Assembly (NCBI RefSeq): GCF_004354915.1 | Contig: NZ_SMSI01000001.1 | Coordinates: forward strand, 558,001-622,000 | Reading direction: 5' to 3' | DNA: 64,000 bases | Source: Pseudohoeflea suaedae | Lineage (GTDB): Bacteria; Pseudomonadota; Alphaproteobacteria; Rhizobiales; Rhizobiaceae | Shown: in pieces, positions 1 to 64,000 of the stretch | Numbering within the stretch: position 1 is the first letter of the stretch | Layout: every line of letters starts with the position of its first letter | Position numbers and translations under genes: made by a program | The notes under the pieces: generated by a model | Database searches by the model: none | What the model saw: only the letters and a program-made list of their open reading frames with translations | What the model was told of the DNA's origin: nothing

Positions 1-878
1 TCGACTGGGAACGCACCGGCCGCGACTGTGTGACGATGGAATGGATCGACGGCGTCAAGATGAGCGATGTGGAGGGGCTTCGCGCCGCCGGCCACGATCT
101 CGACCATCTTGCCGAAACGCTGATCCAGTCCTTCCTGCGCCACACGCTGCGCGACGGCTTCTTCCACGCCGACATGCACCAGGGCAATCTCTTCGTCGAT
201 CCGGCGGGTACCATCGTCGCCGTCGACATGGGCATCGTCTCGCGTCTCGGGAAGAAGGAACGTCGTTTCCTGGCCGAGATCCTTTATGGCTTCATCACCC
301 GCGACTATCGCCGCGTCGCCGACGTCCATTTCCAGGCAGGCTATGTGCCGGCCGAGCACGACCCGGCGAGCTTCGCCCAGGCGATCCGCGCCATCGGCGA
401 GCCGATCCACGGCCAGTCGGCGGAGACCATCTCCATGGCGCGCCTGCTGACGCTTCTCTTTGAAGTCACCGAGCTCTTCGACATGCAGACCCGGCCCGAG
501 CTGATCATGCTGCAGAAGACCATGGTCGTCGTCGAGGGCGTTGCCCGCACGCTCGATCCGCGCTTCAACATGTGGAAGGCCGCCGAGCCGGTGGTCGGCA
601 GCTGGATCCGCGACAATCTCGGTCCCAAGCGTCTGCTGGTCGATTTCCGCGACGGGCTGGAGGCGGCCGTCCGTCTGGGCGAACAGCTGCCGCAGCTGGC
701 CGCGCGCACGGAGAAATTCGCCGACGAGATCGATTCCATGGCCGAGCACGGCCTGCGCTTCGATGCCGCGACCGCCGAAGCCATAGGCAGGGCGGAAGCC
801 CGCCACTCCCGCTCGGGACGCATCGCCTTGTGGGTGATCGCGCTGGCGCTGGTGGCGATCGTGGTCCGGCTTTATTGA
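1..878 (+). CDS. ubiB: UbiB, ubiquinone biosynthesis ABC1-family protein (3' part)
   Basis: The last 291 residues of UbiB, an ABC1/ADCK atypical kinase-like ATPase needed for ubiquinone synthesis at the inner membrane; the 5' end lies before the window and the frame is open from base 3. Visible family marks are the catalytic-loop motif HADMHQGN, here with Met and Gln where HADPHPGN is usual, followed by VDMG, the equivalent of the kinase DFG metal-binding motif. The last 20 residues form a hydrophobic helix ending in RLY, the usual UbiB membrane anchor. In related bacteria ubiB lies just upstream of coaBC, as here. Identity is secure; only the missing amino terminus is unseen. Confidence 0.93.
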   Translation, partial: DWERTGRDCVTMEWIDGVKMSDVEGLRAAGHDLDHLAETLIQSFLRHTLRDGFFHADMHQGNLFVDPAGTIVAVDMGIVSRLGKKERRFLAEILYGFITRDYRRVADVHFQAGYVPAEHDPASFAQAIRAIGEPIHGQSAETISMARLLTLLFEVTELFDMQTRPELIMLQKTMVVVEGVARTLDPRFNMWKAAEPVVGSWIRDNLGPKRLLVDFRDGLEAAVRLGEQLPQLAARTEKFADEIDSMAEHGLRFDAATAEAIGRAEARHSRSGRIALWVIALALVAIVVRLY

Positions 879-1049
879 CCGTTTCACCCGGATTTCACGC
901 CGGAAACGGCCCAAATTTGCATTTTCCGGTCATTTCCGTCAGGCTTGGTGTGCTGCCTGAAGGCAGTGTTCGCCGATCGCGCCCGTGAGCAGCGATCACG
1001 ACAAACGCCCCGTGGCTGGCCTCTGATCGTGCCGGCCCATCTGCGCGAG

Positions 1050-1073
1050 ATGCGCATCCGGGGGCATTGAAAC
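1050..1073 (+). repeat. Short intergenic sequence also present at 46925-46949
   Basis: A 24-nt stretch beginning ATGCGCATCCGGG and ending GAAAC recurs at 46925-46949 with one inserted base and one substitution. This copy ends 18 nt before the start codon of the FKBP gene. Its role is unknown; it could be a small dispersed repeat or a shared regulatory site. Confidence 0.45.
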
Positions 1074-1091
1074 CAGCATTGGGAAACATTC

Positions 1092-1526
1092 ATGACGGAA
1101 GCCAAGACCGGAGATACGGTCCGCATCAACTATGTCGGCAAGCTGCCCGACGGAAACCAGTTCGACAGTTCGGAAGGCCGTGAGCCGCTCGAGTTTCAGC
1201 TCGGTTCCGGCCAGATCATCGGTGGGCTCGACCGTGGTGTGCAGGGCATGAAGGTCGGCGACAAGCAGACCGTCACAGTGCCGGCCGACGAAGCCTATGG
1301 CCCTCATGACGAGGCCAAGGTGCAGAAGGTGCCCCGCAACCAGATCCCCGCCGAGATCGACCTTCAGCCGGGCATGCAGCTTCAGGCGCGTACCCCGCAG
1401 GGCCCGATTTCGCTGACCGTCGTCGCCTTCGACGACAACGAGGTCACCATCGACGCCAACCATCCGCTGGCCGGCCAGGACCTCATCTTCGACGTCGAGC
1501 TCGTCGAAATCGTCAAGGCAGCCTGA
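1092..1526 (+). CDS. FKBP-type peptidyl-prolyl cis-trans isomerase, SlyD-like
   Basis: A 144-residue cytoplasmic FKBP that should catalyse prolyl cis-trans isomerisation and act as a folding helper. The FKBP half opens with GDTVRINYVGKLPDG, includes FDSS and FQLGSGQIIGGLD, and closes with GQDLIFDVELVEI. Between residues of about 70 and 120 lies an inserted flap-type domain, which is the SlyD architecture. The histidine- and cysteine-rich metal-binding tail of enterobacterial SlyD is absent, so nickel handling is not implied. There is no signal peptide. The start follows GGGAAAC at a suitable distance. A long-loop hairpin follows the stop, so the gene is probably transcribed alone. Confidence 0.9.
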   Translation: MTEAKTGDTVRINYVGKLPDGNQFDSSEGREPLEFQLGSGQIIGGLDRGVQGMKVGDKQTVTVPADEAYGPHDEAKVQKVPRNQIPAEIDLQPGMQLQARTPQGPISLTVVAFDDNEVTIDANHPLAGQDLIFDVELVEIVKAA

Positions 1527-1548
1527 GGGTTACGGGGTTGAAAAATCG

Positions 1549-1617
1549 GACGCCCGGCAGTCCCGGACCCGTTTCGTGCGAGCGCATGGCGGGGCCCGTC
1601 TGCCGGGCGTCTTCTTT
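1549..1617 (+). terminator. Probable terminator after the FKBP gene
   Basis: A perfect 12-bp inverted repeat, GACGCCCGGCAG at 1549-1560 and its complement at 1600-1611, is followed by TTCTTT. The 39-nt loop is long for an intrinsic terminator, so function is likely but not certain. Confidence 0.55.
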
Positions 1618-1676
1618 CCGGGCGGAATTGCCGCTATAGACGGGCCTGATAGTTTCAATCCGGGTGCGGTGGTTTC

Positions 1677-2885
1677 ATGAGTCTCGCCGGCAAGCGTATT
1701 CTTCTCGTCATTTCGGGCGGCATTGCCGCCTACAAGTCGCTCGACCTCATTCGCCGTCTACGCGAGCGAGGCGCTTCGGTGCGCGCGGTGATGACGTCGG
1801 GAGCGCGTGAATTCATCACGCCGCTCTCCGTCGGGGCACTGACCGCCGACAAGGTGTTCACCGATCTGTTCGATCGCGAGGACGAGCAGGACGTCGGCCA
1901 TATCCGGCTGGCGCGCGACTGCGATCTGGTGCTGGTCGCTCCCGCAACCGCCGATCTGATGGCGAAGATGGCGACCGGACAGGCCAATGATCTGGCAACT
2001 GCCGTGCTTCTCGCCACCAACAAGCCGGTTCTCCTGGCGCCTGCGATGAACCCGGCCATGTGGAGCCATCCCGCAACACGCCGGAATGTCGGCACCTTGA
2101 GGGCGGACGGCCTGTCCTTCGTCGGACCGGAAACCGGCGAAATGGCTGAGCGTGGCGAGGCGGGCGAGGGTCGCATGTCCGAGCCGCTCGCCATCGTCGC
2201 GGCCGTCGAAACCATGCTGGCGGGCGAAGGCGACAAGCCGCTCGCCGGAAAGACGGCGATTGTCACCTCCGGCCCGACGCACGAGCCGATAGATCCGGTG
2301 CGCTACATTGCCAACCGCTCCTCGGGCCGACAGGGCCATGCAATCGCCGCAGCGCTCGCTCGACTTGGGGCGGATGTCACCCTCGTCTCCGGGCCGGTGA
2401 CGATCCCCGATCCGGTTGGGGTCAAGACGCTGCATGTCGAGCGCGCCACTGAAATGCTCGATGCCGTGACGGCCGCGCTTCCCGCCGACATCGCGGTGAT
2501 GGTCGCAGCCGTCGCCGACTGGCGCGTGGCCAGATCATCGGACGACAAGATCAAGAAGAAGGCGGGCGAGGGGCCTCCCGCGCTGGAACTCGCAGAGAAT
2601 CCGGACATCCTCAGGACGGTCGGCCATCACGAGAAGCGGCCGAAACTGGTGGTCGGCTTTGCCGCCGAAACCGCCGACGTGATCGACAATGCCCGCGCCA
2701 AGCTCAAGCGCAAGGGGGCGGACATGATCGTTGCCAATGATGTATCGCCTGCCACCGGTATCATGGGCGGAACCCGCAACACGGTCCGTATCGTCTCGGC
2801 CGGTGGGGTGGAAGACTGGCCCGACATGGGCAAGGACGAGGTGGCCGAAAGGCTCGCGCGCCTGATCGCCGGGACGATCGCCTGA
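1677..2885 (+). CDS. coaBC: Bifunctional phosphopantothenoylcysteine decarboxylase / phosphopantothenate-cysteine ligase
   Basis: A 402-residue fusion enzyme that performs two successive steps of coenzyme A synthesis: ligation of cysteine to 4'-phosphopantothenate (CoaB) and FMN-dependent decarboxylation of the product (CoaC). The CoaC half (about residues 1-185) shows SGGIAAYK for FMN binding, the active-site His in DVGHI and the PAMNPAMW signature. The CoaB half (about 188-400) opens with TSGPTHEPIDPVRYIANRSSG, the nucleotide-binding signature, and contains VGFAAET and a late KGADMIVAND. Length is normal for the family. It ends exactly where the convergent amidotransferase gene ends, with no spacer between the two stop codons. 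Confidence 0.97.
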   Translation: MSLAGKRILLVISGGIAAYKSLDLIRRLRERGASVRAVMTSGAREFITPLSVGALTADKVFTDLFDREDEQDVGHIRLARDCDLVLVAPATADLMAKMATGQANDLATAVLLATNKPVLLAPAMNPAMWSHPATRRNVGTLRADGLSFVGPETGEMAERGEAGEGRMSEPLAIVAAVETMLAGEGDKPLAGKTAIVTSGPTHEPIDPVRYIANRSSGRQGHAIAAALARLGADVTLVSGPVTIPDPVGVKTLHVERATEMLDAVTAALPADIAVMVAAVADWRVARSSDDKIKKKAGEGPPALELAENPDILRTVGHHEKRPKLVVGFAAETADVIDNARAKLKRKGADMIVANDVSPATGIMGGTRNTVRIVSAGGVEDWPDMGKDEVAERLARLIAGTIA

Positions 2886-3695
2886 TCAGGCCGGTTCCGA
2901 AAGCCTGACTGGTTCCGGGCTCACCGGCTCGAACGCTCTGACCGACAGACCGCCATCCGTGACAGTCACGAAGCTGCCGGCCGGAATTTCCTGCCATTTG
3001 GCAGCCGTGTCCTCGAAGGGCTCGGAAACCAGGCAGTGGCCGTTGCCGCCGTACATGGGAGCGGAATAGAGCGTCGGCGCATGGCTGTCGGTCGAATAGC
3101 GGATCGCGTACAGCCTCTCGCCGTCAGACAATGCGGCGGTGAACCGGACGAGTGTCGCAAGGCCCTCGGCCTCTGCCGTTGTAAGCACGAAGCGGATCAT
3201 CTCTGCCAGGGCGCCTTCCGGTTCCTCGTCGAGCCCGAATTCCAGGGCCAGCAGAAACATCAGCTCGGAATCCGTCGTGCCGCGTCTGCAGGCATAATGC
3301 CTGTCGGACAGGGCGCTTTCGAGCTTGCGTCGGATGCGGTCGAAACCGGCCACCTGACCATTATGCATGAACGACCAGCGGCCATGGGCGAAGGGATGGC
3401 AGTTGTCGCGGCTGGTGGCGCCGCCGGTCGAAGCGCGCACATGGGCGAGAAACAGCGGCGAACGGATCTGCCGGGCAAGCGATCGCAGATTGCAGTCGGA
3501 CCAGGCAGGCAGGATGTCGCGGTAGAGACCGGGCTCCGCATGGTCGCCATACCAGGCGATGCCGAACCCGTCGCCGTTGGTGGCGGTCTTGGCCTGGGAG
3601 GCGCAGTGCGACTGATCGATCAGCGAATGGCCGGGTGCGGATACGATCTGTTCGAGCGGGATCGGAATACCCCGATAGGCAGCCCAGCGACACAT
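2886..3695 (-). CDS. Class II glutamine amidotransferase, YafJ/EgtC-like
   Basis: A 269-residue Ntn-type glutamine amidotransferase domain protein. The chain begins MCRWAAYRG, so Cys2 becomes the amino-terminal nucleophile after Met removal. Further class II marks are NGDGFGIAWY, FLAHVRASTGG and the oxyanion/ammonia-pocket motif FMHNGQVAGF. No synthetase domain is attached, so the acceptor of the released ammonia is unknown. YafJ-type proteins are widespread and poorly characterised; EgtC removes glutamate in ergothioneine synthesis, but no ergothioneine genes lie nearby. It converges with coaBC without a spacer. Confidence 0.87.
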   Translation of the reverse strand: MCRWAAYRGIPIPLEQIVSAPGHSLIDQSHCASQAKTATNGDGFGIAWYGDHAEPGLYRDILPAWSDCNLRSLARQIRSPLFLAHVRASTGGATSRDNCHPFAHGRWSFMHNGQVAGFDRIRRKLESALSDRHYACRRGTTDSELMFLLALEFGLDEEPEGALAEMIRFVLTTAEAEGLATLVRFTAALSDGERLYAIRYSTDSHAPTLYSAPMYGGNGHCLVSEPFEDTAAKWQEIPAGSFVTVTDGGLSVRAFEPVSPEPVRLSEPA

Positions 3696-3761
3696 GTGTC
3701 TTCACTCATCTCCGGTATTTAATCGGATGATGATATTGCGCGGCGCTTGCTCAAATGTAAA

Positions 3762-3790
3762 CGGCCCGGGATTCCGGGGCGCAAGGGCCG
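3762..3790 (-). terminator. Probable terminator after the 65-residue gene
   Basis: Read on the minus strand, CGGCCC and GGGCCG arms are followed by TTTACATTT. It lies 26 bp past the stop codon of the small gene at 3817-4014. The stem is short and imperfect, so confidence is moderate. Confidence 0.45.
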
Positions 3791-3816
3791 GGCAAGCTTG
3801 AGATCCGCGCCGGCTT

Positions 3817-4014
3817 TCAGCCTTCTTTCTCGACCCGTGCCTTCGCCGCTTTGATCTCCGCGGCCTGGTGTTCGACCTCGTCGGCGCTCGTCTCGTTCCT
3901 GGTCGCAAAGCGCTTGAGTTCGTAGCCCATGTCGTTCAGCCGATCGAGTTTCTCGCTCCTGGTGGCATTCGGGTCATGGATGATGGCGTCGGTCGAAAGC
4001 GTTTCGTTGGACAT
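3817..4014 (-). CDS. Conserved-looking hypothetical protein, 65 residues
   Basis: A small, charged, helix-rich cytoplasmic protein that I do not recognise. It has no Cys, no signal peptide and no membrane segment, and ends in a Lys/Glu/Ala-rich helix. The start was chosen at MSNETLS because AAGGAGG lies 7 nt upstream of that ATG; an earlier ATG ten codons upstream has no such site. The strong ribosome-binding site and the following hairpin suggest a real single-gene transcript. The composition resembles small stress-related proteins, but that is only an impression. Confidence 0.65.
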   Translation of the reverse strand: MSNETLSTDAIIHDPNATRSEKLDRLNDMGYELKRFATRNETSADEVEHQAAEIKAAKARVEKEG

Positions 4015-4226
4015 CGGAGCCTCCTTCGCTGGCTCAGGGAACAACGCCCGCTCGCCTCACCCGTTCCCCGCCACTGTTACCCGCGGTCCCTGCGCTGCAT
4101 TGCAATTGCTTGCGTGAACAGTCCGTTTCATTGTTCCCTCTTATAAGACAGTCGCCTGGTCGCTACATTGGAGCCAACAAAAGGGCCGCCCATCCGAGAA
4201 CCCGCGAGGCGGCCGAGGAGAGACCA

Positions 4227-5138
4227 ATGTCCATCAGACCAGTAAAGCATGAATCGCTTGCCCAGCCGCATCTCGAAGGTGCGGGAGTGCATCTGCGCCG
4301 GGCTTTCGGTTTCGGCGATCCGTCGCTGACAGACCCCTTCCTGATGTTCGACGACTTCCGCAACGAACGTGAGGAAGACTATATCCGCGGCTTCCCGTGG
4401 CATCCGCATCGCGGCATCGAGACGATCACCTATGTTCTCGCAGGCACGGTCGAACACGGCGATAGCCTGGGGAACCGGGGAACGCTTGGCGCCGGGGACG
4501 TGCAGTGGATGACTGCCGGCTCGGGCATCATGCACCAGGAAATGCCCAATGGTGACGCCAATGGCCGCATGCACGGTTTCCAGCTCTGGGCCAATCTGCC
4601 CTCGTCGCTCAAGATGACCGCGCCGCGCTACCAGGACATCAAGGCCCCCGACATTCCGGTCGAGGTCGATGATGACGGGACCGTCGCACGCATCGTGTCG
4701 GGCGAGTTCTGGGGCAAGAAGGGCCCGGTCGACGGTATTGCCGCAGAGCCGAGCTATGTCGATATCTCGGTGCCGCCGAACCGGAAGAAGACCTTCAAGA
4801 TCGACACCTACCGGTCGGCCTTCGCCTATATCTTCGCCGGGTCCGGCACCTTCCGCGATGCGTCCAAACCCTTCGGCGTTCTTGTCGAGAAGGAAGTCAA
4901 CGGCGAGGAGATCCAGATCCGCGACATGTCCGGCGACCGCACGCTGGTGGTCTTCGACAGTGGCGACGAGGTGACCGTGCAGGCCGGTGAGGAAGGCATC
5001 CGCTTTCTTCTCGTCTCCGGCCGTCCGATCCAGGAGCCTGTCGCCTGGCACGGCCCGATCGTCATGAACACGCGCGAGGAACTGGTTCAGGCCGTCAACG
5101 AACTCAGGAACGGCACCTTCATCAAGGCCAGCGCCTGA
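4227..5138 (+). CDS. Pirin family protein
   Basis: A 303-residue bicupin of the pirin family. The amino-terminal cupin keeps all four iron ligands known from pirins: His59 and His61 in HPHRG, His103 and Glu105 in IMHQEMP. The carboxy-terminal cupin follows with less conserved metal sites. Bacterial pirins are reported as quercetin dioxygenases or as regulators of pyruvate metabolism; which applies here cannot be told from sequence. The start is set by GAGGAG upstream of the ATG of MSIRPVKHE; the longer upstream frame has no ribosome-binding site. It is a single gene with a good terminator after it. Confidence 0.92.
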   Translation: MSIRPVKHESLAQPHLEGAGVHLRRAFGFGDPSLTDPFLMFDDFRNEREEDYIRGFPWHPHRGIETITYVLAGTVEHGDSLGNRGTLGAGDVQWMTAGSGIMHQEMPNGDANGRMHGFQLWANLPSSLKMTAPRYQDIKAPDIPVEVDDDGTVARIVSGEFWGKKGPVDGIAAEPSYVDISVPPNRKKTFKIDTYRSAFAYIFAGSGTFRDASKPFGVLVEKEVNGEEIQIRDMSGDRTLVVFDSGDEVTVQAGEEGIRFLLVSGRPIQEPVAWHGPIVMNTREELVQAVNELRNGTFIKASA

Positions 5139-5159
5139 TCAAACCGGTGAACTGAGAAC

Positions 5160-5198
5160 TGACCGGCCGCATCCCCACTGGACGCGGCCGGTCATGCG
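5160..5198 (+). terminator. Terminator after the pirin gene
   Basis: An 11-bp perfect inverted repeat (TGACCGGCCGC at 5160-5170, complement at 5184-5194) has a 13-nt loop that can add three more pairs. It is followed by a short TGCGTTT tail. Confidence 0.75.
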
Positions 5199-5257
5199 TT
5201 TAGTGTCCTCCCTTGAGGCGTCCGCCATCGGCGCCGGAGAAAAGGGAGACTTCACAT

Positions 5258-7048
5258 ATGCGCCGCATCCTTCTGGCCCTTCTCGCCACGCTGCCCGCCA
5301 GTTTCGCTTCCGCACAGCAGGCTTCCGATACGATCGCGCCCGAGCCCGCGACGCCTGTCGACGCGTCGCAGGCGACCGACCCCGGCATTTCCGCCGCGCT
5401 GAAGGCCAGGGAAGACGGCAAACCCGTGAGTGCGAAGAACTGGATGGTTGCGGCCGCCAATCCGCTCGCGGTGCGCGCTGGCGCCGATGTGCTGGCCGAT
5501 GGCGGTACCGCGGCTGACGCGATGATTGCCGTACAGGCCGTGCTCGGGCTCGTCGAGCCGCAGTCCTCCGGTCTGGGCGGTGGCGCGTTTCTGGTCTGGT
5601 ACGACGCCGAAACGGGTGAAGTCTCCACCCTTGATGGCCGGGAGACTGCGCCGCTCGAAGCTACCCCGAAGCTCTTTCTCGATGACACTGGCGAGCCGCT
5701 GAAATTTTTCGATGCGGTGGTGGGCGGCCGCTCCGTCGGCACGCCCGGAACTCCGATGCTTCTGGAGGAGGCCCACCGCCGCTGGGGGAAGGCCAACTGG
5801 GCCGGACTTTTCGACGATGCGATCTCTCTCGCCGAGCACGGCTTCGAAGTCTCGCCGCGGATGGCCGCGTCCATCGCCGCTGATGCCGAGCGGCTGTCGC
5901 GCTACGGCAATGCGCGGGACTATTTCCTTCCCGGGGGCGAGCCGCTGCCGGAGGGAACGGTTCTCAGGAATGCCGCTTATGCCGATACGCTGCGCTCGCT
6001 CGCTGCTGGTGGCGCGAAGGCTTTCTACGAGGGGCCGATAGCTGCCGATATCGTGCGCACCGTGCGCGAGGCGGAGGGGAATCCCGGGGTCCTCTCTCTC
6101 AAGGATTTTCAGACCTATGACATCAAGGCCCGGCCTCCCGTCTGCGTGACCTATCGTGCCCATGATGTCTGCGGCATGGGGCCGCCTTCTTCGGGTGGCC
6201 TGACGGTCGGGCAGATCCTGAAGCTCGTCGAACCGTCCGATCTTGCGAAGCTCGGTTCCGCCAGCCCCGAGGCATGGCGGCTGATCGGCGATGCCAGCCG
6301 GCTCGCCTTCGCCGACCGCGAGCGCTACATGGCCGATGACGATTTCGTGCCGGTACCGGTCAAGGGGCTCGTCGACGAAGCCTATATGGCCGCACGCGCA
6401 AAGCTGCTCGAAACGGATAAGGCGCTCGAGACGGTCGAAGCGGGCATGCCGGCCTTCGATCACGCGCTCAACCGGGCCGACGGCGAGGCGATCGAACTGC
6501 CCTCGACCAGCCATATCTCGATCGTCGACGGCTATGGCAACGCCCTGTCCATGACCACGACCATCGAGAACGGCTTCGGCTCGCGGCTCATGGTGCGCGG
6601 CTTTCTGCTCAACAACGAACTTACGGATTTCTCCTTCCGCACCCATAATGACGGCGTGCCGGTCGCCAACCGCCTCGAGCCCGGCAAGCGGCCGCGTTCC
6701 TCGATGGCGCCGACGATCGTCCTGAAGGACGGCAAGCCCGCATTCGTGGTCGGCTCGCCGGGTGGCAGCCAGATCATCGGTTACGTCGCCCAGGCCATCA
6801 TCAACCGCATCGACTGGGGCATGGATCCGCAGCAGGCGGTTTCCGCGCCGCATCTGGTCAACCGCACCGGTCCGTTCGATCTGGAGGCCGGCACCGATGC
6901 CGAGCGGCTGAAAGCTCCGCTCGAGGCACTGGGCTACGAGGTGAAGATAGGGGACATCAATTCCGGTCTTCATGCGATTGCGATCACGCCGGAAGGCCTC
7001 GAGGGCGGAGCCGATCCGCGCCGGGAAGGCATAGCGCTCGGCGACTAG
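5258..7048 (+). CDS. ggt: Gamma-glutamyltransferase, periplasmic
   Basis: A 596-residue precursor of gamma-glutamyltransferase, which cleaves or transfers the gamma-glutamyl group of glutathione and related peptides. The start at MRRILLALLATLPASFASA is supported by AAGGGAG upstream and gives a clean Sec signal peptide with an ASA cleavage site, so the enzyme acts in the periplasm. The self-cleaving, catalytic threonine is Thr417 in STSHISIVD, dividing a large and a small subunit. In the small subunit PGGSQIIGYV matches the family oxyanion-hole region, and NNELTDFS is the usual loop after the active site. Glutathione synthetase is also in the window (gshB) but is not co-transcribed. Confidence 0.95.
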   Translation: MRRILLALLATLPASFASAQQASDTIAPEPATPVDASQATDPGISAALKAREDGKPVSAKNWMVAAANPLAVRAGADVLADGGTAADAMIAVQAVLGLVEPQSSGLGGGAFLVWYDAETGEVSTLDGRETAPLEATPKLFLDDTGEPLKFFDAVVGGRSVGTPGTPMLLEEAHRRWGKANWAGLFDDAISLAEHGFEVSPRMAASIAADAERLSRYGNARDYFLPGGEPLPEGTVLRNAAYADTLRSLAAGGAKAFYEGPIAADIVRTVREAEGNPGVLSLKDFQTYDIKARPPVCVTYRAHDVCGMGPPSSGGLTVGQILKLVEPSDLAKLGSASPEAWRLIGDASRLAFADRERYMADDDFVPVPVKGLVDEAYMAARAKLLETDKALETVEAGMPAFDHALNRADGEAIELPSTSHISIVDGYGNALSMTTTIENGFGSRLMVRGFLLNNELTDFSFRTHNDGVPVANRLEPGKRPRSSMAPTIVLKDGKPAFVVGSPGGSQIIGYVAQAIINRIDWGMDPQQAVSAPHLVNRTGPFDLEAGTDAERLKAPLEALGYEVKIGDINSGLHAIAITPEGLEGGADPRREGIALGD

Positions 7049-7069
7049 GCTTTTGCAACCTTGAATTGA

Positions 7070-7078
7070 TGCTATGAT
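7070..7078 (+). promoter_or_regulatory. Extended -10 promoter element for the ComEC-like gene
   Basis: TGCTATGAT is an extended -10 element (TG-N-TATGAT) about 25 bp before the ATG of the gene at 7105. No convincing -35 is visible, as often happens with extended -10 promoters. It suggests the gene is transcribed independently of ggt. Confidence 0.5.
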
Positions 7079-7104
7079 GGCCTCTCGCTTGCAGGAGGGG
7101 TGTC

Positions 7105-8628
7105 ATGGCGCATTGCTTTGTGGGTTTGCCGCTCGATGATGACGGCAAGGCGATCAAGACGTATCTGAGATCAGCCAGCGGCAAGAAGGTCCGCCAGGTG
7201 CTCTGGGGCGACTGGCTCAATGTGGACGGAGAAGAACCGGACGGCCGGCTTCGCATAATCTGGGCGCCGAAGGGGCCGAAGCCGCAGACACTTTACATTC
7301 CGAAAGCGCACACGACGGACACCCGCCCCCTGGAGATCGTGTTCCTGGATGTCGGGCAGGGTGACGGAGCGGTCCTGATCTCACCCGAGCGGGGGAGCCG
7401 CGAGGCCGTCATGGTCATCGACGCCGGTGAATCGGAAAAGATGTACGACTTCCTGAAGCAGCGTTTTCGCTCCTACAAGGAGAATTTCCGCTTCCATGCG
7501 GCAATCCTCACCCATTCCGACAGCGATCACTACGGCGGTTTCGAGTATATTTTCGCCTCGCCCAGCTACGGTTTCGATCATGTCTACCACAATGGCCTGC
7601 TCGAGCGTCCGGAGCCCGACAGCTGGAAGAAGCTCGGGCGGTCGGTCGACGATCCGCAGCTTGGCCGAACGGTCCAGTGCGACCTTGTGGAGACGACCGC
7701 CGATATCGAACGGTTGTTCGGTCCGGACGCCGATATCGGCAGTTTCCGCTTACCCAAGGTGATGCGAAGGGCGCTGGAGAACCCCCACATTTCGGATTTC
7801 TCCATGCTGTCCTCCAAACACGGCGTCGAGGAGGATGGGCGGGTCTGGCTGCCCGGCTTCGCGCCCTCGGACAACAGGGGCTATGCGATCGAAATATTGG
7901 CGCCGGTCCCCGAAACAGCGTCGGACGGCACACTCTGCCTGCGCCGGCTGGGCAGTTCGGGCGAAACGAAGAATGGCCACTCGGTGGTTCTCCGCCTCCA
8001 CTTCAAGTCGTTCAAGATCCTCTTCGGAGGCGATCTCAACGAAAAGGCCGAGAAATATCTGCTGACCCATTATACCGGCCGTACGCAGATGCCGAAGTCA
8101 GGGACGCCGGCCTATGACAAGATGATCGAGGAGGCGCGGCACTGGTTCGAGGCCGATCTCATGAAGGTCTGCCACCACGGTTCGGAGAAGGTGACCGATG
8201 CCTTCATCGAGGCGGTCAATCCGGCGGCTTTCGTGATCTCGTCGGGTGATGAAGAAGGCCATGTCCACCCCCGGCCCGATCTCCTGGGCCGGCTCGGCAA
8301 GCTCGGTCGCGGCGCTTCGCCGGTCATCCTGTCGACCGAGCTTCAGCGCTCGGTGCGGGAAACCGCGGATGTCGATCTGCTCCGCACGCTCGTCAACCGC
8401 ATCATGAGCCTGCACGCCAAGCCCTCGGAGGTCCTGCGCGACAAGATCATCGCCGAGATGGAGGTTCTCGGCCAGTCCAATGTCACGGTCTACGGAACAA
8501 TTTACGTGAAGACCGACGGCGAGCGTCTTATGGCGGCGTTCCGCGTGGAAACCACCAGCCAGACGAAGAAGTGGTTCACTTTCGACTACGCCTTCGATGC
8601 CGAAGGCGCGCTGCAGATCATCCGCTAG
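7105..8628 (+). CDS. Soluble ComEC-like metallo-beta-lactamase fold protein
   Basis: A 507-residue cytoplasmic protein with the metallo-beta-lactamase domain found at the carboxy end of the DNA-uptake protein ComEC, but without ComEC's membrane channel. Marks in order are [13 protein letters not shown] (residues about 80-92), the metal-binding HSDSDHYGG (His137 to Gly145), GGD with Asp310, and VCHHGS with His357 and His358. A novel 80-residue amino-terminal region and a roughly 110-residue carboxy-terminal region are not recognised. Family knowledge suggests a nuclease or phosphodiesterase; the substrate is unknown. It has a strong CAGGAGGGG ribosome-binding site and its own promoter-like element, and sits between ggt and an mntR remnant, so it may be an accessory gene. 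Confidence 0.8.
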
Positions 8629-8762
8629 CTTCCGCCATCCCGTTCGGCCATCGTGCGGCGGAAGGCGTCCAGCGTTTCGGCCGAGACATGATGCTCGATA
8701 CCCTCGGCATCGATGCGCGCGGTTTCCTGGCAAATGCCGAGCGAGAGAAGAAAGGCGATCAC
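8625..8762 (-). pseudogene. mntR: Carboxy-terminal remnant of manganese regulator MntR
   Basis: Forty-five codons on the minus strand encode the carboxy-terminal end of a DtxR/MntR-type regulator: a helix FLLSLGI, then the strongly conserved [10 protein letters not shown], then ETLDAF. The amino-terminal DNA-binding domain is absent because the coding sequence of prfC, itself complete, occupies the DNA before it. The piece begins with GTG overlapping the prfC stop codon as GTGA and stays open to a TAG, so it could be translated by coupling, although it cannot bind DNA as MntR does. The TAG overlaps the stop codon of the convergent ComEC-like gene. I read it as a deletion scar that joined prfC to the 3' end of mntR. 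Confidence 0.75.
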
Positions 8763-10348
8763 GCCGCCTTGGCGACGTGATACTCCTTGATGGCGACCAT
8801 CTTGATGTCGGGATAGCGTTCGGCTTCGTAATTGAGCGAGAAGCCGTCGGCGGCCATGAACACCGGGTCGCCGTCGAGGTCGCGGGCGATGTCGCCGCGG
8901 TGACGGTCGACGAAACGCTCGAGCTCGGTCTTCGAATCGGCCGAAATCCACCGGCACATCGAAAAGCGCGACATTTCGAACGAGACCGGCAGGCCGTATT
9001 CCACCGACAGCCGCTCCTTGAGAACGTCGAGCTGAAGCGCCCCGACCACGCCGACGATTGCCGGCGAACCGTCTTCCGGCGTGAACAGCTGCACGACGCC
9101 TTCCTCGGCCATCTGCTGCAGCGCCTCCTTGAGCTTCTTGGCTTTCATCGCGTCCCCGAGCCGCACGCGGCGCAGGATTTCGGGCGCGAAGTTCGGTACC
9201 CCCTGGAAGACCAGTTCCTCGCCCTCGGTCAGCGTATCGCCGATCCTGAGCGTGCCGTGGTTCGGGATGCCCACCACGTCGCCGGCAAAGGCCGTATCGG
9301 CGATCTGGCGCTGCGAGGCGAAGAAGAACTGCGGCGCCGTCAGGCCCATCGGCTTGCCGGTGCGCGACAGCCGCGCCTTCATGCCGCGTTCGAGCTTGCC
9401 CGAGCACACGCGCACGAAAGCGATACGGTCGCGATGATTGGGGTCCATATTGGCCTGAATCTTGAAGACGAAGGCCGTCATCTTGTCGTCGGTCGCCTCC
9501 ACCGTGCGAACATCGGCAACCTGCGCCCGCGGCTGCGGCGCGAAGGAGCCGAGCGCCTCGATGAGATCGCGCACACCATAGTTGCGCAGCGCCGAGCCGA
9601 AATAGACCGGCGTCAGATGACCTTCGCGGAAGGCTTCCAGGTTGAACGGACGGCAGGCCTCGATGGCGAGCGACGCTTCCTCGATGAAGGTCTCGCGCTC
9701 GTTTTCCGGCAGGCGGCCGGCCGCGAGTGCGGCCTCCGGCCCGTTGACCTGGGTGAGGTCCGTCTCCGAGTCCGAGCCGCGCACGGCGTTTCTGGACAGG
9801 TGATAGGTGCCCGCGAACGACTTGCCCTGACCGATCGGCCAGGTCATCGGCGCCGTGTCGAGCGCCAGCTTCTCTTCCACCTCGTCGAGGATCTCGAACG
9901 GATTGCGCGCTTCGCGGTCCATCTTGTTGACGAAGGTCACGATCGGAATGTCGCGCAGACGGCAGACCTCGAAGAGTTTGAGCGTCCGCGGCTCGATGCC
10001 CTTGGCCGCGTCGATCACCATGACTGCGGCATCCACCGCGGTCAGTGTCCGGTAGGTGTCGTCGGCGAAGTCCTCGTGGCCCGGTGTGTCGAGCAGGTTG
10101 AAGACGTGATCGCCATACTCGAACGTCATCACCGACGTGACGACGGAGATGCCGCGCTCGCGCTCGATCTTCATCCAGTCGGAACGGGTCTGGATCTTGT
10201 CCTTCTTGGCCTTCACCTCGCCGGCGAGCTGGATGGCTCCGCCGAACAAGAGCAGCTTTTCGGTGAGCGTGGTCTTGCCGGCATCCGGGTGCGAGATGAT
10301 GGCGAAGGTGCGGCGGCGCGCCACCGCTTCGGCAATGCTTTCGGGCAT
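8759..10348 (-). CDS. prfC: Peptide chain release factor 3
   Basis: A 529-residue translational GTPase, the same length as the Escherichia coli protein. RF3 removes RF1 or RF2 from the ribosome after peptide release. GTPase motifs are clear: [10 protein letters not shown] (G1), DTPGHEDF (G3) and NKMDRE (G4), with the RF3-specific switch region [17 protein letters not shown]. The start at [13 protein letters not shown] fits the family and cuts off an unsupported upstream extension. The gene is divergent from dut with about 90 bp between them. Its stop codon overlaps the GTG of the mntR remnant. Confidence 0.97.
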
Positions 10349-10441
10349 GAGGTGCAAATCCTGTTGATTGGGCGGACTTCTAGCGGTTCGGCGAGCGAGT
10401 TGCAATTGACCGCGAAGCCCTGCGCATCGGATCATTCCGCC

Positions 10442-10921
10442 ATGACCGATCCATTGCTTCAGCTCGCCCGGCCCGTCGTCGGCCTCGTCCGCCTGCCTCA
10501 CTCCGAGGGGCTCGATCTGCCGTCCTACGAGAGTGCCGGCGCCGCCGGCATGGATCTGCGGGCTGCATTGCCCGAAAGCCAGCCGCTGACCCTCGCGCCG
10601 GGCGCCCGCGCGCTGGTGCCCACCGGCCTCGTCTTCGAATTGCCGGACGGCTATGAGGCGCAGGTTCGTCCGCGCTCGGGGCTGGCCTTCAAACACGGCA
10701 TCACCTGCCTGAATACGCCCGGAACCATCGATGCGGATTATCGCGGCGAGGTAAAGGTGCTTCTGATCAATCACGGCGATGCGCCCTTCGAGATCACCCG
10801 CGGGGCGCGTATCGCGCAGATGGTGGTGGCGCCTGCCCTGCAGGTGGTGCTCGAGCTCAGGGACGAGGCGGGCGAAACCGCGCGCGGTGCGGGCGGCTTC
10901 GGCTCGACCGGCACCGGCTGA
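10442..10921 (+). CDS. dut: Deoxyuridine 5'-triphosphate nucleotidohydrolase
   Basis: A 159-residue homotrimeric dUTPase that hydrolyses dUTP to dUMP and pyrophosphate, keeping uracil out of DNA and feeding thymidylate synthesis. All five family motifs are present: [33 protein letters not shown] with the catalytic Asp, RGARIAQMV, and the carboxy-terminal [10 protein letters not shown] that closes over the nucleotide. The start is the ATG of [11 protein letters not shown]; the ribosome-binding site is weak. Its stop codon overlaps by one base the start of the dehydratase gene that follows, so the two are probably translationally coupled. Confidence 0.97.
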
Positions 10922-11919
10922 TGGAGACGCTGCGGGTCATCGACATGCATACCGGCGGCGAACCGCTCCGGATCGTCACCCATGGCTACCCGCATGTTCC
11001 CGGCGCGACGATTCTCGAAAAGCGCGCTCATGTCCGCGACGAGCTCGATCATCTGCGCAGGATCCTGATGTTCGAGCCGCGCGGCCATGCCGACATGTAT
11101 GGCGCCATACTCGTCGAACCCAGCCTGCCGGGTGCCGATCTCGCCGTCCTCTTCATGCACAATGAAGGCTATTCGACCATGTGCGGTCACGCGATCATCG
11201 CGCTCGGCCGGTTCGCCGTCGATCGCGGCATGGTGAGCGTCGACGGCGACAAGGCGCGCGTCAATATCGAGTGCCCCTGCGGGATGGTCGTGGCGGATGT
11301 GACGATCCGCGACGGCAGGGCCGCGGAGGTGAGTTTCGAGAGCGTTCCGTCCTTCCTGTTCGAGGAGGGCGTCCGCGTCGATGTGCCGGACTATGGAGAG
11401 ATCGTCTGCGACGTCGCCTATGGCGGCGCCTTCTATGCGCTGGCGCCGGCGCGCGCCTTCGGTCTGGAGTTCGGACGTGACCCTGTCGCCGATTTCATCG
11501 AGGCGGCGGACCGGCTGAGCCGGGCGGTCAGACAGGCCGTGCCGCTGACCCATCCCGATGCCGCGGATCTCGCATTCCTTTACGGCTCGATCCTGACCGA
11601 TGGCGGCGCCGGCGATGACACGCCGTCGCGCAACATCTGCGTCTTCGCCGATCGTCAGGTGGACCGTTCGCCCACCGGGTCCGGCGTCACCGCCCGCATG
11701 GCGACCCTGCACGCCAGAGGGCAGGTCGCAGCGGGGGAGATCCGGCACTTCGAAAGCATTGTCGGTTCGCGTTTCACCGGAATGGTCGCCACGTCCACGA
11801 CCGCCGGCGAATGGAGCGCCGTCACGGTCCGGGTTTCCGGCCGGGCGCATTATGCCGGTGAGGCGAGCTTTGTCGTCGAGGACGACGACCTTTTGGGCGG
11901 CGGCTTTCTCGTCCGCTGA
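10921..11919 (+). CDS. Trans-3-hydroxy-L-proline dehydratase (proline racemase family)
   Basis: A 332-residue member of the proline racemase family. Racemases and 4-hydroxyproline epimerases use two catalytic Cys; here the first is kept (Cys88 in MCGH) but the second is Thr252 in SPTGSG. That Cys/Thr pair is the known signature of trans-3-hydroxy-L-proline dehydratase, which yields delta-1-pyrroline-2-carboxylate. The reaction is therefore inferred from residues, not from context: none of the usual hydroxyproline catabolic genes or transporters are nearby, and the pyrroline-carboxylate reductase needed next is not in the window. Start ATG overlaps the dut stop by one base. Confidence 0.83.
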   Translation: METLRVIDMHTGGEPLRIVTHGYPHVPGATILEKRAHVRDELDHLRRILMFEPRGHADMYGAILVEPSLPGADLAVLFMHNEGYSTMCGHAIIALGRFAVDRGMVSVDGDKARVNIECPCGMVVADVTIRDGRAAEVSFESVPSFLFEEGVRVDVPDYGEIVCDVAYGGAFYALAPARAFGLEFGRDPVADFIEAADRLSRAVRQAVPLTHPDAADLAFLYGSILTDGGAGDDTPSRNICVFADRQVDRSPTGSGVTARMATLHARGQVAAGEIRHFESIVGSRFTGMVATSTTAGEWSAVTVRVSGRAHYAGEASFVVEDDDLLGGGFLVR

Positions 11920-12083
11920 TGCGGTAGAAAAATATTCCCCGATCATGGCGGCATGAGGATTCAATTGGCGGATCTCTGGCGGCCTCGTGATCGCATTTCC
12001 TCGTAATGGCGGTCGCCCGATCCTACATTTGATGGAGAATAATAGATCGCAGTCAGCGAGACACAGATTTTCAGGAGGAACGC

Positions 12084-13052
12084 ATGAGCGATGTGAGCAA
12101 ACCCGGCCGCGGCCGCATCTTCGATTCGATACTCGATACGATCGGCAACACGCCCGTCGTCCGCCTCGACAAGCTGGCGGAAGCCGAGGGCGTGAAGGCG
12201 CGTCTCCTCGGCAAGCTGGAATTCTTCAATCCGATTTCCTCCGTGAAGGACCGTATCGGCCTCGCCATGATCCGCTCGCTGGAAGAGCAGGGCAAGATAA
12301 CGCCGGGCAAGTCGGTGCTGGTCGAGCCGACGTCCGGCAATACAGGCATCGCGCTCGCCTTTGCGGCGGCGGCGCTCGGCTACCGGCTGATCCTGACGAT
12401 GCCGGAAACCATGTCGATCGAGCGCCGCAAGATGCTGGCCCTTCTCGGCGCCGAACTGGTGCTGACCGAAGGACCGAAGGGCATGAAAGGCGCGATCGCC
12501 AGGGCGCAGGAGATCGCCGCGGAGAACCCTGACGCGGTGATACCCCAGCAGTTCGAGAACGCCGCCAACCCCGAAATCCACCGCAGGACGACCGCCGAGG
12601 AAATCTGGAACGATACCGAAGGCAATGTCGATCTCTTCGTTGCCGGCATCGGCACCGGCGGCACCATTACCGGTGTCGGCCAGGTGCTGAAGTCGCGGAA
12701 GCCGGGCCTCAAGGTCGTCGCCGTCGAGCCCGCCGCTTCGCCGGTCCTGTCGGGTGGCGAACCCGGCCCGCACAAGATCCAGGGCATCGGAGCGGGCTTC
12801 GCGCCGGCCATTCTCGATACGGAAATCTACGACGAAGTCGTACAGGTTTCCAACGAGGATGCGTTCGAGACCGCGCGCAAGGTCGCCCGCATCGAGGGCG
12901 TGCCGGTCGGCATCTCCTCGGGTGCCGCCCTCAAGGCGGCCATCGAACTCGGCAAGCGGCCTGAAAACGAAGGCAAGCAGATCGTCGTGATCATCCCGTC
13001 CTTCGCCGAGCGCTATCTCTCGACCGCCCTCTTCGACGGGCTGGGCGAATAG
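12084..13052 (+). CDS. cysK: Cysteine synthase A
   Basis: A 322-residue PLP enzyme, O-acetylserine sulfhydrylase, which makes L-cysteine from O-acetylserine and sulfide. The PLP lysine is Lys55 in [14 protein letters not shown] forms the substrate loop and GTGGTITG binds the PLP phosphate. The carboxy end, [12 protein letters not shown], is the usual CysK ending. CAGGAGGA lies just upstream of the ATG. The 164 bp before the gene hold no ORF and presumably the promoter; a TAATAG at 12042 is a possible -10. The gene is monocistronic, ending in a strong terminator. Confidence 0.96.
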
Positions 13053-13084
13053 CACGAGCCCGGTTCACGTCTGACCTCTCGTCT

Positions 13085-13117
13085 CCGGCGATATCCCAGC
13101 GATATCGCCGGTTTTTT
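13085..13117 (+). terminator. Strong intrinsic terminator after cysK
   Basis: A perfect 11-bp stem (CCGGCGATATC at 13085-13095 with its complement at 13101-13111) closes a 5-nt loop and is followed at once by six T residues. Confidence 0.95.
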
Positions 13118-13167
13118 GTGAGCGCGATAAAAGTCGAGGCAACGGCCCTGTCTGTCACCGGGCGCGG

Positions 13168-14703
13168 CTAGGCCGCAGCCGCCGAAGTCTGCTCGCTCGC
13201 CACCCGGTAGGAAATCGCCTCGGCGAGATGGATACGGCCGACCGTATCCGCCCCGTCGAGATCGGCGAGCGTCCGCGCGACCTTGAGGATGCGGTGATAG
13301 GCGCGCGCCGAGAACCGCAATTTCTCAGCCGCTTCCGACAGGAGCGCCTGCCCGCCCGCATCGGGCGCGGCGACCGTCTCGATAAGCGCGGTCGAGCATT
13401 GCGAATTGGTGCGAATGTCGGCCCGTCCCGCCTCGCGATATCTCTCCCGCTGCATCTGCCGGGCGCGCTCGACCCGCGCGGCCACCGTGGCGCTGGTCTC
13501 CGAGGTGCCGGGCCGGATCAGGTCGCCGGCCTGAACCGCAGGAACGTCGATCCTGATGTCGATGCGATCGAGCAGCGGTCCGGAAATCCGCGCCTGGTAA
13601 TCGGCACGGCAGCGCGGCCCGCGTGCGCAGCTGTGCCCGGGCTCGCCCGCCATGCCGCAGCGGCACGGGTTCATCGCCGCGACCAGCTGGATCTTGGCCG
13701 GGTAGGTGACGCGGTGGTTGGCTCGCGCGATCACGCATTCCCCCGCTTCGAGCGGCTGGCGCAGGGAATCGAGAACCTGCGGCGTGAATTCCGGAAACTC
13801 GTCGAGAAACAGCACACCGTGATGGGCGAGGGAAACCTCGCCGGGTCTTGCCCTCAGCCCGCCGCCGACCATGGCCGCCATCGAGGCCGAATGGTGCGGC
13901 GCGCGGAAGGGGCGGCGGTCCGACAGCTTGCCGCCTGCGAGCTGTCCCGCAATCGAATGGATCATGGAGACCTCGAGGAGTTCCGCCGCCGACAGCCGCG
14001 GCAGGATGGAGGGCAGTCGCGAGGCGAGCATGGACTTGCCCGATCCCGGTGGCCCGTTGAAAAGGAGGTTGTGCCCGCCTGCAGCCGCCACTTCCAGGGC
14101 GCGGCGCGCGCTTTCCTGTCCCTTGATCTCGCAAAGGTCCGGCAGGTTGGCCCGATCCGCCCTGCGCGCGGGCTCCGGTCGCGAGAGCACCTGCGTGCCG
14201 CGGAAATGATTGGCAATGGCAACGAGGCTGCGGGGGGCGAGGATGTCGATCTCCTCGCCCGCCCACGCCGCCTCCGCCCCGCTGTCCTTCGGGCAGATCA
14301 GTCCCTTGCCGAGCGCATTGGCCCCGATCGCCGCCGGCAGCGCGCCCGCCACGGCGGCAATCGTTCCGTCAAGCGAGAGTTCGCCCAGCACCACATAGGC
14401 GTCCAGCGCATCGCCCGGGATGGCGCCGAGCGCCGCCATCAGTCCGAGCGCGATCGGCAAATCGTAATGGCTGCCTTCCTTCGGCAAGTCGGCGGGCGCG
14501 AGATTGACGGTGATGCGCTTGGATGGCATCGCCAGTCCCGAGGCGTGAAGGGCGGCCTGAACGCGCTCGCGGCTTTCGGCCACCGCCTTGTCGGGCAGGC
14601 CGACGATCTGCATTCCGACCTTGCCCGGTGCAACCATCACTTGAACATCGACCGGCACCGCATCGATGCCCTGGAATGCAACCGTTCCGACCCGTGCAAC
14701 CAT
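13168..14703 (-). CDS. comM: YifB/ComM family Mg-chelatase-like AAA+ ATPase
   Basis: A 511-residue protein of the ComM/YifB family. ComM is a hexameric helicase that promotes branch migration during natural transformation in other bacteria. The amino-terminal S5-like domain (about 1-120) has VGLPDKAVAESRERV; the AAA+ domain has Walker A GPPGSGKSM and Walker B VLFLDEFPEF; the carboxy-terminal Mg-chelatase-type domain carries the NPCRCG zinc-like motif region and ends in SYRVASEQ. The start MVARVGT fits the family; an upstream in-frame start is unsupported. Whether this organism is transformable is unknown, though a ComEC-like protein lacking the channel is also present. Confidence 0.95.
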   Translation of the reverse strand: MVARVGTVAFQGIDAVPVDVQVMVAPGKVGMQIVGLPDKAVAESRERVQAALHASGLAMPSKRITVNLAPADLPKEGSHYDLPIALGLMAALGAIPGDALDAYVVLGELSLDGTIAAVAGALPAAIGANALGKGLICPKDSGAEAAWAGEEIDILAPRSLVAIANHFRGTQVLSRPEPARRADRANLPDLCEIKGQESARRALEVAAAGGHNLLFNGPPGSGKSMLASRLPSILPRLSAAELLEVSMIHSIAGQLAGGKLSDRRPFRAPHHSASMAAMVGGGLRARPGEVSLAHHGVLFLDEFPEFTPQVLDSLRQPLEAGECVIARANHRVTYPAKIQLVAAMNPCRCGMAGEPGHSCARGPRCRADYQARISGPLLDRIDIRIDVPAVQAGDLIRPGTSETSATVAARVERARQMQRERYREAGRADIRTNSQCSTALIETVAAPDAGGQALLSEAAEKLRFSARAYHRILKVARTLADLDGADTVGRIHLAEAISYRVASEQTSAAAA

Positions 14704-15017
14704 GATGCCCTCTTGCGCTAGGCGTCCGCACACTCATTGCGCGATATGGCGATTATTATGCATGTATAAAGGTCTAAAACAAGAACAAAAAAGAAACAAA
14801 TACACGTTTATCGTGCGTTGCGATTGCAAGTGATTGTAAAAGCGGAACAAGTGTGAACACACGGGAAACGCGAATCGCCCGTTACTGGCAAAACTTGTGT
14901 GTTACTTTTGATGGTGCCGGCAAGCGTGACGCTATCCTGACGGACCTGGAAACTCCAGACACGCGAATGGCGTCGCCGGCCTGACCAAGCCGACCGGTCG
15001 CCCGGAGGCAGAGCGGC
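14704..15017. other. Intergenic region between comM and gshB, partly AT-rich
   Basis: No gene is recognised in these 314 bp. About 14745-14850 is distinctly AT-rich, unlike the flanks, and probably carries the comM promoter. The remainder, next to the gshB stop codon, shows no clear terminator. Confidence 0.6.
14755..14782 (-). promoter_or_regulatory. Candidate promoter for comM
   Basis: On the minus strand TTGTTT and CATAAT are separated by 16 bp, about 52 bp before the comM start. Both boxes are partial matches to the housekeeping consensus. Confidence 0.35.
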
Positions 15018-15962
15018 CTAGCGCTTGGATTCGATCGCATCCCACAAGAGGGCGGAGATATCGGTTCCGGTGAAACGCTTCACTTCGCGAATGCCGGTCG
15101 GCGAGGTGACGTTGATCTCGGTCATCTTGTCGCCGATCACGTCGATGCCGACGAGGATGAAGCCGCGTTCTTTCAGTGCCGGGCCGATGCGCGCGCAGAT
15201 GTCCCTCTCGCGAGGTGTCAGCTCGCTGGCCTCGGCGCGACCGCCCACATGCATGTTGGAACGGGAATCGTGCTCCGCGGGCACCCGGTTGATCGCTCCC
15301 ACCGGCTCGCCGTCGATCAGGATGATGCGCTTGTCGCCCTTGCGCACGGCAGGCAGGTATTCCTGCACGATGAAGGGCTCGCGGAACGAAAGGTTGAACA
15401 TTTCCAGGAGCGACGACAGGTTGCGGTCGTCCGGACGGATATGGAAAACGCCGGCGCCGCCGTTGCCGTAAAGCGGCTTCAATATGATGTCGCCGAGCTC
15501 GGAGCGGAAGTCCGCGATCGCTTTCGGATCGCGGGTGATCAGCGTTCGCGGCATCAGGTCCGCAAACTCCGTGACGAAGATCTTCTCCGGCGAATTGCGC
15601 ACCCAGGCCGGATCGTTGACCACCAGCGTCCTGGGATGAATGCGCTCGAGAATATGCGTGGTGGTGATGTAGTTCATGTCGAATGGCGGATCCTGGCGCA
15701 GGAGAACCACATCCATGGTCGACAGATCCACCCTTTCCTGGGCGCCCAGGTCGAAGTGGTTGCCTGCCTCGTCGCGCAAGGTCATCGGCTCGACGATCGC
15801 TTCCACCGTGCCGTCGCGCAGGGAAAGCTGGTCGGGGGTGTAGTGGAAGAGATTGTAGCCGCGCGCTTGCGCTTCCAGGCACATGGCGAAGGTGGAATCG
15901 CCCGCGATATGGATCGAGGAGACATGGTCCATCTGGACGGCGACATTTCTGATCTTGCTCAT
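15018..15962 (-). CDS. gshB: Glutathione synthetase
   Basis: A 314-residue ATP-grasp enzyme that joins glycine to gamma-glutamylcysteine, the last step of glutathione synthesis. Typical sequences are [17 protein letters not shown] at the amino end, [13 protein letters not shown], the ATP-grasp loop [14 protein letters not shown] and the metal/ligand region [19 protein letters not shown] near the carboxy end. Length is standard. It is the last gene of a leftward run with rph, rdgB, hemW, rsmI and yraN, although 117 bp separate it from yraN, so it may have its own promoter. Confidence 0.97.
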
Positions 15963-16079
15963 GACAATCCCTTCAGCGGCCCTTCACCAGCCCTTCGGCG
16001 GCAATGGTCTGACACATAGGGCTGAGGGGGGTGGAATTGCAACGGTGGCGGCGCGCGCGGGACGCCGATTCAGAAAAAT

Positions 16080-16454
16080 TCACACCGCGTCTTCAAGATG
16101 GCGGGGCCAGGTCCTGGGGCTGACGACCACGACATCCGTGCGCCACGAGAGCCTGGCGGCGTCGGGTTGCCGGGCGATCCAGTGTTCGCCCGCGGCATTG
16201 ATGCGGCGCGCGGCGGTGGGCGTCACGGCATCCACCCCGGTGCGCAGGTCGCGCCGCGCCTTCACTTCCACGAAAATCACCAGATCTCCCTTCCGGGCGA
16301 TCAGGTCCACCTCGCCGAACGCGCAGCGATAGCGCCAGGCGCGGATGCGGTAGCCCTTCAGAAGAAGCGCCAGTGCGGCAAGACATTCCGCCCGCCGTCC
16401 CCGCCGCTCGGCCGAGCGGCGCTTGGGGTCATGCGCGGCGCTCTCGCGCTTCAC
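16080..16454 (-). CDS. yraN: YraN family (UPF0102) nuclease-like protein
   Basis: A 124-residue member of the UPF0102/YraN family, a restriction-endonuclease-like fold of uncertain role, often beside rsmI. The core is visible as RAWRYRCAFGEVDLIARKGDLVIFVEVKAR, split here by the family signature GEVDLIA and the VEVK motif that supplies metal-binding Glu and Lys. The start is the GTG that overlaps the rsmI stop codon as GTGA, which implies translational coupling; longer readings run back through rsmI in another frame and were rejected. Confidence 0.88.
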   Translation of the reverse strand: MKRESAAHDPKRRSAERRGRRAECLAALALLLKGYRIRAWRYRCAFGEVDLIARKGDLVIFVEVKARRDLRTGVDAVTPTAARRINAAGEHWIARQPDAARLSWRTDVVVVSPRTWPRHLEDAV

Positions 16455-17371
16455 CCGCCGTCCTTCAGCGCCAGAAGCCGCTTGTAGAGATCCTTTCGCG
16501 GAAGACCTGTCAGCCGGGCTGCCTCCGACGCCGCCTGGCCTGCAGACATTTCCGATACGAGCCCGGCGAGGATCGTGTCGGTGTCGGCCTTGCTTGGCGC
16601 TTCCGCCGTGCCGGGGCCGATCGCAAGCACGATCTCGCCTTTCACGGCGGCCTCGCGATAACTCTCCGCAAGCTCGCCCAGCGTGCCGCGCCGCACCTCC
16701 TCGAAGGCCTTGGTCAGTTCGCGGCACACGGCTGCCTGCCGCTCGGCGCCGAGTTCCTCCGCTGCCGCCGTCAGGGTCGCGCCGATCCGGTTGGGGCTCT
16801 CGAAGAAAAGAAGCGTCGCCGGCGTCTGACCGAGTTCGTTGAGCCGGTCGCGCCGTGCCTTGTCCTTCTGCGGAAGAAACCCTCCGAACAGGAAGGCGTC
16901 ATTGGGCAGACCCGAGGCCACGAGCGCAGCCAGAGGCGCGGAAGCGCCCGGGATCGGGATCACCCGGATGCCTTCCGCGATGGCCGTCTGCGCAAGCCGG
17001 TAGCCGGGGTCGGAGACCAGCGGCGTTCCCGCATCGGAAACGAGCGCCACGCTCTCGCCGGCCTTCAGGCGCTCGATCAGTTTCGGGCCGACGGTATCCG
17101 CATTGTGCTCGTGATAGGCGTAGGGTCGCGCGGAAATGCCGAATCTGTCGAGCAGCACGCGGGTCACGCGGGTATCCTCGCAGGCCACCACATCCGCCGA
17201 GGTCAGCGTCTCGAGCCCGCGGATAGTCATGTCGCCGAGATTGCCGATCGGGGTCGCCACCAGATAGAGCCCCGGTTCCAGCGGCCGGGCGGGGATTTCC
17301 GCCTGCCCGATGAAGAAGGAGCGCGTCCTGTCCTTCGGCATCTTCCCGCGCATGTCCGCCTGTTCGGTCAT
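16451..17371 (-). CDS. rsmI: 16S rRNA (cytidine(1402)-2'-O)-methyltransferase
   Basis: A 306-residue tetrapyrrole-methylase-fold enzyme that 2'-O-methylates C1402 of 16S rRNA in the decoding centre. Family marks are GLYLVATPIGNLGD, ACEDTR, YHEHN, VSDAGTPLVSDPGY and IPGASA. The start at MTEQADMRG has GGAGACAGG just upstream; two later Met codons are possible but less well placed. It lies 49 bp after hemW and overlaps the GTG start of yraN. Confidence 0.95.
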   Translation of the reverse strand: MTEQADMRGKMPKDRTRSFFIGQAEIPARPLEPGLYLVATPIGNLGDMTIRGLETLTSADVVACEDTRVTRVLLDRFGISARPYAYHEHNADTVGPKLIERLKAGESVALVSDAGTPLVSDPGYRLAQTAIAEGIRVIPIPGASAPLAALVASGLPNDAFLFGGFLPQKDKARRDRLNELGQTPATLLFFESPNRIGATLTAAAEELGAERQAAVCRELTKAFEEVRRGTLGELAESYREAAVKGEIVLAIGPGTAEAPSKADTDTILAGLVSEMSAGQAASEAARLTGLPRKDLYKRLLALKDGG

Positions 17372-17420
17372 CCTGTCTCCGGTGAAATGGTCGTCAGTGG
17401 CCAGACTGCCGCAAATCGGC

Positions 17421-18662
17421 TCAGAAGGCGAGATCGGCCACCACGGCATCGAGCACGAGCATGCCCTGCGGCGTGCAGCGCAGGCGGTTCCTGCCGATCC
17501 GTTCGATGAGATTGAGGCTGGTCAGGAAATCCACCTGATCGGCATCGAGGTCGCGGCCGGAGAGTTTCTTCCAGCGGTCGAGATCGATGCCCTCGGTCAG
17601 TCGCAAGCCCATCAGCAGCATTTCGTCGGACTGCGTCACCGCGTCCAGTTCCTCGGTTTCCGCGATGCCGTGACCGGAAGTGCCCACCATCTCGAGCCAG
17701 CCCTCGGGCCGACGCTCGGTGGCTGTCGCAAGCTTGAGGTTGCCAGTCTTCAGCCGGCCGTGGGCCCCGGGGCCGATGCCCGCATAATCGCCGTAGCGCC
17801 AGTAGGTGAGGTTGTGCCGGCTCTCCGCACCCGGTCGGGCATGGTTGGAAATCTCGTAGGCCGGCAGACCGTATTGCGCGGTCACGTCCTGGGTCAGTTC
17901 GTAGAGTTCGGCGGAATGCTCCCCGTCCGGCACGTGCAGCTTGCCCGCCTGCCTCAGTCCAAAGAACGGCGTGCCTTCCTCGATGGTCAGCTGGTAGAGC
18001 GACAGGTGATCGGCTGCCAGCGCGATGGCCTGCTCCAGTTCCTTGGCCCAGTGATCCGGCTTCTGGTCGGGCCGCGCATAGATGAGATCGAACGACATGC
18101 GCGGGAAAATCTCGCGTGCCAGATCGATCGCCGTCAGCGCCTCGGTCACGGAATGAAGGCGACCGAGAAACTTCAGATCCTTGTCGTTGAGGGCCTGAAC
18201 GCCCATCGACACACGGTTGACGCCCGCCGCCCGGTAGCCGCGGAACCGCGAGGCTTCCACGCTCGAGGGATTGGCTTCCATGGTGATCTCGATGCCTTCG
18301 GGCACATGCCAGGCCCCGGCAACGGCGTCGAGCACGGCTGCCACCGTCTCCGGATCCATCAGCGAAGGCGTGCCGCCGCCGATGAAGATGCTGGTCACCT
18401 CGCGCGGGCCCGAGAGCGCGCGCATATGGGCGATCTCGCGCTGGAACGCGGCCGCATAGGCGGACTGGTCCACGCCGCCATGGCGCACATGGCTGTTGAA
18501 GTCGCAATAGGGGCATTTGGCCGCGCAGAACGGCCAGTGCAGATAGACGCCGAAACCGGGCGTGCCGTCATCGCCGTTGATCGCCGGACGTCCGGCGTCA
18601 TTGGCGGGCTTGCGCGGGTCCGGAATCTGGGGGAGCGTCACGCGCGGGTCAGTCCGAGACAT
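17421..18662 (-). CDS. hemW: Radical SAM heme chaperone HemW
   Basis: A 413-residue radical SAM protein. HemW, long mistaken for an anaerobic coproporphyrinogen oxidase, binds and delivers heme. The iron-sulfur cluster motif is [10 protein letters not shown], with the HemW spacing CxxxCxxC; GGGTPS and MEANPSS follow, and the HemW carboxy-terminal domain ends with winged-helix-like sequence. The extra Cys of true HemN enzymes is not seen, which favours HemW. The ATG chosen overlaps the rdgB end by 25 bp; a GTG at 18641 that overlaps the rdgB stop as GTGA is an alternative start. Confidence 0.93.
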
Positions 18663-19285
18663 TCTTCCGCAAACCGTTTGAAGGCTCTTGCCCGGTGCGA
18701 CAGCGCTTCCGCGTCGCCGGGCTTCCAGCCGTGTTTCTCTTCCGACGGCATCTCGCCGAAGGTGCGTTCATGGCCTTCCGGCTGAAACACCGGATCGTAG
18801 CCGAAGCCGAGATTGCCGCGCGGCGGCCACACGAGTGTACCCTCGGCCTCGCCGCGAAAGAAGCTGACATCCCCGTTCGGCTGGGCGAGACACAACACGC
18901 TCACGAAACGGCCGGTTCGCCTGGCGGGATCGGTGACGCCGCGCGCCTGCAGCGCATCCTCGACCTTCTGCATGGCGATCTGGAAGTCGCGGCTGCCATC
19001 CTCGAGCGTTGCCCAGTCGGCGGTGTAGACGCCCGGCGCGCCGTCGAGCGCGTCGACCACGAGGCCGGAATCGTCCGACAGCGCGGGCAGTCCGGAGGCG
19101 CGGGCCGCGGCCAGCGCCTTGGTTGCCGCATTGGCCTCGAACGTGTCGCCTTCTTCAGCCGGTTCGGGCAGGTCGAGTTCGGCCGCCGAGGTCACACGTA
19201 TCCCAAGCGGCGTGAACAACTCGGTGATCTCGGCGATCTTGCCGGCGTTGTGGCTGGCGACCAGGATGGTTTCAGGCACAGTCAT
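18638..19285 (-). CDS. rdgB: XTP/dITP diphosphatase (non-canonical purine NTP pyrophosphatase)
   Basis: A 215-residue RdgB/HAM1 enzyme that hydrolyses dITP, XTP and similar aberrant purine nucleotides to monophosphates, keeping them out of DNA and RNA. Signatures are [40 protein letters not shown] and the carboxy-terminal LSHRARA. The start was placed at the ATG of MTVPETI; a GTG three codons earlier is an equally possible start, with GGAG close to it. It is the second gene of the rph-rdgB-hemW-rsmI-yraN run. Confidence 0.95.
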
Positions 19286-19313
19286 GCTGTTCACGCTCTC
19301 CGTGTCCTTCGCC

Positions 19314-20030
19314 TCAGGCGATGGCGTCCTTCTGCATTGTCACCAGTTCGCCGATGCCGTTGCGGGCGAGGTCGAGCAGTGTGAGGAACTCGTCCTGGCT
19401 GAAGGGCTCGCCCTCGGCCGTACCCTGGATCTCGACGATGCCGCCCTTGCCGGTCATGACGAAATTGGCGTCTGTCTCGGCGGACGAATCCTCCAGATAG
19501 TCGAGATCGATGACCGACTGGCCGGCAAAGATGCCGCAGGAAATGGCGGCGACATGATCCTTCAGAACCTTGTCGACCTTCACCATGGAGCGCTGCTCCA
19601 TCCACTTGAGGCAATCATGAAGGGCGATCCAGGCGCCGGTGATCGAGGCCGTGCGGGTGCCGCCATCGGCCTGGATCACATCGCAGTCGACGCTGATCTG
19701 GCGTTCGCCGAGCGCCTCGAGATCGACGACGGCGCGCAGCGACCGGCCGATGAGGCGCTGGATTTCCTGTGTCCGGCCGCTTTGCTTGCCCGCGGAGGCC
19801 TCGCGGCGCATGCGGTCGCCGGTGGCGCGGGGCAGCATCCCGTATTCGGCCGTCACCCAGCCCTTGCCGGCATTGCGCAACCATGGCGGAACGCGTTCCT
19901 CGAGGCTCGCGGTGCAAAGCACATGGGTGTCGCCGAACTTGACGAGACATGAGCCCTCTGCATGCTTCGAAAAATTGCGCTCGAAGCTGACGGCGCGCAT
20001 CTGATCAGTTTTCCGGCCGGAAGGTCGCAT
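19314..20030 (-). CDS. rph: Ribonuclease PH
   Basis: A 238-residue phosphorolytic 3'-5' exoribonuclease that trims tRNA 3' ends and helps rRNA turnover. Characteristic stretches are [12 protein letters not shown] at the start, [29 protein letters not shown], the phosphate-site region GRSLRAVVD and [26 protein letters not shown] precedes the ATG. It heads a leftward operon with rdgB and is divergent from hrcA, a common alphaproteobacterial order. Confidence 0.97.
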
Positions 20031-20223
20031 GGCATTCTCCTGTTGTTCGGCGCAGCTTCTAGCGCTTGCCGCCAGACCATGCAAAGAAAAACGGGGACGG
20101 GCTGGTATGCGTCTGCGCCTCGGCGGCTCACGGGCAGGTCGCCCCTTTCACCTATCGACGTCACATCTTATATTTCACCCGTACAGCGAATTCGCGCGAA
20201 AGGAGCATCGAGAGTTTCCCGCC

Positions 20224-21297
20224 ATGACGGTCAGTTCAATCCCGCCCCATGATCTCATGTCCGGTCTCGACGACCGGTCGCGGGAGATATTCCGCCATAT
20301 CGTTGAATCTTACATGGATTCCGGCGATCCGCTGGGCTCCAGAAATCTCTCGCGCATGCTTCGCACGCAGATCTCGCCTGCCTCGGTCCGCAATGTCATG
20401 GCCGATCTGGAGGATCTGGGCCTCATCTATGCGCCCCACGTCAGCGCGGGGCGGCTGCCGACCCAGCGCGGGCTTCGCTTCTTCGTCGATGCCTTCATGC
20501 AGGTGGGGGATCTCCAGCCGGAAATGCGCGAGACCATCGACCGCGAGGTCCGCCTTAATGCCACCGACCCCTCGGCTGACGGCTTTCTGACCGAGGCGAG
20601 CCAGATCCTTTCGGGTCTCTCACGCGGTGCCGGACTGGTGATCGCCGCCAAGAACGATCATGCCATTCGCCATATCGAGTTCATCCGCCTCGACCCGCAG
20701 CGTGCGCTTGCGATCCTCGTGGGCGAGAACGACCAGGTCGAAAACCGGGTCATGGAACTGCCCGCCGGCGTCACCGCTTCGCAGCTCACGGAGGCCGCGA
20801 ATTTCCTCAACGCCCATCTGGCCGGGCGGACAATCGGCGAGGGGCGCAAGGAACTCGAGAAGCTTCAGATCGATCTCAAGAAGGAACTCGACGACCTTTC
20901 CGGCGATCTCGTCGAACGTGGTCTGGCGATCTGGGCCGGCGGCGACAAGAACGGCGCGCGCCTCATCGTGCGCGGTCGCGGCAACCTTCTCGAGAACGTC
21001 CAGGCCGGGGAGGAACTCGAACGCCTCCGCCTTCTCTTCGATGAGCTCGAGCGCAAGGAAAGCCTGATCGAGCTGATGACCCTGGCCGAGGAAGGCTCCG
21101 GCGTCAGGATCTTCATCGGTTCCGAGAACAAGCTCTTTTCCCTGTCCGGCTCCTCGCTCATCGTGGCGCCCTATCGTGACGGCGAGGACCAGATCATCGG
21201 CGCGGTCGGCATCATCGGTCCGACGCGGCTCAACTATGCCCGCATCGTGCCGATGGTCGATTACACCGCGCAACTGGTCTCGCGGCTGCTGCGGTAA
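20224..21297 (+). CDS. hrcA: Heat-inducible transcription repressor HrcA
   Basis: A 357-residue repressor that binds CIRCE operators of groE-type genes. The amino-terminal winged helix includes DPLGSRNLSRML and ISPASVRNVMADLEDLGL; VSAGRLPTQRGLRFFVD is the HrcA-specific connector; the inserted dimerisation domain and GAF-like domain follow, ending VDYTAQLVSRLLR. The start MTVSSIPPH is the most likely ATG, although AAGGAG lies rather far upstream; the Met of MSGLDDRS is an alternative. No CIRCE element is visible in front of hrcA or grpE, so the targets lie elsewhere. Confidence 0.95.
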   Translation: MTVSSIPPHDLMSGLDDRSREIFRHIVESYMDSGDPLGSRNLSRMLRTQISPASVRNVMADLEDLGLIYAPHVSAGRLPTQRGLRFFVDAFMQVGDLQPEMRETIDREVRLNATDPSADGFLTEASQILSGLSRGAGLVIAAKNDHAIRHIEFIRLDPQRALAILVGENDQVENRVMELPAGVTASQLTEAANFLNAHLAGRTIGEGRKELEKLQIDLKKELDDLSGDLVERGLAIWAGGDKNGARLIVRGRGNLLENVQAGEELERLRLLFDELERKESLIELMTLAEEGSGVRIFIGSENKLFSLSGSSLIVAPYRDGEDQIIGAVGIIGPTRLNYARIVPMVDYTAQLVSRLLR

Positions 21298-21318
21298 TCG
21301 GCCTTTTACGCGATCTCC

Positions 21319-21360
21319 GGCCCGATCCGGGGTCGATTCCCGGCTCGGGCCTTGATTTTT
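21319..21360 (+). terminator. Terminator after hrcA
   Basis: GGCCCGA at 21319-21325 pairs with TCGGGCC at 21345-21351; the interior adds CCGGGG with CCCGG pairing. It is followed by TTGATTTTT. The downstream part overlaps the candidate grpE promoter. Confidence 0.8.
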
Positions 21361-21379
21361 GCCGCCCGAACAATGATAT
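21351..21379 (+). promoter_or_regulatory. Candidate heat-shock promoter for grpE
   Basis: CTTGAT at 21351-21356 and TGATAT at 21374-21379 are separated by 17 bp and resemble rhizobial RpoH promoters (CTTGAA-type -35, TATAT-type -10). They lie about 45 bp before the grpE start. Confidence 0.45.
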
Positions 21380-21422
21380 CCGGTCCAACTTCAATTCCTT
21401 CGAATGACGGGAAGAAACGACC

Positions 21423-22028
21423 ATGATGAGTGACGATCAGAACCGCGAAACCGAAACCGCCGAGACCGAAGAAATGGTCGCGGGCGGAGAGGCTGGCGCG
21501 GAACAGGCCGAACTCGAAAAGCTCAGGGCCGAGAATGCCGATCTGAAGGATCGCTACCTGCGGCTTGCCGCGGAGATGGAAAACCTGCGTCGCCGCACCG
21601 CGCGCGACGTGCAGGATGCCAAGAGCTATTCGATTGCCGGTTTTGCCCGCGACATGCTGCAGGTCTCCGACAACCTCCGCCGCGCGCTCGATGCGGTGAG
21701 CGAGGAGGCGGAAGGCGAACTCAAGACCTTCCACGAGGGCGTCGAACTCACCGAGCGCAGCATGCTCGGCGCGCTCGAAAGGCACGGCGTCAAGCAGATC
21801 AGCCCGAAGGGCGAGAAGTTCGATCCGAACTTCCATCAGGCCATGTTCGAGGTGCCGAACCCCGACGTGCCGAACAATACCGTTTTCGAGGTGGTGCAGC
21901 CGGGCTTCGTGATCGGCGAACGCGTGCTGCGTCCGGCCATGGTGGGTATCGCCAAGGGCGGTCCCAAGGAGCCGGCAACGTCAGCCGAACCCGGCCCGCC
22001 CAATGCACAGGCCGAAAAAGACGCCTGA
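21423..22028 (+). CDS. grpE: GrpE nucleotide exchange factor
   Basis: A 201-residue cytoplasmic cochaperone that releases ADP from DnaK. A Glu-rich amino end is followed by a long coiled coil (about residues 28-95) with [16 protein letters not shown], then the beta domain with [23 protein letters not shown] and the classical GrpE ending [14 protein letters not shown] short Pro- and Ala-rich tail ends the chain. Its own heat-shock-like promoter follows the hrcA terminator, so hrcA and grpE are probably separate transcripts despite adjacency. Confidence 0.96.
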
Positions 22029-22062
22029 TCCCGAAGGGCGCTGATCTCCGGAGGAGGGGACG

Positions 22063-22698
22063 ATGCCGGTGCTTGAATGGCTCGACTATGCCGGTGTGGC
22101 GGTGTTTGCCGCCACCGGCGCATTGGCGGCATCGCGCAAACAGCTCGATCTCGTGGGCTTCATCTTCCTTGCAGCCGTCACCGGCACAGGCGGCGGGTCC
22201 GTGCGTGACCTCCTTCTGGGCGCAACGCCGGTCTTCTGGGTCGAGAAGCCGGTCTATCTGCTGATCTGCGCGGCAGTCGCAATCCTCACCTTCTTTACCG
22301 CCCATCTCGTGGAATCCCGCTACAAGCTGCTGCTCTGGCTCGATGCGGCCGGGCTTGCCGCCTATTCGGTCATGGGGGCTGCGAAAGGTCTCGCAATCAG
22401 CGGCTCCATGACGGTCGCGGTCGTGACCGGCATGCTGACAGCCACTTTCGGCGGCGTGCTCCGCGATATTCTCGCGGGCGAACCTTCCGTTCTCATGCGT
22501 CCGGAAATCTATGTGACGGCGGCCGGCATCGGTGCTGCAGCATTCGTCGCGGCCGACGGGCTGGGGCTGCCATTGCTGGCGGCGTCCGCGATCGGCGTTC
22601 TGGCGGCTTTCATGGTGCGCGGCGGGGCGCTCGCCTTCGGCTGGTCGATCTCGCCCTATCGTCCACGTCCCGGACGCAATCCCGACGATATCGTCTGA
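22063..22698 (+). CDS. Trimeric intracellular cation (TRIC) channel family protein
   Basis: A 211-residue inner-membrane protein of the UPF0126/YicG group, related to TRIC cation channels. Seven hydrophobic segments are arranged as two similar three-helix units, each carrying the Gly-rich signature: TGTGGGSVRDLLLG in the first and TATFGGVLRDILAGE in the second. These kinked glycine segments line the pore in TRIC structures. Prokaryotic members conduct monovalent cations in vitro; the physiological role is unclear. GGAGGAGG gives a strong ribosome-binding site, 34 bp after grpE. Confidence 0.88.
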   Translation: MPVLEWLDYAGVAVFAATGALAASRKQLDLVGFIFLAAVTGTGGGSVRDLLLGATPVFWVEKPVYLLICAAVAILTFFTAHLVESRYKLLLWLDAAGLAAYSVMGAAKGLAISGSMTVAVVTGMLTATFGGVLRDILAGEPSVLMRPEIYVTAAGIGAAAFVAADGLGLPLLAASAIGVLAAFMVRGGALAFGWSISPYRPRPGRNPDDIV

Positions 22699-22705
22699 TC
22701 TCCGA

Positions 22706-23704
22706 TCAGCCCGCGATGAGCGCCGCGTCTTCGGCGGCCTTCCTGAGCGACAGCTGCGGGCGGGGGCCGATCTGCTGGATCACGATCCCGGCGGCGAGAC
22801 TGCCCAGTCGCCCGCAGGCGTCGAGCGACTTGCCCTGGGTGAGGCCATACAGGAAGCCAGCGGCATAAAGGTCGCCGGCGCCGGTCGTGTCGATCAGCCT
22901 GTCGATCGGGATCGCCGGCACTTCCACCCGCTCGTCACCCGACATGATCACCGAGCCCTTTTCGGAAAGCGTGACTGCGGCGATCGCGCAGTCCTTGGCG
23001 ATCTTGCCGAGCGCCGTTTCAAGGTCGTCGGTCTGGTAGAGCGCCATGGCTTCCGCGGCATTCGCAAAGACGATGTCGACGGTGCCCGAACGCATCAGGT
23101 CGAGGAACTCGTCGCGGTAGCGCTCGACGCAGAAGGAATCCGACAGGGTCATCGACATGCGCTTGCCGTGTCTGTGGGCGATCTCGGCGCAGCTGCGGAT
23201 GGCATCCTTGGCCAGCGGCGGATCCCACAGATAGCCTTCGAAATAGGTGATCTGCGCGGCGGCCACCTTGTCTTCCTCGACGTCATTGGGACCGAGTTCG
23301 ACGCAGGCGCCGAGATAGGTGTTCATCGAGCGCTGCCCGTCGGGCGTGACGAAGATCATCGAACGAGCGGTCGGCGGCGTCTCGTCGAGCGGCTTGGTGT
23401 CGAAGGCCACGCCCTGCGCGCGGATGTCGTGCTGGAAGATCTTGCCGAGCTGGTCGTTCGCAACCTTGCCGAAATAGGCGGCCCTGCCGCCGAAGCTCGC
23501 AATGCCTGCCGCCGTATTGCCCGCGCTGCCGCCGGAAGTCTCGATCGCCGGACCCATCCGGGAATAGAGAAGTTCCGCGCGATCGGCGTCGATCAGGTTC
23601 ATCGCTCCCTTGGTGATCTCGTTGTCGGTGAGGAAATCGTCCTCACAGCGGGCGATGATGTCGACAATCGCATTGCCGATACAAAGAACGTCGAGCTGGC
23701 TCAT
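22706..23704 (-). CDS. PfkB-family carbohydrate/adenosine kinase
   Basis: A 332-residue ribokinase-fold kinase. The amino-terminal signature is SGGSAGNTAAGIASFGGRAAYFGKV and the carboxy-terminal one is DTTGAGDLYAAGF, whose Asp is the catalytic base and whose GAGD forms the anion hole. Similar alphaproteobacterial proteins are annotated as adenosine kinases, which would salvage adenosine to AMP; the sequence supports the fold but not the substrate with certainty. It is transcribed leftward downstream of mutS with 92 bp between them, and converges with the TRIC gene. Confidence 0.85.
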   Translation of the reverse strand: MSQLDVLCIGNAIVDIIARCEDDFLTDNEITKGAMNLIDADRAELLYSRMGPAIETSGGSAGNTAAGIASFGGRAAYFGKVANDQLGKIFQHDIRAQGVAFDTKPLDETPPTARSMIFVTPDGQRSMNTYLGACVELGPNDVEEDKVAAAQITYFEGYLWDPPLAKDAIRSCAEIAHRHGKRMSMTLSDSFCVERYRDEFLDLMRSGTVDIVFANAAEAMALYQTDDLETALGKIAKDCAIAAVTLSEKGSVIMSGDERVEVPAIPIDRLIDTTGAGDLYAAGFLYGLTQGKSLDACGRLGSLAAGIVIQQIGPRPQLSLRKAAEDAALIAG

Positions 23705-23796
23705 GAATTTCCTAATGGTTTTGACCGTCAGTCCCCTGATCTAGCCCGTGGCGGGGCGATTGCAAGCAACAACGGGATTGCGGTGAATTTTGCCGG

Positions 23797-26559
23797 TCAG
23801 TTGCCGGGCCTGCCTGCCGACAATCGCTTGAGCTCGTAGATCAGTTCCAGAGCCTCGCGCGGGGTGAGATCGTCGGGATGGATGTCTGCGAGCCGTGTGT
23901 CGAGCGGCGAGGGGCCGGACGCCACGGTTTCCGCCTTCTTTCTTTCGCGGTGCAGCTCGGCCGAGAACAGCGGCAGGTCATCCACAAGCGTCAGCGCCGG
24001 GTTTTCCCGTTCGCTGGATTCGAGCTGCGTCAGCACGTCCTTGGCGCGCGCGACGACGGCATCGGGCAAGCCGGCAAGCCGGGCCACCTGGATGCCGTAG
24101 GAACGATCCGCCGCCCCGGGCGCGACCTCGTGGAGAAACACCACGTCGCCGTCCCATTCCTTCACCTTCATCGTCACATTGGCGAGGCGGGCCAGGCTTT
24201 CGGAAAGTGCTGTAAGCTCGTGATAGTGGGTCGCAAACAGCGCGCGCGAGCGGTTGACCTCGTGCAGGTTCTCGACCGCCGCCCAGGCAATCGACAGGCC
24301 GTCGAAGGTGGCCGTGCCGCGGCCGATCTCGTCCAGGATCACCAGCGAGCGATTGGTGGCGAGATTGAGGATCGCCGCCGTCTCCACCATTTCGACCATG
24401 AAGGTCGAGCGTCCGCGCGCGAGATCGTCGGAGGCGCCGACGCGCGAGAAGAGACGGTCGACCACGCCGATATGAGCCGAGCCGGCGGGAACGAACGACC
24501 CCATCTGCGCCATGATGGCAATCAGCGCGTTCTGGCGCAGGAAGGTCGACTTGCCGCCCATGTTCGGACCGGTGAGCATCCAGATCGCGCCTGCCAGTGT
24601 GGTGTCGTCGGGCGGCGAGAGCTTGCAGTCGTTTGCCACGAACGGGTCGGCCGCCTGCCGCCTGAGCGCCTGCTCGACGACCGGGTGGCGGCCGGCGACG
24701 ATGTCGAAGGCCAGGCTTTCGTCGACGATCGGGCGCACATAGCCCTGCTCCTCGGCAAGCTGGGCGAGCGCTGAAAGCACATCGAGAACCGACAGCGCTT
24801 CGGCCGCGGCCTTGATCGCAGTCCCGGAGGCGACAGCTTCGCCCACCATCGCCTCGAAAAGCTGAAGTTCGATCGCCATGGCCTGGTCGGCGGCGTTCGC
24901 GATCCGGGTTTCGAGATCGGAGAGTTCGGTCGTGGTAAACCGCATCGCATTCGCCATGGTCTGGCGATGGATGAAGCGGGCGCGCGCCTCGCCCTCGGTC
25001 AGCGGGCCGGAATTGGCGGCCGTCACCTCGATGAAATAGCCCAGCACGTTGTTGTGCTTGATCTTCAGCGACCGGATGCCGGTCTCCTCGGCATAGGAGA
25101 GCTGGAGTCCGGCGATCACCCGGCGGGATTCGTCGCGCAGCGAACGCAGTTCCTCGAGTTCTCCGTGATAGCCCGGGCGCACGAAGCCGCCGTCGCGCTT
25201 GAGGAGCGGCAACTCGTCGTCGAGGCAGGCCGTCAGGAAATCGGTGAAGTCCGCCGGAAAGGCGGCGATGGCTTCGAGCGCCCCGGCGAGGATTTCAGGC
25301 GTCTCCCGTCCGGCGAACAATTGCGCCACCTGACGCGCGGCGGTCGCGCCCGCCAGAAGCGCGCCGAGATCGCGCGGCCCGCCACGGTTGAGGGCCAGAC
25401 GTGACAGCGCCCGCGGCATGTCGGCGACCCCGCGCAAGGCGGTGCGCAGATCCTCGGCGAAGCGGCCTTCGTTGAGAAACCAGCCGACGGCCTCGAGACG
25501 GCGGTCGATCGCCTTCGGGTCGGTCAGCGGCGACATCAGCCATTCCGACAGCTTGCGGCCGCCGCCGCCGGTAACCGTCCGGTCGATGGCTTTGAGCAGA
25601 CTGCCCGACCGTTCGCCGGACAATGTGCGGGTGAGTTCCAAGTTGGCGCGGGTGGCGGGATCGATGAACAGCGTATCGCCGTCGAGCTCGCGCTGCGGCG
25701 GTTCGAGGGGCGGGCGCTCGTTGATCTGGGTTTTCTCCACATAGGCGAGTGCTGCCGATGCCGCGGCCAGTTCGGCGCGCGAGAAGCTGCCGAACCCGTC
25801 AAGCGAGGAGACGTCGAAATAGCGCGCGATGCGGCCTTCGGCGGTGGCGCTGTCGAAGAGGACCTGCGGCTGCGGCGAGGCGCGGCGGCCGAGCTGATCG
25901 ACCAGCGCGTGCTCTTCGGCATCGTAGAACATCTGCTCGGGCAGCACGATTTCGCGCGGCTCGATGCGCATGACGTCGGCGAGAAGCCGCGCCTGCCGGC
26001 TTTCCGCCACCCGGAAGCTGCCGGTCGAGATGTCGATCCAGGCCAGGCCGTAATGCGCCTCGTCCGAGCCCTTGATCCGGGCGATCGCCATCAGGTGGTT
26101 GGATTCCGACGGCGAGAGCAGCTTGTCCTCGGTCAGCGTGCCGGGCGTGACGAGCCGGATCACGTCGCGCTTGACCACCGACTTGGAGCCGCGCTTCTTG
26201 GCTTCCGCGGGATCTTCCACCTGCTCGCAGACAGCCACGCGGAAGCCCAGCGAAATCAGCCTCTGCAGATAATCGTCGGCGGCATGGACCGGCACGCCGC
26301 ACATCGGGATCTCGCGTCCCATGTGCTGGCCGCGCTTGGTCAGCGTGATGCCGAGCGCCCGTGACGCATCCACGGCGTCCTCGAAGAACAATTCGTAGAA
26401 ATCGCCCATGCGATAGAACAGCAGCGAATCGGGGTTCGCGGCCTTGATCTCGATGAACTGTTCCATCATCGGGGTGGCGGATGCGCGGCTCTCCTCCGTC
26501 GCCAGTTCGGCCGAGGTAAGCGTCTTCGCGCTGAGAGGGGTGACGTCGTTCAAGACCAC
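23797..26559 (-). CDS. mutS: DNA mismatch repair protein MutS
   Basis: A 920-residue mismatch-recognition ATPase. The mismatch-binding domain has [12 protein letters not shown] and [15 protein letters not shown], which contains the Phe-x-Glu reading motif that wedges into the mismatch. The lever and clamp domains follow, then the ATPase with Walker [15 protein letters not shown], Walker [16 protein letters not shown] and the helix-turn-helix dimerisation end. The first start codon in frame is GTG at 26559, with an in-frame TTG close by; neither has a good ribosome-binding site, so the exact amino end is uncertain. It is divergent from maeB. Confidence 0.97.
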
Positions 26560-26719
26560 TCGCCTGTCTGCATTCCTTACGGAACGTCACTTGTCTGTTG
26601 GTTGATTGGCTTTACAGCTCTTGCCAAGCACCCTAACGAAGGGTCACCATTGGGATCAATACCAACGAGGCACCGGGACCAGCGTTCTCCACGGTCGCCC
26701 ACAAGGGATGGGAAACACT

Positions 26720-29005
26720 ATGCCAGGGACTGACAAGGCCGCCCCGAGTACGACGGCTGTCACCGATCAGGAAGCGCTCGATTTTCATTCGCGCGGGCGG
26801 GCCGGTAAACTCGAGATTTCACCCACCAAGCCGATGGCGACCCAGCGCGATCTGTCGCTGGCCTATTCGCCGGGCGTGGCCGTGCCGGTCAAGGCGATTG
26901 CCGAGGATCCGAGCCGGGCATTCGACTACACCACCCGCGGCAACATGGTCGCCGTGATCACCAACGGCACCGCCATCCTCGGTCTCGGCAATCTCGGCGC
27001 GCTGGCCTCCAAGCCGGTGATGGAGGGCAAGTCGGTTCTCTTCAAGCGGTTTGCCGATGTCGATTCCATCGACCTTGAAGTCGATACCGAGGACGCCGAC
27101 GAGTTCATCAATTGCGTGCGCTTCCTCGGCCCCTCCTTCGGCGGCATCAATCTCGAGGACATCAAGGCGCCCGAATGCTTCATCATCGAGCAGCGGCTGC
27201 GCGAGGTCATGGACATCCCCGTCTTTCACGATGACCAGCATGGCACCGCGATCATCGCCGCCGCCGGCCTCATCAACGCGCTGCATCTGACGGGCCGCGA
27301 TCTCAAGACCACCAAGCTCGTCTGCAACGGTGCCGGAGCCGCCGCGATTGCCTGTGTCGAACTCATCAAGGCGATGGGCTTCGCGCCGGACAACATCATT
27401 CTCTGCGACACCAAGGGCGTGATCCACAAGGGTCGTACCGAGGGGATGAACCAGTGGAAGTCCGCGCATTCGGTGACGACCGACCGCCGCACCCTGGCCG
27501 ATGCCGTCGAGGGCGCGGACGTCTTCTTCGGCCTCTCCGTGAAAGGTGCTCTGACCGAGGACATGGTCGCCTCGATGGCGCCGAACCCGATCATCTTCGC
27601 CATGGCGAACCCGGATCCGGAAATCACGCCGGAAGAAGTGGCGCGCATCCGTGATGACGCCATCATGGCAACCGGCCGCTCCGACTATCCCAACCAGGTC
27701 AACAACGTGCTTGGGTTCCCCTATATCTTCCGCGGCGCGCTGGACGTTCGCGCCAGCACCATCAACGATGCCATGAAGATCGCGGCAGCCGAAGCGCTTG
27801 CCAACCTGGCCCGCGAGGATGTGCCGGACGACGTTGCCGCCGCCTACCAAGGCAATCGTCCGCGCTTCGGCCCCAAATACATCATCCCGGTGCCGTTCGA
27901 TCCGCGTCTCATCTCCGCCATCCCGACCGCGGTGGCGCGGGCGGCGATGGATTCGGGCGTCGCTACCCGGCCGATCGTCAATTTCGATGCCTATACGCAC
28001 GAACTCTCCGCCCGCCGCGATCCGCTCGCCTCGACCCTGCAGCGCCTCTATGAGAAGGTTCGCCGCCATCCCCGCCGGATGGTCTTCGCCGAAGGCGAGG
28101 AAGAACAGGTCATGCGCGCGGCCATCGCCTATGTGAACCAGGGGCTCGGCAAGGCCTTTCTGCTCGGCCGCGAGGAGCCGGTGCGCGAAACCGCGCGCGC
28201 GGCCGGCATCGATCTCGACCGCGAGGGTATCGAGGTCATCAATGCCCGCATCTCGACGCGGGTGGAGGCCTATACGGACTATCTCTACGCGCGCCTGCAG
28301 CGGAAGGGCTATCTCCATCGCGACTGTCTGCGTCTGATCAACAACGACCGCAACCACTTCGCCGCCTGCATGGTCGCGCTCGGTGACGCCGATGCGATGG
28401 TCACGGGCACCACCCGCAACTATTCCACTGCGCTCGAGGACGTCCGCCGCTGCATCGACATCAAGCCGGGCCACCGGATGATCGGCGTATCGCTGGCGCT
28501 CTGTCGCGGCCGCACGGTACTGGTCGCCGACACCGCGGTCATCGACATGCCGTCCTCGGAAGAACTGGCGGATATCGCGGAAGAAGCGGCCGGCATGGCC
28601 CGGCGCCTCGGCTACGAACCGAGGGTCGCGATGCTGGCCTACTCGACCTTCGGCCATCCGACCGGGGAGCGTTCGGAACGGGTCCGCGAGGCGGTCCGGA
28701 TCCTCGACAAGCGCCGGGTCGATTTCGAGTATGACGGCGAGATGGCCGCTGACGTTGCGCTCAATTCGAAGGTCATGGAGCAATATCCGTTCTGCCGTCT
28801 GTCGGCGCCTGCCAATGTGCTCGTCATGCCGGCGTTCCATTCGGCCTCCATCTCGACGAAGATGCTGCAGGAACTGGGCGGTTCCACCGTCATCGGCCCG
28901 CTGCTCGTCGGTCTCGACAAGTCGGTGCAGATCGTCTCGATGGGCGCAAAGGATTCCGACATCGTCAACATGGCCGCGATCGCGGCCTATAATGCGACCG
29001 GCTGA
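26720..29005 (+). CDS. maeB: NADP-dependent malic enzyme with phosphotransacetylase-like domain
   Basis: A 761-residue fusion enzyme that oxidatively decarboxylates malate to pyruvate with NADP+. The malic enzyme half (about 1-430) shows YSPGVAVPVK, the metal-binding HDDQHGTAII, the nucleotide fold NGAGAAAIACVELI and FAMANPDPEI. The second half (about 440-760) resembles phosphotransacetylase (MVFAEGEEEQVMRAA, GVSLALCRGRTVLVADTAV) but is usually catalytically silent in this family and may sense acetyl-CoA. The start MPGTDKAAPS has GGGAAACACT upstream. In rhizobia the equivalent is the tme gene, next to mutS as here. Confidence 0.95.
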   Translation: MPGTDKAAPSTTAVTDQEALDFHSRGRAGKLEISPTKPMATQRDLSLAYSPGVAVPVKAIAEDPSRAFDYTTRGNMVAVITNGTAILGLGNLGALASKPVMEGKSVLFKRFADVDSIDLEVDTEDADEFINCVRFLGPSFGGINLEDIKAPECFIIEQRLREVMDIPVFHDDQHGTAIIAAAGLINALHLTGRDLKTTKLVCNGAGAAAIACVELIKAMGFAPDNIILCDTKGVIHKGRTEGMNQWKSAHSVTTDRRTLADAVEGADVFFGLSVKGALTEDMVASMAPNPIIFAMANPDPEITPEEVARIRDDAIMATGRSDYPNQVNNVLGFPYIFRGALDVRASTINDAMKIAAAEALANLAREDVPDDVAAAYQGNRPRFGPKYIIPVPFDPRLISAIPTAVARAAMDSGVATRPIVNFDAYTHELSARRDPLASTLQRLYEKVRRHPRRMVFAEGEEEQVMRAAIAYVNQGLGKAFLLGREEPVRETARAAGIDLDREGIEVINARISTRVEAYTDYLYARLQRKGYLHRDCLRLINNDRNHFAACMVALGDADAMVTGTTRNYSTALEDVRRCIDIKPGHRMIGVSLALCRGRTVLVADTAVIDMPSSEELADIAEEAAGMARRLGYEPRVAMLAYSTFGHPTGERSERVREAVRILDKRRVDFEYDGEMAADVALNSKVMEQYPFCRLSAPANVLVMPAFHSASISTKMLQELGGSTVIGPLLVGLDKSVQIVSMGAKDSDIVNMAAIAAYNATG

Positions 29006-29029
29006 CCGAACAGCGGCCATGTAAGACGC

Positions 29030-29060
29030 GAAAAGCCCGGAGCGATCCTCCGGGCTTTTC
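29030..29060. terminator. Bidirectional terminator between maeB and olsB
   Basis: A perfect 13-bp inverted repeat (GAAAAGCCCGGAG at 29030-29042, complement at 29048-29060) with a 5-nt loop provides a T-tract on either strand. It can end both convergent genes. Confidence 0.93.
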
Positions 29061-29098
29061 CGTGAGCTTCGGCGTTGAAGGCGCGAGCCTGGCGGCGC

Positions 29099-29968
29099 TC
29101 AGGCCGAAAGGTTGCCCGCACCCGCGCCATATTGATTGCCATAGCGCTCCGACACCTGTCCGACCGGCAGGATGACCAGGACGTCGGTGGTGCCGAAATC
29201 GGGATCGACCACCGCTTCCGTCGATGTCATGGCCCCGAGGTGCAGATAGTTCTTGATGAGCGACGGCATGGACGAAAGCGCCGCGCGGGGCTGAATCCCC
29301 TCAATCGGCATCATGTCCATCGACACGCCGCGTCCTTCGGTCGCCTCGACGCTCCAGTTCTCCGGCGCCGCCGACTTGCCGGCGAGGAAGCTCAGCGCCA
29401 GGGCATGGGCATGGGGGCGGTGGCCGGGAAATGAGACGCAGCCGAACATCGCCTGCACATCGTGCCGGAGCGCATAGGCCCAGCTGCCCTGCAACAACAG
29501 TTCGTTCGTCCGCTCGGCGCGGTAGTCGGGCAGCACACAGGTGCGGCCAAGCTCCATGAAGCGCTTGTCGGGATGGCGGGCCACCAATGCGTCGACATCA
29601 TATTCGCTCTGCCAGTAGAAGCCGCCATGGCGGATTGCCTTGTCCTGGGTGAGAAGCCGGCAGGTGCCGACGATCTGCTGCTCGATATCGCCACCGATGG
29701 CCGAATCGAGAACCAGAAGGTGATCGCAAAAGGCATCGATTTGGTTGACGTCGCGCTTCAGCCGCATTGCGTCGTCTGGCAATTCTGCACCCATCGCCTC
29801 GACGAGGACCTTGTAGCGCAGCGCCTGTGCGGCTTCGATTTCGCGGCTGCCTTCAGCCACGCGAGCGACAAGAGTGCCAATCCGTGCGAGGAGTTTCCTC
29901 GTCTCGCCACGAAACGGCGGAAGAGTCCCGCTCCGGGTATCGAGAATGGTATTGACCGCAATGGACAT
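29099..29968 (-). CDS. olsB: L-ornithine N-alpha-acyltransferase (ornithine lipid synthesis)
   Basis: A 289-residue OlsB-type acyltransferase of the GNAT superfamily, often called hemolysin-like. It transfers a 3-hydroxyacyl group from acyl carrier protein to ornithine, making lyso-ornithine lipid, the first step to the phosphorus-free membrane lipid. Characteristic stretches are EGSREIEAAQALRYKVLVEEMGA-like sequence near residue 40, CDHLLVLD, GTCRLL, FYWQSEYD and FMELGRTCVLPDYR. A Pho box and matching -10 lie just upstream, which fits the known phosphate control of ornithine lipids in rhizobia. The acyltransferase for the second step, OlsA, is not in the window. The start MSIAVNT has GATGAGG upstream. 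Confidence 0.9.
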   Translation of the reverse strand: MSIAVNTILDTRSGTLPPFRGETRKLLARIGTLVARVAEGSREIEAAQALRYKVLVEAMGAELPDDAMRLKRDVNQIDAFCDHLLVLDSAIGGDIEQQIVGTCRLLTQDKAIRHGGFYWQSEYDVDALVARHPDKRFMELGRTCVLPDYRAERTNELLLQGSWAYALRHDVQAMFGCVSFPGHRPHAHALALSFLAGKSAAPENWSVEATEGRGVSMDMMPIEGIQPRAALSSMPSLIKNYLHLGAMTSTEAVVDPDFGTTDVLVILPVGQVSERYGNQYGAGAGNLSA

Positions 29969-29997
29969 GGCAATGGCCTCATCGTTGGATGTGGCGG

Positions 29998-30032
29998 TGT
30001 ATAACCATATTTCCAAGACAGTAGAATGACAT
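29998..30032 (-). promoter_or_regulatory. Pho box and -10 element of olsB
   Basis: On the minus strand ATGTCAT (30032-30026), four bases, then CTGTCTT (30021-30015) matches the PhoB consensus CTGTCAT-N4-CTGTCAT at 12 of 14 positions. TATACA at 30003-29998 follows 11 bp further on, the expected distance for a PhoB-activated -10. The start codon is 29 bp beyond. Confidence 0.72.
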
Positions 30033-30051
30033 CCGCCCGGCCGTCACCGGG

Positions 30052-30103
30052 ACGTGTGGGCAGGGTGTGGTGGCAGGGTGTGGTGGCAGGATGTGTGGGC
30101 AGG
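30052..30103. repeat. Four tandem copies of a 13-bp repeat
   Basis: Four 13-bp units lie end to end at 30052, 30065, 30078 and 30091. The two middle units are identical (GTGTGGTGGCAGG); the outer units differ at a few positions, and a partial fifth follows. They occupy the gap between the histidine kinase stop codon and the olsB Pho box. Confidence 0.85.
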
Positions 30104-30118
30104 ACGTGGGGCGGGCGA

Positions 30119-32425
30119 TCAGGCTTCGCGCGCCTTGCGGCCGTTGGCGGCGGTTACCGAGACGAGCTTGGTGAGCCATTCCGGATCGACCGGCTTTTCG
30201 GCATGGCCGTCGGCACCGGCTGCCAGGATCGTATCGCGTGTCGCCGCCTGGCCGTTGGCGCTCAGGACGATGATCGGCAGCCGCCTGAGGCTCTCCGCCG
30301 ATTCGATCGAGCGGATCTCGCGGATCGCGTCCTCGCCGTCGAGTTCGGGCATCGACAGATCGGTGATGACGAGATCGAAGTTGCACTTGCCGTCCGGCCG
30401 CTCCAGCGCGGCATCGACGAGATCGAGACCGTTCTCGACGAGCGTCACCCGGTGGCCGAGCCGCGCCAGCATGGTGCGGACCAGAAAGGCGTTGACCGGA
30501 TTGTCTTCGGCCAGGAGGATGTCGAAGGTGGGCGCATCGGAGGGGCGCAGCAGCGCCGGCGTGGTGATCACGCCGGAGGCGCGGTTGCGCTCGTCGCGGT
30601 CGTCGCGGCGGCCGAGCACATTGACAAGCGACACCGCGCGCACCGGTCGCACCAGCCAGCGGCCGGCGGCGAGTGCGGGCGACAGCTTGAGTTCGCGGCT
30701 GTCTTCCGGCGCAATGAGCACCGTCCTGGCCACGTCATCGGCCAGCTGGCGCGCCGTCGCCTCGACAAATTCAGGGTTCTCGTCGGCAATGCGACGGTCG
30801 ATCAGAAGATCGGTCACGTCGTTGCCGAAACGGGCAATGGCGGCACGTACGGTTTCCGGCGCGCTGGCGCGTTCCGCACGTCCGCCCAATTCGCGGATCG
30901 AGCGGATCAGAGTTTCGGCAACCGGGCCGACGGGCCCCAGAAGGAGCACGCTCTTGCCTTCGAGCGGCTTGCCCGTGAGGTCGGAACGAGTGGTCGACGC
31001 GAGAGCGGCCTGCTTGATCGGAACGGTGAAGGAGAAGCGGCTGCCTTCGCCGAGCGTGCTCGATACCGAAATCGTACCGCCGAGGGCCTGAACGATGCGG
31101 GCCGAGATCGTAAGCCCCAGGCCCGCGCCGCCATGCTTGCGCGTCGACGAGTTGTCGGCACGTTCGAACTCGCCGAAAACACGCTGCTGGTCTTCGGCCT
31201 TCAGGCCCGAACCCGTGTCCGAAACCGAGAAGAGCAGGCGGTCGTCGACACGGTCGACCTCGACCTGGATGCCGCCTTCCTCGGTAAACTTGATGGCATT
31301 GCCGATCAGGTTGAAGAGGATCTGCTTGAGCCGGCCGGCGTCCGACGTCATCGTTTCCGGAACGTCGAAGGCAATGTGGCTGGCGATCTCGATGCCCTTC
31401 TCGTGGGCGGCTGCGGCCATCAGTTCGCAGGTGGTCTGCACCAGTTCGCGCGGATTGCAGTCATTCTCACGCAGATGGAAGCGGCCTGCCTCGATCGACG
31501 TCGTATCGAGAAGATCCTCGATCAGCTGCAGCAGCGAGTGCCCGCTTTCGCGTACGGTTCTCAGATATCCGGCCTGTTCGGGCGTCGTCTTGGTCTGGCT
31601 CAGGAGATGGGTCATGCCCAGAATGCCGTTGAGCGGCGTGCGGATCTCGTGGCTGACGGTGGCAAGGAACCGGGTCTTGGCCGTACTTGCCTCTTCGGCG
31701 CGCGTCTTGGCTTCCGCGAGCTGCTCGCGTGCGAGGCGTTCGCCGGTCACCTCGCGGCCGATGGCAAAGGTCACGAGTTTTCCGTTCGCATCGCGCGAGG
31801 CGGTCTGCCGCCAGGCCCAGATGCGCTGGGTGTCGCCGTCGTAAAGCCGAACCTCGCGCCCTGCATCGGTCTCGATCGGGACGATGCCGGTCTCGAGCAG
31901 GCTCTTGCCGACCGGTTGGTCGATTTTCGTCGCCTTCCGGAAAACTTCGTTGCAGGCGAGGATGCCGCTGTCGGGCCCGATGGCGACGAACATGTCGCCC
32001 AGCGCATCGAACATCGCGGCCACCTGACCGGGCGTCTCGCTGGCTTCCCAGCTCCGGTCCAGACCCCGTTCGGCGATTTCTTCGGTTCCGGCTGTCTTGC
32101 GCGAGGAATGGGTTTTGCGTGCGGACCTGGCGGCTTTTCGCTCCGCCCTGCGACCGGCGAGAAGCGCCTGTCCCAGGCTGACGGCGGTAAGGCCGGCGCC
32201 GGCAACGGCAAATGCCACCGGCAGATTGAAGGCAATGACGGCGGCCGAGCTTGCGAGCAGAGCCGCCGAAGTCATCAGAAACACCGCCGAAGCCGCAATC
32301 GCCTTGCGGTTTCTCTTGCGTGGAAGGAAAGCCACTTCCGCCTCGTGCGTCGGCTGAGGCGCTGCGTCCTCGCCGGCGAGGTTGGCCAGCAATTCCTTCT
32401 GAAGTCGGTGCGGTTCCGGGCTCAT
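30119..32425 (-). CDS. Hybrid sensor histidine kinase with PAS and receiver domains
   Basis: A 768-residue membrane-bound hybrid kinase. Two hydrophobic helices (about 42-64 and 67-91) are nearly back to back, so there is almost no periplasmic sensor. A PAS domain follows (about 135-230), then HisKA with the phospho-accepting His259 in TVSHEIRTPLNG, and HATPase with NLIGNAIKF, DTGSGL and GAGLGLTI. After it comes a degenerate receiver-like stretch (about 510-620), then a canonical receiver with Asp689 in ITDLSMPELDG and a Lys in AEKPVDP. The cognate partner is not encoded nearby. It is last in the run with lspA and acuI, though 67 bp follow acuI. Confidence 0.9.
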   Translation of the reverse strand: MSPEPHRLQKELLANLAGEDAAPQPTHEAEVAFLPRKRNRKAIAASAVFLMTSAALLASSAAVIAFNLPVAFAVAGAGLTAVSLGQALLAGRRAERKAARSARKTHSSRKTAGTEEIAERGLDRSWEASETPGQVAAMFDALGDMFVAIGPDSGILACNEVFRKATKIDQPVGKSLLETGIVPIETDAGREVRLYDGDTQRIWAWRQTASRDANGKLVTFAIGREVTGERLAREQLAEAKTRAEEASTAKTRFLATVSHEIRTPLNGILGMTHLLSQTKTTPEQAGYLRTVRESGHSLLQLIEDLLDTTSIEAGRFHLRENDCNPRELVQTTCELMAAAAHEKGIEIASHIAFDVPETMTSDAGRLKQILFNLIGNAIKFTEEGGIQVEVDRVDDRLLFSVSDTGSGLKAEDQQRVFGEFERADNSSTRKHGGAGLGLTISARIVQALGGTISVSSTLGEGSRFSFTVPIKQAALASTTRSDLTGKPLEGKSVLLLGPVGPVAETLIRSIRELGGRAERASAPETVRAAIARFGNDVTDLLIDRRIADENPEFVEATARQLADDVARTVLIAPEDSRELKLSPALAAGRWLVRPVRAVSLVNVLGRRDDRDERNRASGVITTPALLRPSDAPTFDILLAEDNPVNAFLVRTMLARLGHRVTLVENGLDLVDAALERPDGKCNFDLVITDLSMPELDGEDAIREIRSIESAESLRRLPIIVLSANGQAATRDTILAAGADGHAEKPVDPEWLTKLVSVTAANGRKAREA

Positions 32426-32492
32426 GCATCTTCCGTAGCACGGCCCGGGTAATGAAAGGTTTCAGTCGATCGATGGCATTTTATCGATCGCG

Positions 32493-33491
32493 CTATTCGT
32501 GTTCCATTTTGACCACGACGCGCCCGCGGATCCTGCCGTCCACGATGTCCCTTGCCGCTTCGATAACGTCCCGGAAACCAATTTCGGAGGTGATCGCCTC
32601 AAGCTTCTCGGGGTCGAGATCGCGCGCCAGCCGCGCCCAGGCTTCCTGACGCAGCGCGAGCGGCGCCATGACGGAATCGATGCCGAGCAGCGAGACGCCC
32701 CGCAGGATGAAGGGCGCGACGGAGGCAGGCAGGTCCATGCCCTGGGCCAGCCCGCAGGCCGTAACCGCCCCGCCATAGGATGTCATCGACAGCACGTTGG
32801 CCAGCGTATGGCTGCCCACGGCATCGATCCCGCCCGCCCAGCGCTCCTTGTTGAGCGGCTTGGCCGGGCCGGACAGTTCATCGCGATGGATGATTTCGCT
32901 GGCGCCGAGCGAGGTGAGGAAATCCGCTTCCCCTGGGCGGCCGGTCGAAGCGATCACGGCGTAGCCGAGTTTGCCGAGCAGTGCGATTGCCACCGTGCCG
33001 ACCCCGCCATTGGCGCCGGTAACGACGATCGGGCCGCGGTCCGGCGTCAGTCCGTGGCGCTCGAGCGCCATCACGGAAAGCATCGCCGTATAGCCTGCGG
33101 TCCCGATAGCCATCGCCGTCCGTCCGTCGATACCCTCGGGCATCTTGACCAGCCAGTCGCCGTTCAGCCGCGCATATTCCGCATAGGCCCCGGTATGGGT
33201 CTCTCCGACCCCGAAGCCGTTGAGGATCACCTTGTCGCCGGGGGAAAAGCGCGCGTTCGAACTCTCCACCACGGTTCCGGCGCAATCGATGCCCGGAACC
33301 ATCGGCCAGCGGCGCACGACCGGTGACTTGCCGGTTATCGCCAGACCGTCCTTGTAGTTGACGGTGGTCCACTCGACCTCGACGATCACATCGCCGTCCA
33401 TCAGGTCATCCAGCCCCAGTTCCCTGCGCTCGACGATCGTTTCCTTGGCTTCGTTGCGTGTCAGCAGAATGCCGTTGAACCGGTCTTTCAT
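32493..33491 (-). CDS. acuI: Acrylyl-CoA reductase AcuI/YhdH family oxidoreductase
   Basis: A 332-residue zinc-free MDR-family oxidoreductase. AcuI reduces the toxic intermediate acryloyl-CoA to propionyl-CoA with NADPH. Family features are [44 protein letters not shown], the cofactor loop [15 protein letters not shown] and the ending RGRVVVKM. The start [10 protein letters not shown] is fixed by AAAGGAGG upstream. It lies 38 bp after lspA and probably shares its transcript; no dimethylsulfoniopropionate genes are nearby, so the role may be general detoxification. Confidence 0.92.
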
Positions 33492-33529
33492 GCGATCCTC
33501 CTTTCGCGCCTCCGCGTTCGGCGGAAGGC

Positions 33530-34036
33530 TCACTTCCTGTCGGTAATGTCCCGACGGCGTGTCGCCCGCCATTCGAGACATTCGTCGAGCACGATAAAGG
33601 CCGCTCCGACGGAGATGAAGGCATCCGCGAGATTGAACACGGCGAACGACCAGCTCTCGGTATGAAACAGGATATAGTCGATCACGTAGCCGTGCCACAC
33701 GCGATCGATCAGATTGCCGACCGCGCCGCCGATGATCAGGCAATAGCCCCAATGGGCGAAATGCCGGGCCGCATCGGTGCGGGCTCTCAGGACCAGGACG
33801 AAGATCGTCACCGCGGCCGCGATCAGGGCCAGGCCGGTATCGGCCATACCTGCCAGCATCGAAAACGCGATACCGTCATTATAGGTCCGGAATAGCGAGA
33901 CATAGGGGACCAGATCGACCCGCTGATGCATCGGCAGCCCGGTTTCCACGAGATACTTGATCAGCTGGTCGAGGCCGATCGCACCGGCGACCGCAACGAC
34001 GAAACCGGGCCAGCGGGCAACGGTGAGGCCGCTCAT
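33530..34036 (-). CDS. lspA: Lipoprotein signal peptidase (signal peptidase II)
   Basis: A 168-residue inner-membrane aspartyl protease that removes signal peptides from prolipoproteins. Four transmembrane helices are visible. The catalytic pair is Asp111 in GNLIDR and Asp138 in [16 protein letters not shown] is the other conserved block. The start MSGLTVARW overlaps the stop codon of the methyltransferase gene as ATGA, which indicates coupled translation. The DUF900 lipoprotein in this window is one possible substrate. Confidence 0.96.
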
Positions 34037-34887
34037 GCCTGCGCCTCGTCGAACGACAAAAGGTGCCGCCGGGCTTCGAAGAGCATCACGCCGGTCGCGA
34101 TCGCGAGATTGAGCGAATCCGCCCGTCCGGCCTGCGGAATGCGGGCCAGCTGATCGCACCCCTCCGCCAAGTCGTCGGGCAGCCCGGCCTGTTCGTTGCC
34201 CATCAGGATCACCGTCGGGCGGCTCTTGTAATCGATGGTGCGGTAATCGACCGAGCCCTTGAGATGGGTGCCGACAATGCTCGCGCCGGCCTTGGCTTTC
34301 CAGGCAAGGAAATCCGCCGCCGAGGCGCGGGCGAGCGGCATCGAGAAGACCGAGCCCATGGTTGCCCGCACCGCTTCCATGGAAAAGGGATCGACGGTTT
34401 CGCCGATGAGGATGATGCCCGACGCGCCGGCTGCATCGGCGGTGCGGATGATGGTGCCCAGATTGCCCGGATCGCGCACCCGGTCGAGCGCCACCCAGGT
34501 CTCGCCATCCTGCGGGCGGATGGCCGACAGCGGCTTGAACTGTTGGTCGAACACGGCGATCACGGCTTGCGGATTGTCGCGCCGCGTTATCGCCGTCAGC
34601 ACCTTCTCGCTGACTTCGAGAACCAGCCCGCCCCGTGCCACGGTCTTGGCGGCGACCTCTTCCACGACCGGTTTGCCGCGCGCGGCCTTGGCGTAGATCA
34701 GCGTCCGGATGGTCCAGCCCTGTTCGAAGGCGTCGATGACGAGCTTCAACCCCTCGGCAAGAAACGTCCCGCTCTCGTCGCGGTGCTTCTTCTGCTGAAG
34801 CCCGCGGACATCCTTGACGATGGGGTTGGAGAGACTGGTGATCTCCTTGACCTGGCCCACGCGGGCAATCGTACGTCGTTCATTCAT
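34033..34887 (-). CDS. TrmH/SpoU family RNA 2'-O-methyltransferase
   Basis: A 284-residue SPOUT-class RNA methyltransferase. A substrate-binding amino domain (SNPIVKDVRGLQ, GTFLAEGLKLVIDA) is followed by the knotted SAM domain with the three SpoU motifs: DPGNLGTIIRTADAAG, LMGNEQAGL and IPQAGRADSLNLAIATGV. The RNA target, rRNA or tRNA, cannot be told. The start MNERRTIARV overlaps the end of the preceding methyltransferase gene by 8 bp; no clear ribosome-binding site is seen, consistent with coupling. Its end overlaps the lspA start. Confidence 0.9.
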   Translation of the reverse strand: MNERRTIARVGQVKEITSLSNPIVKDVRGLQQKKHRDESGTFLAEGLKLVIDAFEQGWTIRTLIYAKAARGKPVVEEVAAKTVARGGLVLEVSEKVLTAITRRDNPQAVIAVFDQQFKPLSAIRPQDGETWVALDRVRDPGNLGTIIRTADAAGASGIILIGETVDPFSMEAVRATMGSVFSMPLARASAADFLAWKAKAGASIVGTHLKGSVDYRTIDYKSRPTVILMGNEQAGLPDDLAEGCDQLARIPQAGRADSLNLAIATGVMLFEARRHLLSFDEAQA

Positions 34888-36061
34888 GAGGGAGCCACCG
34901 GCTGAAAAGCGAGGTCGAGAGGGCGCGCGCCTCGGAGGCGTCGTCGCCCGACTCGCGGATGATGAGTTCGCCCGATTCCACCCGGCCACCGGCGCCGCGC
35001 ATGGTTTCGCGCATCAGCTCGTGGATGGAATAGAAGGAGGCGCGGATCGAATAGGCGGTCAGCACCAGCCCGATCGGATTTCTGGAGAGCACCGCCCGGC
35101 AGACGTCGAGCATCAGGGGCAGGTGATCGAACAGCTGCCAGACTTCGCCGTTCGGTCCTCGCCCGAATTTCGGCGGGTCGGTGAGGATGAGATCGTAGCC
35201 GTTGCCGCGCTTCTCCTCGCGCAGCAGGAACTTCATCGCGTCGTCGCAGATCCAGCGGATCGGCTTCTTGTCGAGCCCGGCGAGGGCCTGATTCTCGCGC
35301 GCCCAGCCGATCGCCTTTTTCGACGCGTCGACATGGGTGACTTCCGCACCTGCGCTGGCGGCGATCAGCGAGGCGACGCCGGTATAGCCGAAGAGATTGA
35401 GCACCTTGGCCGGTGCGCCCTTCCTCGCCTCGATGGCGTCGACCATGAAGCGCCAATGGGCGAGCTGCTCGGGGAAGACGCCGACATGCCGGAACGATGT
35501 CAGCCGGCCGTGGAAGTCGACGCCCATGAGCTGCATCGGCCATGTCTCGCCGAGCGGTGCCTTCGGGAAGGCCCAGCGGCCAAGCCCGTCTTCCTCGGTG
35601 TCGCCGGTAAAGACCGCGTCGGCATTGTCCCATTCGCCCGGCTTCATGCGCCGTGGCCACAAGGCTTGCGCCTCGGGCCGGACGATCCGCATCGGGCCGT
35701 ATCGTTCGAGCTTTTCGCCATTGCCGGAATCGAGAAGCTGGTAGCCTTGATCCTCGAGGCTTTCGAGAATCACCGGAATTCGCTCGCCGGGCAGTGCGCC
35801 GCTGTGCCGGGTCAGCGGCCGGTCGAAAAGCTGTGAGGCCTGCTTGTCATCCTGCGCGGCCACTTGGATGGGGGCCGGTTTCGCACCTGCCTTCCGGGCG
35901 GGCTCGCGGTCGCGCGAGGACGGCTTGCCGCCTGCGTCCCTGTGGCCGCCCTTGCCGCCAGCCTTCGACGTGACGTCCCGGTGCGGCGCGCCGCGTGTTT
36001 TCGCGGGTGCGCCTTTCCGGTCTCCCGGTCGTCCTGCCTTGTCCCGCTTTCTGCCTGCCAC
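34880..36061 (-). CDS. Class I SAM-dependent rRNA methyltransferase (RlmI/RlmK-like)
   Basis: A 393-residue Rossmann-fold methyltransferase related to the 23S rRNA enzymes RlmI and RlmK. The SAM motif is NLFGYTGVASLIAA, an acidic ribose contact is HVDAS, and the catalytic loop is LTDPPKFGRG. The first 75 or so residues are a Lys/Arg/Gly-rich low-complexity tail, unusual for the family and probably an RNA-binding extension. Start GTG at 36061 is preceded by CAGGAC. It heads the leftward run with the TrmH-family gene and lspA. Confidence 0.85.
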   Translation of the reverse strand: MAGRKRDKAGRPGDRKGAPAKTRGAPHRDVTSKAGGKGGHRDAGGKPSSRDREPARKAGAKPAPIQVAAQDDKQASQLFDRPLTRHSGALPGERIPVILESLEDQGYQLLDSGNGEKLERYGPMRIVRPEAQALWPRRMKPGEWDNADAVFTGDTEEDGLGRWAFPKAPLGETWPMQLMGVDFHGRLTSFRHVGVFPEQLAHWRFMVDAIEARKGAPAKVLNLFGYTGVASLIAASAGAEVTHVDASKKAIGWARENQALAGLDKKPIRWICDDAMKFLLREEKRGNGYDLILTDPPKFGRGPNGEVWQLFDHLPLMLDVCRAVLSRNPIGLVLTAYSIRASFYSIHELMRETMRGAGGRVESGELIIRESGDDASEARALSTSLFSRWLPHE

Positions 36062-36188
36062 GCCGTCCTGATCCCGATTGATCTTGATGAATTATGCCAA
36101 ATGATTATGTGTGAGAGCACATAGCAATCCGCCACCCCGTTGGCAAAGCGGTTTTAGGCGGGACAGGGGAACACGAGGAGATCATCTG

Positions 36189-36653
36189 ATGGAAATGATG
36201 GGCAAAGAGGAAATCGCGGCTCCCCGGGACAAGGTCTGGGACGCGCTGAACGATCCGGACGTCCTGCGTCGGTGTATTCCCGGTTGCCAGGAGCTCGAAA
36301 AGATCTCCGACAACGAGATGACGGCGACCGTGAAGGTCAAGGTCGGGCCGGTCTCGGCCAGCTTCAAGGGGCATGTGACGCTTGAAAATATCGTCGCGCC
36401 GAAGAGCTACACCATCGTCGGCGAAGGCAAGGGCGGCATAGCGGGCTTTGCCAAAGGCGGCGCGGACGTCAAGCTCGAAGAGGAGGGCGATATCACCATC
36501 CTCAATTACGAGGTCACCGCCCAGGTCGGCGGCAAGCTCGCGCAGATGGGCTCGCGGCTGATCGATTCGACGTCGAAGAAGCTCGCCGCGCAGTTCTTCG
36601 CCAATCTCAACGAGGTGATAACCGGGAAGACGGACGGGCAGGAAACCGCCTGA
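36189..36653 (+). CDS. CoxG/SRPBCC family protein
   Basis: A 154-residue protein of the carbon monoxide dehydrogenase subunit G (CoxG) family, an SRPBCC lipid-binding-like fold. Visible family sequence includes VWDALNDPDVLRRCIPGC, VKVKVGPVSASFKG and GKLAQMGSRLIDSTSKKLA. CoxG helps recruit CO dehydrogenase to the membrane in CO oxidisers, but no cox structural genes are near and many solitary homologues exist with unknown roles. GAGGAG precedes the ATG. It is a single gene that converges with the lapA-domain gene through a shared hairpin. Confidence 0.85.
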   Translation: MEMMGKEEIAAPRDKVWDALNDPDVLRRCIPGCQELEKISDNEMTATVKVKVGPVSASFKGHVTLENIVAPKSYTIVGEGKGGIAGFAKGGADVKLEEEGDITILNYEVTAQVGGKLAQMGSRLIDSTSKKLAAQFFANLNEVITGKTDGQETA

Positions 36654-36694
36654 TCCGCCTCCGGGCTTTCGGTCCGTCGCGCCCGGCGGATCAG
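36650..36694. terminator. Hairpin shared by two convergent stop codons
   Basis: CTGATCCG (36650-36657) pairs with CGGATCAG (36687-36694), and CCGGGC (36661-36666) with GCCCGG (36681-36686). The stop codons of both converging genes lie inside the arms. T-tracts are short, so its strength as a terminator is uncertain. Confidence 0.6.
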
Positions 36695-37047
36695 CTGTTT
36701 GGACTGCCGAGCGCCGGGAACCCCTGGCGCTCTTCTTTTTGTGGCGCATTATCGGCCTTCAGCCGATCTGCTTCCTTGTGCCATTTCACCGCTTCTTTCT
36801 TAGAAGAGCGGGCCCGTGCCCGGTGCTTGCCCTGGCCCCACCAGGTTGCGACCGAGCCGATGACCATGCCCGCGATGACCGCGCCGAACAGGTAGACGAA
36901 GAACGGCAGCGTCATCGACATCACCTGATCGCTGCGGTCGAACGGATTGAACGCCAGGGTGACGCTCTGCCGGTTTGCGACGGACAGCACGATCAGCACG
37001 ATGGCGATCGGGACCAGGATGAGAAGGCTGATGATGCGTTTGACCAT
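36691..37047 (-). CDS. LapA domain (DUF1049) membrane protein
   Basis: A 118-residue inner-membrane protein with two helices (about 5-25 and 45-70) and a charged cytoplasmic tail, the pattern of the DUF1049/LapA domain. The stretch SVTLAFNPFD between the helices is typical of the family. In enterobacteria LapA works with LapB to control lipopolysaccharide amount; no lapB is present here, and alphaproteobacterial members are usually found next to ihfB, as here. The function in this group is not established. Last gene of the sppA-ihfB run. Confidence 0.82.
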   Translation of the reverse strand: MVKRIISLLILVPIAIVLIVLSVANRQSVTLAFNPFDRSDQVMSMTLPFFVYLFGAVIAGMVIGSVATWWGQGKHRARARSSKKEAVKWHKEADRLKADNAPQKEERQGFPALGSPNS

Positions 37048-37098
37048 TTTTTATCTGCTTGCGGCGCGATTGTCCGTGAGGTGATGCGCGTCTGCGTA

Positions 37099-37389
37099 TC
37101 AGTCCTCGCCGTCAGGATTGAGGCGCTCGCGCAATTCCTTCCCGGTCTTGAAGAAAGGCACCCACTTTTCCTCGACGAAAACCGGTTCGCCGGTGCGCGG
37201 GTTGCGGCCCGAGCGCGGCGGGCGGTTCTTCACCGAGAAGGCGCCGAAGCCGCGAAGCTCCACGCGGTTGCCCTCCGACAGCGCATCGGTGATCTCGTCG
37301 AGCACCGCATTGACGATGTTCTCGACATCGCGGTGATAGAGATGCGGATTGCGCGCGGCGACCGCCTGGACCAGTTCGGACTTGATCAT
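37099..37389 (-). CDS. ihfB: Integration host factor subunit beta
   Basis: A 96-residue DNA-bending HU/IHF protein. It starts [17 protein letters not shown], has the dimer core [11 protein letters not shown], and the DNA-inserting arm [15 protein letters not shown] with the intercalating Pro. IHF heterodimers are often required for sigma-54 promoters, and rpoN lies 3 kb away. The ATG overlaps the sppA stop codon as ATGA, so the two are coupled; GGAGG is also close upstream. Confidence 0.95.
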
Positions 37390-38366
37390 TGGTGGCCTCC
37401 CGTGACCTTTATCGGCGAATTTTCTCCAGCCTGCCAAAGCGATACCAGACCGTCAAGAAACAACTTTCCTCCCCCGACCTGTCGAATTTCGTCCGACAGC
37501 GAGAAGGTCGGGCCGGTCAGCTGTTCCATCGCCTTGCCGACAAGCGACGGAAGCAGCCCTCCGGCTTCTTCACGTTTCGGCTTCCAGGTGACCATGTCGA
37601 GGTCGTCCTTGACACCGCGTTCCTTCAGATAGGCCCGGATTTCCGTTTCGCCACCCAATGCGTCGACAAGACCGTTTTCCAGACCCTGGCGACCGGTGAA
37701 GACCGATCCATCGGCAATCCGAAGGGCCGTGGCGCGATCCATGTCGCGCTCCTGCGCCACGAGGTCCACGAACCAGTCATAACTGTCGCGAACCATCGCG
37801 CGCACCATTTCCTCGGCCTCCGGGCTTGCCGGGTGGAAGGGAGAGGGCTCGGCCTTGAGAGGAGAGGACTTGATCTCCTTGAACTGCACTCCGACCTTGT
37901 CCAGCAGTTCGCCGACCTGCGGATACTGGAAGATCACGCCGATCGAACCCACCAGCGAGGTTTCGCCGGCAACGATGTGATCCGTCGAGGCCGCGATCAT
38001 GTAACCGGCGGAAGCGGCCAGTGTGCGGATGTCCGCGACAACCGGCTTGGCTTGGCGCGCCTTGACCAGCGCCTTGCGCAGCTGCTCTCCGCCGTAGGTC
38101 GTGCCGCCGGGGGTGTTCAGCGACACCACGATCGCCTTCACCGCGTCACTTTCCTCGGCATCCTCGATCAGCTCGACCAGCTTCTGGTCATCGGTGATCA
38201 TGCCGGTGACCTCGATGCGTGCGATCTGGTCGCTCCGGGACGTGGAGGGCTGGAGGGCGTATGTTGCCGCCGCGACGGCGACGAGAACGATCACTATGGC
38301 AGCGGCGCGCCAGAAGGACAGTTTGCGCCTCAGGCGGCGGCGTTCGATGAGTTGGTCGGCATCCAT
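37386..38366 (-). CDS. sppA: Signal peptide peptidase SppA
   Basis: A 326-residue S49 serine protease that degrades cleaved signal peptides at the membrane. One amino-terminal transmembrane helix (about 18-38) anchors it, with the catalytic part in the periplasm. The Ser nucleophile is Ser119 in AASAGYM and the Lys base is Lys171 in [19 protein letters not shown] forms the oxyanion region. This is the short bacterial type with one S49 domain. The start [10 protein letters not shown] has AAGGA upstream. It is divergent from lptC and heads the sppA-ihfB-DUF1049 run. Confidence 0.94.
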
Positions 38367-38514
38367 GTGGGGATCCTTCTGGGCATGGGAGCTCCGGCTG
38401 GCCGGGCTGGGTAATTCTGTTGGAATTGGCATTTACCGTAAAAACATCATATTGAAGTAGAATTCGAGATGAAAATCCTCTTTTGGCCCGTTTTCGGCCC
38501 TACACGAAAGACCC

Positions 38515-39201
38515 ATGAGCATAGCTGCGACCGATCATAGCTTGGCAGGCGACCGGCTGGAAAGCCGTTCCGACCGGGAATACCGGCGGGCGCTCCAGCA
38601 TTCGCGTACCGTGAGGCGGCTCAAGATCGCGCTGCCCGTCGCTTCCGCCGTGCTCATCCTGGGATTCGTCGCCGTCTCCTGGGTGTCCTCGATCGTGCCG
38701 GAAGGCGTGGTCGTGGCCTCCACCTCCATCGAGGACGGCAAGCTGGTCATGCACCGGCCGATTCTGACCGGCGAGAACGGCAACAACCAGAATTACGAGC
38801 TCAAGGCCGATCGCGCGCTGCAGGATCTGACCTCGCCCAACCTGATCGAGCTCGAGAATATCTCCGCCGATGTGCCTGTGTCCGAAGGGGTTACGGCCAA
38901 GCTCGAGGCGGAAAGCGGGCTTTTCGATCGCGAAGGCGAGACGATGACGTTCGATAAACCCTTCACGGTGACCACGAGTTCGGGCATGAAGGCGAGCCTT
39001 CAGGATGCCTCGATCGACATCAAGGGTGGGGCGATGTCCACCGACAAGCCCGTCAACATCAAGCTGCCCGAAGGTGTGGTGGATGCGCAGTCCATGCGAA
39101 TGGCGGACAAGGGGAATACCATTGTCCTCGAAAAGCGCGTACGGATGACCATCGATCCCAAGGCGGTTGAAGATTCCAAGACAACCCAAACGGCGAACTG
39201 A
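38515..39201 (+). CDS. lptC: LPS export ABC transporter periplasmic protein LptC
   Basis: A 228-residue inner-membrane-anchored protein that passes lipopolysaccharide from LptB2FG to LptA. A cytoplasmic amino end of about 35 residues is followed by one transmembrane helix (about 39-60) and a periplasmic beta-jellyroll with NYELKADRALQD and FDREGETMTFDKP. The family is poorly conserved, but position before lptA and lptB makes the assignment firm. It is divergent from sppA; the AT-rich start of the gap probably holds promoters for both. Confidence 0.9.
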   Translation: MSIAATDHSLAGDRLESRSDREYRRALQHSRTVRRLKIALPVASAVLILGFVAVSWVSSIVPEGVVVASTSIEDGKLVMHRPILTGENGNNQNYELKADRALQDLTSPNLIELENISADVPVSEGVTAKLEAESGLFDREGETMTFDKPFTVTTSSGMKASLQDASIDIKGGAMSTDKPVNIKLPEGVVDAQSMRMADKGNTIVLEKRVRMTIDPKAVEDSKTTQTAN

Positions 39202-39202
39202 G

Positions 39203-39757
39203 ATGATGCTCAAGATGACTGAAACGGCCGGGCTCCTCGCGGCGGCCTTCATGACTGCCGCGCTTTTCGGCGTTGCGCCCGCTCATGCGCAGGAAACGGC
39301 CACGCGGATGCCGGGTCTGGCGATTGCCAACGACCAGCCCATCCAGATCGAGAGCGACAAGCTCGAGATCAAGGAAGCGGAAAAGCGCGCCATCTTCACC
39401 GGCAACGTCAAGGTCCAGCAGGGCGACACCACGCTGCAGTCCGGCCTCATGGTCGTTCATTACAAGAATGGCGGCGACGGCATGACCTCCGGAGGCGGCG
39501 ATATCGAAAGCATCGACGTGTCCAAAAAGGTGCTGCTGCGCACCGCGACCCAGACCGCATCCGCCGACAAGGGCACGTTCAACATGGTGCGCGAAACCGC
39601 GGTCCTGGAGGGCGAGAAGGTGGTCCTTACCCAGGGCGACAACATTTTCATCGGCTGCCGGCTGACCGTGAACATGGGGTCGAGCGAGGCAAAGCTCGAA
39701 AGCTGCGGCGGACGCGTGCGCATCCAGCTCGATCCGAAATCGCGTCAGAGCCAGTAG
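39203..39757 (+). CDS. lptA: LPS export periplasmic bridge protein LptA
   Basis: A 184-residue precursor of the periplasmic LptA, whose jellyroll units form the bridge for lipopolysaccharide between the two membranes. A signal peptide ends at AHAQE. The mature part begins with the LptA/OstA pattern QPIQIESDKLEIKEAEKRAIFTGNVKV, split here over the first two strands, and TLQSGLMVVHY. The start is one of two adjacent ATG codons (39203 or 39206), one base after the lptC stop codon, so translation is probably coupled. Confidence 0.92.
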   Translation: MMLKMTETAGLLAAAFMTAALFGVAPAHAQETATRMPGLAIANDQPIQIESDKLEIKEAEKRAIFTGNVKVQQGDTTLQSGLMVVHYKNGGDGMTSGGGDIESIDVSKKVLLRTATQTASADKGTFNMVRETAVLEGEKVVLTQGDNIFIGCRLTVNMGSSEAKLESCGGRVRIQLDPKSRQSQ

Positions 39758-39761
39758 CGGT

Positions 39762-40559
39762 ATGAGGATCGGACTTCACTGGCTCAGGCCCGGCGGTGCG
39801 GGCGGCGTTCGCCAGCACGTGGCCGAGGAGCGCTACAAGGGAACGCTGATCGCGCGCAACCTGGTCAAGGCGTACAAGACGCGGCGGGTCGTCGATGGCG
39901 TGTCTCTCGGCGTACGCCGGGGGGAGGCGGTCGGTCTTCTCGGGCCCAACGGTGCGGGCAAGACCACCTGTTTCTACATGATCACGGGGCTCGTGCCGGT
40001 GGATTCCGGTGCGATCGAGATCGACGGCAACGAGGTGACCAAGCTGCCCATGTATCGCCGTTCGCGGCTTGGGGTCGGCTATCTCCCGCAGGAAGCCTCG
40101 ATCTTTCGCGGCCTGTCGGTCGAGCAGAATATCCGCGCCATCCTGGAGGTCGTCGAGCCGGAGGCGAAGGCGCGGGAGGCAAAACTCGACGAGCTGCTGG
40201 CCGAGTTCCATATCGACCATCTGCGCAAGGCGCCTTCGATCGCGCTTTCGGGCGGCGAGCGTCGCCGGCTCGAGATTGCCCGCGCGCTGGCTTCCGATCC
40301 GACCTTCATGCTGCTCGACGAGCCCTTTGCCGGCGTCGATCCCATCGCGGTCGCCGACATCCAGAATCTCGTGCGCCACTTGACGCGGCGCGGTATCGGG
40401 GTGTTGATTACGGACCACAATGTGCGCGAGACCCTCGGTCTGATCGATCGCGCTTACATCATCCATGCCGGTCAGGTGCTGACCCATGGACGCCCCGCGG
40501 AAATCGTGGCCAATGCCGACGTCCGCAAACTGTATCTGGGCGAACAATTCTCTCTCTGA
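39762..40559 (+). CDS. lptB: LPS export ABC transporter ATP-binding protein LptB
   Basis: A 265-residue ABC ATPase that powers extraction of lipopolysaccharide from the inner membrane. Walker A is GPNGAGKTT, the signature LSGGERRR, Walker B MLLDEPFAGVDP and the switch His in ITDHNV; YLPQEASIFRGL is typical of LptB. An extra 25-residue amino end precedes the usual start, so the real start may be a little later, although no better ATG is evident. It lies 4 bp after lptA and before rpoN, the standard proteobacterial order. The membrane subunits LptF and LptG are not in the window. Confidence 0.96.
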   Translation: MRIGLHWLRPGGAGGVRQHVAEERYKGTLIARNLVKAYKTRRVVDGVSLGVRRGEAVGLLGPNGAGKTTCFYMITGLVPVDSGAIEIDGNEVTKLPMYRRSRLGVGYLPQEASIFRGLSVEQNIRAILEVVEPEAKAREAKLDELLAEFHIDHLRKAPSIALSGGERRRLEIARALASDPTFMLLDEPFAGVDPIAVADIQNLVRHLTRRGIGVLITDHNVRETLGLIDRAYIIHAGQVLTHGRPAEIVANADVRKLYLGEQFSL

Positions 40560-40717
40560 CTATTTTTTCAGCAGAATTTGATGGCTTACTTGACCTGAAG
40601 GGTGAAACAAGCAATTCTCGGGCCAACCGGGTCCTTGGAATGTTTTCGTAGGGGGTGGAGCCGGTTTTGGGCTTCGAACCCGCATGATGCGCGGCGGAGA
40701 CCCGGATACGGGGAGTA

Positions 40718-42241
40718 GTGCGTCGGATGTCCTTGTCCGTGAAACTGCAAATGCGTCAGAGCCAGTCCCTGGTCATGACGCCGCAACTGATGCAGTCGAT
40801 CCGGCTGCTGCAGTTCAATCATGCCGAGCTCCAGCAGTTCATCGAGCAGGAAGTCGAGCGCAATCCGCTGCTCGAGATCGCGGGCGAGGCCTCGGAGCAG
40901 GACGCACCCGAAAGTGCCGACATCATTCCGCTCAGGGTTCATGAGCCGGAGCCGGACGGATCGGCCGAGCGGATGTCGGAATCCCTCGATGCCGACTATG
41001 AGAATGTCTACCAGGACGATCATGGCGCCGAGCGCCCGGACGCGCCCGAACTCGCCGCGAGCTGGAAATCGATGCCTGGCGGCGGATCCGGCGGACTCGG
41101 CGAAGGCGTCGATATCGACGATTTCGCCGCCATGCCGCTGACATTGCGCGACCATGTGGCCGAGCAGGTTGCCTTCGCCTTCGAAAACGTCACCGATCGC
41201 GCCATTGCCAACGAACTTGCCGATCATCTCGATCCCGCGGGCTATTTCCAGGGCGATACGCACGAAATCGCCATCCGCCTCGGCGTGAACCGGGAGCGCA
41301 TCGAAGGGGTGCTTGCCAAGACCCGATCTTTCGACCCGCCCGGCATTTTCGCCCGTTCGCTGTCGGAGTGTCTGGCCATCCAGCTCGAGCGCAAGAACCG
41401 TCTCGACCCCGCCATGGCGACGCTGCTCGATCATCTCGACCTGCTGGCCCGCCGCGACTTCCAGTCCCTCGGGCGCCTGTGCCGCGTTGACGAGGAAGAC
41501 CTGCTGCAGATGCTTTCGGAAATCCGGGCGCTCGATCCCAAGCCGGGCACGCGTTTCGAGGAGACGTTGAGCGAGATCGTCGTGCCCGACGTTATCGTGC
41601 GCCAGGCATCCGACGGCGGCTGGCTGGTCGAGCTCAATCCCGACACCCTGCCGCGGGTGCTCGTCAACCAGAGCTATTGCGCCAAGGTGTCGGCCAGACT
41701 GCCGAAGGCCGGCGAGGGCCGCGATTTCCTCAATGAATGCCTGCAGACGGCCAACTGGCTCACGCGCTCGCTCGATCAGCGCGCGCGCACCATCGTCAAG
41801 GTCGCAAGCGAGATCGTCAAACGCCAGGATGCCTTTTTCCTGCATGGCGTCGACCATCTGCGCCCGCTCAATCTCAAGGCGGTCGCCGAAGCCATCGGCA
41901 TGCATGAATCCACCGTCAGCCGCGTGACCTCCAACAAGTTCATGCTGACCCCGCGCGGCGTTTTCGAGTTGAAATACTTCTTCACCGTATCCATCGGTTC
42001 GGCGAATAATGATGGCGAAACGCACTCCGCCGAGTCCGTTCGTCACAGGATCCGCACATTGATAGAGCAGGAAGAGCCCCATGCGGTGCTGTCCGACGAT
42101 GATCTTGTGGACCTGCTGAAGAAGGGCGGAATCGGGATTGCGCGGCGCACCGTGGCGAAGTATCGCGAGGCCATGTCGATACCGTCTTCGGTCCAGCGGC
42201 GACGCGAGAAGCGTGCGCGCGCAAAGGCCGCGGTCGCGTGA
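40718..42241 (+). CDS. rpoN: RNA polymerase sigma-54 factor
   Basis: A 507-residue sigma-54 factor that directs polymerase to -24/-12 promoters and depends on enhancer-binding activators. Region I is Gln- and Leu-rich (LQMRQSQSLVMTPQLMQSIRLL, split at several Q residues), an acidic region II follows, then the core-binding domain, a helix-turn-helix near KAVAEAIGMHESTVSRV, and the RpoN box ARRTVAKYRE at about residues 475-484, which reads the -24 element. The GTG at 40718 is preceded by GGGGAG; an ATG three codons later is the alternative. hpf and ptsN follow as in most proteobacteria. Confidence 0.97.
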   Translation: MRRMSLSVKLQMRQSQSLVMTPQLMQSIRLLQFNHAELQQFIEQEVERNPLLEIAGEASEQDAPESADIIPLRVHEPEPDGSAERMSESLDADYENVYQDDHGAERPDAPELAASWKSMPGGGSGGLGEGVDIDDFAAMPLTLRDHVAEQVAFAFENVTDRAIANELADHLDPAGYFQGDTHEIAIRLGVNRERIEGVLAKTRSFDPPGIFARSLSECLAIQLERKNRLDPAMATLLDHLDLLARRDFQSLGRLCRVDEEDLLQMLSEIRALDPKPGTRFEETLSEIVVPDVIVRQASDGGWLVELNPDTLPRVLVNQSYCAKVSARLPKAGEGRDFLNECLQTANWLTRSLDQRARTIVKVASEIVKRQDAFFLHGVDHLRPLNLKAVAEAIGMHESTVSRVTSNKFMLTPRGVFELKYFFTVSIGSANNDGETHSAESVRHRIRTLIEQEEPHAVLSDDDLVDLLKKGGIGIARRTVAKYREAMSIPSSVQRRREKRARAKAAVA

Positions 42242-42286
42242 AGGTGCTGAAAATGCTTAACATTTAAAGCAAGTTTTATGCCAAAC

Positions 42287-42315
42287 TTGACAGCGGTGGT
42301 TGTGGCGCGTAGAAG
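42287..42315 (+). promoter_or_regulatory. Candidate sigma-70 promoter for hpf
   Basis: TTGACA at 42287-42292, a perfect -35, is followed after 17 bp by TAGAAG at 42310-42315. It lies in the 225-bp gap after rpoN and would give a leader of about 145 nt before hpf. Confidence 0.5.
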
Positions 42316-42466
42316 CCGGGCCGCGTTGGCCTGAGGAAAGCCTCCGATACAATCCGAAATGCGCTGCGGACCGGAAAATGCCGCCAATCACCTCGTCTCC
42401 TCCTTGGAACGGTGATGGCGTTGGCCTAATATGAATACCCAAATCAACAAGAAGAAGGGTTCATCC

Positions 42467-43036
42467 ATGAACGTGCGTGTATCGGGCAAACAGATGGAAG
42501 TCGGCGAGGCATTCCGGACGAAGATCGAAGATCACATCGATGACGCCGTCCGCAAGTATTTTGACGGCGGTTATTCGGCGCAGGTCATCGTGGAGAAGTC
42601 CGGTTCGCGGTTCTCCGCCGATTGCCGGGTGCATCTCGATACCGGCGTGGTGCTTCACGCCACCGGGGAAGCGCTCGACCCGCAGCCGGCTTTCGACAGT
42701 GCCGCAGGCAAGGTCGAAAAGCGCCTCAGGCGCTACAAGCGCCGGCTGAAGGACCATCACGGAAACAACGGCAATGGGCACGAGATTGCCTATTCCGTCG
42801 TCGAGGCGGAACTGGATGAGGCCGACGAAGCGCCGGAAGACTACGCTCCGGCGATCATCGCAGAAAGCACCCGGCAGGTCGGGACGATGACCGTGGCGTC
42901 CGCCGTCATGGCGCTCGACATGACCGACGAACGTGTGCTGATGTTCAAGAATGCTGGCAATGACGCGCTCAACGTGGTCTACCGGCGCAACGATGGGAAT
43001 ATCGGCTGGATCGACGCCGGTTCCGTCAAATCGTAG
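42467..43036 (+). CDS. hpf: Ribosome hibernation promoting factor, long form
   Basis: A 189-residue long-type HPF. The amino-terminal S30AE domain (MNVRVSGKQMEVGEAF to about residue 105) binds the 30S decoding centre and blocks mRNA and tRNA; the carboxy-terminal domain (about 130-189, including VMALDMTDERVLMFKNA and NVVYRRNDGNIGWID) dimerises 70S ribosomes to 100S. The start MNVRVSG is preceded by AAGAAGGG; an ATG 12 codons earlier has no ribosome-binding site. Long HPF with rpoN and ptsN is the usual alphaproteobacterial arrangement. Confidence 0.95.
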   Translation: MNVRVSGKQMEVGEAFRTKIEDHIDDAVRKYFDGGYSAQVIVEKSGSRFSADCRVHLDTGVVLHATGEALDPQPAFDSAAGKVEKRLRRYKRRLKDHHGNNGNGHEIAYSVVEAELDEADEAPEDYAPAIIAESTRQVGTMTVASAVMALDMTDERVLMFKNAGNDALNVVYRRNDGNIGWIDAGSVKS

Positions 43037-43112
43037 CCATGTCGGCGGGGGACGCCGGCATCGCCGCAGATGCCGCGCCCCCGGTGGGGCTGGACAATGA
43101 GGGTATGACATC

Positions 43113-43577
43113 ATGGCGCTTGCTGACCTGATTGCGCAGAACGCTGTTCTGCCGGCACTCAAGGCAAACTCCAAGAAGCAGCTGTTGCAGGAAATGTCGG
43201 CCAAGGCTGCATCCCTGACCGGGCTGCCCGAGCGCGAGATTTTCGACGTGATTCTCCAGCGCGAGCGGCTTGGTTCGACCGGCGTGGGCAACGGCATTGC
43301 CATTCCGCACGGCAAGATGGGCAATCTCGACCGGATCGTCGGGGTCTTCGCGCGTCTGGATCAGCCCGTCAATTTCGAGGCGCTGGACGACGAGCCTGTG
43401 GATCTCGTGGTTCTGCTTCTCGCTCCCGAAGGGGCGGGCGCCGATCACCTCAAGGCGCTGTCGCGGATTGCCCGCGTCATGCGTGACAGCGATCTGGTGG
43501 AGAAGATGCGCGCGACCGACGACGCGGCCTCGCTCTACGCCTTCCTGTCGGATTCCCAGGCGTCTAACGCCGCCTGA
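43113..43577 (+). CDS. ptsN: Nitrogen phosphotransferase system EIIA component (PtsN)
   Basis: A 154-residue EIIA-Ntr protein, the end acceptor of the nitrogen PTS (PtsP to NPr to PtsN), which regulates potassium transport, nitrogen and carbon metabolism rather than moving sugar. The phosphorylated His is His66 in GNGIAIPHGK. The remaining fold is typical, including LDDEPVDLVVLLLAP. GAGGG lies before the ATG. The other components are not in the window. A good terminator follows, so it ends the hpf-ptsN unit. Confidence 0.96.
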   Translation: MALADLIAQNAVLPALKANSKKQLLQEMSAKAASLTGLPEREIFDVILQRERLGSTGVGNGIAIPHGKMGNLDRIVGVFARLDQPVNFEALDDEPVDLVVLLLAPEGAGADHLKALSRIARVMRDSDLVEKMRATDDAASLYAFLSDSQASNAA

Positions 43578-43605
43578 TCCGGGTTCCGGACGATTTGAGA
43601 AGATC

Positions 43606-43638
43606 AGCGGCGCGGAGCATCATCCGCGCTGCTTTTTT
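43606..43638 (+). terminator. Terminator after ptsN
   Basis: AGCGGCGCGGA at 43606-43616 pairs with TCCGCGCTGCT at 43623-43633 (one G-U pair), with a 6-nt loop and six T residues at 43633-43638. Confidence 0.92.
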
Positions 43639-43661
43639 GTGTGGCGAGGCGACGTCCGCCC

Positions 43662-43922
43662 TTAGTGGATGCTGACGGTCTTCAGCTCGTCTTCGGCGGC
43701 GCGATAGAACGTGCTCGACTTGTCGTCGGTTAGAAGGATCGGTGTGCCATCTGCCCCGAACAGCGCCCAGAGCTGCATGCCCGGATCGAGCTGCGGTGCG
43801 GAGGGGAAGCGCTTGTTGACCTCATCCGACGTCATTTCGCGGATGTAGCCGACTTCGCCTTCACCGAGAGCGGCGAGCTCCGTTGTTGTCACGGACGGGG
43901 ATTTAACGGTTCTTGCAAACAT
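43662..43922 (-). CDS. DUF1150 family protein
   Basis: An 86-residue small cytoplasmic protein of the alphaproteobacterial family DUF1150. Recognisable stretches are ALGEGEVGYIREMTSDEVN, LWALFGADGTPILLTDD and a terminal KTVSIH. The function is unknown. It regularly accompanies an Hsp20 gene, and here follows it by 53 bp on the same strand, so co-transcription under heat shock is likely. The start MFARTVKSPS is set by AAGGAGG 8 nt upstream; that site lies inside a self-complementary CCTCCAAGGAGG. Confidence 0.88.
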   Translation of the reverse strand: MFARTVKSPSVTTTELAALGEGEVGYIREMTSDEVNKRFPSAPQLDPGMQLWALFGADGTPILLTDDKSSTFYRAAEDELKTVSIH

Positions 43923-43930
43923 CGATTTAG

Positions 43931-43942
43931 CCTCCTTGGAGG
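43931..43942 (-). promoter_or_regulatory. Palindrome covering the ribosome-binding site of the DUF1150 gene
   Basis: CCTCCAAGGAGG is perfectly self-complementary. In RNA a four-pair CCUC/GAGG stem with a CAAG loop would hide the Shine-Dalgarno bases just before the DUF1150 start codon. Whether it forms in the cell is not known. Confidence 0.5.
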
Positions 43943-43975
43943 ATGTGAAACGCAACACTTGGCCTACCGTTCGAA

Positions 43976-44407
43976 TTAATCTCCGACGGAAATGTTAATT
44001 TTTCTCACCATCCGCTCCGGTTCGGGACGAATGAGATCGACGGCAAGCAGGCCATTCTTCAGCTCCGCGCCTATCACCTGCATGCCGTCGGCAAGCACGA
44101 AAGTGCGCTGGAACTGGCGTGCGGCAATGCCGCGATAGAGATATTCGCGGCCCTCGGGTTCACCCTGGCGGCCACGGATGATGAGCTGGTTTTCTTCGGT
44201 GGTCACGTCGAGATCGCTCTCGGTGAAGCCGGCGACTGCGAGGGTGATTCTCAGCCGCTCCGCCGGGTCGCCATCCGAATTGGCGCGAATTCGCTCGATA
44301 TTGTAGGGCGGGTAGCCCTCCGAGCCCTTGGCGATGCGCTCAAGGGATTTTTCGATCGTGTCGAAGCCCAGAAGCAGCGGACTTGAAAACGGGGTCATGC
44401 GGGTCAT
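43976..44407 (-). CDS. Small heat shock protein, Hsp20 family
   Basis: A 143-residue alpha-crystallin-type holdase of the IbpA class, binding unfolded proteins during stress. The alpha-crystallin domain runs from about residue 35 (PPYNIERI) to 130, with ITLAVAGFTESDLDVTTEENQLIIRG and RQFQRTFVLADGMQVIGAELKNGLLAVDL; a short tail ends KINISVGD. The start MTRMTPFSS has AGAGGAC upstream. The promoter and a two-hairpin leader upstream match sigma-32 plus ROSE-type control, so expression should rise with temperature at both transcription and translation. DUF1150 follows. Confidence 0.95.
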   Translation of the reverse strand: MTRMTPFSSPLLLGFDTIEKSLERIAKGSEGYPPYNIERIRANSDGDPAERLRITLAVAGFTESDLDVTTEENQLIIRGRQGEPEGREYLYRGIAARQFQRTFVLADGMQVIGAELKNGLLAVDLIRPEPERMVRKINISVGD

Positions 44408-44411
44408 GGTC

Positions 44412-44460
44412 TGTCCTCTTTCAAGCGACATTCATATCCGGACCCGTATCGGCGTCCGGA
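44412..44460 (-). promoter_or_regulatory. ROSE-like RNA thermometer in the Hsp20 leader
   Basis: Hairpin I (44460-44437) pairs TCCGGAC with GTCCGGA and, after one bulged G, CCG with CGG around an ATA loop. Hairpin II (44430-44412) pairs TGTC with GACA and CT with AG, with a bulged G and a six-base loop, and its 3' arm holds the Shine-Dalgarno AGGA. The opposite arm reads UCGCU, the U(U/C)GCU motif that defines ROSE elements of rhizobial small heat-shock genes, including the bulged G. Confidence 0.78.
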
Positions 44461-44468
44461 CAGGCTGA

Positions 44469-44497
44469 ATATGGGTGTGCGCAACCCCGGCTGCAAG
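44469..44497 (-). promoter_or_regulatory. Sigma-32 (RpoH) type promoter of the Hsp20 gene
   Basis: On the minus strand CTTGCA (44497-44492), 16 bp, then CCCATAT (44475-44469) matches the heat-shock consensus CTTGAA and CCCCATNT closely. Transcription would begin just before hairpin I of the leader. Confidence 0.72.
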
Positions 44498-44571
44498 GAC
44501 TTGCCCGCTTCCGTGCCGCGACATAGGGTCCGCCTCACATTCGATTACCCGGACAACAACAAGGATCGTGC

Positions 44572-45510
44572 ATGTCTGCCCGCAAAATCATCATCGATAC
44601 AGACCCCGGCCAGGATGATGCCGGTGCCATCATGCTGGCTGCCGCCAGCCCCGAACTCGAGGTTCTGGCGCTGACTGCGGTTGCCGGCAATGTTCCGCTG
44701 GAACTGACGAAGCGGAATGCCCGGCTGATCCTCGATATCTGCGGGCGAAGCGACATTCCGGTCTATGCGGGAGCCGAAAAGCCGCTCAAGCGCGATCTCG
44801 TCACCGCCGAGGAAGTTCACGGCAAGACCGGTATAGACGGCGTCGAGATCTACGAGCCGCCGGTGCCGCTCGCCGATGGTCATGCCGTCGATTTCATCAT
44901 CGAGGCGATCCGCGACAACGAGAAGGGGGCGATCACGCTCTGCCCGCTCGGTCCTCTGACCAACATTGCCATGGCCCTGCAAAAGGCCCCGGACATCGCC
45001 GGGCGCATTGGCGAAATCGTGCTGATGGGCGGCGGCTTCTTCGAGGGCGGAAACATCACGCCGGCAGCCGAGTTCAATATCTATGTCGATCCGGAAGCCG
45101 CCGAGATCGTCTTTGCCTCCGGCATCAAGATCACCATGATGCCGCTCGATGTCACGCACAAGGCGCTCACGCGCAAGGACCGCATCGGGCGTCTGCGCGC
45201 CAATGGCGGCAAGCCTGCCGGCATCATGGCCGACATGCTGGAATATTTCGAACGTTTCGACGAACAGAAGTATGGCACCGACGGCGGTCCGCTGCACGAT
45301 CCCACCGTGATCGCCTACCTGCTCAAGCCCGAGCTGTTTTCCGGCCGCGAGTGCAATGTCGAGATCGAGACGAAATCGGAACTGACGCTCGGCATGACGG
45401 TGATCGACTGGTGGCGGGTGACAGGCCGGAAAAGGAACGCGATGGTGATCAGGGATATCGACGATGAGGGCTTTTTCGACCTCTTCATCGAGCGCCTGAG
45501 CCGCCTCTGA
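44572..45510 (+). CDS. Nucleoside hydrolase, inosine/uridine-preferring family
   Basis: A 312-residue N-ribohydrolase that splits nucleosides into base and ribose. The calcium- and ribose-binding motif is DTDPGQDDA (Asp9, Asp11, Asp15, Asp16); LGPLTNIAMAL, GGGFFEGGNITPAAEFN, VDPEAA and LHDPTVIAYL follow as in the IU-NH family. The catalytic base is expected to be one of the amino-terminal Asp. Substrate preference cannot be read directly. It is divergent from the Hsp20 gene, whose promoter lies in the shared gap. No nucleoside transporter is next to it. Confidence 0.93.
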   Translation: MSARKIIIDTDPGQDDAGAIMLAAASPELEVLALTAVAGNVPLELTKRNARLILDICGRSDIPVYAGAEKPLKRDLVTAEEVHGKTGIDGVEIYEPPVPLADGHAVDFIIEAIRDNEKGAITLCPLGPLTNIAMALQKAPDIAGRIGEIVLMGGGFFEGGNITPAAEFNIYVDPEAAEIVFASGIKITMMPLDVTHKALTRKDRIGRLRANGGKPAGIMADMLEYFERFDEQKYGTDGGPLHDPTVIAYLLKPELFSGRECNVEIETKSELTLGMTVIDWWRVTGRKRNAMVIRDIDDEGFFDLFIERLSRL

Positions 45511-45536
45511 GGAAACTGGTCGCCTCTGAGGCGATG

Positions 45537-46778
45537 TCAGTCCTCGTCGACCACCCGAAGGCGGAGCTTGCCGCTCCTCTCTTCGGGGCCGTCGCTCTCG
45601 CCGCGGTGAGAAGCGCCGGCGCGGGGGCTGGCCTCGAATTCGAGCATCTCGATCTTGCTGCCGCGCTTGGTCAGCTTGTCGGTGGAGGTCAGGATCTGGT
45701 CGATATCCCTTTGCGCCTGGCCGAAATGCGTCTGCAGCTTGCGGACCCTCTCGTCCAGGCGGGAAAGATCCTCCATCAGCCTAAGCACCTCCCCCTGGAT
45801 CAGGTGGGCCTGCTCGCGCATCCGCGCATCTTTCAATAGAGCCTGCACCACCTGCACTGAAAGCATCAGCAGGGAGGGCGAGACGATGACGACGCGGGCG
45901 CGATGGGCGCGCTGGACGATTCCCTCGAAGTTCTCGTGAATCTCGGCGAAAATGGATTCCGACGGCACGAACAGGAAGGCCGTGTCCTGCGTCTCGCCGG
46001 TGATCAGGTATTTTTCCGATATGTCCCGGATATGGACTTCCATGTCGCGGCGGAAGCGCTGGGTGGCTTGTGCGAGCGAAGCCGTGTCGCCCGGCTCGGT
46101 TTCGCGCATCGCATTCCACGCCTCGAGCGGGAACTTGGCATCGATGACGAGATCCGGTGCGCCGTTGGGCATGGTAATGGTGCAGTCGGGACGGGTGCCG
46201 TTCGACAGCGTGCGCTGGAACTCGTAGGAGCCGAAGGGCAGGCCGTCCTTGACGATCGTTTCCATGCGCGACTGGCCGAAGGCGCCGCGCGTCTGCTTGT
46301 TCGACAGGATTGCCTGCAACCCCACGACGTCGCGGGCGAGCGTCTGGATATTGTTCTGCGCCGTATCGATTACCGCCAGCCGTTCCTGCAGCCGGGCGAG
46401 ATTCTCGTGCGTCGATTTGGTCTGTTCGCTCAGCGTGGTGCCGATGCGCTGCGTCATGCCGTCGATGCGCTGGTTGATGGCGTGGTTGAATTCCGCCTGC
46501 CGGGTGCCGAACATTTCCGCCATCGCGCCCATGCGGCCCTGCATTTCGGATTGTGCCTTGAGGATGTCGCCGAGCCGGTCCTCGGCGTGCTGCGCCCGTT
46601 CGGAGGCGGCGCGCTCTGCCGCAGCGCGCTGTCGCGATGCCCGCGAGAGCAGCAGCAACAGCACCAGGGATATGGCCGCCGCCACGATCAGCGCGACGAC
46701 GAGAAGACCCGTCAGCGTGACGGGTATCTCACCGACCCGGAACAGGATGGAATTGGGAGATGCCGCTTGCTCGTTCAT
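45537..46778 (-). CDS. rmuC: DNA recombination protein RmuC
   Basis: A 413-residue membrane-anchored RmuC protein, linked to limiting recombination at short inverted repeats. One transmembrane helix (about 22-45) precedes a long coiled coil (about 45-150), then the RmuC domain, a PD-(D/E)XK-like nuclease fold: DLVIDAKFPLEAW carries the motif Asp and Lys; FLFVPSESIFAEI and VVIVSPSLLM are typical. A charged, probably disordered tail ends the chain. It converges with the nucleoside hydrolase gene, 26 bp apart. Confidence 0.94.
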   Translation of the reverse strand: MNEQAASPNSILFRVGEIPVTLTGLLVVALIVAAAISLVLLLLLSRASRQRAAAERAASERAQHAEDRLGDILKAQSEMQGRMGAMAEMFGTRQAEFNHAINQRIDGMTQRIGTTLSEQTKSTHENLARLQERLAVIDTAQNNIQTLARDVVGLQAILSNKQTRGAFGQSRMETIVKDGLPFGSYEFQRTLSNGTRPDCTITMPNGAPDLVIDAKFPLEAWNAMRETEPGDTASLAQATQRFRRDMEVHIRDISEKYLITGETQDTAFLFVPSESIFAEIHENFEGIVQRAHRARVVIVSPSLLMLSVQVVQALLKDARMREQAHLIQGEVLRLMEDLSRLDERVRKLQTHFGQAQRDIDQILTSTDKLTKRGSKIEMLEFEASPRAGASHRGESDGPEERSGKLRLRVVDED

Positions 46779-47156
46779 CCCTGTTTCATAGCAGATTCGC
46801 CTGGCAGCGATAGATCAAAACAAGAACACCGGTGCAATCCGGACGCGTCTGGCCTGCTTGCCCTCACCCCCCGCTTCCGGAAATTTGGCCGGCTTCGGGC
46901 TCATGCGGAAAGCCGAAATGCAAAATGCGCATCCGGGAGGCATGGAAACTGACTGCGAAAATTTACGGGGCGGGGCCGACCAAGTCTATCGCCTCATAAG
47001 TCAAAGTATTGATTTGTTTTCAGATATTGCAGCGACCTGTATATCCGCACGGATCACAACTTTAGCCTGTGACAAATTCAGGGTGGCTCTGATGGTTAGT
47101 GTTAACCCTAGAAGAGGATAAACGGCCAACTGGTATTTCTACAGGGCGATTTTGCA
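46779..47156. other. Intergenic region before the globin-coupled chemoreceptor
   Basis: No convincing gene is seen in these 378 bp. The part from about 46980 to 47150 is AT-rich and probably holds the chemoreceptor promoter, though no clear -35/-10 pair stands out. The short repeat at 46925-46949 lies within it. Confidence 0.6.
46925..46949 (+). repeat. Second copy of the short intergenic sequence at 1050-1073
   Basis: It shares ATGCGCATCCGGG and a following GGCAT-N-GAAAC block with the copy at 1050-1073. Here it is 207 bp before the chemoreceptor gene. Confidence 0.45.
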
Positions 47157-48695
47157 ATGAGCGAGCACGGCAGTCGGAAGAGCGGAATTGATGAACGTAC
47201 GGAGTTTCTGGGTTTTGACGCGGCGCAACGCCAGCGCCTGAGGGATCTGAAGCCGACGGTGGAAAAATCCATCGGTGGCGGGCTCGACGTCTTCTACGAG
47301 AAGGTCGCACGGGTCCCGGAAGTCTCGAAGTTCTTTTCCGGCGCCGATCACATGAATGCCGCCAAAACCCGGCAATCCGGCCACTGGGGCAATGTGACCG
47401 AGGGCCGCTTCGATGACACCTATGTCGATGGCGTGACGACGATCGGCAAGGTTCACGCCAAGATCGGTCTCGAACCCCGCTGGTACATCGGCGGTTATGC
47501 CCTCATCGTCGAGCAGCTCGTCCACGGCATCGTCCGCGAGCGCTGGCCCGGCATGTTCGGGCGCGGGAAATCCTCCGAACTGGCCGCCGACATTTCGGTT
47601 GTGGTCAAGGCGGCGCTTCTCGACATGGACCTCGCCATCAGCGTCTATCTCGAGGAGCTCGAGAAGAAGCGCCAGGAAGCCGAGGACAACCGGCTTGCCG
47701 CCGAGCGCGACCAGAACGAGGCGCTCGAGAAGCTTGGAAACATCCTCAAGGCGCTTTCCGACGGCGATCTGGAAAGCCGTCTGCCATCCGGTCTCCCGGG
47801 CCGGTTCGACAGCATGGGGGCCGACTACAACGGTTCGGTCGAGAACCTCCGCCAGTCCATCGCGCAGGTGCGCGACGCCTCGGAGCAGATCCTCACCTTT
47901 TCGAGGCAGCTTCAGGACAACTCCGAGCGGCTGTCTCAGCGCACGGAGCAGCAGGCGGCCTCGATCGAGGAAAGTTCGGCTGCCCTGCATGAACTTTCCG
48001 AGAGCGTCACCTCGACCGCCCAGCGTACCCGCAAGGCCTCCGATGTGACGGCGGAAGCGCTGTCCCTCGCCAATTCCTCAGGCGAGGTCGTGACCTCCGC
48101 GGTAGCCGCCATGGGCGACATCGAAACCTCGTCGGTCGAGATCTCGCGTTTCATCGGGGTGATCGACGACATAGCCTTCCAGACCAATCTTTTGGCCTTG
48201 AACGCCGGCGTGGAAGCCGCTCGTGCAGGCGAGGCGGGGCGGGGCTTCGCGGTCGTCGCGCAGGAGGTTCGCGAGCTCGCGCAGCGCTCGGCAGAAGCGG
48301 CGCGCGAGATCAAGAAGATCATCGCCGATTCATCCGTTCAGGTGAAAACCGGCGTCGAACTCGTCAGCAAGTCCGGTACCGCGCTCGAAAACATCATCGG
48401 CCGGGTCGAGGAGATCAACCAGATCATCGGATCGATCGCCTCCGCGGCAAGCGAGCAGTCCTCCGGGCTGGGTGAAATCTCCTCCGCCGTCAACGAGATG
48501 GACTCGATCACGCAGCAGAATGCCCACATGGTCGATGAAACTTCCGGGCAGATCAACAAGCTGACCGGCGAAGTCGAACGGCTGACGACATCGCTGCGCG
48601 GTTTCAAGACCCGCGATCCGAATGATGCCGCTGTTTCCAGCGCTTCGAGCCGGCGCGCCGGCGACGCTCCGGCGAGGTCGCGCAAGGTTGCCTGA
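47157..48695 (+). CDS. Globin-coupled methyl-accepting chemotaxis protein (cytosolic)
   Basis: A 512-residue soluble chemoreceptor. The amino-terminal protoglobin domain (about 1-170) contains His100 in GKVHAKIGL, placed as the proximal heme ligand; [14 protein letters not shown] follows. This is the HemAT-type oxygen sensor design, also seen in the cytosolic rhizobial receptor IcpA. A HAMP-like segment (about 195-240) and the signalling coiled coil follow, with the hairpin tip [24 protein letters not shown] and EVRELAQRS. There is no transmembrane segment and no CheR-binding pentapeptide at the end. A cheW lies 2.5 kb downstream. Confidence 0.93.
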
Positions 48696-48759
48696 TTTCG
48701 ACCGTTTCAACGGCTTCGGGGCGGTTGCAAGTCGGCCGCCCTCATAATATCTAGGCTCC

Positions 48760-49278
48760 ATGAGCATCAAGCCGATCATCCTGCTTCCCGACCCGCTTCT
48801 GCGCGAGAACTCCGCCCCCATCGAGCGTTTCGACGCCGAGCTCGAGCGGTTCTCCAGGGACATGCTTGAAACCATGTATGACGCACCGGGCATAGGTCTG
48901 GCCGCGATCCAGATCGGCGAGCCTCGCCGTCTTCTGGTGATCGACGTTGCCGGCAAGGACGAGGATCCCGCACCGCTGGTCTTCACCAATCCGGAAATTG
49001 TCGCTCGCAGCGACGAGATGAGCGTCTACGAGGAAGGCTGCCTGTCGATCCCGGACTATTATGCCGAGGTCGAGCGCCCGGCCAAGGTGACCGTCAGCTA
49101 TCAGGACATCACCGGAGAGCGCAAGGAAATGGAGGCCGAGGGACTTCTGGCGACCTGTCTCCAGCACGAGATCGACCATTTGAACGGCGTGCTCTTCATC
49201 GACCATATTTCCAAACTCAAGCGCGACATGGTGGTCAAGAAGTTCACCAAGATGGCGCGCCAGCGGACAAGCGCCTGA
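48760..49278 (+). CDS. def: Peptide deformylase
   Basis: A 172-residue metalloprotease that removes the formyl group from nascent proteins. All three motifs are present: [19 protein letters not shown] with metal ligand Cys94, and QHEIDHLNG with ligands His136 and His140 and catalytic Glu137. Ile replaces the usual Pro in the first motif (GLAAIQ for GLAAPQ), which is common in alphaproteobacterial forms. It is the first gene of def-fmt-truA, which together act on initiator formylation and tRNA. Confidence 0.97.
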
Positions 49279-49318
49279 TCCAGGCCTGAGCCTGCTGGCC
49301 GGTCCCCGGGAGATTTCT

Positions 49319-50260
49319 ATGCGGCTCGTTTTCATGGGAACGCCGGACTATGCGGTGCCGACGCTCAGGGCGCTGGCGGACGCCGGCCACGAGATAGTCG
49401 CCGTCTATTCCCAGCCGCCCCGTCCCGCAGGTCGCCGCGGCCTCGAGACCAGGCCCTCACCGGTCCATGCCGCCGCCGCCGAACTCGGTATCGAGGTCCG
49501 CACCCCCACCAGCCTCAGGGGCGAGGACGAGCAGGCACGATTTGCTGCGCTCGAAGCCGATGCCGCCGTCGTCGTCGCCTATGGCCTTCTGTTGCCGCAG
49601 GCCATTCTCGATGCGCCGAAACATGGGGCCTGGAACGGCCATGCCTCGCTTCTGCCGCGATGGCGCGGAGCGGCCCCCATCCAGCGGGCGATCATGGCGG
49701 GCGACGGCGAGACCGGCGTCATGGTCATGAAGATGGACAAGGGGCTCGACACCGGCGCGGTGGCGCTCACCGAAAAGGTCGCGATTCCTGTCGACCGCAC
49801 GGCCGGCGAACTCCACGATCAGCTCTCGCAACTGACCGCCCGTCTGATGGTCGAGGCGATGGCCAGGCTCGCATCCGACGGCATGCTGGACACGGTCGCC
49901 CAGCCCGAAGACGGCGTGACCTATGCGGCCAAGATCGACAAGGCCGAAACCCGCATCGATTTTTCGAGGCCCGCACGCGAGGTGCACGACCATATTCGCG
50001 GCCTTTCGCCGTTTCCGGGTGCGTGGTTCCTGCTCTCCCTCGGCGGCGAGCCCGAACGGGTGAAGGTGCTCGCCTCCTCGCTTTCGGCGGAAGCGCCGGG
50101 GCATGCGCCGTCCGGCACCTTCATCGACAACCATCTGACGATTGCCTGCGGCGAGGGCGCAATCCGCCTCGAACGTTTGCAGAAGGCCGGCGGCAAGCCT
50201 CTGGCCGCTTCCGATTTCCTTCGCGGCTCCGCCGTGCCTGCCGGAACGGTCGCGGGCTGA
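49319..50260 (+). CDS. fmt: Methionyl-tRNA formyltransferase
   Basis: A 313-residue enzyme that formylates Met-tRNA(fMet) with 10-formyltetrahydrofolate. The start [16 protein letters not shown] is typical. The active site is in [15 protein letters not shown], with Asn and His of the usual N[14 protein letters not shown], and the catalytic Asp in KGLDTG. The carboxy-terminal tRNA-binding domain follows from about residue 205. GGGAG precedes the ATG. It lies 40 bp after def, and its stop codon overlaps the truA start as TGATG. Confidence 0.97.
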
Positions 50261-51006
50261 TGCCGCGCTACAGGCTCCTCATCGAATATGACGGGACCGG
50301 TTATGCCGGCTGGCAGCGTCAGGACGGCCCGGCCAGTGTGCAGGGGGCCATCGAGGCGGCGATAAAGGGGTTCTCCGGCGAAGAGGTCGGGATACGCGGT
50401 GCCGGACGCACCGATACCGGCGTCCATGCCCGTGGCCAGGTTGCCCATGTCGATCTTGCCCGCGACTGGCCGGTCGAGACCGTGCGCAATGCGATCAACG
50501 CCCATCTCGGCATGGCGCGGGAGACCGTTGCCGTGCTTGAGGCGGAGAAGGTGGCCGATGATTTCGATGCCCGCTTCTCTGCCACGAAACGTCACTATCT
50601 CTACCGTTACATCTGCCGCCCTGCGCCGCTGGTTCTCGAACGCGACCGCGCCTGGTGGCTGGCCCGTCCGCTTGATGCGCAAGCCATGCATGATGCGGCC
50701 CAGGCGCTCGTCGGCAGGCACGATTTCACCACCTTCCGCTCCGTCCATTGCCAGTCGCGCTCGCCGGTAAAGACGCTCGACCGGCTCGACGTTTCGGTGA
50801 ATGCGGACGGCACCATCGAGCTCCGGGCCAGCGCGCAGAGCTTTCTGCACAATCAGATCAGGTCGTTCGCCGGAACCCTGAAACTCGTGGGCCAGGGCAA
50901 ATGGAGCCGCGCCGATGTGGAGACCGCATTGCAGGCCCGCGACCGCAGCGCCTGTGGCGCCGTGGCGCCTCCGGGCGGGCTCTATTTCATGCAGGTCGAC
51001 TATTGA
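50260..51006 (+). CDS. truA: tRNA pseudouridine(38-40) synthase
   Basis: A 248-residue enzyme that makes pseudouridine at positions 38, 39 and 40 of the tRNA anticodon arm. The catalytic residue is Asp52 in [28 protein letters not shown] at the start and [13 protein letters not shown] toward the end are family signatures. The ATG overlaps the last base of the fmt stop codon, indicating coupling. No clear terminator follows. Confidence 0.97.
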
Positions 51007-51165
51007 GACCGGGCAATCGCGGCGAGGCCTTCATCCGCCAAGTTTCGCGCAGCATTTTAACCCTATATCAAGGGGATATCGGCAGAGTTCACAAATCGGG
51101 CGAGCTGGATGCATCACGCACCCGCCCGGACGTCTTGATCTTAGGGAACAGTGAGAACCGCACCG

Positions 51166-51633
51166 ATGTCCGAACAAGCCACCAACGACAACACCGGCAC
51201 GCTTGAGATCATTTCCTTCCATCTCGCGGGGCAGGTTTTCTGCGTCAACATCATGGCCGTGCGCGAAATCCGCGGCTGGGCGCCGTCGACTACCCTCCCG
51301 CATACCCCTGCTCACGTGCTCGGCGTGATCAACCTGCGCGGTTCCGTGATCCCGGTCATCGACATGGCGATCCGTCTCGGCCTGAAGCCGATCGAGCCGA
51401 CCGAGCGCTCCGCCATCATCGTCACCCAGATCGCCTCCAAGCTCGTCGGCCTTCTCGTCGAGAACGTCTCGGACATGATCACCGTGAAGAATTCCGACCT
51501 GCAGCCGGCCCCGGACGTCCTGCCGGAAGCCGAGCGCGCGCTCACTCGCGCCATCATCCCCGTCGGCCAGGAGATGATCTGCTATCTCGATCTCGATGCC
51601 CTGTTCCCCAATGTCGAGGAACTGGCCGCCTGA
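51166..51633 (+). CDS. cheW: Chemotaxis adaptor CheW
   Basis: A 155-residue adaptor linking chemoreceptors to the kinase CheA. The fold is evident from EIISFHLAGQVFCVNIMAVREI, HVLGVINLRGSVIPVIDM (the receptor-binding signature) and GLLVENVSDMITV. The ATG at 51166 was chosen; a GTG at 51151, four bases after AGGGA, would add five residues. It is not next to cheA or cheY genes, so it is an orphan cheW, perhaps serving the globin-coupled receptor upstream or supplementing the main cluster. Confidence 0.93.
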   Translation: MSEQATNDNTGTLEIISFHLAGQVFCVNIMAVREIRGWAPSTTLPHTPAHVLGVINLRGSVIPVIDMAIRLGLKPIEPTERSAIIVTQIASKLVGLLVENVSDMITVKNSDLQPAPDVLPEAERALTRAIIPVGQEMICYLDLDALFPNVEELAA

Positions 51634-51650
51634 TCGGCGCACTTAACCCA

Positions 51651-52127
51651 CTATTGAATTGCTGGGCATGTCGAGCCTGACTTGGGCTGAACATAAGTCG
51701 CGCCATCTGCATAGGCCTCACAGGGCGTGGGATATGTTTTCGGTTCGCCGTTCTTAATCCCGCAGCTCACTACTTGAATGCAGGCGTTAGTCGAGCCCTG
51801 TATTTTCGCGGGTTCTCGCGCATGGTTTCGGCATACACCCACGTATGCCACACTTGAACCGTTTGCTGCAGCTTCGCAAACGTTACTGTAAGTGCTGCCG
51901 TCGCATCCGCAGACGGGCACGTATTCCTTGGTGCAGACCTCCGGCATTTTGACGCATTGCCCCATCTGATCTGCGGCGCCGCAAGCCGCCGAGAGTGGAA
52001 ATTTGCAGTAATCACCGGGACCGCACGAGATTCCGGCAATTCCACCGCAAGATTTTACGTCTTCCGCATTGGTGCTGCTGGTTAGAGGTGAAATGGCTAG
52101 TGCAAGAATAAAGAATATTACTTTCAT
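51651..52127 (-). CDS. Secreted Kazal-domain protein
   Basis: A 158-residue exported protein rich in Cys. A signal peptide (MKVIFFILALAISPLTSSTNA) is followed by a Cys-rich stretch and a Kazal-type inhibitor-like core, VPVCGCDGSTYSNVCEAAANG to VGVC, with its disulfide spacing. Another Cys-rich segment follows. Kazal domains usually inhibit serine proteases; the reactive-site loop here is not verified, and bacterial members are little studied. GAGGAGG precedes the ATG. The gene is less GC-rich than its neighbours and its upstream region is very AT-rich, suggesting acquisition by transfer. Confidence 0.82.
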   Translation of the reverse strand: MKVIFFILALAISPLTSSTNAEDVKSCGGIAGISCGPGDYCKFPLSAACGAADQMGQCVKMPEVCTKEYVPVCGCDGSTYSNVCEAAANGSSVAYVGVCRNHAREPAKIQGSTNACIQVVSCGIKNGEPKTYPTPCEAYADGATYVQPKSGSTCPAIQ

Positions 52128-52144
52128 CACGACCTCCTCCTGTT

Positions 52145-52164
52145 GTAGTAAGTTAAATTACTAC
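52145..52164. repeat. Inverted repeat upstream of the Kazal gene
   Basis: GTAGTAA (52145-52151) and TTACTAC (52158-52164) form 7-bp arms around six bases. It sits about 18 bp before the Kazal start codon in an AT-rich tract and may be an operator or part of a leader hairpin. Confidence 0.5.
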
Positions 52165-52232
52165 TAAAAGGGGATAGATTCAAATATTATATCATAGGTT
52201 GTGCTGACAGTGGCTTGCGAATTGAATTGTGC

Positions 52233-52835
52233 CTAAATACCCAGCGCGCCGAATGCCAGCGATGAAACGAGCAGGCTGGAAACGAGGGTGACGAGCGTCA
52301 CCAGCGCCGCGAGTATCGCCTCGTCGTTGAGCACCGCGCGGACCAGCCGGAAATAGAACCAGATCGTCACGCCATAGACCGCGAGCGACAGGATCGCGTC
52401 GAGCCCCTCGGGCACCGGCGCGAAATAGCTGACCGTCGCCGGCAGGAAGGCCAGATAGGTGGCAATCAGTCCGAACCAGTTGGTCGCCGCGATCAGCGGC
52501 AGGAACTGCTTGCGGAAGCCGAAGGGCTGGGAGACCGGGTAGAGAAGCAGAGCCGGCAGCACCCAGGCGAGAAAGTCGAAGATCGATCCGGTCAGGATGA
52601 AGCTTATCGTGCCCCAGACGGTGTCGGGTTGCTGATCGGGCATGTCGCGCCAGATGCCGGCCCACAGGAATGTCTGTGCCGGCCAGCACCAGGCATAGGC
52701 CAGGAACGATCGCAGCATGCCTTCGAGGCTCGAATCGATCTGCTCCAGCCCGCGCCTGTCACCTTCGAGGGTGGTGAAGAGCCCGGCCAGAGACCGGCCG
52801 ACTTCCTGTCGGGAGGGCAAGCCGACAGCGCCCAT
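52233..52835 (-). CDS. Hypothetical multi-pass membrane protein, YIP1-like
   Basis: A 200-residue inner-membrane protein with about four or five hydrophobic helices (roughly 40-60, 80-105, 115-140, 145-165 and 175-200) after a cytoplasmic amino end. The layout resembles Yip1-domain proteins, but I do not recognise a defining motif, so the function is unknown. The start overlaps the dapE stop codon as TGATG, which indicates translational coupling to dapE. Its constant position behind dapE would be worth checking in relatives. Confidence 0.72.
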   Translation of the reverse strand: MGAVGLPSRQEVGRSLAGLFTTLEGDRRGLEQIDSSLEGMLRSFLAYAWCWPAQTFLWAGIWRDMPDQQPDTVWGTISFILTGSIFDFLAWVLPALLLYPVSQPFGFRKQFLPLIAATNWFGLIATYLAFLPATVSYFAPVPEGLDAILSLAVYGVTIWFYFRLVRAVLNDEAILAALVTLVTLVSSLLVSSLAFGALGI

Positions 52836-54034
52836 CAGACGCGGCCTTCCTGGGCTTGAAACCAGTCGACGATGAAGCGCTCGTAGATCTGCGTCAGCGT
52901 CTCGAGGTCGGAAAGCGCCACGCATTCATCCGTCATGTGCATGGTCTTGCCGACGAGGCCGAACTCCACGACGGGGCAGTAATCCTTGATGAAGCGCGCA
53001 TCCGACGTGCCGCCGGTCGTCGATAGCTCCGGCATCCGGCCGGTCACCGACTTGACCGCCCCGGACAGTGTGCCGATCAGCGCGTCGTCACGGGTCAGGA
53101 AGGACGGGGAGGGGCGCTGCTGGAAGCTGATGTCGTAGCGTGCGGGACCGCGGGTCGCGCGGTCGGGCAGGGCGTCGGCCGCCTGTCGGAGACGGTTCTC
53201 GATCTCGGCCGAGAGCGTTTCCGCCGACCAGCCGTCATTGAAGCGGATGTTGAACGTCACGTCCACGGAACCCGGGATCACGTTGGTGGCCGGGTTGCCG
53301 GTATCGATCGAGGTCAGCTCGAGATTGGAGGCAGGGAAGCGCTCGTTGCCCGCGTCGAGCGGCGGGTCGAGGAGGGCGGCTGCCAGTGCGTTGGCGACCC
53401 TGAGCGGATTGTCGGCCAGATGCGGATAGGCCACGTGGCCCTGCGTGCCGCTCACCGTCAGCTTCGCCGACAGCGATCCGCGTCGGCCGATCTTGATCAT
53501 GTCGCCGAGTTGGTTCGGGTTGGTCGGTTCGCCCACCAGCGCGGCATCCCAGCTCTCGCCCTTCTTGGCAGCATGTTCGAGCAGCTTCACCGTGCCGTTG
53601 ATCGCCGGGCCCTCCTCATCGCCCGTAATCAGGAACGAGATCGAGCCGGGCAGTGCGCCCTTGTCGCCGGTAAGGCGGGCGAGTGCGGCGAGGAAGCAGG
53701 CAATGCCGCCCTTCATGTCCACCGCGCCGCGGCCGTAGAGCATGCCATCGGCCACTTCCGCGCCGAACGGATCGTGGCTCCAGCCCTCGAGATTTCCCGT
53801 CGGCACCACGTCCGTATGTCCCGCAAACATCAGATGCGGGCCGTCATTGCCGAGCCGGGCATAGAGGTTCTCGATGTCGGGCGTACCGTCTTCGGAGAAG
53901 ACCGGCCGTTCGACCGTGAAGCCGAGCTCGGAGAGAAAACGCTCGAGCGTCTCCAGTGCGCCGCCTTCCTCGGGGGTAACGGACGGGCAGCGGATCAGGG
54001 CGGAGAGAACGTCGGAAGGATTGGTCAGTGTCAT
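52835..54034 (-). CDS. dapE: Succinyl-diaminopimelate desuccinylase
   Basis: A 399-residue M20 metallohydrolase that cleaves N-succinyl-LL-diaminopimelate to LL-diaminopimelate in lysine and cell-wall synthesis. Metal and catalytic motifs are [19 protein letters not shown] and [24 protein letters not shown] is the DapE-specific segment that separates it from other M20 enzymes. The start [10 protein letters not shown] is preferred to an upstream Met without a ribosome-binding site. It belongs to the leftward dapD-DUF805-dapE-membrane protein unit. Confidence 0.96.
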
Positions 54035-54099
54035 GACGTTTGCATAGCCGATTGGCCGCAAGGTGTCATCCGTGACGGACGGGGCTTTTCGCCATTCGC

Positions 54100-54483
54100 T
54101 CAGTGGCCCGGCTGCTCGGGTCCCGCGCCAAAACGGTTCGGTCCTTGCCGGGTGGGCCAGAGCGACAGCGCCAGGATTGCGGGGAGCGCGGCGGGCGGAA
54201 AGAAGAGCGCGATGGCCCAGCCGCCCGGCAGCCCGATATCGTGAAGCCGCTTGACGGTCGCCGCGAGCACCGACCAGGCCGTGAGAAAGGCGGCGACGAT
54301 CAGCGAAAAACCGATCAGCACCGCCCCTTCATGTTCGCTGGCTCCCATCCGGCCGGCCATGGCGACGGGCATGGCAAGGACTGCGAACCAGAAGAGTATC
54401 GTGAGGATGAACGCCTTGCGTCCTATCCTGCCGGACATCCCGAACAGGAGCCATCTCAGGTCTGCATCGGGGCGTCCGCGCAT
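54100..54483 (-). CDS. DUF805 family membrane protein
   Basis: A 127-residue inner-membrane protein of family DUF805, with three or four helices and the family signature [13 protein letters not shown]. An early [10 protein letters not shown] also fits. The function is unknown. It begins 9 bp after dapD and precedes dapE by 65 bp on the same strand, so it is co-transcribed with diaminopimelate genes in this organism. Confidence 0.85.
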
Positions 54484-54492
54484 GGCGCGATA

Positions 54493-55344
<852 letters not shown>

Positions 55345-55470
55345 TGTGGCGTTTCCTTAATCTTGAACGGGTATTTCTTGCTTTCTGCGGCGAACTCGTC
55401 TTTCACGGCAGTGATCGGCTTTTCTCCTAAGGGAGGAGGCAGGCCCGGTCAATTCGACAAGGAGAATGCC

Positions 55471-56322
55471 ATGAATGCCAAACGTCCGGATGGTGCCTGG
55501 GACCCGCTGCAGGATAGCCATTCCGACCGGGAGCGCGCCGAACGCCAGCCGCTGACCCCGCAGACCGCTCATCCCGCCTATCGGCTTGCCTATGCCGACA
55601 TGGATTTCCTCTGCCGCGAGGAGCTGCGGCCCGTCCGCCTGCAGCTCGAGCTCCTCAAGCCCGGAATGCTGCTGGACGAGGCGAATGTGCGGTCGACAGT
55701 CGTCATGTTCGGCGGCGCGCGCATTCCCGAACCCGGCGGCGATCCATGGGCCGCCCATAACGAGACCCAGGCTGAGAACCTCCGGGCAGCCTCGCGCTAC
55801 TATCAGGAAGCGCGCAATTTCGCCCGCGTGGTCTCCGAGCATTCGTTGAAATCAGGCGGATCGGAATTCGTCATCTGTACCGGCGGCGGGCCGGGCGTCA
55901 TGGAAGCGGGTAACCGCGGCGCCAATGATGTCGGGGCCAAGTCGATCGGCCTCAACATCGTGCTGCCGCACGAACAGGCGCCCAATCCCTATGTGACGCC
56001 GGAACTGTCTTTCAACTTCCACTATTTCGCGATCCGGAAGATCCACTTCCTCATGCGCGCCAAGGCGATCACCATCTTCCCGGGCGGCTTCGGCACCATG
56101 GACGAGATGTTCGAGACGCTGACCCTGATCCAGACCGGCCGCATGGAGCCGATCCCCTTCCTCCTGTTCGGCAAGGAGTTCTGGACCTCGATCATCGACT
56201 TCCAGGCGCTGAGCGATTTCGGCACCATCTCGCCGGACGACCCAGGGCTTCTCAACTATGTCGATACGGCCGAGGAAGCCTGGGACGCGATCTCGCGCTA
56301 CTACGAGTTCGCGCCCGAATAA
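55471..56322 (+). CDS. LOG family protein (possible nucleotide 5'-monophosphate phosphoribohydrolase)
   Basis: A 283-residue LOG-family protein. The two hallmark motifs are CTGGGPGVMEAGNRGA and FPGGFGTMDEMFE, the PGGxGTxxE signature of LOG phosphoribohydrolases. Plant and some bacterial homologues release free cytokinin base from its nucleotide; other bacterial ones, such as PpnN, cleave purine or pyrimidine nucleotides. Substrate cannot be decided here. The chain is longer at the amino end than plant LOG. AAGGAG gives the start; the long frame upstream over dapD is a shadow. Confidence 0.88.
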   Translation: MNAKRPDGAWDPLQDSHSDRERAERQPLTPQTAHPAYRLAYADMDFLCREELRPVRLQLELLKPGMLLDEANVRSTVVMFGGARIPEPGGDPWAAHNETQAENLRAASRYYQEARNFARVVSEHSLKSGGSEFVICTGGGPGVMEAGNRGANDVGAKSIGLNIVLPHEQAPNPYVTPELSFNFHYFAIRKIHFLMRAKAITIFPGGFGTMDEMFETLTLIQTGRMEPIPFLLFGKEFWTSIIDFQALSDFGTISPDDPGLLNYVDTAEEAWDAISRYYEFAPE

Positions 56323-56327
56323 GGGGC

Positions 56328-57041
56328 TCAGTCCGCGGCTTGAAGCGCGAAGAGGAATTCGCGCAGATCGTCGGTGACGTAGTGGATGTGGGGGGCGGTG
56401 TCGCCCTCCTGTTCCCACGTCTCGGCGACCACCTCATCCATGTTGTTGGGCACGATCAGCACCGTGCGCATGCCGAGATCGTGCGGAGCCGCCAGATTGC
56501 GCGGCAGATCCTCGAACATGGCCGCATTCTTCGGGTGCACGCCGTTGATCTCGAGAAAGCGTCGATAGGTATCGGGTGCGGGCTTCGGCATCAGTTCGGC
56601 GGCGATGATGTCGAAGATATCGTCGAAATGATCAAGGATCCCGAGCGCCTCGGCTGTTCTGCGCGCATGCGGCACGTCGCCATTGGTGAAGATGAATTTT
56701 CGGCCCGGCAGGGCCCGGATCGCCTCGCCGAGGCCCGGATCGGGTTCGAGAACCGAATAGTCGATGTCATGGACCGCCGCGAGGAACTCGTTGGCGTCGA
56801 TGCCGTGATTGACCATCAGCCCCTGCAGCGTCGTGCCGTGGTCGCGGTAATACTGCTTCTGCACCTTGCGCGCCGCGTCGTGATCGAGATCCAGAAGCGT
56901 GCGGATATAGCCGGTCATCTTCTTGTCGATCTGCGAGAACAGGTCGGCGCGGCGGGGATAGAGCGTGTTGTCGAGGTCGAAGACCCATTCGGTCACGGTC
57001 TCGAAATCGGCGAGGTCGGGGCGGGAGGGCTTTGCTGTCAT
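56328..57041 (-). CDS. HAD-family pyrimidine 5'-nucleotidase
   Basis: A 237-residue haloacid dehalogenase-type phosphatase of the Sdt1/pyrimidine 5'-nucleotidase group. The nucleophile motif is FDLDNTLYP, the second motif is FTNGD, and the late FEDLPRNL supplies the magnesium-binding acid. The insertion after motif one (SQIDKKMTGYI, YYRDHGTTLQGL) is typical of this subgroup. It likely dephosphorylates UMP/CMP or similar nucleotides. It converges with the LOG-family gene, with only 5 bp between their ends. Confidence 0.9.
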   Translation of the reverse strand: MTAKPSRPDLADFETVTEWVFDLDNTLYPRRADLFSQIDKKMTGYIRTLLDLDHDAARKVQKQYYRDHGTTLQGLMVNHGIDANEFLAAVHDIDYSVLEPDPGLGEAIRALPGRKFIFTNGDVPHARRTAEALGILDHFDDIFDIIAAELMPKPAPDTYRRFLEINGVHPKNAAMFEDLPRNLAAPHDLGMRTVLIVPNNMDEVVAETWEQEGDTAPHIHYVTDDLREFLFALQAAD

Positions 57042-57323
57042 GGGAGGACTTATGGCAGGTCGCGGCCGCTATGGGAATGCCAAGGGCCTTGCCGGCCCTG
57101 CGGAATTTGTATTGCCCTTAAAACCTGCTAGATATCGGTCATGATGACCGGAACGGACCATTGCCGCGCCTTTGTCCTGCAGGATCGCAAACGCCTGCCG
57201 GTGCGCTTCTTTCCGTCCTGTTTCGGCATTCGCCTCGCGCGTCTGGGCTGAGACGGCCTTTCCCGGCCTTTTCCGGATTGTTCCGGGCCCCCTCCGTTCC
57301 AGCTCTCTCGAAAGACCATCGCC

Positions 57324-58229
57324 ATGCCCACATGGATCGCCATCACGATCGCTGCTGCCTTCCTGCAGAATATCCGCTCCTCGCTGCAAAAACACCTCAA
57401 GGGTGCCATGGGCACCACCGGCGCCACCTTCGTCCGCTTCGGTTTCGGCCTGCCCTTCGCGATCTTCTTCGTTCTCGCGCTTCACCTGATCGGCGGCTAT
57501 GACTGGCCGCCGCATTTCCCGGCGGTCTTCTTCGTCTGGGTGGCGGTCGCCGCACTGGCGCAGATCACCGCGCAGGCTCTTCTCATTCAGCTGTTCAGCC
57601 ACCGCAACTTCGCCGTCGGCACGGCCTATTCGCGCACCGAGCCGGCCCAGGCGGCGCTCTTCGGCCTCGTCTTTCTGTCCGACGGCGTGAGCCCCGTCAC
57701 GCTTCTCGCCATTGCCATCTCGCTCGTCGGCGTGATGCTGATTTCGGTGGCCCGCTCGCCGATCAGCCCCAAGTCGCTGGTGATGTCCATCTTCACCCGG
57801 ACAGCGGGTATCGGCCTTGCGTCGGGCCTGTTCTTCGGTCTCGCCGCCGTCGGTTATCGTGGGGCCTCGCTCTCCCTCGGCGGCCCGAATTTCATGATGC
57901 AGGCGGCCATCACGCTGCTGGCGGCGATTTTTCTGCAGACGCTCGTCATGACGGCCTGGATGCTGTGGAAGAACCCGGAGGAGATCGGCCGTATCAGGAC
58001 CGCGTGGAAAGTGTCGGCGTTCGTGGGCGCCGCGGGGGCCACCGCATCCTTCGGCTGGTTCATGGCGATGACCCTGCAGACCGCGGCCGTCGTCAAGGCG
58101 CTCGCACAGATCGAGCTGCTGTTCACCTTCGCCTCGACCGTGCTGTTCTTCCGCGAGCATATAAACAGGCTGGAGTTTGTCGGCTGCATCCTTATTGTAG
58201 CTGGTATTCTTGTGCTATTGCTGGCGTGA
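57324..58229 (+). CDS. DMT superfamily (EamA) transporter
   Basis: A 301-residue inner-membrane transporter with ten hydrophobic helices in two EamA repeats. The first repeat includes GTAYSRTEPAQAALFGLVFL and the second ends with FFREHINRLEFVGCILIVAGI, the usual placement of the conserved Glu and Gly. The substrate, probably a metabolite or amino acid, cannot be inferred. The 282 bp before it show no recognised control element. It is followed after 45 bp by the DUF900 gene on the same strand. Confidence 0.88.
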   Translation: MPTWIAITIAAAFLQNIRSSLQKHLKGAMGTTGATFVRFGFGLPFAIFFVLALHLIGGYDWPPHFPAVFFVWVAVAALAQITAQALLIQLFSHRNFAVGTAYSRTEPAQAALFGLVFLSDGVSPVTLLAIAISLVGVMLISVARSPISPKSLVMSIFTRTAGIGLASGLFFGLAAVGYRGASLSLGGPNFMMQAAITLLAAIFLQTLVMTAWMLWKNPEEIGRIRTAWKVSAFVGAAGATASFGWFMAMTLQTAAVVKALAQIELLFTFASTVLFFREHINRLEFVGCILIVAGILVLLLA

Positions 58230-58274
58230 GGGCGGGGCCGAACGGCCTCGAAAGTCCAGGCTCGGCCTGAAGGG

Positions 58275-59612
58275 GTGAAATTGTCTCGGCCTAACACATC
58301 CGCAATCCACCGCAGCGCGGCGCGCTCGGTCATGCTGACGCTGCTGGCCGCGGCGCTTGCCGGCTGCGCCACTGCGCCGACCGCGGTCATGGCGCCGATC
58401 GGACAGACGGTTCCCGACGCCTCGATCGTCTCGATGATGGTGGCAACGACGCGCGCGGCATCGGGCGAGATCGGCGAACCCTATTCGGGCGAACGCGGCG
58501 AGGCGGTGAACCTCAACGAAGTGGTGGTCTCCATTCCGCCGGCAGAGGCGCGGGAGATCGGCGACGTGCAGTGGCCGAAGAAGCTGCCGCCCGACCCGAG
58601 CCGCGATTTCGCGACCGTCTCGACGAGCCCCATCGCCGATGTAGCCGCGACACGGGACTGGCTCTCCGGCCATATGGAGCGCAATGGAAGGCTGCTCGTC
58701 TTCGTGCACGGTTTCAACAACCGCTATGAGAGCGCGGTCTACCGTTTTGCCCAGATCGTTCACGACAGCGGTACCGACGCCACGCCGCTTCTGTTCACCT
58801 GGCCCTCGCGCGGTTCGGTCTTTGCCTATGGCTACGACAAGGAAAGCACCAACTATTCGCGAACGGCCATGGAAGCGATGCTGACAACCGCATCCGAAAC
58901 GCGGTCCGTCAAGGAGATCACGCTTCTTGCCCATTCGATGGGGACGTGGCTGACCGTTGAATCGCTGCGTCAGATGGCAATCCGCAAAGGGCGCGTGCCG
59001 CCGAAGATCACCGATGTCATACTCGCGGCGCCCGACCTCGACATCGACGTCTTCCGCCAGCAATTGGCCGACATGGGGCCTGATCGTCCGAAATTCACGA
59101 TCTTCGTCTCCCGTGACGATCGCGCGCTGAAGGTTTCGCGCCGCATCTCCGGCAATGTCGATCGCCTGGGCCAGGTCGACATCGACGACCCCGGCATACG
59201 CGAGCAGCTCGAGGCCGAGGGCATTACCGTGCTCGACCTGTCGAAACTGCGTGGCGGCGACCGGCTCAACCACTCGAAATTCGCCGAAAGCCCGCAGGTC
59301 GTGCAGCTTCTGGGCAACCGGCTCATCGCCGGCCAGACGATCACCGATCAGGATATCGGGCTCGGTGCCGAACTGGGGGCGACGGCCCTTTCGGTCACCA
59401 ATACGGTCGGCTCTGCAGCCGGTGTTGCCGTGTCGGTGCCGATTGCCATCATCGATCCCTCGACCCGCCAGAGCCTCGACGACCAGGTCGGCCGTTTTGG
59501 CGAAAGCCTCGACAATTCGCTCGGCGGCCTGGTTCCGCTCGGCAACGGCCGTGCCCAACGTCAATGCGCTGCCGGCAACTCGCGCTGTCAGTCCGAGAGT
59601 TCAGGTCGATAG
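58275..59612 (+). CDS. DUF900 alpha/beta hydrolase, predicted lipoprotein
   Basis: A 445-residue alpha/beta hydrolase of the DUF900 family. The amino end carries a lipoprotein signal with the lipobox LAGC (Cys at about residue 31), so it is probably attached to a membrane on the periplasmic side. The oxyanion motif is FVHGFNNRY and the nucleophile elbow AHSMG with Ser221; LAAPDLDIDVF follows. A Gly- and Ala-rich region lies near the carboxy end. Substrate is unknown. GTG at 58275 is the chosen start; a TTG at 58281, six bases after AAGGGG, is a plausible alternative. Confidence 0.85.
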   Translation: MKLSRPNTSAIHRSAARSVMLTLLAAALAGCATAPTAVMAPIGQTVPDASIVSMMVATTRAASGEIGEPYSGERGEAVNLNEVVVSIPPAEAREIGDVQWPKKLPPDPSRDFATVSTSPIADVAATRDWLSGHMERNGRLLVFVHGFNNRYESAVYRFAQIVHDSGTDATPLLFTWPSRGSVFAYGYDKESTNYSRTAMEAMLTTASETRSVKEITLLAHSMGTWLTVESLRQMAIRKGRVPPKITDVILAAPDLDIDVFRQQLADMGPDRPKFTIFVSRDDRALKVSRRISGNVDRLGQVDIDDPGIREQLEAEGITVLDLSKLRGGDRLNHSKFAESPQVVQLLGNRLIAGQTITDQDIGLGAELGATALSVTNTVGSAAGVAVSVPIAIIDPSTRQSLDDQVGRFGESLDNSLGGLVPLGNGRAQRQCAAGNSRCQSESSGR

Positions 59613-59631
59613 GAAAACGCTTCGGAAGGCT

Positions 59632-60528
59632 TCAGGGAACGAGAAGCGTGCCCGCGCCGTGCTCTGTGAAGATTTCCAGAAGCACCGCATGCGGCGTCTT
59701 GCCGTTGAGGATGACCACGCCCTGCACGCCGCGTTCGATGGCCTCGATGCAGGTTTCCACCTTGGGGATCATGCCGCCCGAGATGGTGCCGTCCTCGATC
59801 AGCGCCTTGGCCTGGGCCACCGTCAGCTCGTCGATCAGCTTGCCGTCCTTGTCGAGAACGCCCGGCACATCGGTGAGGAAGAGCAGGCGGGTCGCGTTGA
59901 GCGAACCGGCAATGGCGCCGGCGAAAGTATCGGCGTTGATGTTGTAGGTATGCCCGTCGCGGCCCGGAGCCACCGGCGCGATCACCGGGATCATCTCGGA
60001 CTTCGCAAGCAGGTCGAGCAGCGTCCGGTCGACTTCCACCGGTTCGCCGACGAAGCCGAGATCGAGAACGCGCTCGATGTTGGAATCGGGGTCGGTCACG
60101 GTCTTCGTCGCCTTTTCGGCATAGACCATGTTGCCGTCCTTCCCGCACAGGCCGATGGCCCATTCGCCCTCGGCATTGATCATCCGGACGATGTCCTTGT
60201 TGATCGAGCCGGCCAGAACCATTTCGACGATCTCGACGGTCTTCTCGTCGGTGACGCGCAGGCCGCCCTCGAAGCGGGATTCGATCCCCATCTTCTTCAG
60301 CATGGCCGCGATCTGCGGACCGCCGCCGTGAACGACGATGGGATTGACGCCGGACTGTTTGAGAAGCGCGATATCCTGCGCGAACGCCTTGCCGAGCGCG
60401 GCGTCGCCCATGGCGTGGCCGCCATATTTGACCACGATCGACTTGTTTTCGTAGCGCTGCATGTAGGGCAGGGCTTCGGCCAGGAGCCGGGCCTGGATAC
60501 CGGCAGTGCTTTCAGTCGTATCGGTCAT
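59632..60528 (-). CDS. argB: Acetylglutamate kinase
   Basis: A 298-residue amino acid kinase that phosphorylates N-acetylglutamate, the second step of arginine synthesis and often its feedback point. Signatures are [49 protein letters not shown] and [11 protein letters not shown]. The amino-terminal helix ([14 protein letters not shown]) is the type that lets hexameric, arginine-sensitive enzymes assemble. Start MTDTTEST. Last gene of the rpmH-rnpA-yidC-engB-argB run and convergent with the DUF900 gene. Confidence 0.97.
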
Positions 60529-60616
60529 GTGATGGATATCCCGTGGAAGTGTCGGCAAGCTGTTTAGCGGCATTCGCCGCGCGCTTCAACGGCCTGAACC
60601 CTTCGGGATGGGAGGA

Positions 60617-61288
60617 TCAGGTCGTCACCGCCGTCATGATGGCCGCCCGCAATTCGTCGATCCCCTCGCGCTTTTCCGACGAGGTCGACAGAAGCACCGG
60701 ATAGGCCGCCGGCCGCCTTGCAATCTTGGCCGCGGTTTCCTGCAGAAGCTTCGGCACGCCCGCGGCCTTGATCTTGTCGGTCTTGGTCAGGACGACCTGG
60801 TAGGAAACGGCCGCCTTGTCGAGCAGCGTCATGACCTCGGCGTCGTTGGCCTTCACGCCGTGTCGGGCATCGATCAGCAGATAGACGCGCTTGAGCGTCG
60901 AGCGTCCGCGCAGATAGTCGAAGACCAGCCGCGTCCAGGCATCCACCTGGTCCTTCGGCGCCTTGGCATAGCCGTAGCCGGGCATGTCGACCAGCGCCAG
61001 CGGCGGCAGGTCCTCGCCCTCTCCGGAATACCCTTCCGGAACGAAATAGTTCAGCTCCTGGGTGCGCCCCGGCGTGTTGGAGGTCCGTGCCAGTCCCTTG
61101 GCGCCCACGAGCGCATTGATCAGCGAGGACTTTCCGACATTGGAGCGGCCGGCAAAGGCGATCTCCGCCGGACCTTCCGGCGGCAGAAACTTCAAGGACG
61201 GCACGCCGCGGATGAAGATCCACGGATAGGGAAAGGGCGGCGGTGCCGCCCCTTCATTGGCAATGGTGTCGACAGTGTCGTCCGACAT
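60617..61288 (-). CDS. engB: Ribosome biogenesis GTPase EngB (YihA/YsxC)
   Basis: A 223-residue GTPase for maturation of the large ribosomal subunit. G motifs are [14 protein letters not shown] (G1), TPGRTQ (G2), VDMPGYGYA (G3) and LTKTDK (G4). A disordered Pro-rich amino end of about 25 residues precedes the domain. The start MSDDTVDT lies 2 bp after the yidC stop codon, with GAGAGC upstream, and implies coupling; the longer frame into yidC is rejected. Confidence 0.96.
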
Positions 61289-61290
61289 CG

Positions 61291-63090
61291 TCAGCTCTCT
61301 GTCTTCGATTTTCGCGTGAACATGGTCTTGAGGTTGTCCCACAATTCGATCTTCACACCCTGGCGTTTCATGATGACGCCCTGTTGCATGACCGACAGCG
61401 TGTTGTTCCACGCCCAGTAGATCACCAGACCGGCCGGGAACGAGGCCAGCATGAAGGTGAAGACGACCGGCATCCAGGTGAAGATCATCGCCTGGGTGGG
61501 GTCCGGCGGCGTCGGGTTCATGCGCATCTGCAGGAACATGGTGACGCCCATGATCAGCGGCCAGACGCCGATCATCAGCGCGTGCGGCACGTCATAGGGC
61601 AGAAGGCCGAAGAGGTTGAACAGCGAGGTCGGGTCCGGAGCCGAAAGGTCCTGGATCCAGCCGAAGAAGGGCGCGTGCCGCATCTCGATGGTGATGTAGA
61701 TGACCTTGTAGAGCGAGAAGAACACCGGGATCTGCAGCAGCACCGGCCAGCAGCCGGCCACCGGATTGATCTTCTCTTCCTTGTAGAGCTGCATCATCGC
61801 CTGCTGCAGCCCCATGCGGTCGTCGCCGAATTTCGCCTTGAGCTCCTCCATCTTCGGCTGAACCTTCTTCATGTTCGCCATCGACTTGTAGGACTTGTTG
61901 GCGAGCGGGAAGAAGATGGCCTTCACGAGGATCGTCGTCAGCAGGATCGAGACGCCGAAATTGCCGACGAGGTGATAGAAGAAGTCCAGCAGCCAGAACA
62001 TCGGCTTGGTCAGGAAGTAGAACCAGCCCCAGTCGATCATGAGATCGAAATTCATGATCCCGAGCGAGGTGTCGTAATTGTCGATGACCTGCACTTCCTT
62101 GGCGCCCGCGAAGATGCGGGTCGTCGTCGTAGCCGACGCGCCGGAGGCGACCGAAATGTCATCCGACTTGAAATCGGACTGGTAGCGGGCGCGGCCGTCC
62201 TTGAAGTAGCCGAAGCGGCTGTCGAAACCGGTGCCCGGCTCCGGGATAACGGCGGTGGCCCAGTACTTGTCGGTGATGCCGACCCAGCCGCCGACGCTGC
62301 TGCCCGGATCGATGGTGCCGTCTTCCTCGACGTCCTTGTAGTCGATTTCCTGCAGGCCATGCTCGCCGGCCACGCCGATGAGACCTTCGTGAAGCACGTA
62401 GATGCCGGCGGTCTTCGGCTTGAAGTAACGGGTCACGCGGCCGTAATTGGCGAGGGTGACGGCTTCGCCGCTGCCGTTGGTGACCAAATCCTCGTAGGCG
62501 AACATGTAATGATCGTCGACGGTGATGGTGCGGCTGAAGGTCAGGCCCGTACCGTTGTCCCAGGTCAGCGTCACCGGCGAGGAGGGGGACAGGGTGGTCG
62601 CGCCTTCGGCGATCCACTCCGTGTTCGGTCCTGGGACGTTCTGGCCCTGGGTGGCGCTCACATATCCGATTTCCGCAAAATAGCCGAGATCGGTCGCCGC
62701 AGGGCTCAGAAGCTGGATGATCGGGCTCGAGGGGTCGACTTCCTCATGATAATTCTTGAGCGACAAGTCGTCGATACGCGCGCCCTTGAGGTTGATGGAA
62801 CCCTTCAGGTCCGGGGTGTCGATGGTGATGCGTGCGCCGCTCGACAGGGCCTCTTCGCGGGAGGCGGGCTGGTCGCCGGCCGTTCCGCTGGGGGTCGCGG
62901 TGCTCGAGGTTCCGGCAGACGGAATGGCCGCATCGGAGCCCGAGGTGGCCGTCTCGGCGCTGACCATCTGTTCCTGCTGCGTGTCGGCGCGTTCGCGCTC
63001 CATCTTCGGCGTGACGTAAAAGAACTGCCACGCGATCAGCACTATGATCGAGAGGCCAATCGCCACCATGTAATTGCGGTTGTTTTCCAT
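61291..63090 (-). CDS. yidC: Membrane protein insertase YidC
   Basis: A 599-residue Oxa1-family insertase that inserts and folds inner-membrane proteins, alone or with SecYEG. The amino-terminal helix is followed by a Ser/Thr/Ala-rich linker and the large periplasmic domain (about 80-370), then the five-helix core starting near [35 protein letters not shown] and [20 protein letters not shown] are core signatures. The ATG overlaps the rnpA stop codon. Synteny with rnpA, rpmH and engB is typical. Confidence 0.97.
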
Positions 63091-63527
63091 CAATTCGTCC
63101 CGGGCGCCGTGGCAGGTCCTGCCGGCGCGTTAGCGTTTTGTTTTCGTCCCGTCCCCTGTTGCGGGCGCGAAATTTTCCTGTGACCCTCGGCCATGCGGGT
63201 GGCGAAAGCCTTGCCGATTTCCTCGAAGGGCGCGGACAGCGTGTCCCTCCGCGCGACAAGCACATAATCGTGACCGGGCCGGAATGAAACCCCCTCGGCG
63301 AGTCTGACGATCTCGCGCAGACGTCGGCGCATGCGGTTCCGCTCCACCGAATTACCCTGCTTGCGGGTCACCGTATAGCCGACGCGGGGGGCGGCGTCGG
63401 GCTCGTTGCGGTCGATCATTTCGAGGAGGAAATAGGGTCCGCGCAGGCGCAGTCCCTTCTGTGCACGAAGAAAATCCGGCCGACTTTTCAGCCGGCCGGG
63501 TTTTGTCTCTTGGGTCAGGTTTGTCAC
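63090..63527 (-). CDS. rnpA: Ribonuclease P protein component
   Basis: A 145-residue basic protein subunit of RNase P, which matures tRNA 5' ends. The RNR motif is visible as SVERNRMRRRLREIVR, with RLKSRPDFLRAQKGLR and VGYTVTRKQGN before it. It is longer than most RnpA by a 20-residue carboxy tail rich in Pro and Ala. Its stop codon overlaps the yidC start as TGATG, and it follows rpmH by 33 bp, the near-universal rpmH-rnpA order. Confidence 0.95.
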   Translation of the reverse strand: MTNLTQETKPGRLKSRPDFLRAQKGLRLRGPYFLLEMIDRNEPDAAPRVGYTVTRKQGNSVERNRMRRRLREIVRLAEGVSFRPGHDYVLVARRDTLSAPFEEIGKAFATRMAEGHRKISRPQQGTGRKQNANAPAGPATAPGTN

Positions 63528-63560
63528 GTGACCCCCTGAAATTCGGGTCTTCTCGGGGGC

Positions 63561-63698
63561 TTAGGCCGAAAGACGCTTGCGACCGCGGTTGCGGCGTGCG
63601 GCGATGACCTTACGGCCGCCGACCTTTGCCATGCGGGAACGGAAACCGTGGCGGCGCTTGCGGACAAGCTTCGAGGGTTGGTATGTGCGCTTCGTCAT
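63561..63698 (-). CDS. rpmH: Large ribosomal subunit protein bL34
   Basis: A 45-residue, strongly basic ribosomal protein, too short for a 60-residue ORF cut-off. The translation begins [18 protein letters not shown] and ends NRGRKRLSA, matching bL34 throughout, including [18 protein letters not shown]. It is the first gene of the rpmH-rnpA-yidC-engB-argB unit. A good sigma-70 promoter lies about 110 bp upstream, giving a leader of roughly 100 nt. Confidence 0.97.
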
Positions 63699-64000
63699 TT
63701 ATTTAAATTACCGCGGTGTGCGGCCCTTCTTGGAACTGTCGCTTTTGAGGCTGTTCGATTGCCGGGTCTCGCGCTGTTTTGACGCAAGCCGATCCCGGAA
63801 ACGTCGGGCTTATAGGCGACAAACCCCGGAAAAGTCAATCGCCCCCGGCCCTGCCGTCCCGAACTCTTTGCCGCGCAGCCTCACGGCGAAGTGAGAATCC
63901 CCGTGATTGCGCTCACGAAGCTTTTGCGAAAACTCTTGCGAACGTCATTGGTGTTTTACCCCACGCCCGACTACCTTCCAGCTCATGAACACGGCACGGA
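63699..64000. other. Region upstream of rpmH
   Basis: About 300 bp with no recognised gene. It contains the rpmH promoter at 63809-63838 and the rpmH leader. Nothing further is recognised from about 63840 to the window end; any gene there would run beyond the window. Confidence 0.6.
63809..63838 (-). promoter_or_regulatory. Sigma-70 promoter of the rpmH operon
   Basis: On the minus strand TTGACT (63838-63833), 18 bp, then TATAAG (63814-63809) is close to consensus. It lies about 110 bp before rpmH. Confidence 0.75.

Follow-up and report, generated by a model that had tools for sequence, protein, structure and literature searches.

A conserved, compact ROSE-like leader in front of a chromosomal hsp20 gene of the Hyphomicrobiales

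Across the Hyphomicrobiales and beyond, a chromosomal hsp20–DUF1150 operon has been retained together with a compact leader of the ROSE-like type, which we describe here for the locus in a 64,000-nt stretch of Pseudohoeflea suaedae DNA (the window). Comparison of orthologous leaders identifies the sequence in front of hsp20 as an old, strongly conserved RNA structure, and its motifs mark it as a compact two-hairpin ROSE-like element outside both Rfam families of this type. We consider it quite likely that the promoter and leader of this operon combine transcription by RpoH with a ROSE-like hairpin, hairpin II, that is opened by heat. From the sequence we infer the use of this sigma factor, the start site, the melting of the hairpin and the heat-dependent translation of hsp20, and likewise the double heat control, by RpoH at transcription and by hairpin melting, that the original prediction had put forward.

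The hsp20 locus and its promoter

The small heat-shock protein of 143 aa, an Hsp20 of the alpha-crystallin type, is encoded on the minus strand at 43976–44407 (Pfam HSP20, E 5e-17) and is followed on the same strand by a DUF1150 gene of the BQ00720 family at 43662–43922 (NCBIfam NF052376, 115.8 bits, above its cutoff). The hsp20 start codon is read from the minus strand as ATG at 44407–44405 and was placed there because the N terminus MTRMTPFSSPLLLGFD is conserved among orthologues. The orthologue family is present in 39 of the 41 related genomes searched, and orthologues were also obtained from 80 further genomes, a set of best matches that is hence biased towards close relatives. In all 80 of these loci a DUF1150 gene lies directly 3′ of hsp20, and the two genes probably share one operon. 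Most of the 80 have a nucleoside hydrolase gene (IunH) on the other side of hsp20; in the window, this gene is divergent from hsp20, while rpoN, hpf and ptsN lie beyond the DUF1150 gene. The closest named relatives belong to Hoeflea (Rhizobiaceae). An origin from a plasmid or phage was considered and rejected: close orthologues are chromosomal or located on megareplicons, and phage Hsp20s are less than 60% identical.

Upstream of the leader, CTTGCA-N16-CCCATAT can be read directly on the minus strand at 44497–44469, the −35 element being CTTGCA (44492–44497) and the −10 element CCCATAT (44469–44475). That this is a sigma-32 promoter had been proposed from the window alone, and the assignment has gained in strength, as the sequence matches the alphaproteobacterial RpoH pattern CTTGNN-N15-16-CCNATNT (taken from PMC4843759) and NCCATAT recurs at the fixed spacing in 61 of 65 non-redundant orthologue leaders. 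In S. meliloti, the RpoH1 promoter reads CTTGAA-N15-16-CCTATAT and the RpoH2 promoter CTTGCC-N15-16-CCTATCT (PMC4843759), so the putative −10 heptamer of the window is close to, yet not identical with, those of the two known RpoH classes. The −35 element varies among the 65 leaders (CTTGAA in 27, CTTGCG in 15, CTTGCA in nine). Across the orthologue leaders L001–L117, CTTGCA or CTTGCG is found in Rhizobium, Shinella and Hoeflea, and CTTGAA in Mesorhizobium, Brucella-type and some other leaders; this split may reflect an RpoH2- versus RpoH1-like preference. The genome that contains the window has an rpoH gene, with one match above the cutoff and others below it.

Structure and conservation of the leader

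About 55 nt of leader lie on the minus strand between the promoter and the ATG at 44407, and RNAfold predicts two hairpins within them. Hairpin I (44435–44462; UGUCCGGAC[G]CCG-AUA-CGGGUCCGGAUA), whose outer stem covaries, has nine pairs outside the bulged G44453 and three inside it, closed by an AUA loop; the upstream hairpin of the original prediction is thus retained, albeit with 12 pairs around a bulge in place of a plain 10-bp stem. Hairpin II (44412–44430; UGUC[G]CUU-GAAA-GAGGACA), the proposed thermosensor, came out of the fold just as predicted: the Shine-Dalgarno sequence AGGA (44417–44414), recognised by its sequence and its position 6 nt 5′ of the start codon, is paired opposite the ROSE-type anti-Shine-Dalgarno motif UCGCU (44428–44424), with G44426 bulged.

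The signature of hairpin II, UYGCU/AGGR (GU[C/U]GCU and then AGGR ahead of the start), is present in 105 of the 110 leaders of orthologues, a count that leaves out L030, where the pattern is present but lies 65 nt upstream, and in all 80 leaders of the best-match genomes. Four orthologue leaders (L016, L023, L025 and L028) are without a UYGCU/AGGA hairpin and appear to be losses or rearranged leaders. In the alignment of 65 non-redundant leaders, GU[C/U]GCU is found in every sequence with the bulged G invariant, AGG is invariant or nearly so, and the six modelled pairs of hairpin II are formed in 100% of cells. Covariation was detected in both hairpins. For the outer stem of hairpin I, the 65 leaders contain 101 double-change cells versus 40 in shuffles, and a set of 40 leaders contains 94 versus 28, with none of 500 shuffles reaching 94; in the latter set, 96% of cells are paired, as compared to 59–61% when the stem is slid one column out of register.

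A covariance model built from these 40 leaders, which omit that of the window and its close relatives L003, L039 and L040 but keep the more distant Hoeflea leader L068, recovers the leader from the window with 38.5 bits (E 7e-13; next match 9.7 bits) and ranks it first genome-wide (E 4.2e-11), although the E-values of these models are rough. With 29.9 bits, L236 is the second match of the held-out model in this genome; because it overlaps a reading frame, it was taken as a false positive. Under strict filters, at least 63 of 199 genomes of the order give a match. Outside the order, a leader-only model from the 65 leaders matches the leaders of Hsp20 orthologues in distant alphaproteobacteria (L130, L131 and L133); its match L132 lies within a coding region and is a false positive. 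Among readable orthologue leaders from across the class, YGCU precedes AGG in 22 of 25. The covariance model of the orthologue leaders offers a means to find further elements of this kind.

Two rival readings can be judged from these data. Taken by itself, the 72-nt fold (−26.1 kcal/mol) is just moderately better than dinucleotide shuffles (z −2.7; four of 200 shuffles as good), as would be expected if the hairpins had arisen by chance in GC-rich DNA; because the same layout recurs with covariation in so large a share of the orthologues, conservation extends across the order and the held-out model finds the leader, chance is refuted by the comparative data and can be virtually dismissed. Very improbable, too, is translation from the in-frame ATG at 44431, which would place hairpin II within the coding region and not in the leader: an in-frame ORF from 44431 does exist, but an in-frame start-like codon occupies this position in only seven of the 65 leaders and conservation of the Hsp20 protein begins at MTRMTPF, so that this upstream start was rejected.

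Relation to known ROSE elements

The leader shares the defining features of the ROSE class, namely a U(U/C)GCU motif imperfectly paired with the Shine-Dalgarno sequence in the 3′ hairpin (UCGCU/AGGA), a bulged G opposite the Shine-Dalgarno sequence (G44426), at least one stable 5′ hairpin (hairpin I, which covaries) and a position in the putative 5′ UTR of a small heat-shock gene (hsp20 at 43976–44407). Together with a significant, sub-threshold match to Rfam ROSE_3, these features bear out the identification as a ROSE-like leader. The earlier guess at a compact variant likewise agrees with what is known, since two-hairpin ROSE elements have been described for Pseudomonas ibpA (PMC3669281).

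Comparison with Rfam gave a divided answer. RF02523 (ROSE_3) matches the leader with 26.3 bits (E 0.0014 in 301 bases), which is significant but short of the gathering cutoff of 43 bits, and for this reason the leader is not filed in that family; RF00435 (ROSE) scores 16.6 bits against a cutoff of 45. At the gathering cutoffs, Rfam has no match in the window, and none of 20 orthologue or paralogue loci reaches any cutoff. A ROSE_3 search of the window's own genome yielded weak matches, the best one examined sitting in a coding region. Among comparison leaders positive in Rfam, two of the Pseudomonas-like ibpA type (L230 and L231) score 77 and 71 bits with ROSE_3, and two from Agrobacterium tumefaciens (L119 and L121) pass RF00435 with 61 and 65 bits.

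We assign the leader to a known type of ROSE element because there is a precedent in Pseudomonas ibpA, whose RpoH-controlled two-hairpin ROSE leaders have been studied by reporter, toeprint and probing experiments, including a deletion of the bulged G (PMC3669281). With this thermometer it has in common the two hairpins, a leader of about 60 nt, an RpoH-type promoter, the sHsp gene, UYGCU opposite AGGA with a bulged G, and a hairpin I with a GAUGCC/GGGUC core. It differs from Pseudomonas ibpA and ROSE_3 in belonging to another bacterial class, in its DUF1150 partner gene and in a shorter hairpin II (UCGCU, GAAA loop). The RF00435 leaders of rhizobial hspA and A. tumefaciens hspAT1 and hspAT2 have the same anti-Shine-Dalgarno core with a bulged G, and hairpin I of their consensus carries a bulged G as it does in the window, but they are longer and have more hairpins. 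More hairpins are also found in the E. coli ibpA and ibpB leaders, which share the sHsp gene and UCGCU opposite the Shine-Dalgarno sequence. Mesorhizobium class A sHsps (PMC3989490) and S. meliloti ibpA (PMC2873474) have also been noted to have ROSE elements.

Heat response, feedback and the bulged-G core

RNA polymerase with an RpoH-type sigma factor would start about 7 nt after CCCATAT, near 44462 and hence about where hairpin I begins, and in the transcribed leader hairpin I would be stable and hairpin II weak. In the cold, AGGA would be kept paired with UCGCU in hairpin II; as this hairpin is fragile owing to its bulged G and imperfect pairing, heat is proposed to open it, freeing AGGA for the ribosome. 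Hairpin I, which may help folding or bind a protein and which repeats the bulged-G core, is by analogy probably not the sensor: in Pseudomonas, hairpin I stays closed at 42 °C.

Folding across temperatures, the check suggested for this model, predicts both hairpins but only a slight opening of AGGA by 42 °C. In the isolated leader L001, the predicted mean unpaired probability of AGGA rises from 0.05 at 25 °C to 0.12 at 42 °C, and melting curves computed for the leader show no clear temperature response. Once 30 nt of coding sequence are included, an alternative fold with codons 8–11 is predicted that leaves AGGA half open at all temperatures, and with 60 nt this alternative is favoured at 25 °C by 2.0 kcal/mol over a fold in which hairpin II is enforced. 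The predicted helix (window 44370–44430, minus strand) joins CUUGAAAG of hairpin II to UUUUCAAG of codons 8–11 of hsp20 and is thus a competitor of hairpin II once coding sequence is part of the fold. All of these values come from nearest-neighbour energies, which leave out the noncanonical pairs of ROSE.

The weak predicted opening, and the report that A. tumefaciens hspC is not heat-inducible, mean that thermoregulation is not easily claimed. Both hspC mRNA and HspC-HA lacked heat induction in one study (PMC3504140), and the same was reported for hspC in another (PMC2885654). The A. tumefaciens leader L110 probably belongs to hspC and would thus stand before the orthologue of the window's hsp20, an assignment made by elimination among the four Hsp20 genes of that genome: two (L119 and L121) have Rfam ROSE leaders like hspAT1 and hspAT2, and L110 alone has the IunH-hsp20-DUF1150 layout. 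The probable hspC leader (L110, L111) possesses the promoter, both hairpins and UCGCU/AGGA. The element might accordingly be conserved in form in this lineage without conferring heat induction, expression being low and set by other signals. We regard this as improbable, given that hairpin II is invariant across the 65 leaders, which argues for function, that the orthology was assigned in a strain other than C58, and that hspC may be a poor proxy because its hairpin II is predicted to be about 3 kcal/mol more stable (−7.3 in the A. tumefaciens strain versus −4.4 in the window at 37 °C).

A different alternative starts from hairpin I, whose core Y[G]CY opposite RGG is conserved among orthologue leaders, even though hairpin I is dispensable for thermoregulation in Pseudomonas leaders (PMC3669281). 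The leader might mainly be a feedback element: Hsp20 oligomers, perhaps bound at hairpin I, would block translation of their own mRNA until they are drawn off by unfolded proteins, and temperature would act via aggregation instead of RNA melting. E. coli IbpA binds its own 5′ UTR and represses itself, which requires R93 and an aromatic residue at the position of Y34 (PMC10474464). Their equivalents in the window's Hsp20, R97 and Y32, are invariant in 17 orthologues, whereas E. coli IbpB, which does not self-repress, is without the arginine. Since Hsp20 keeps both residues that IbpA needs for leader binding, hairpin I may by analogy be an sHsp-binding site. That the leader acts mainly in this way is nevertheless unlikely, if not negligibly so: self-repression has been demonstrated only in gammaproteobacteria, and feedback leaves the retained ROSE core of hairpin II unexplained. 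Feedback and the preferred melting of hairpin II may also coexist.

The same core recurs in other ROSE leaders. When hairpins were sought without a preset motif, by the requirement of a single 5′ bulge and six or more outer pairs, 45 of the 65 leaders contained one, the bulged base being G in 48 of 54 cases, and the core Y[G]C occurred in 40 leaders versus a shuffle mean of 0.5 and a maximum of two. In the long leaders of paralogous Hsp20 genes, the bulged hairpin is present in 24 of 24, with two copies in 12. The observation on long ROSE leaders and on those of E. coli ibpA and ibpB was made on the leader of the second Hsp20 gene in the same genome (L031, G000:C15) as well as on L173–L192, L118, L119, L121 and L193. 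Folds of the E. coli ibpA and ibpB leaders contain upstream hairpins with C[G]CC/GGG. By these sequence comparisons, the sensing hairpin's bulged-G core returns in the 5′ hairpins of ROSE elements, both in long rhizobial leaders and in those of E. coli ibpA and ibpB. Published models contain the feature implicitly, as the bulge is also present in the Rfam consensus structures; in the papers searched, which did not extend to the original ROSE descriptions, we found no discussion of it. The role of the 5′ hairpins has been described as ‘not fully understood’ (PMC3669281), and the repeated core makes it directly testable by point mutation.

Finally, the held-out 40-leader model also matches, in this genome, the leader of dnaK (E 0.0025), which lies outside the window at G000:C1:357073-357132 (L237, L243; further dnaK leaders, L244–L272). 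In 29 of 30 genomes of Rhizobiaceae and related bacteria, dnaK is preceded by the arrangement AGGGGCUGYC-[GGAAYGCC..GGGUYCC]-GRCAGCYYGCU..AAGGAG or by a variant in which it can still be recognised; Rfam at its gathering cutoff has no family that matches these loci, and the dnaK leader is possibly an undescribed RNA element or switch. Its inner hairpin carries the bulged-G core Y[G]CC/GGG. It is conceivable, though improbable, that the bulged-G hairpin (Y[G]CY/RGG), which lies 5′ of the sensing hairpin in alphaproteobacterial and E. coli ROSE leaders and also occurs within Rhizobiaceae dnaK leaders, is a common sHsp recognition site; by binding there, one chaperone would then control both its own translation and that of DnaK, with hairpin II melted by heat. 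For dnaK, covariation does not support a local hairpin over the Shine-Dalgarno sequence. The outer long-range helix, which pairs AGG with YGCU and leaves a G bulged, is formed in 94% of cells and covaries, so that YYGCU is here paired with an upstream AGGG and not, as in the hsp20 leader, with the Shine-Dalgarno sequence.
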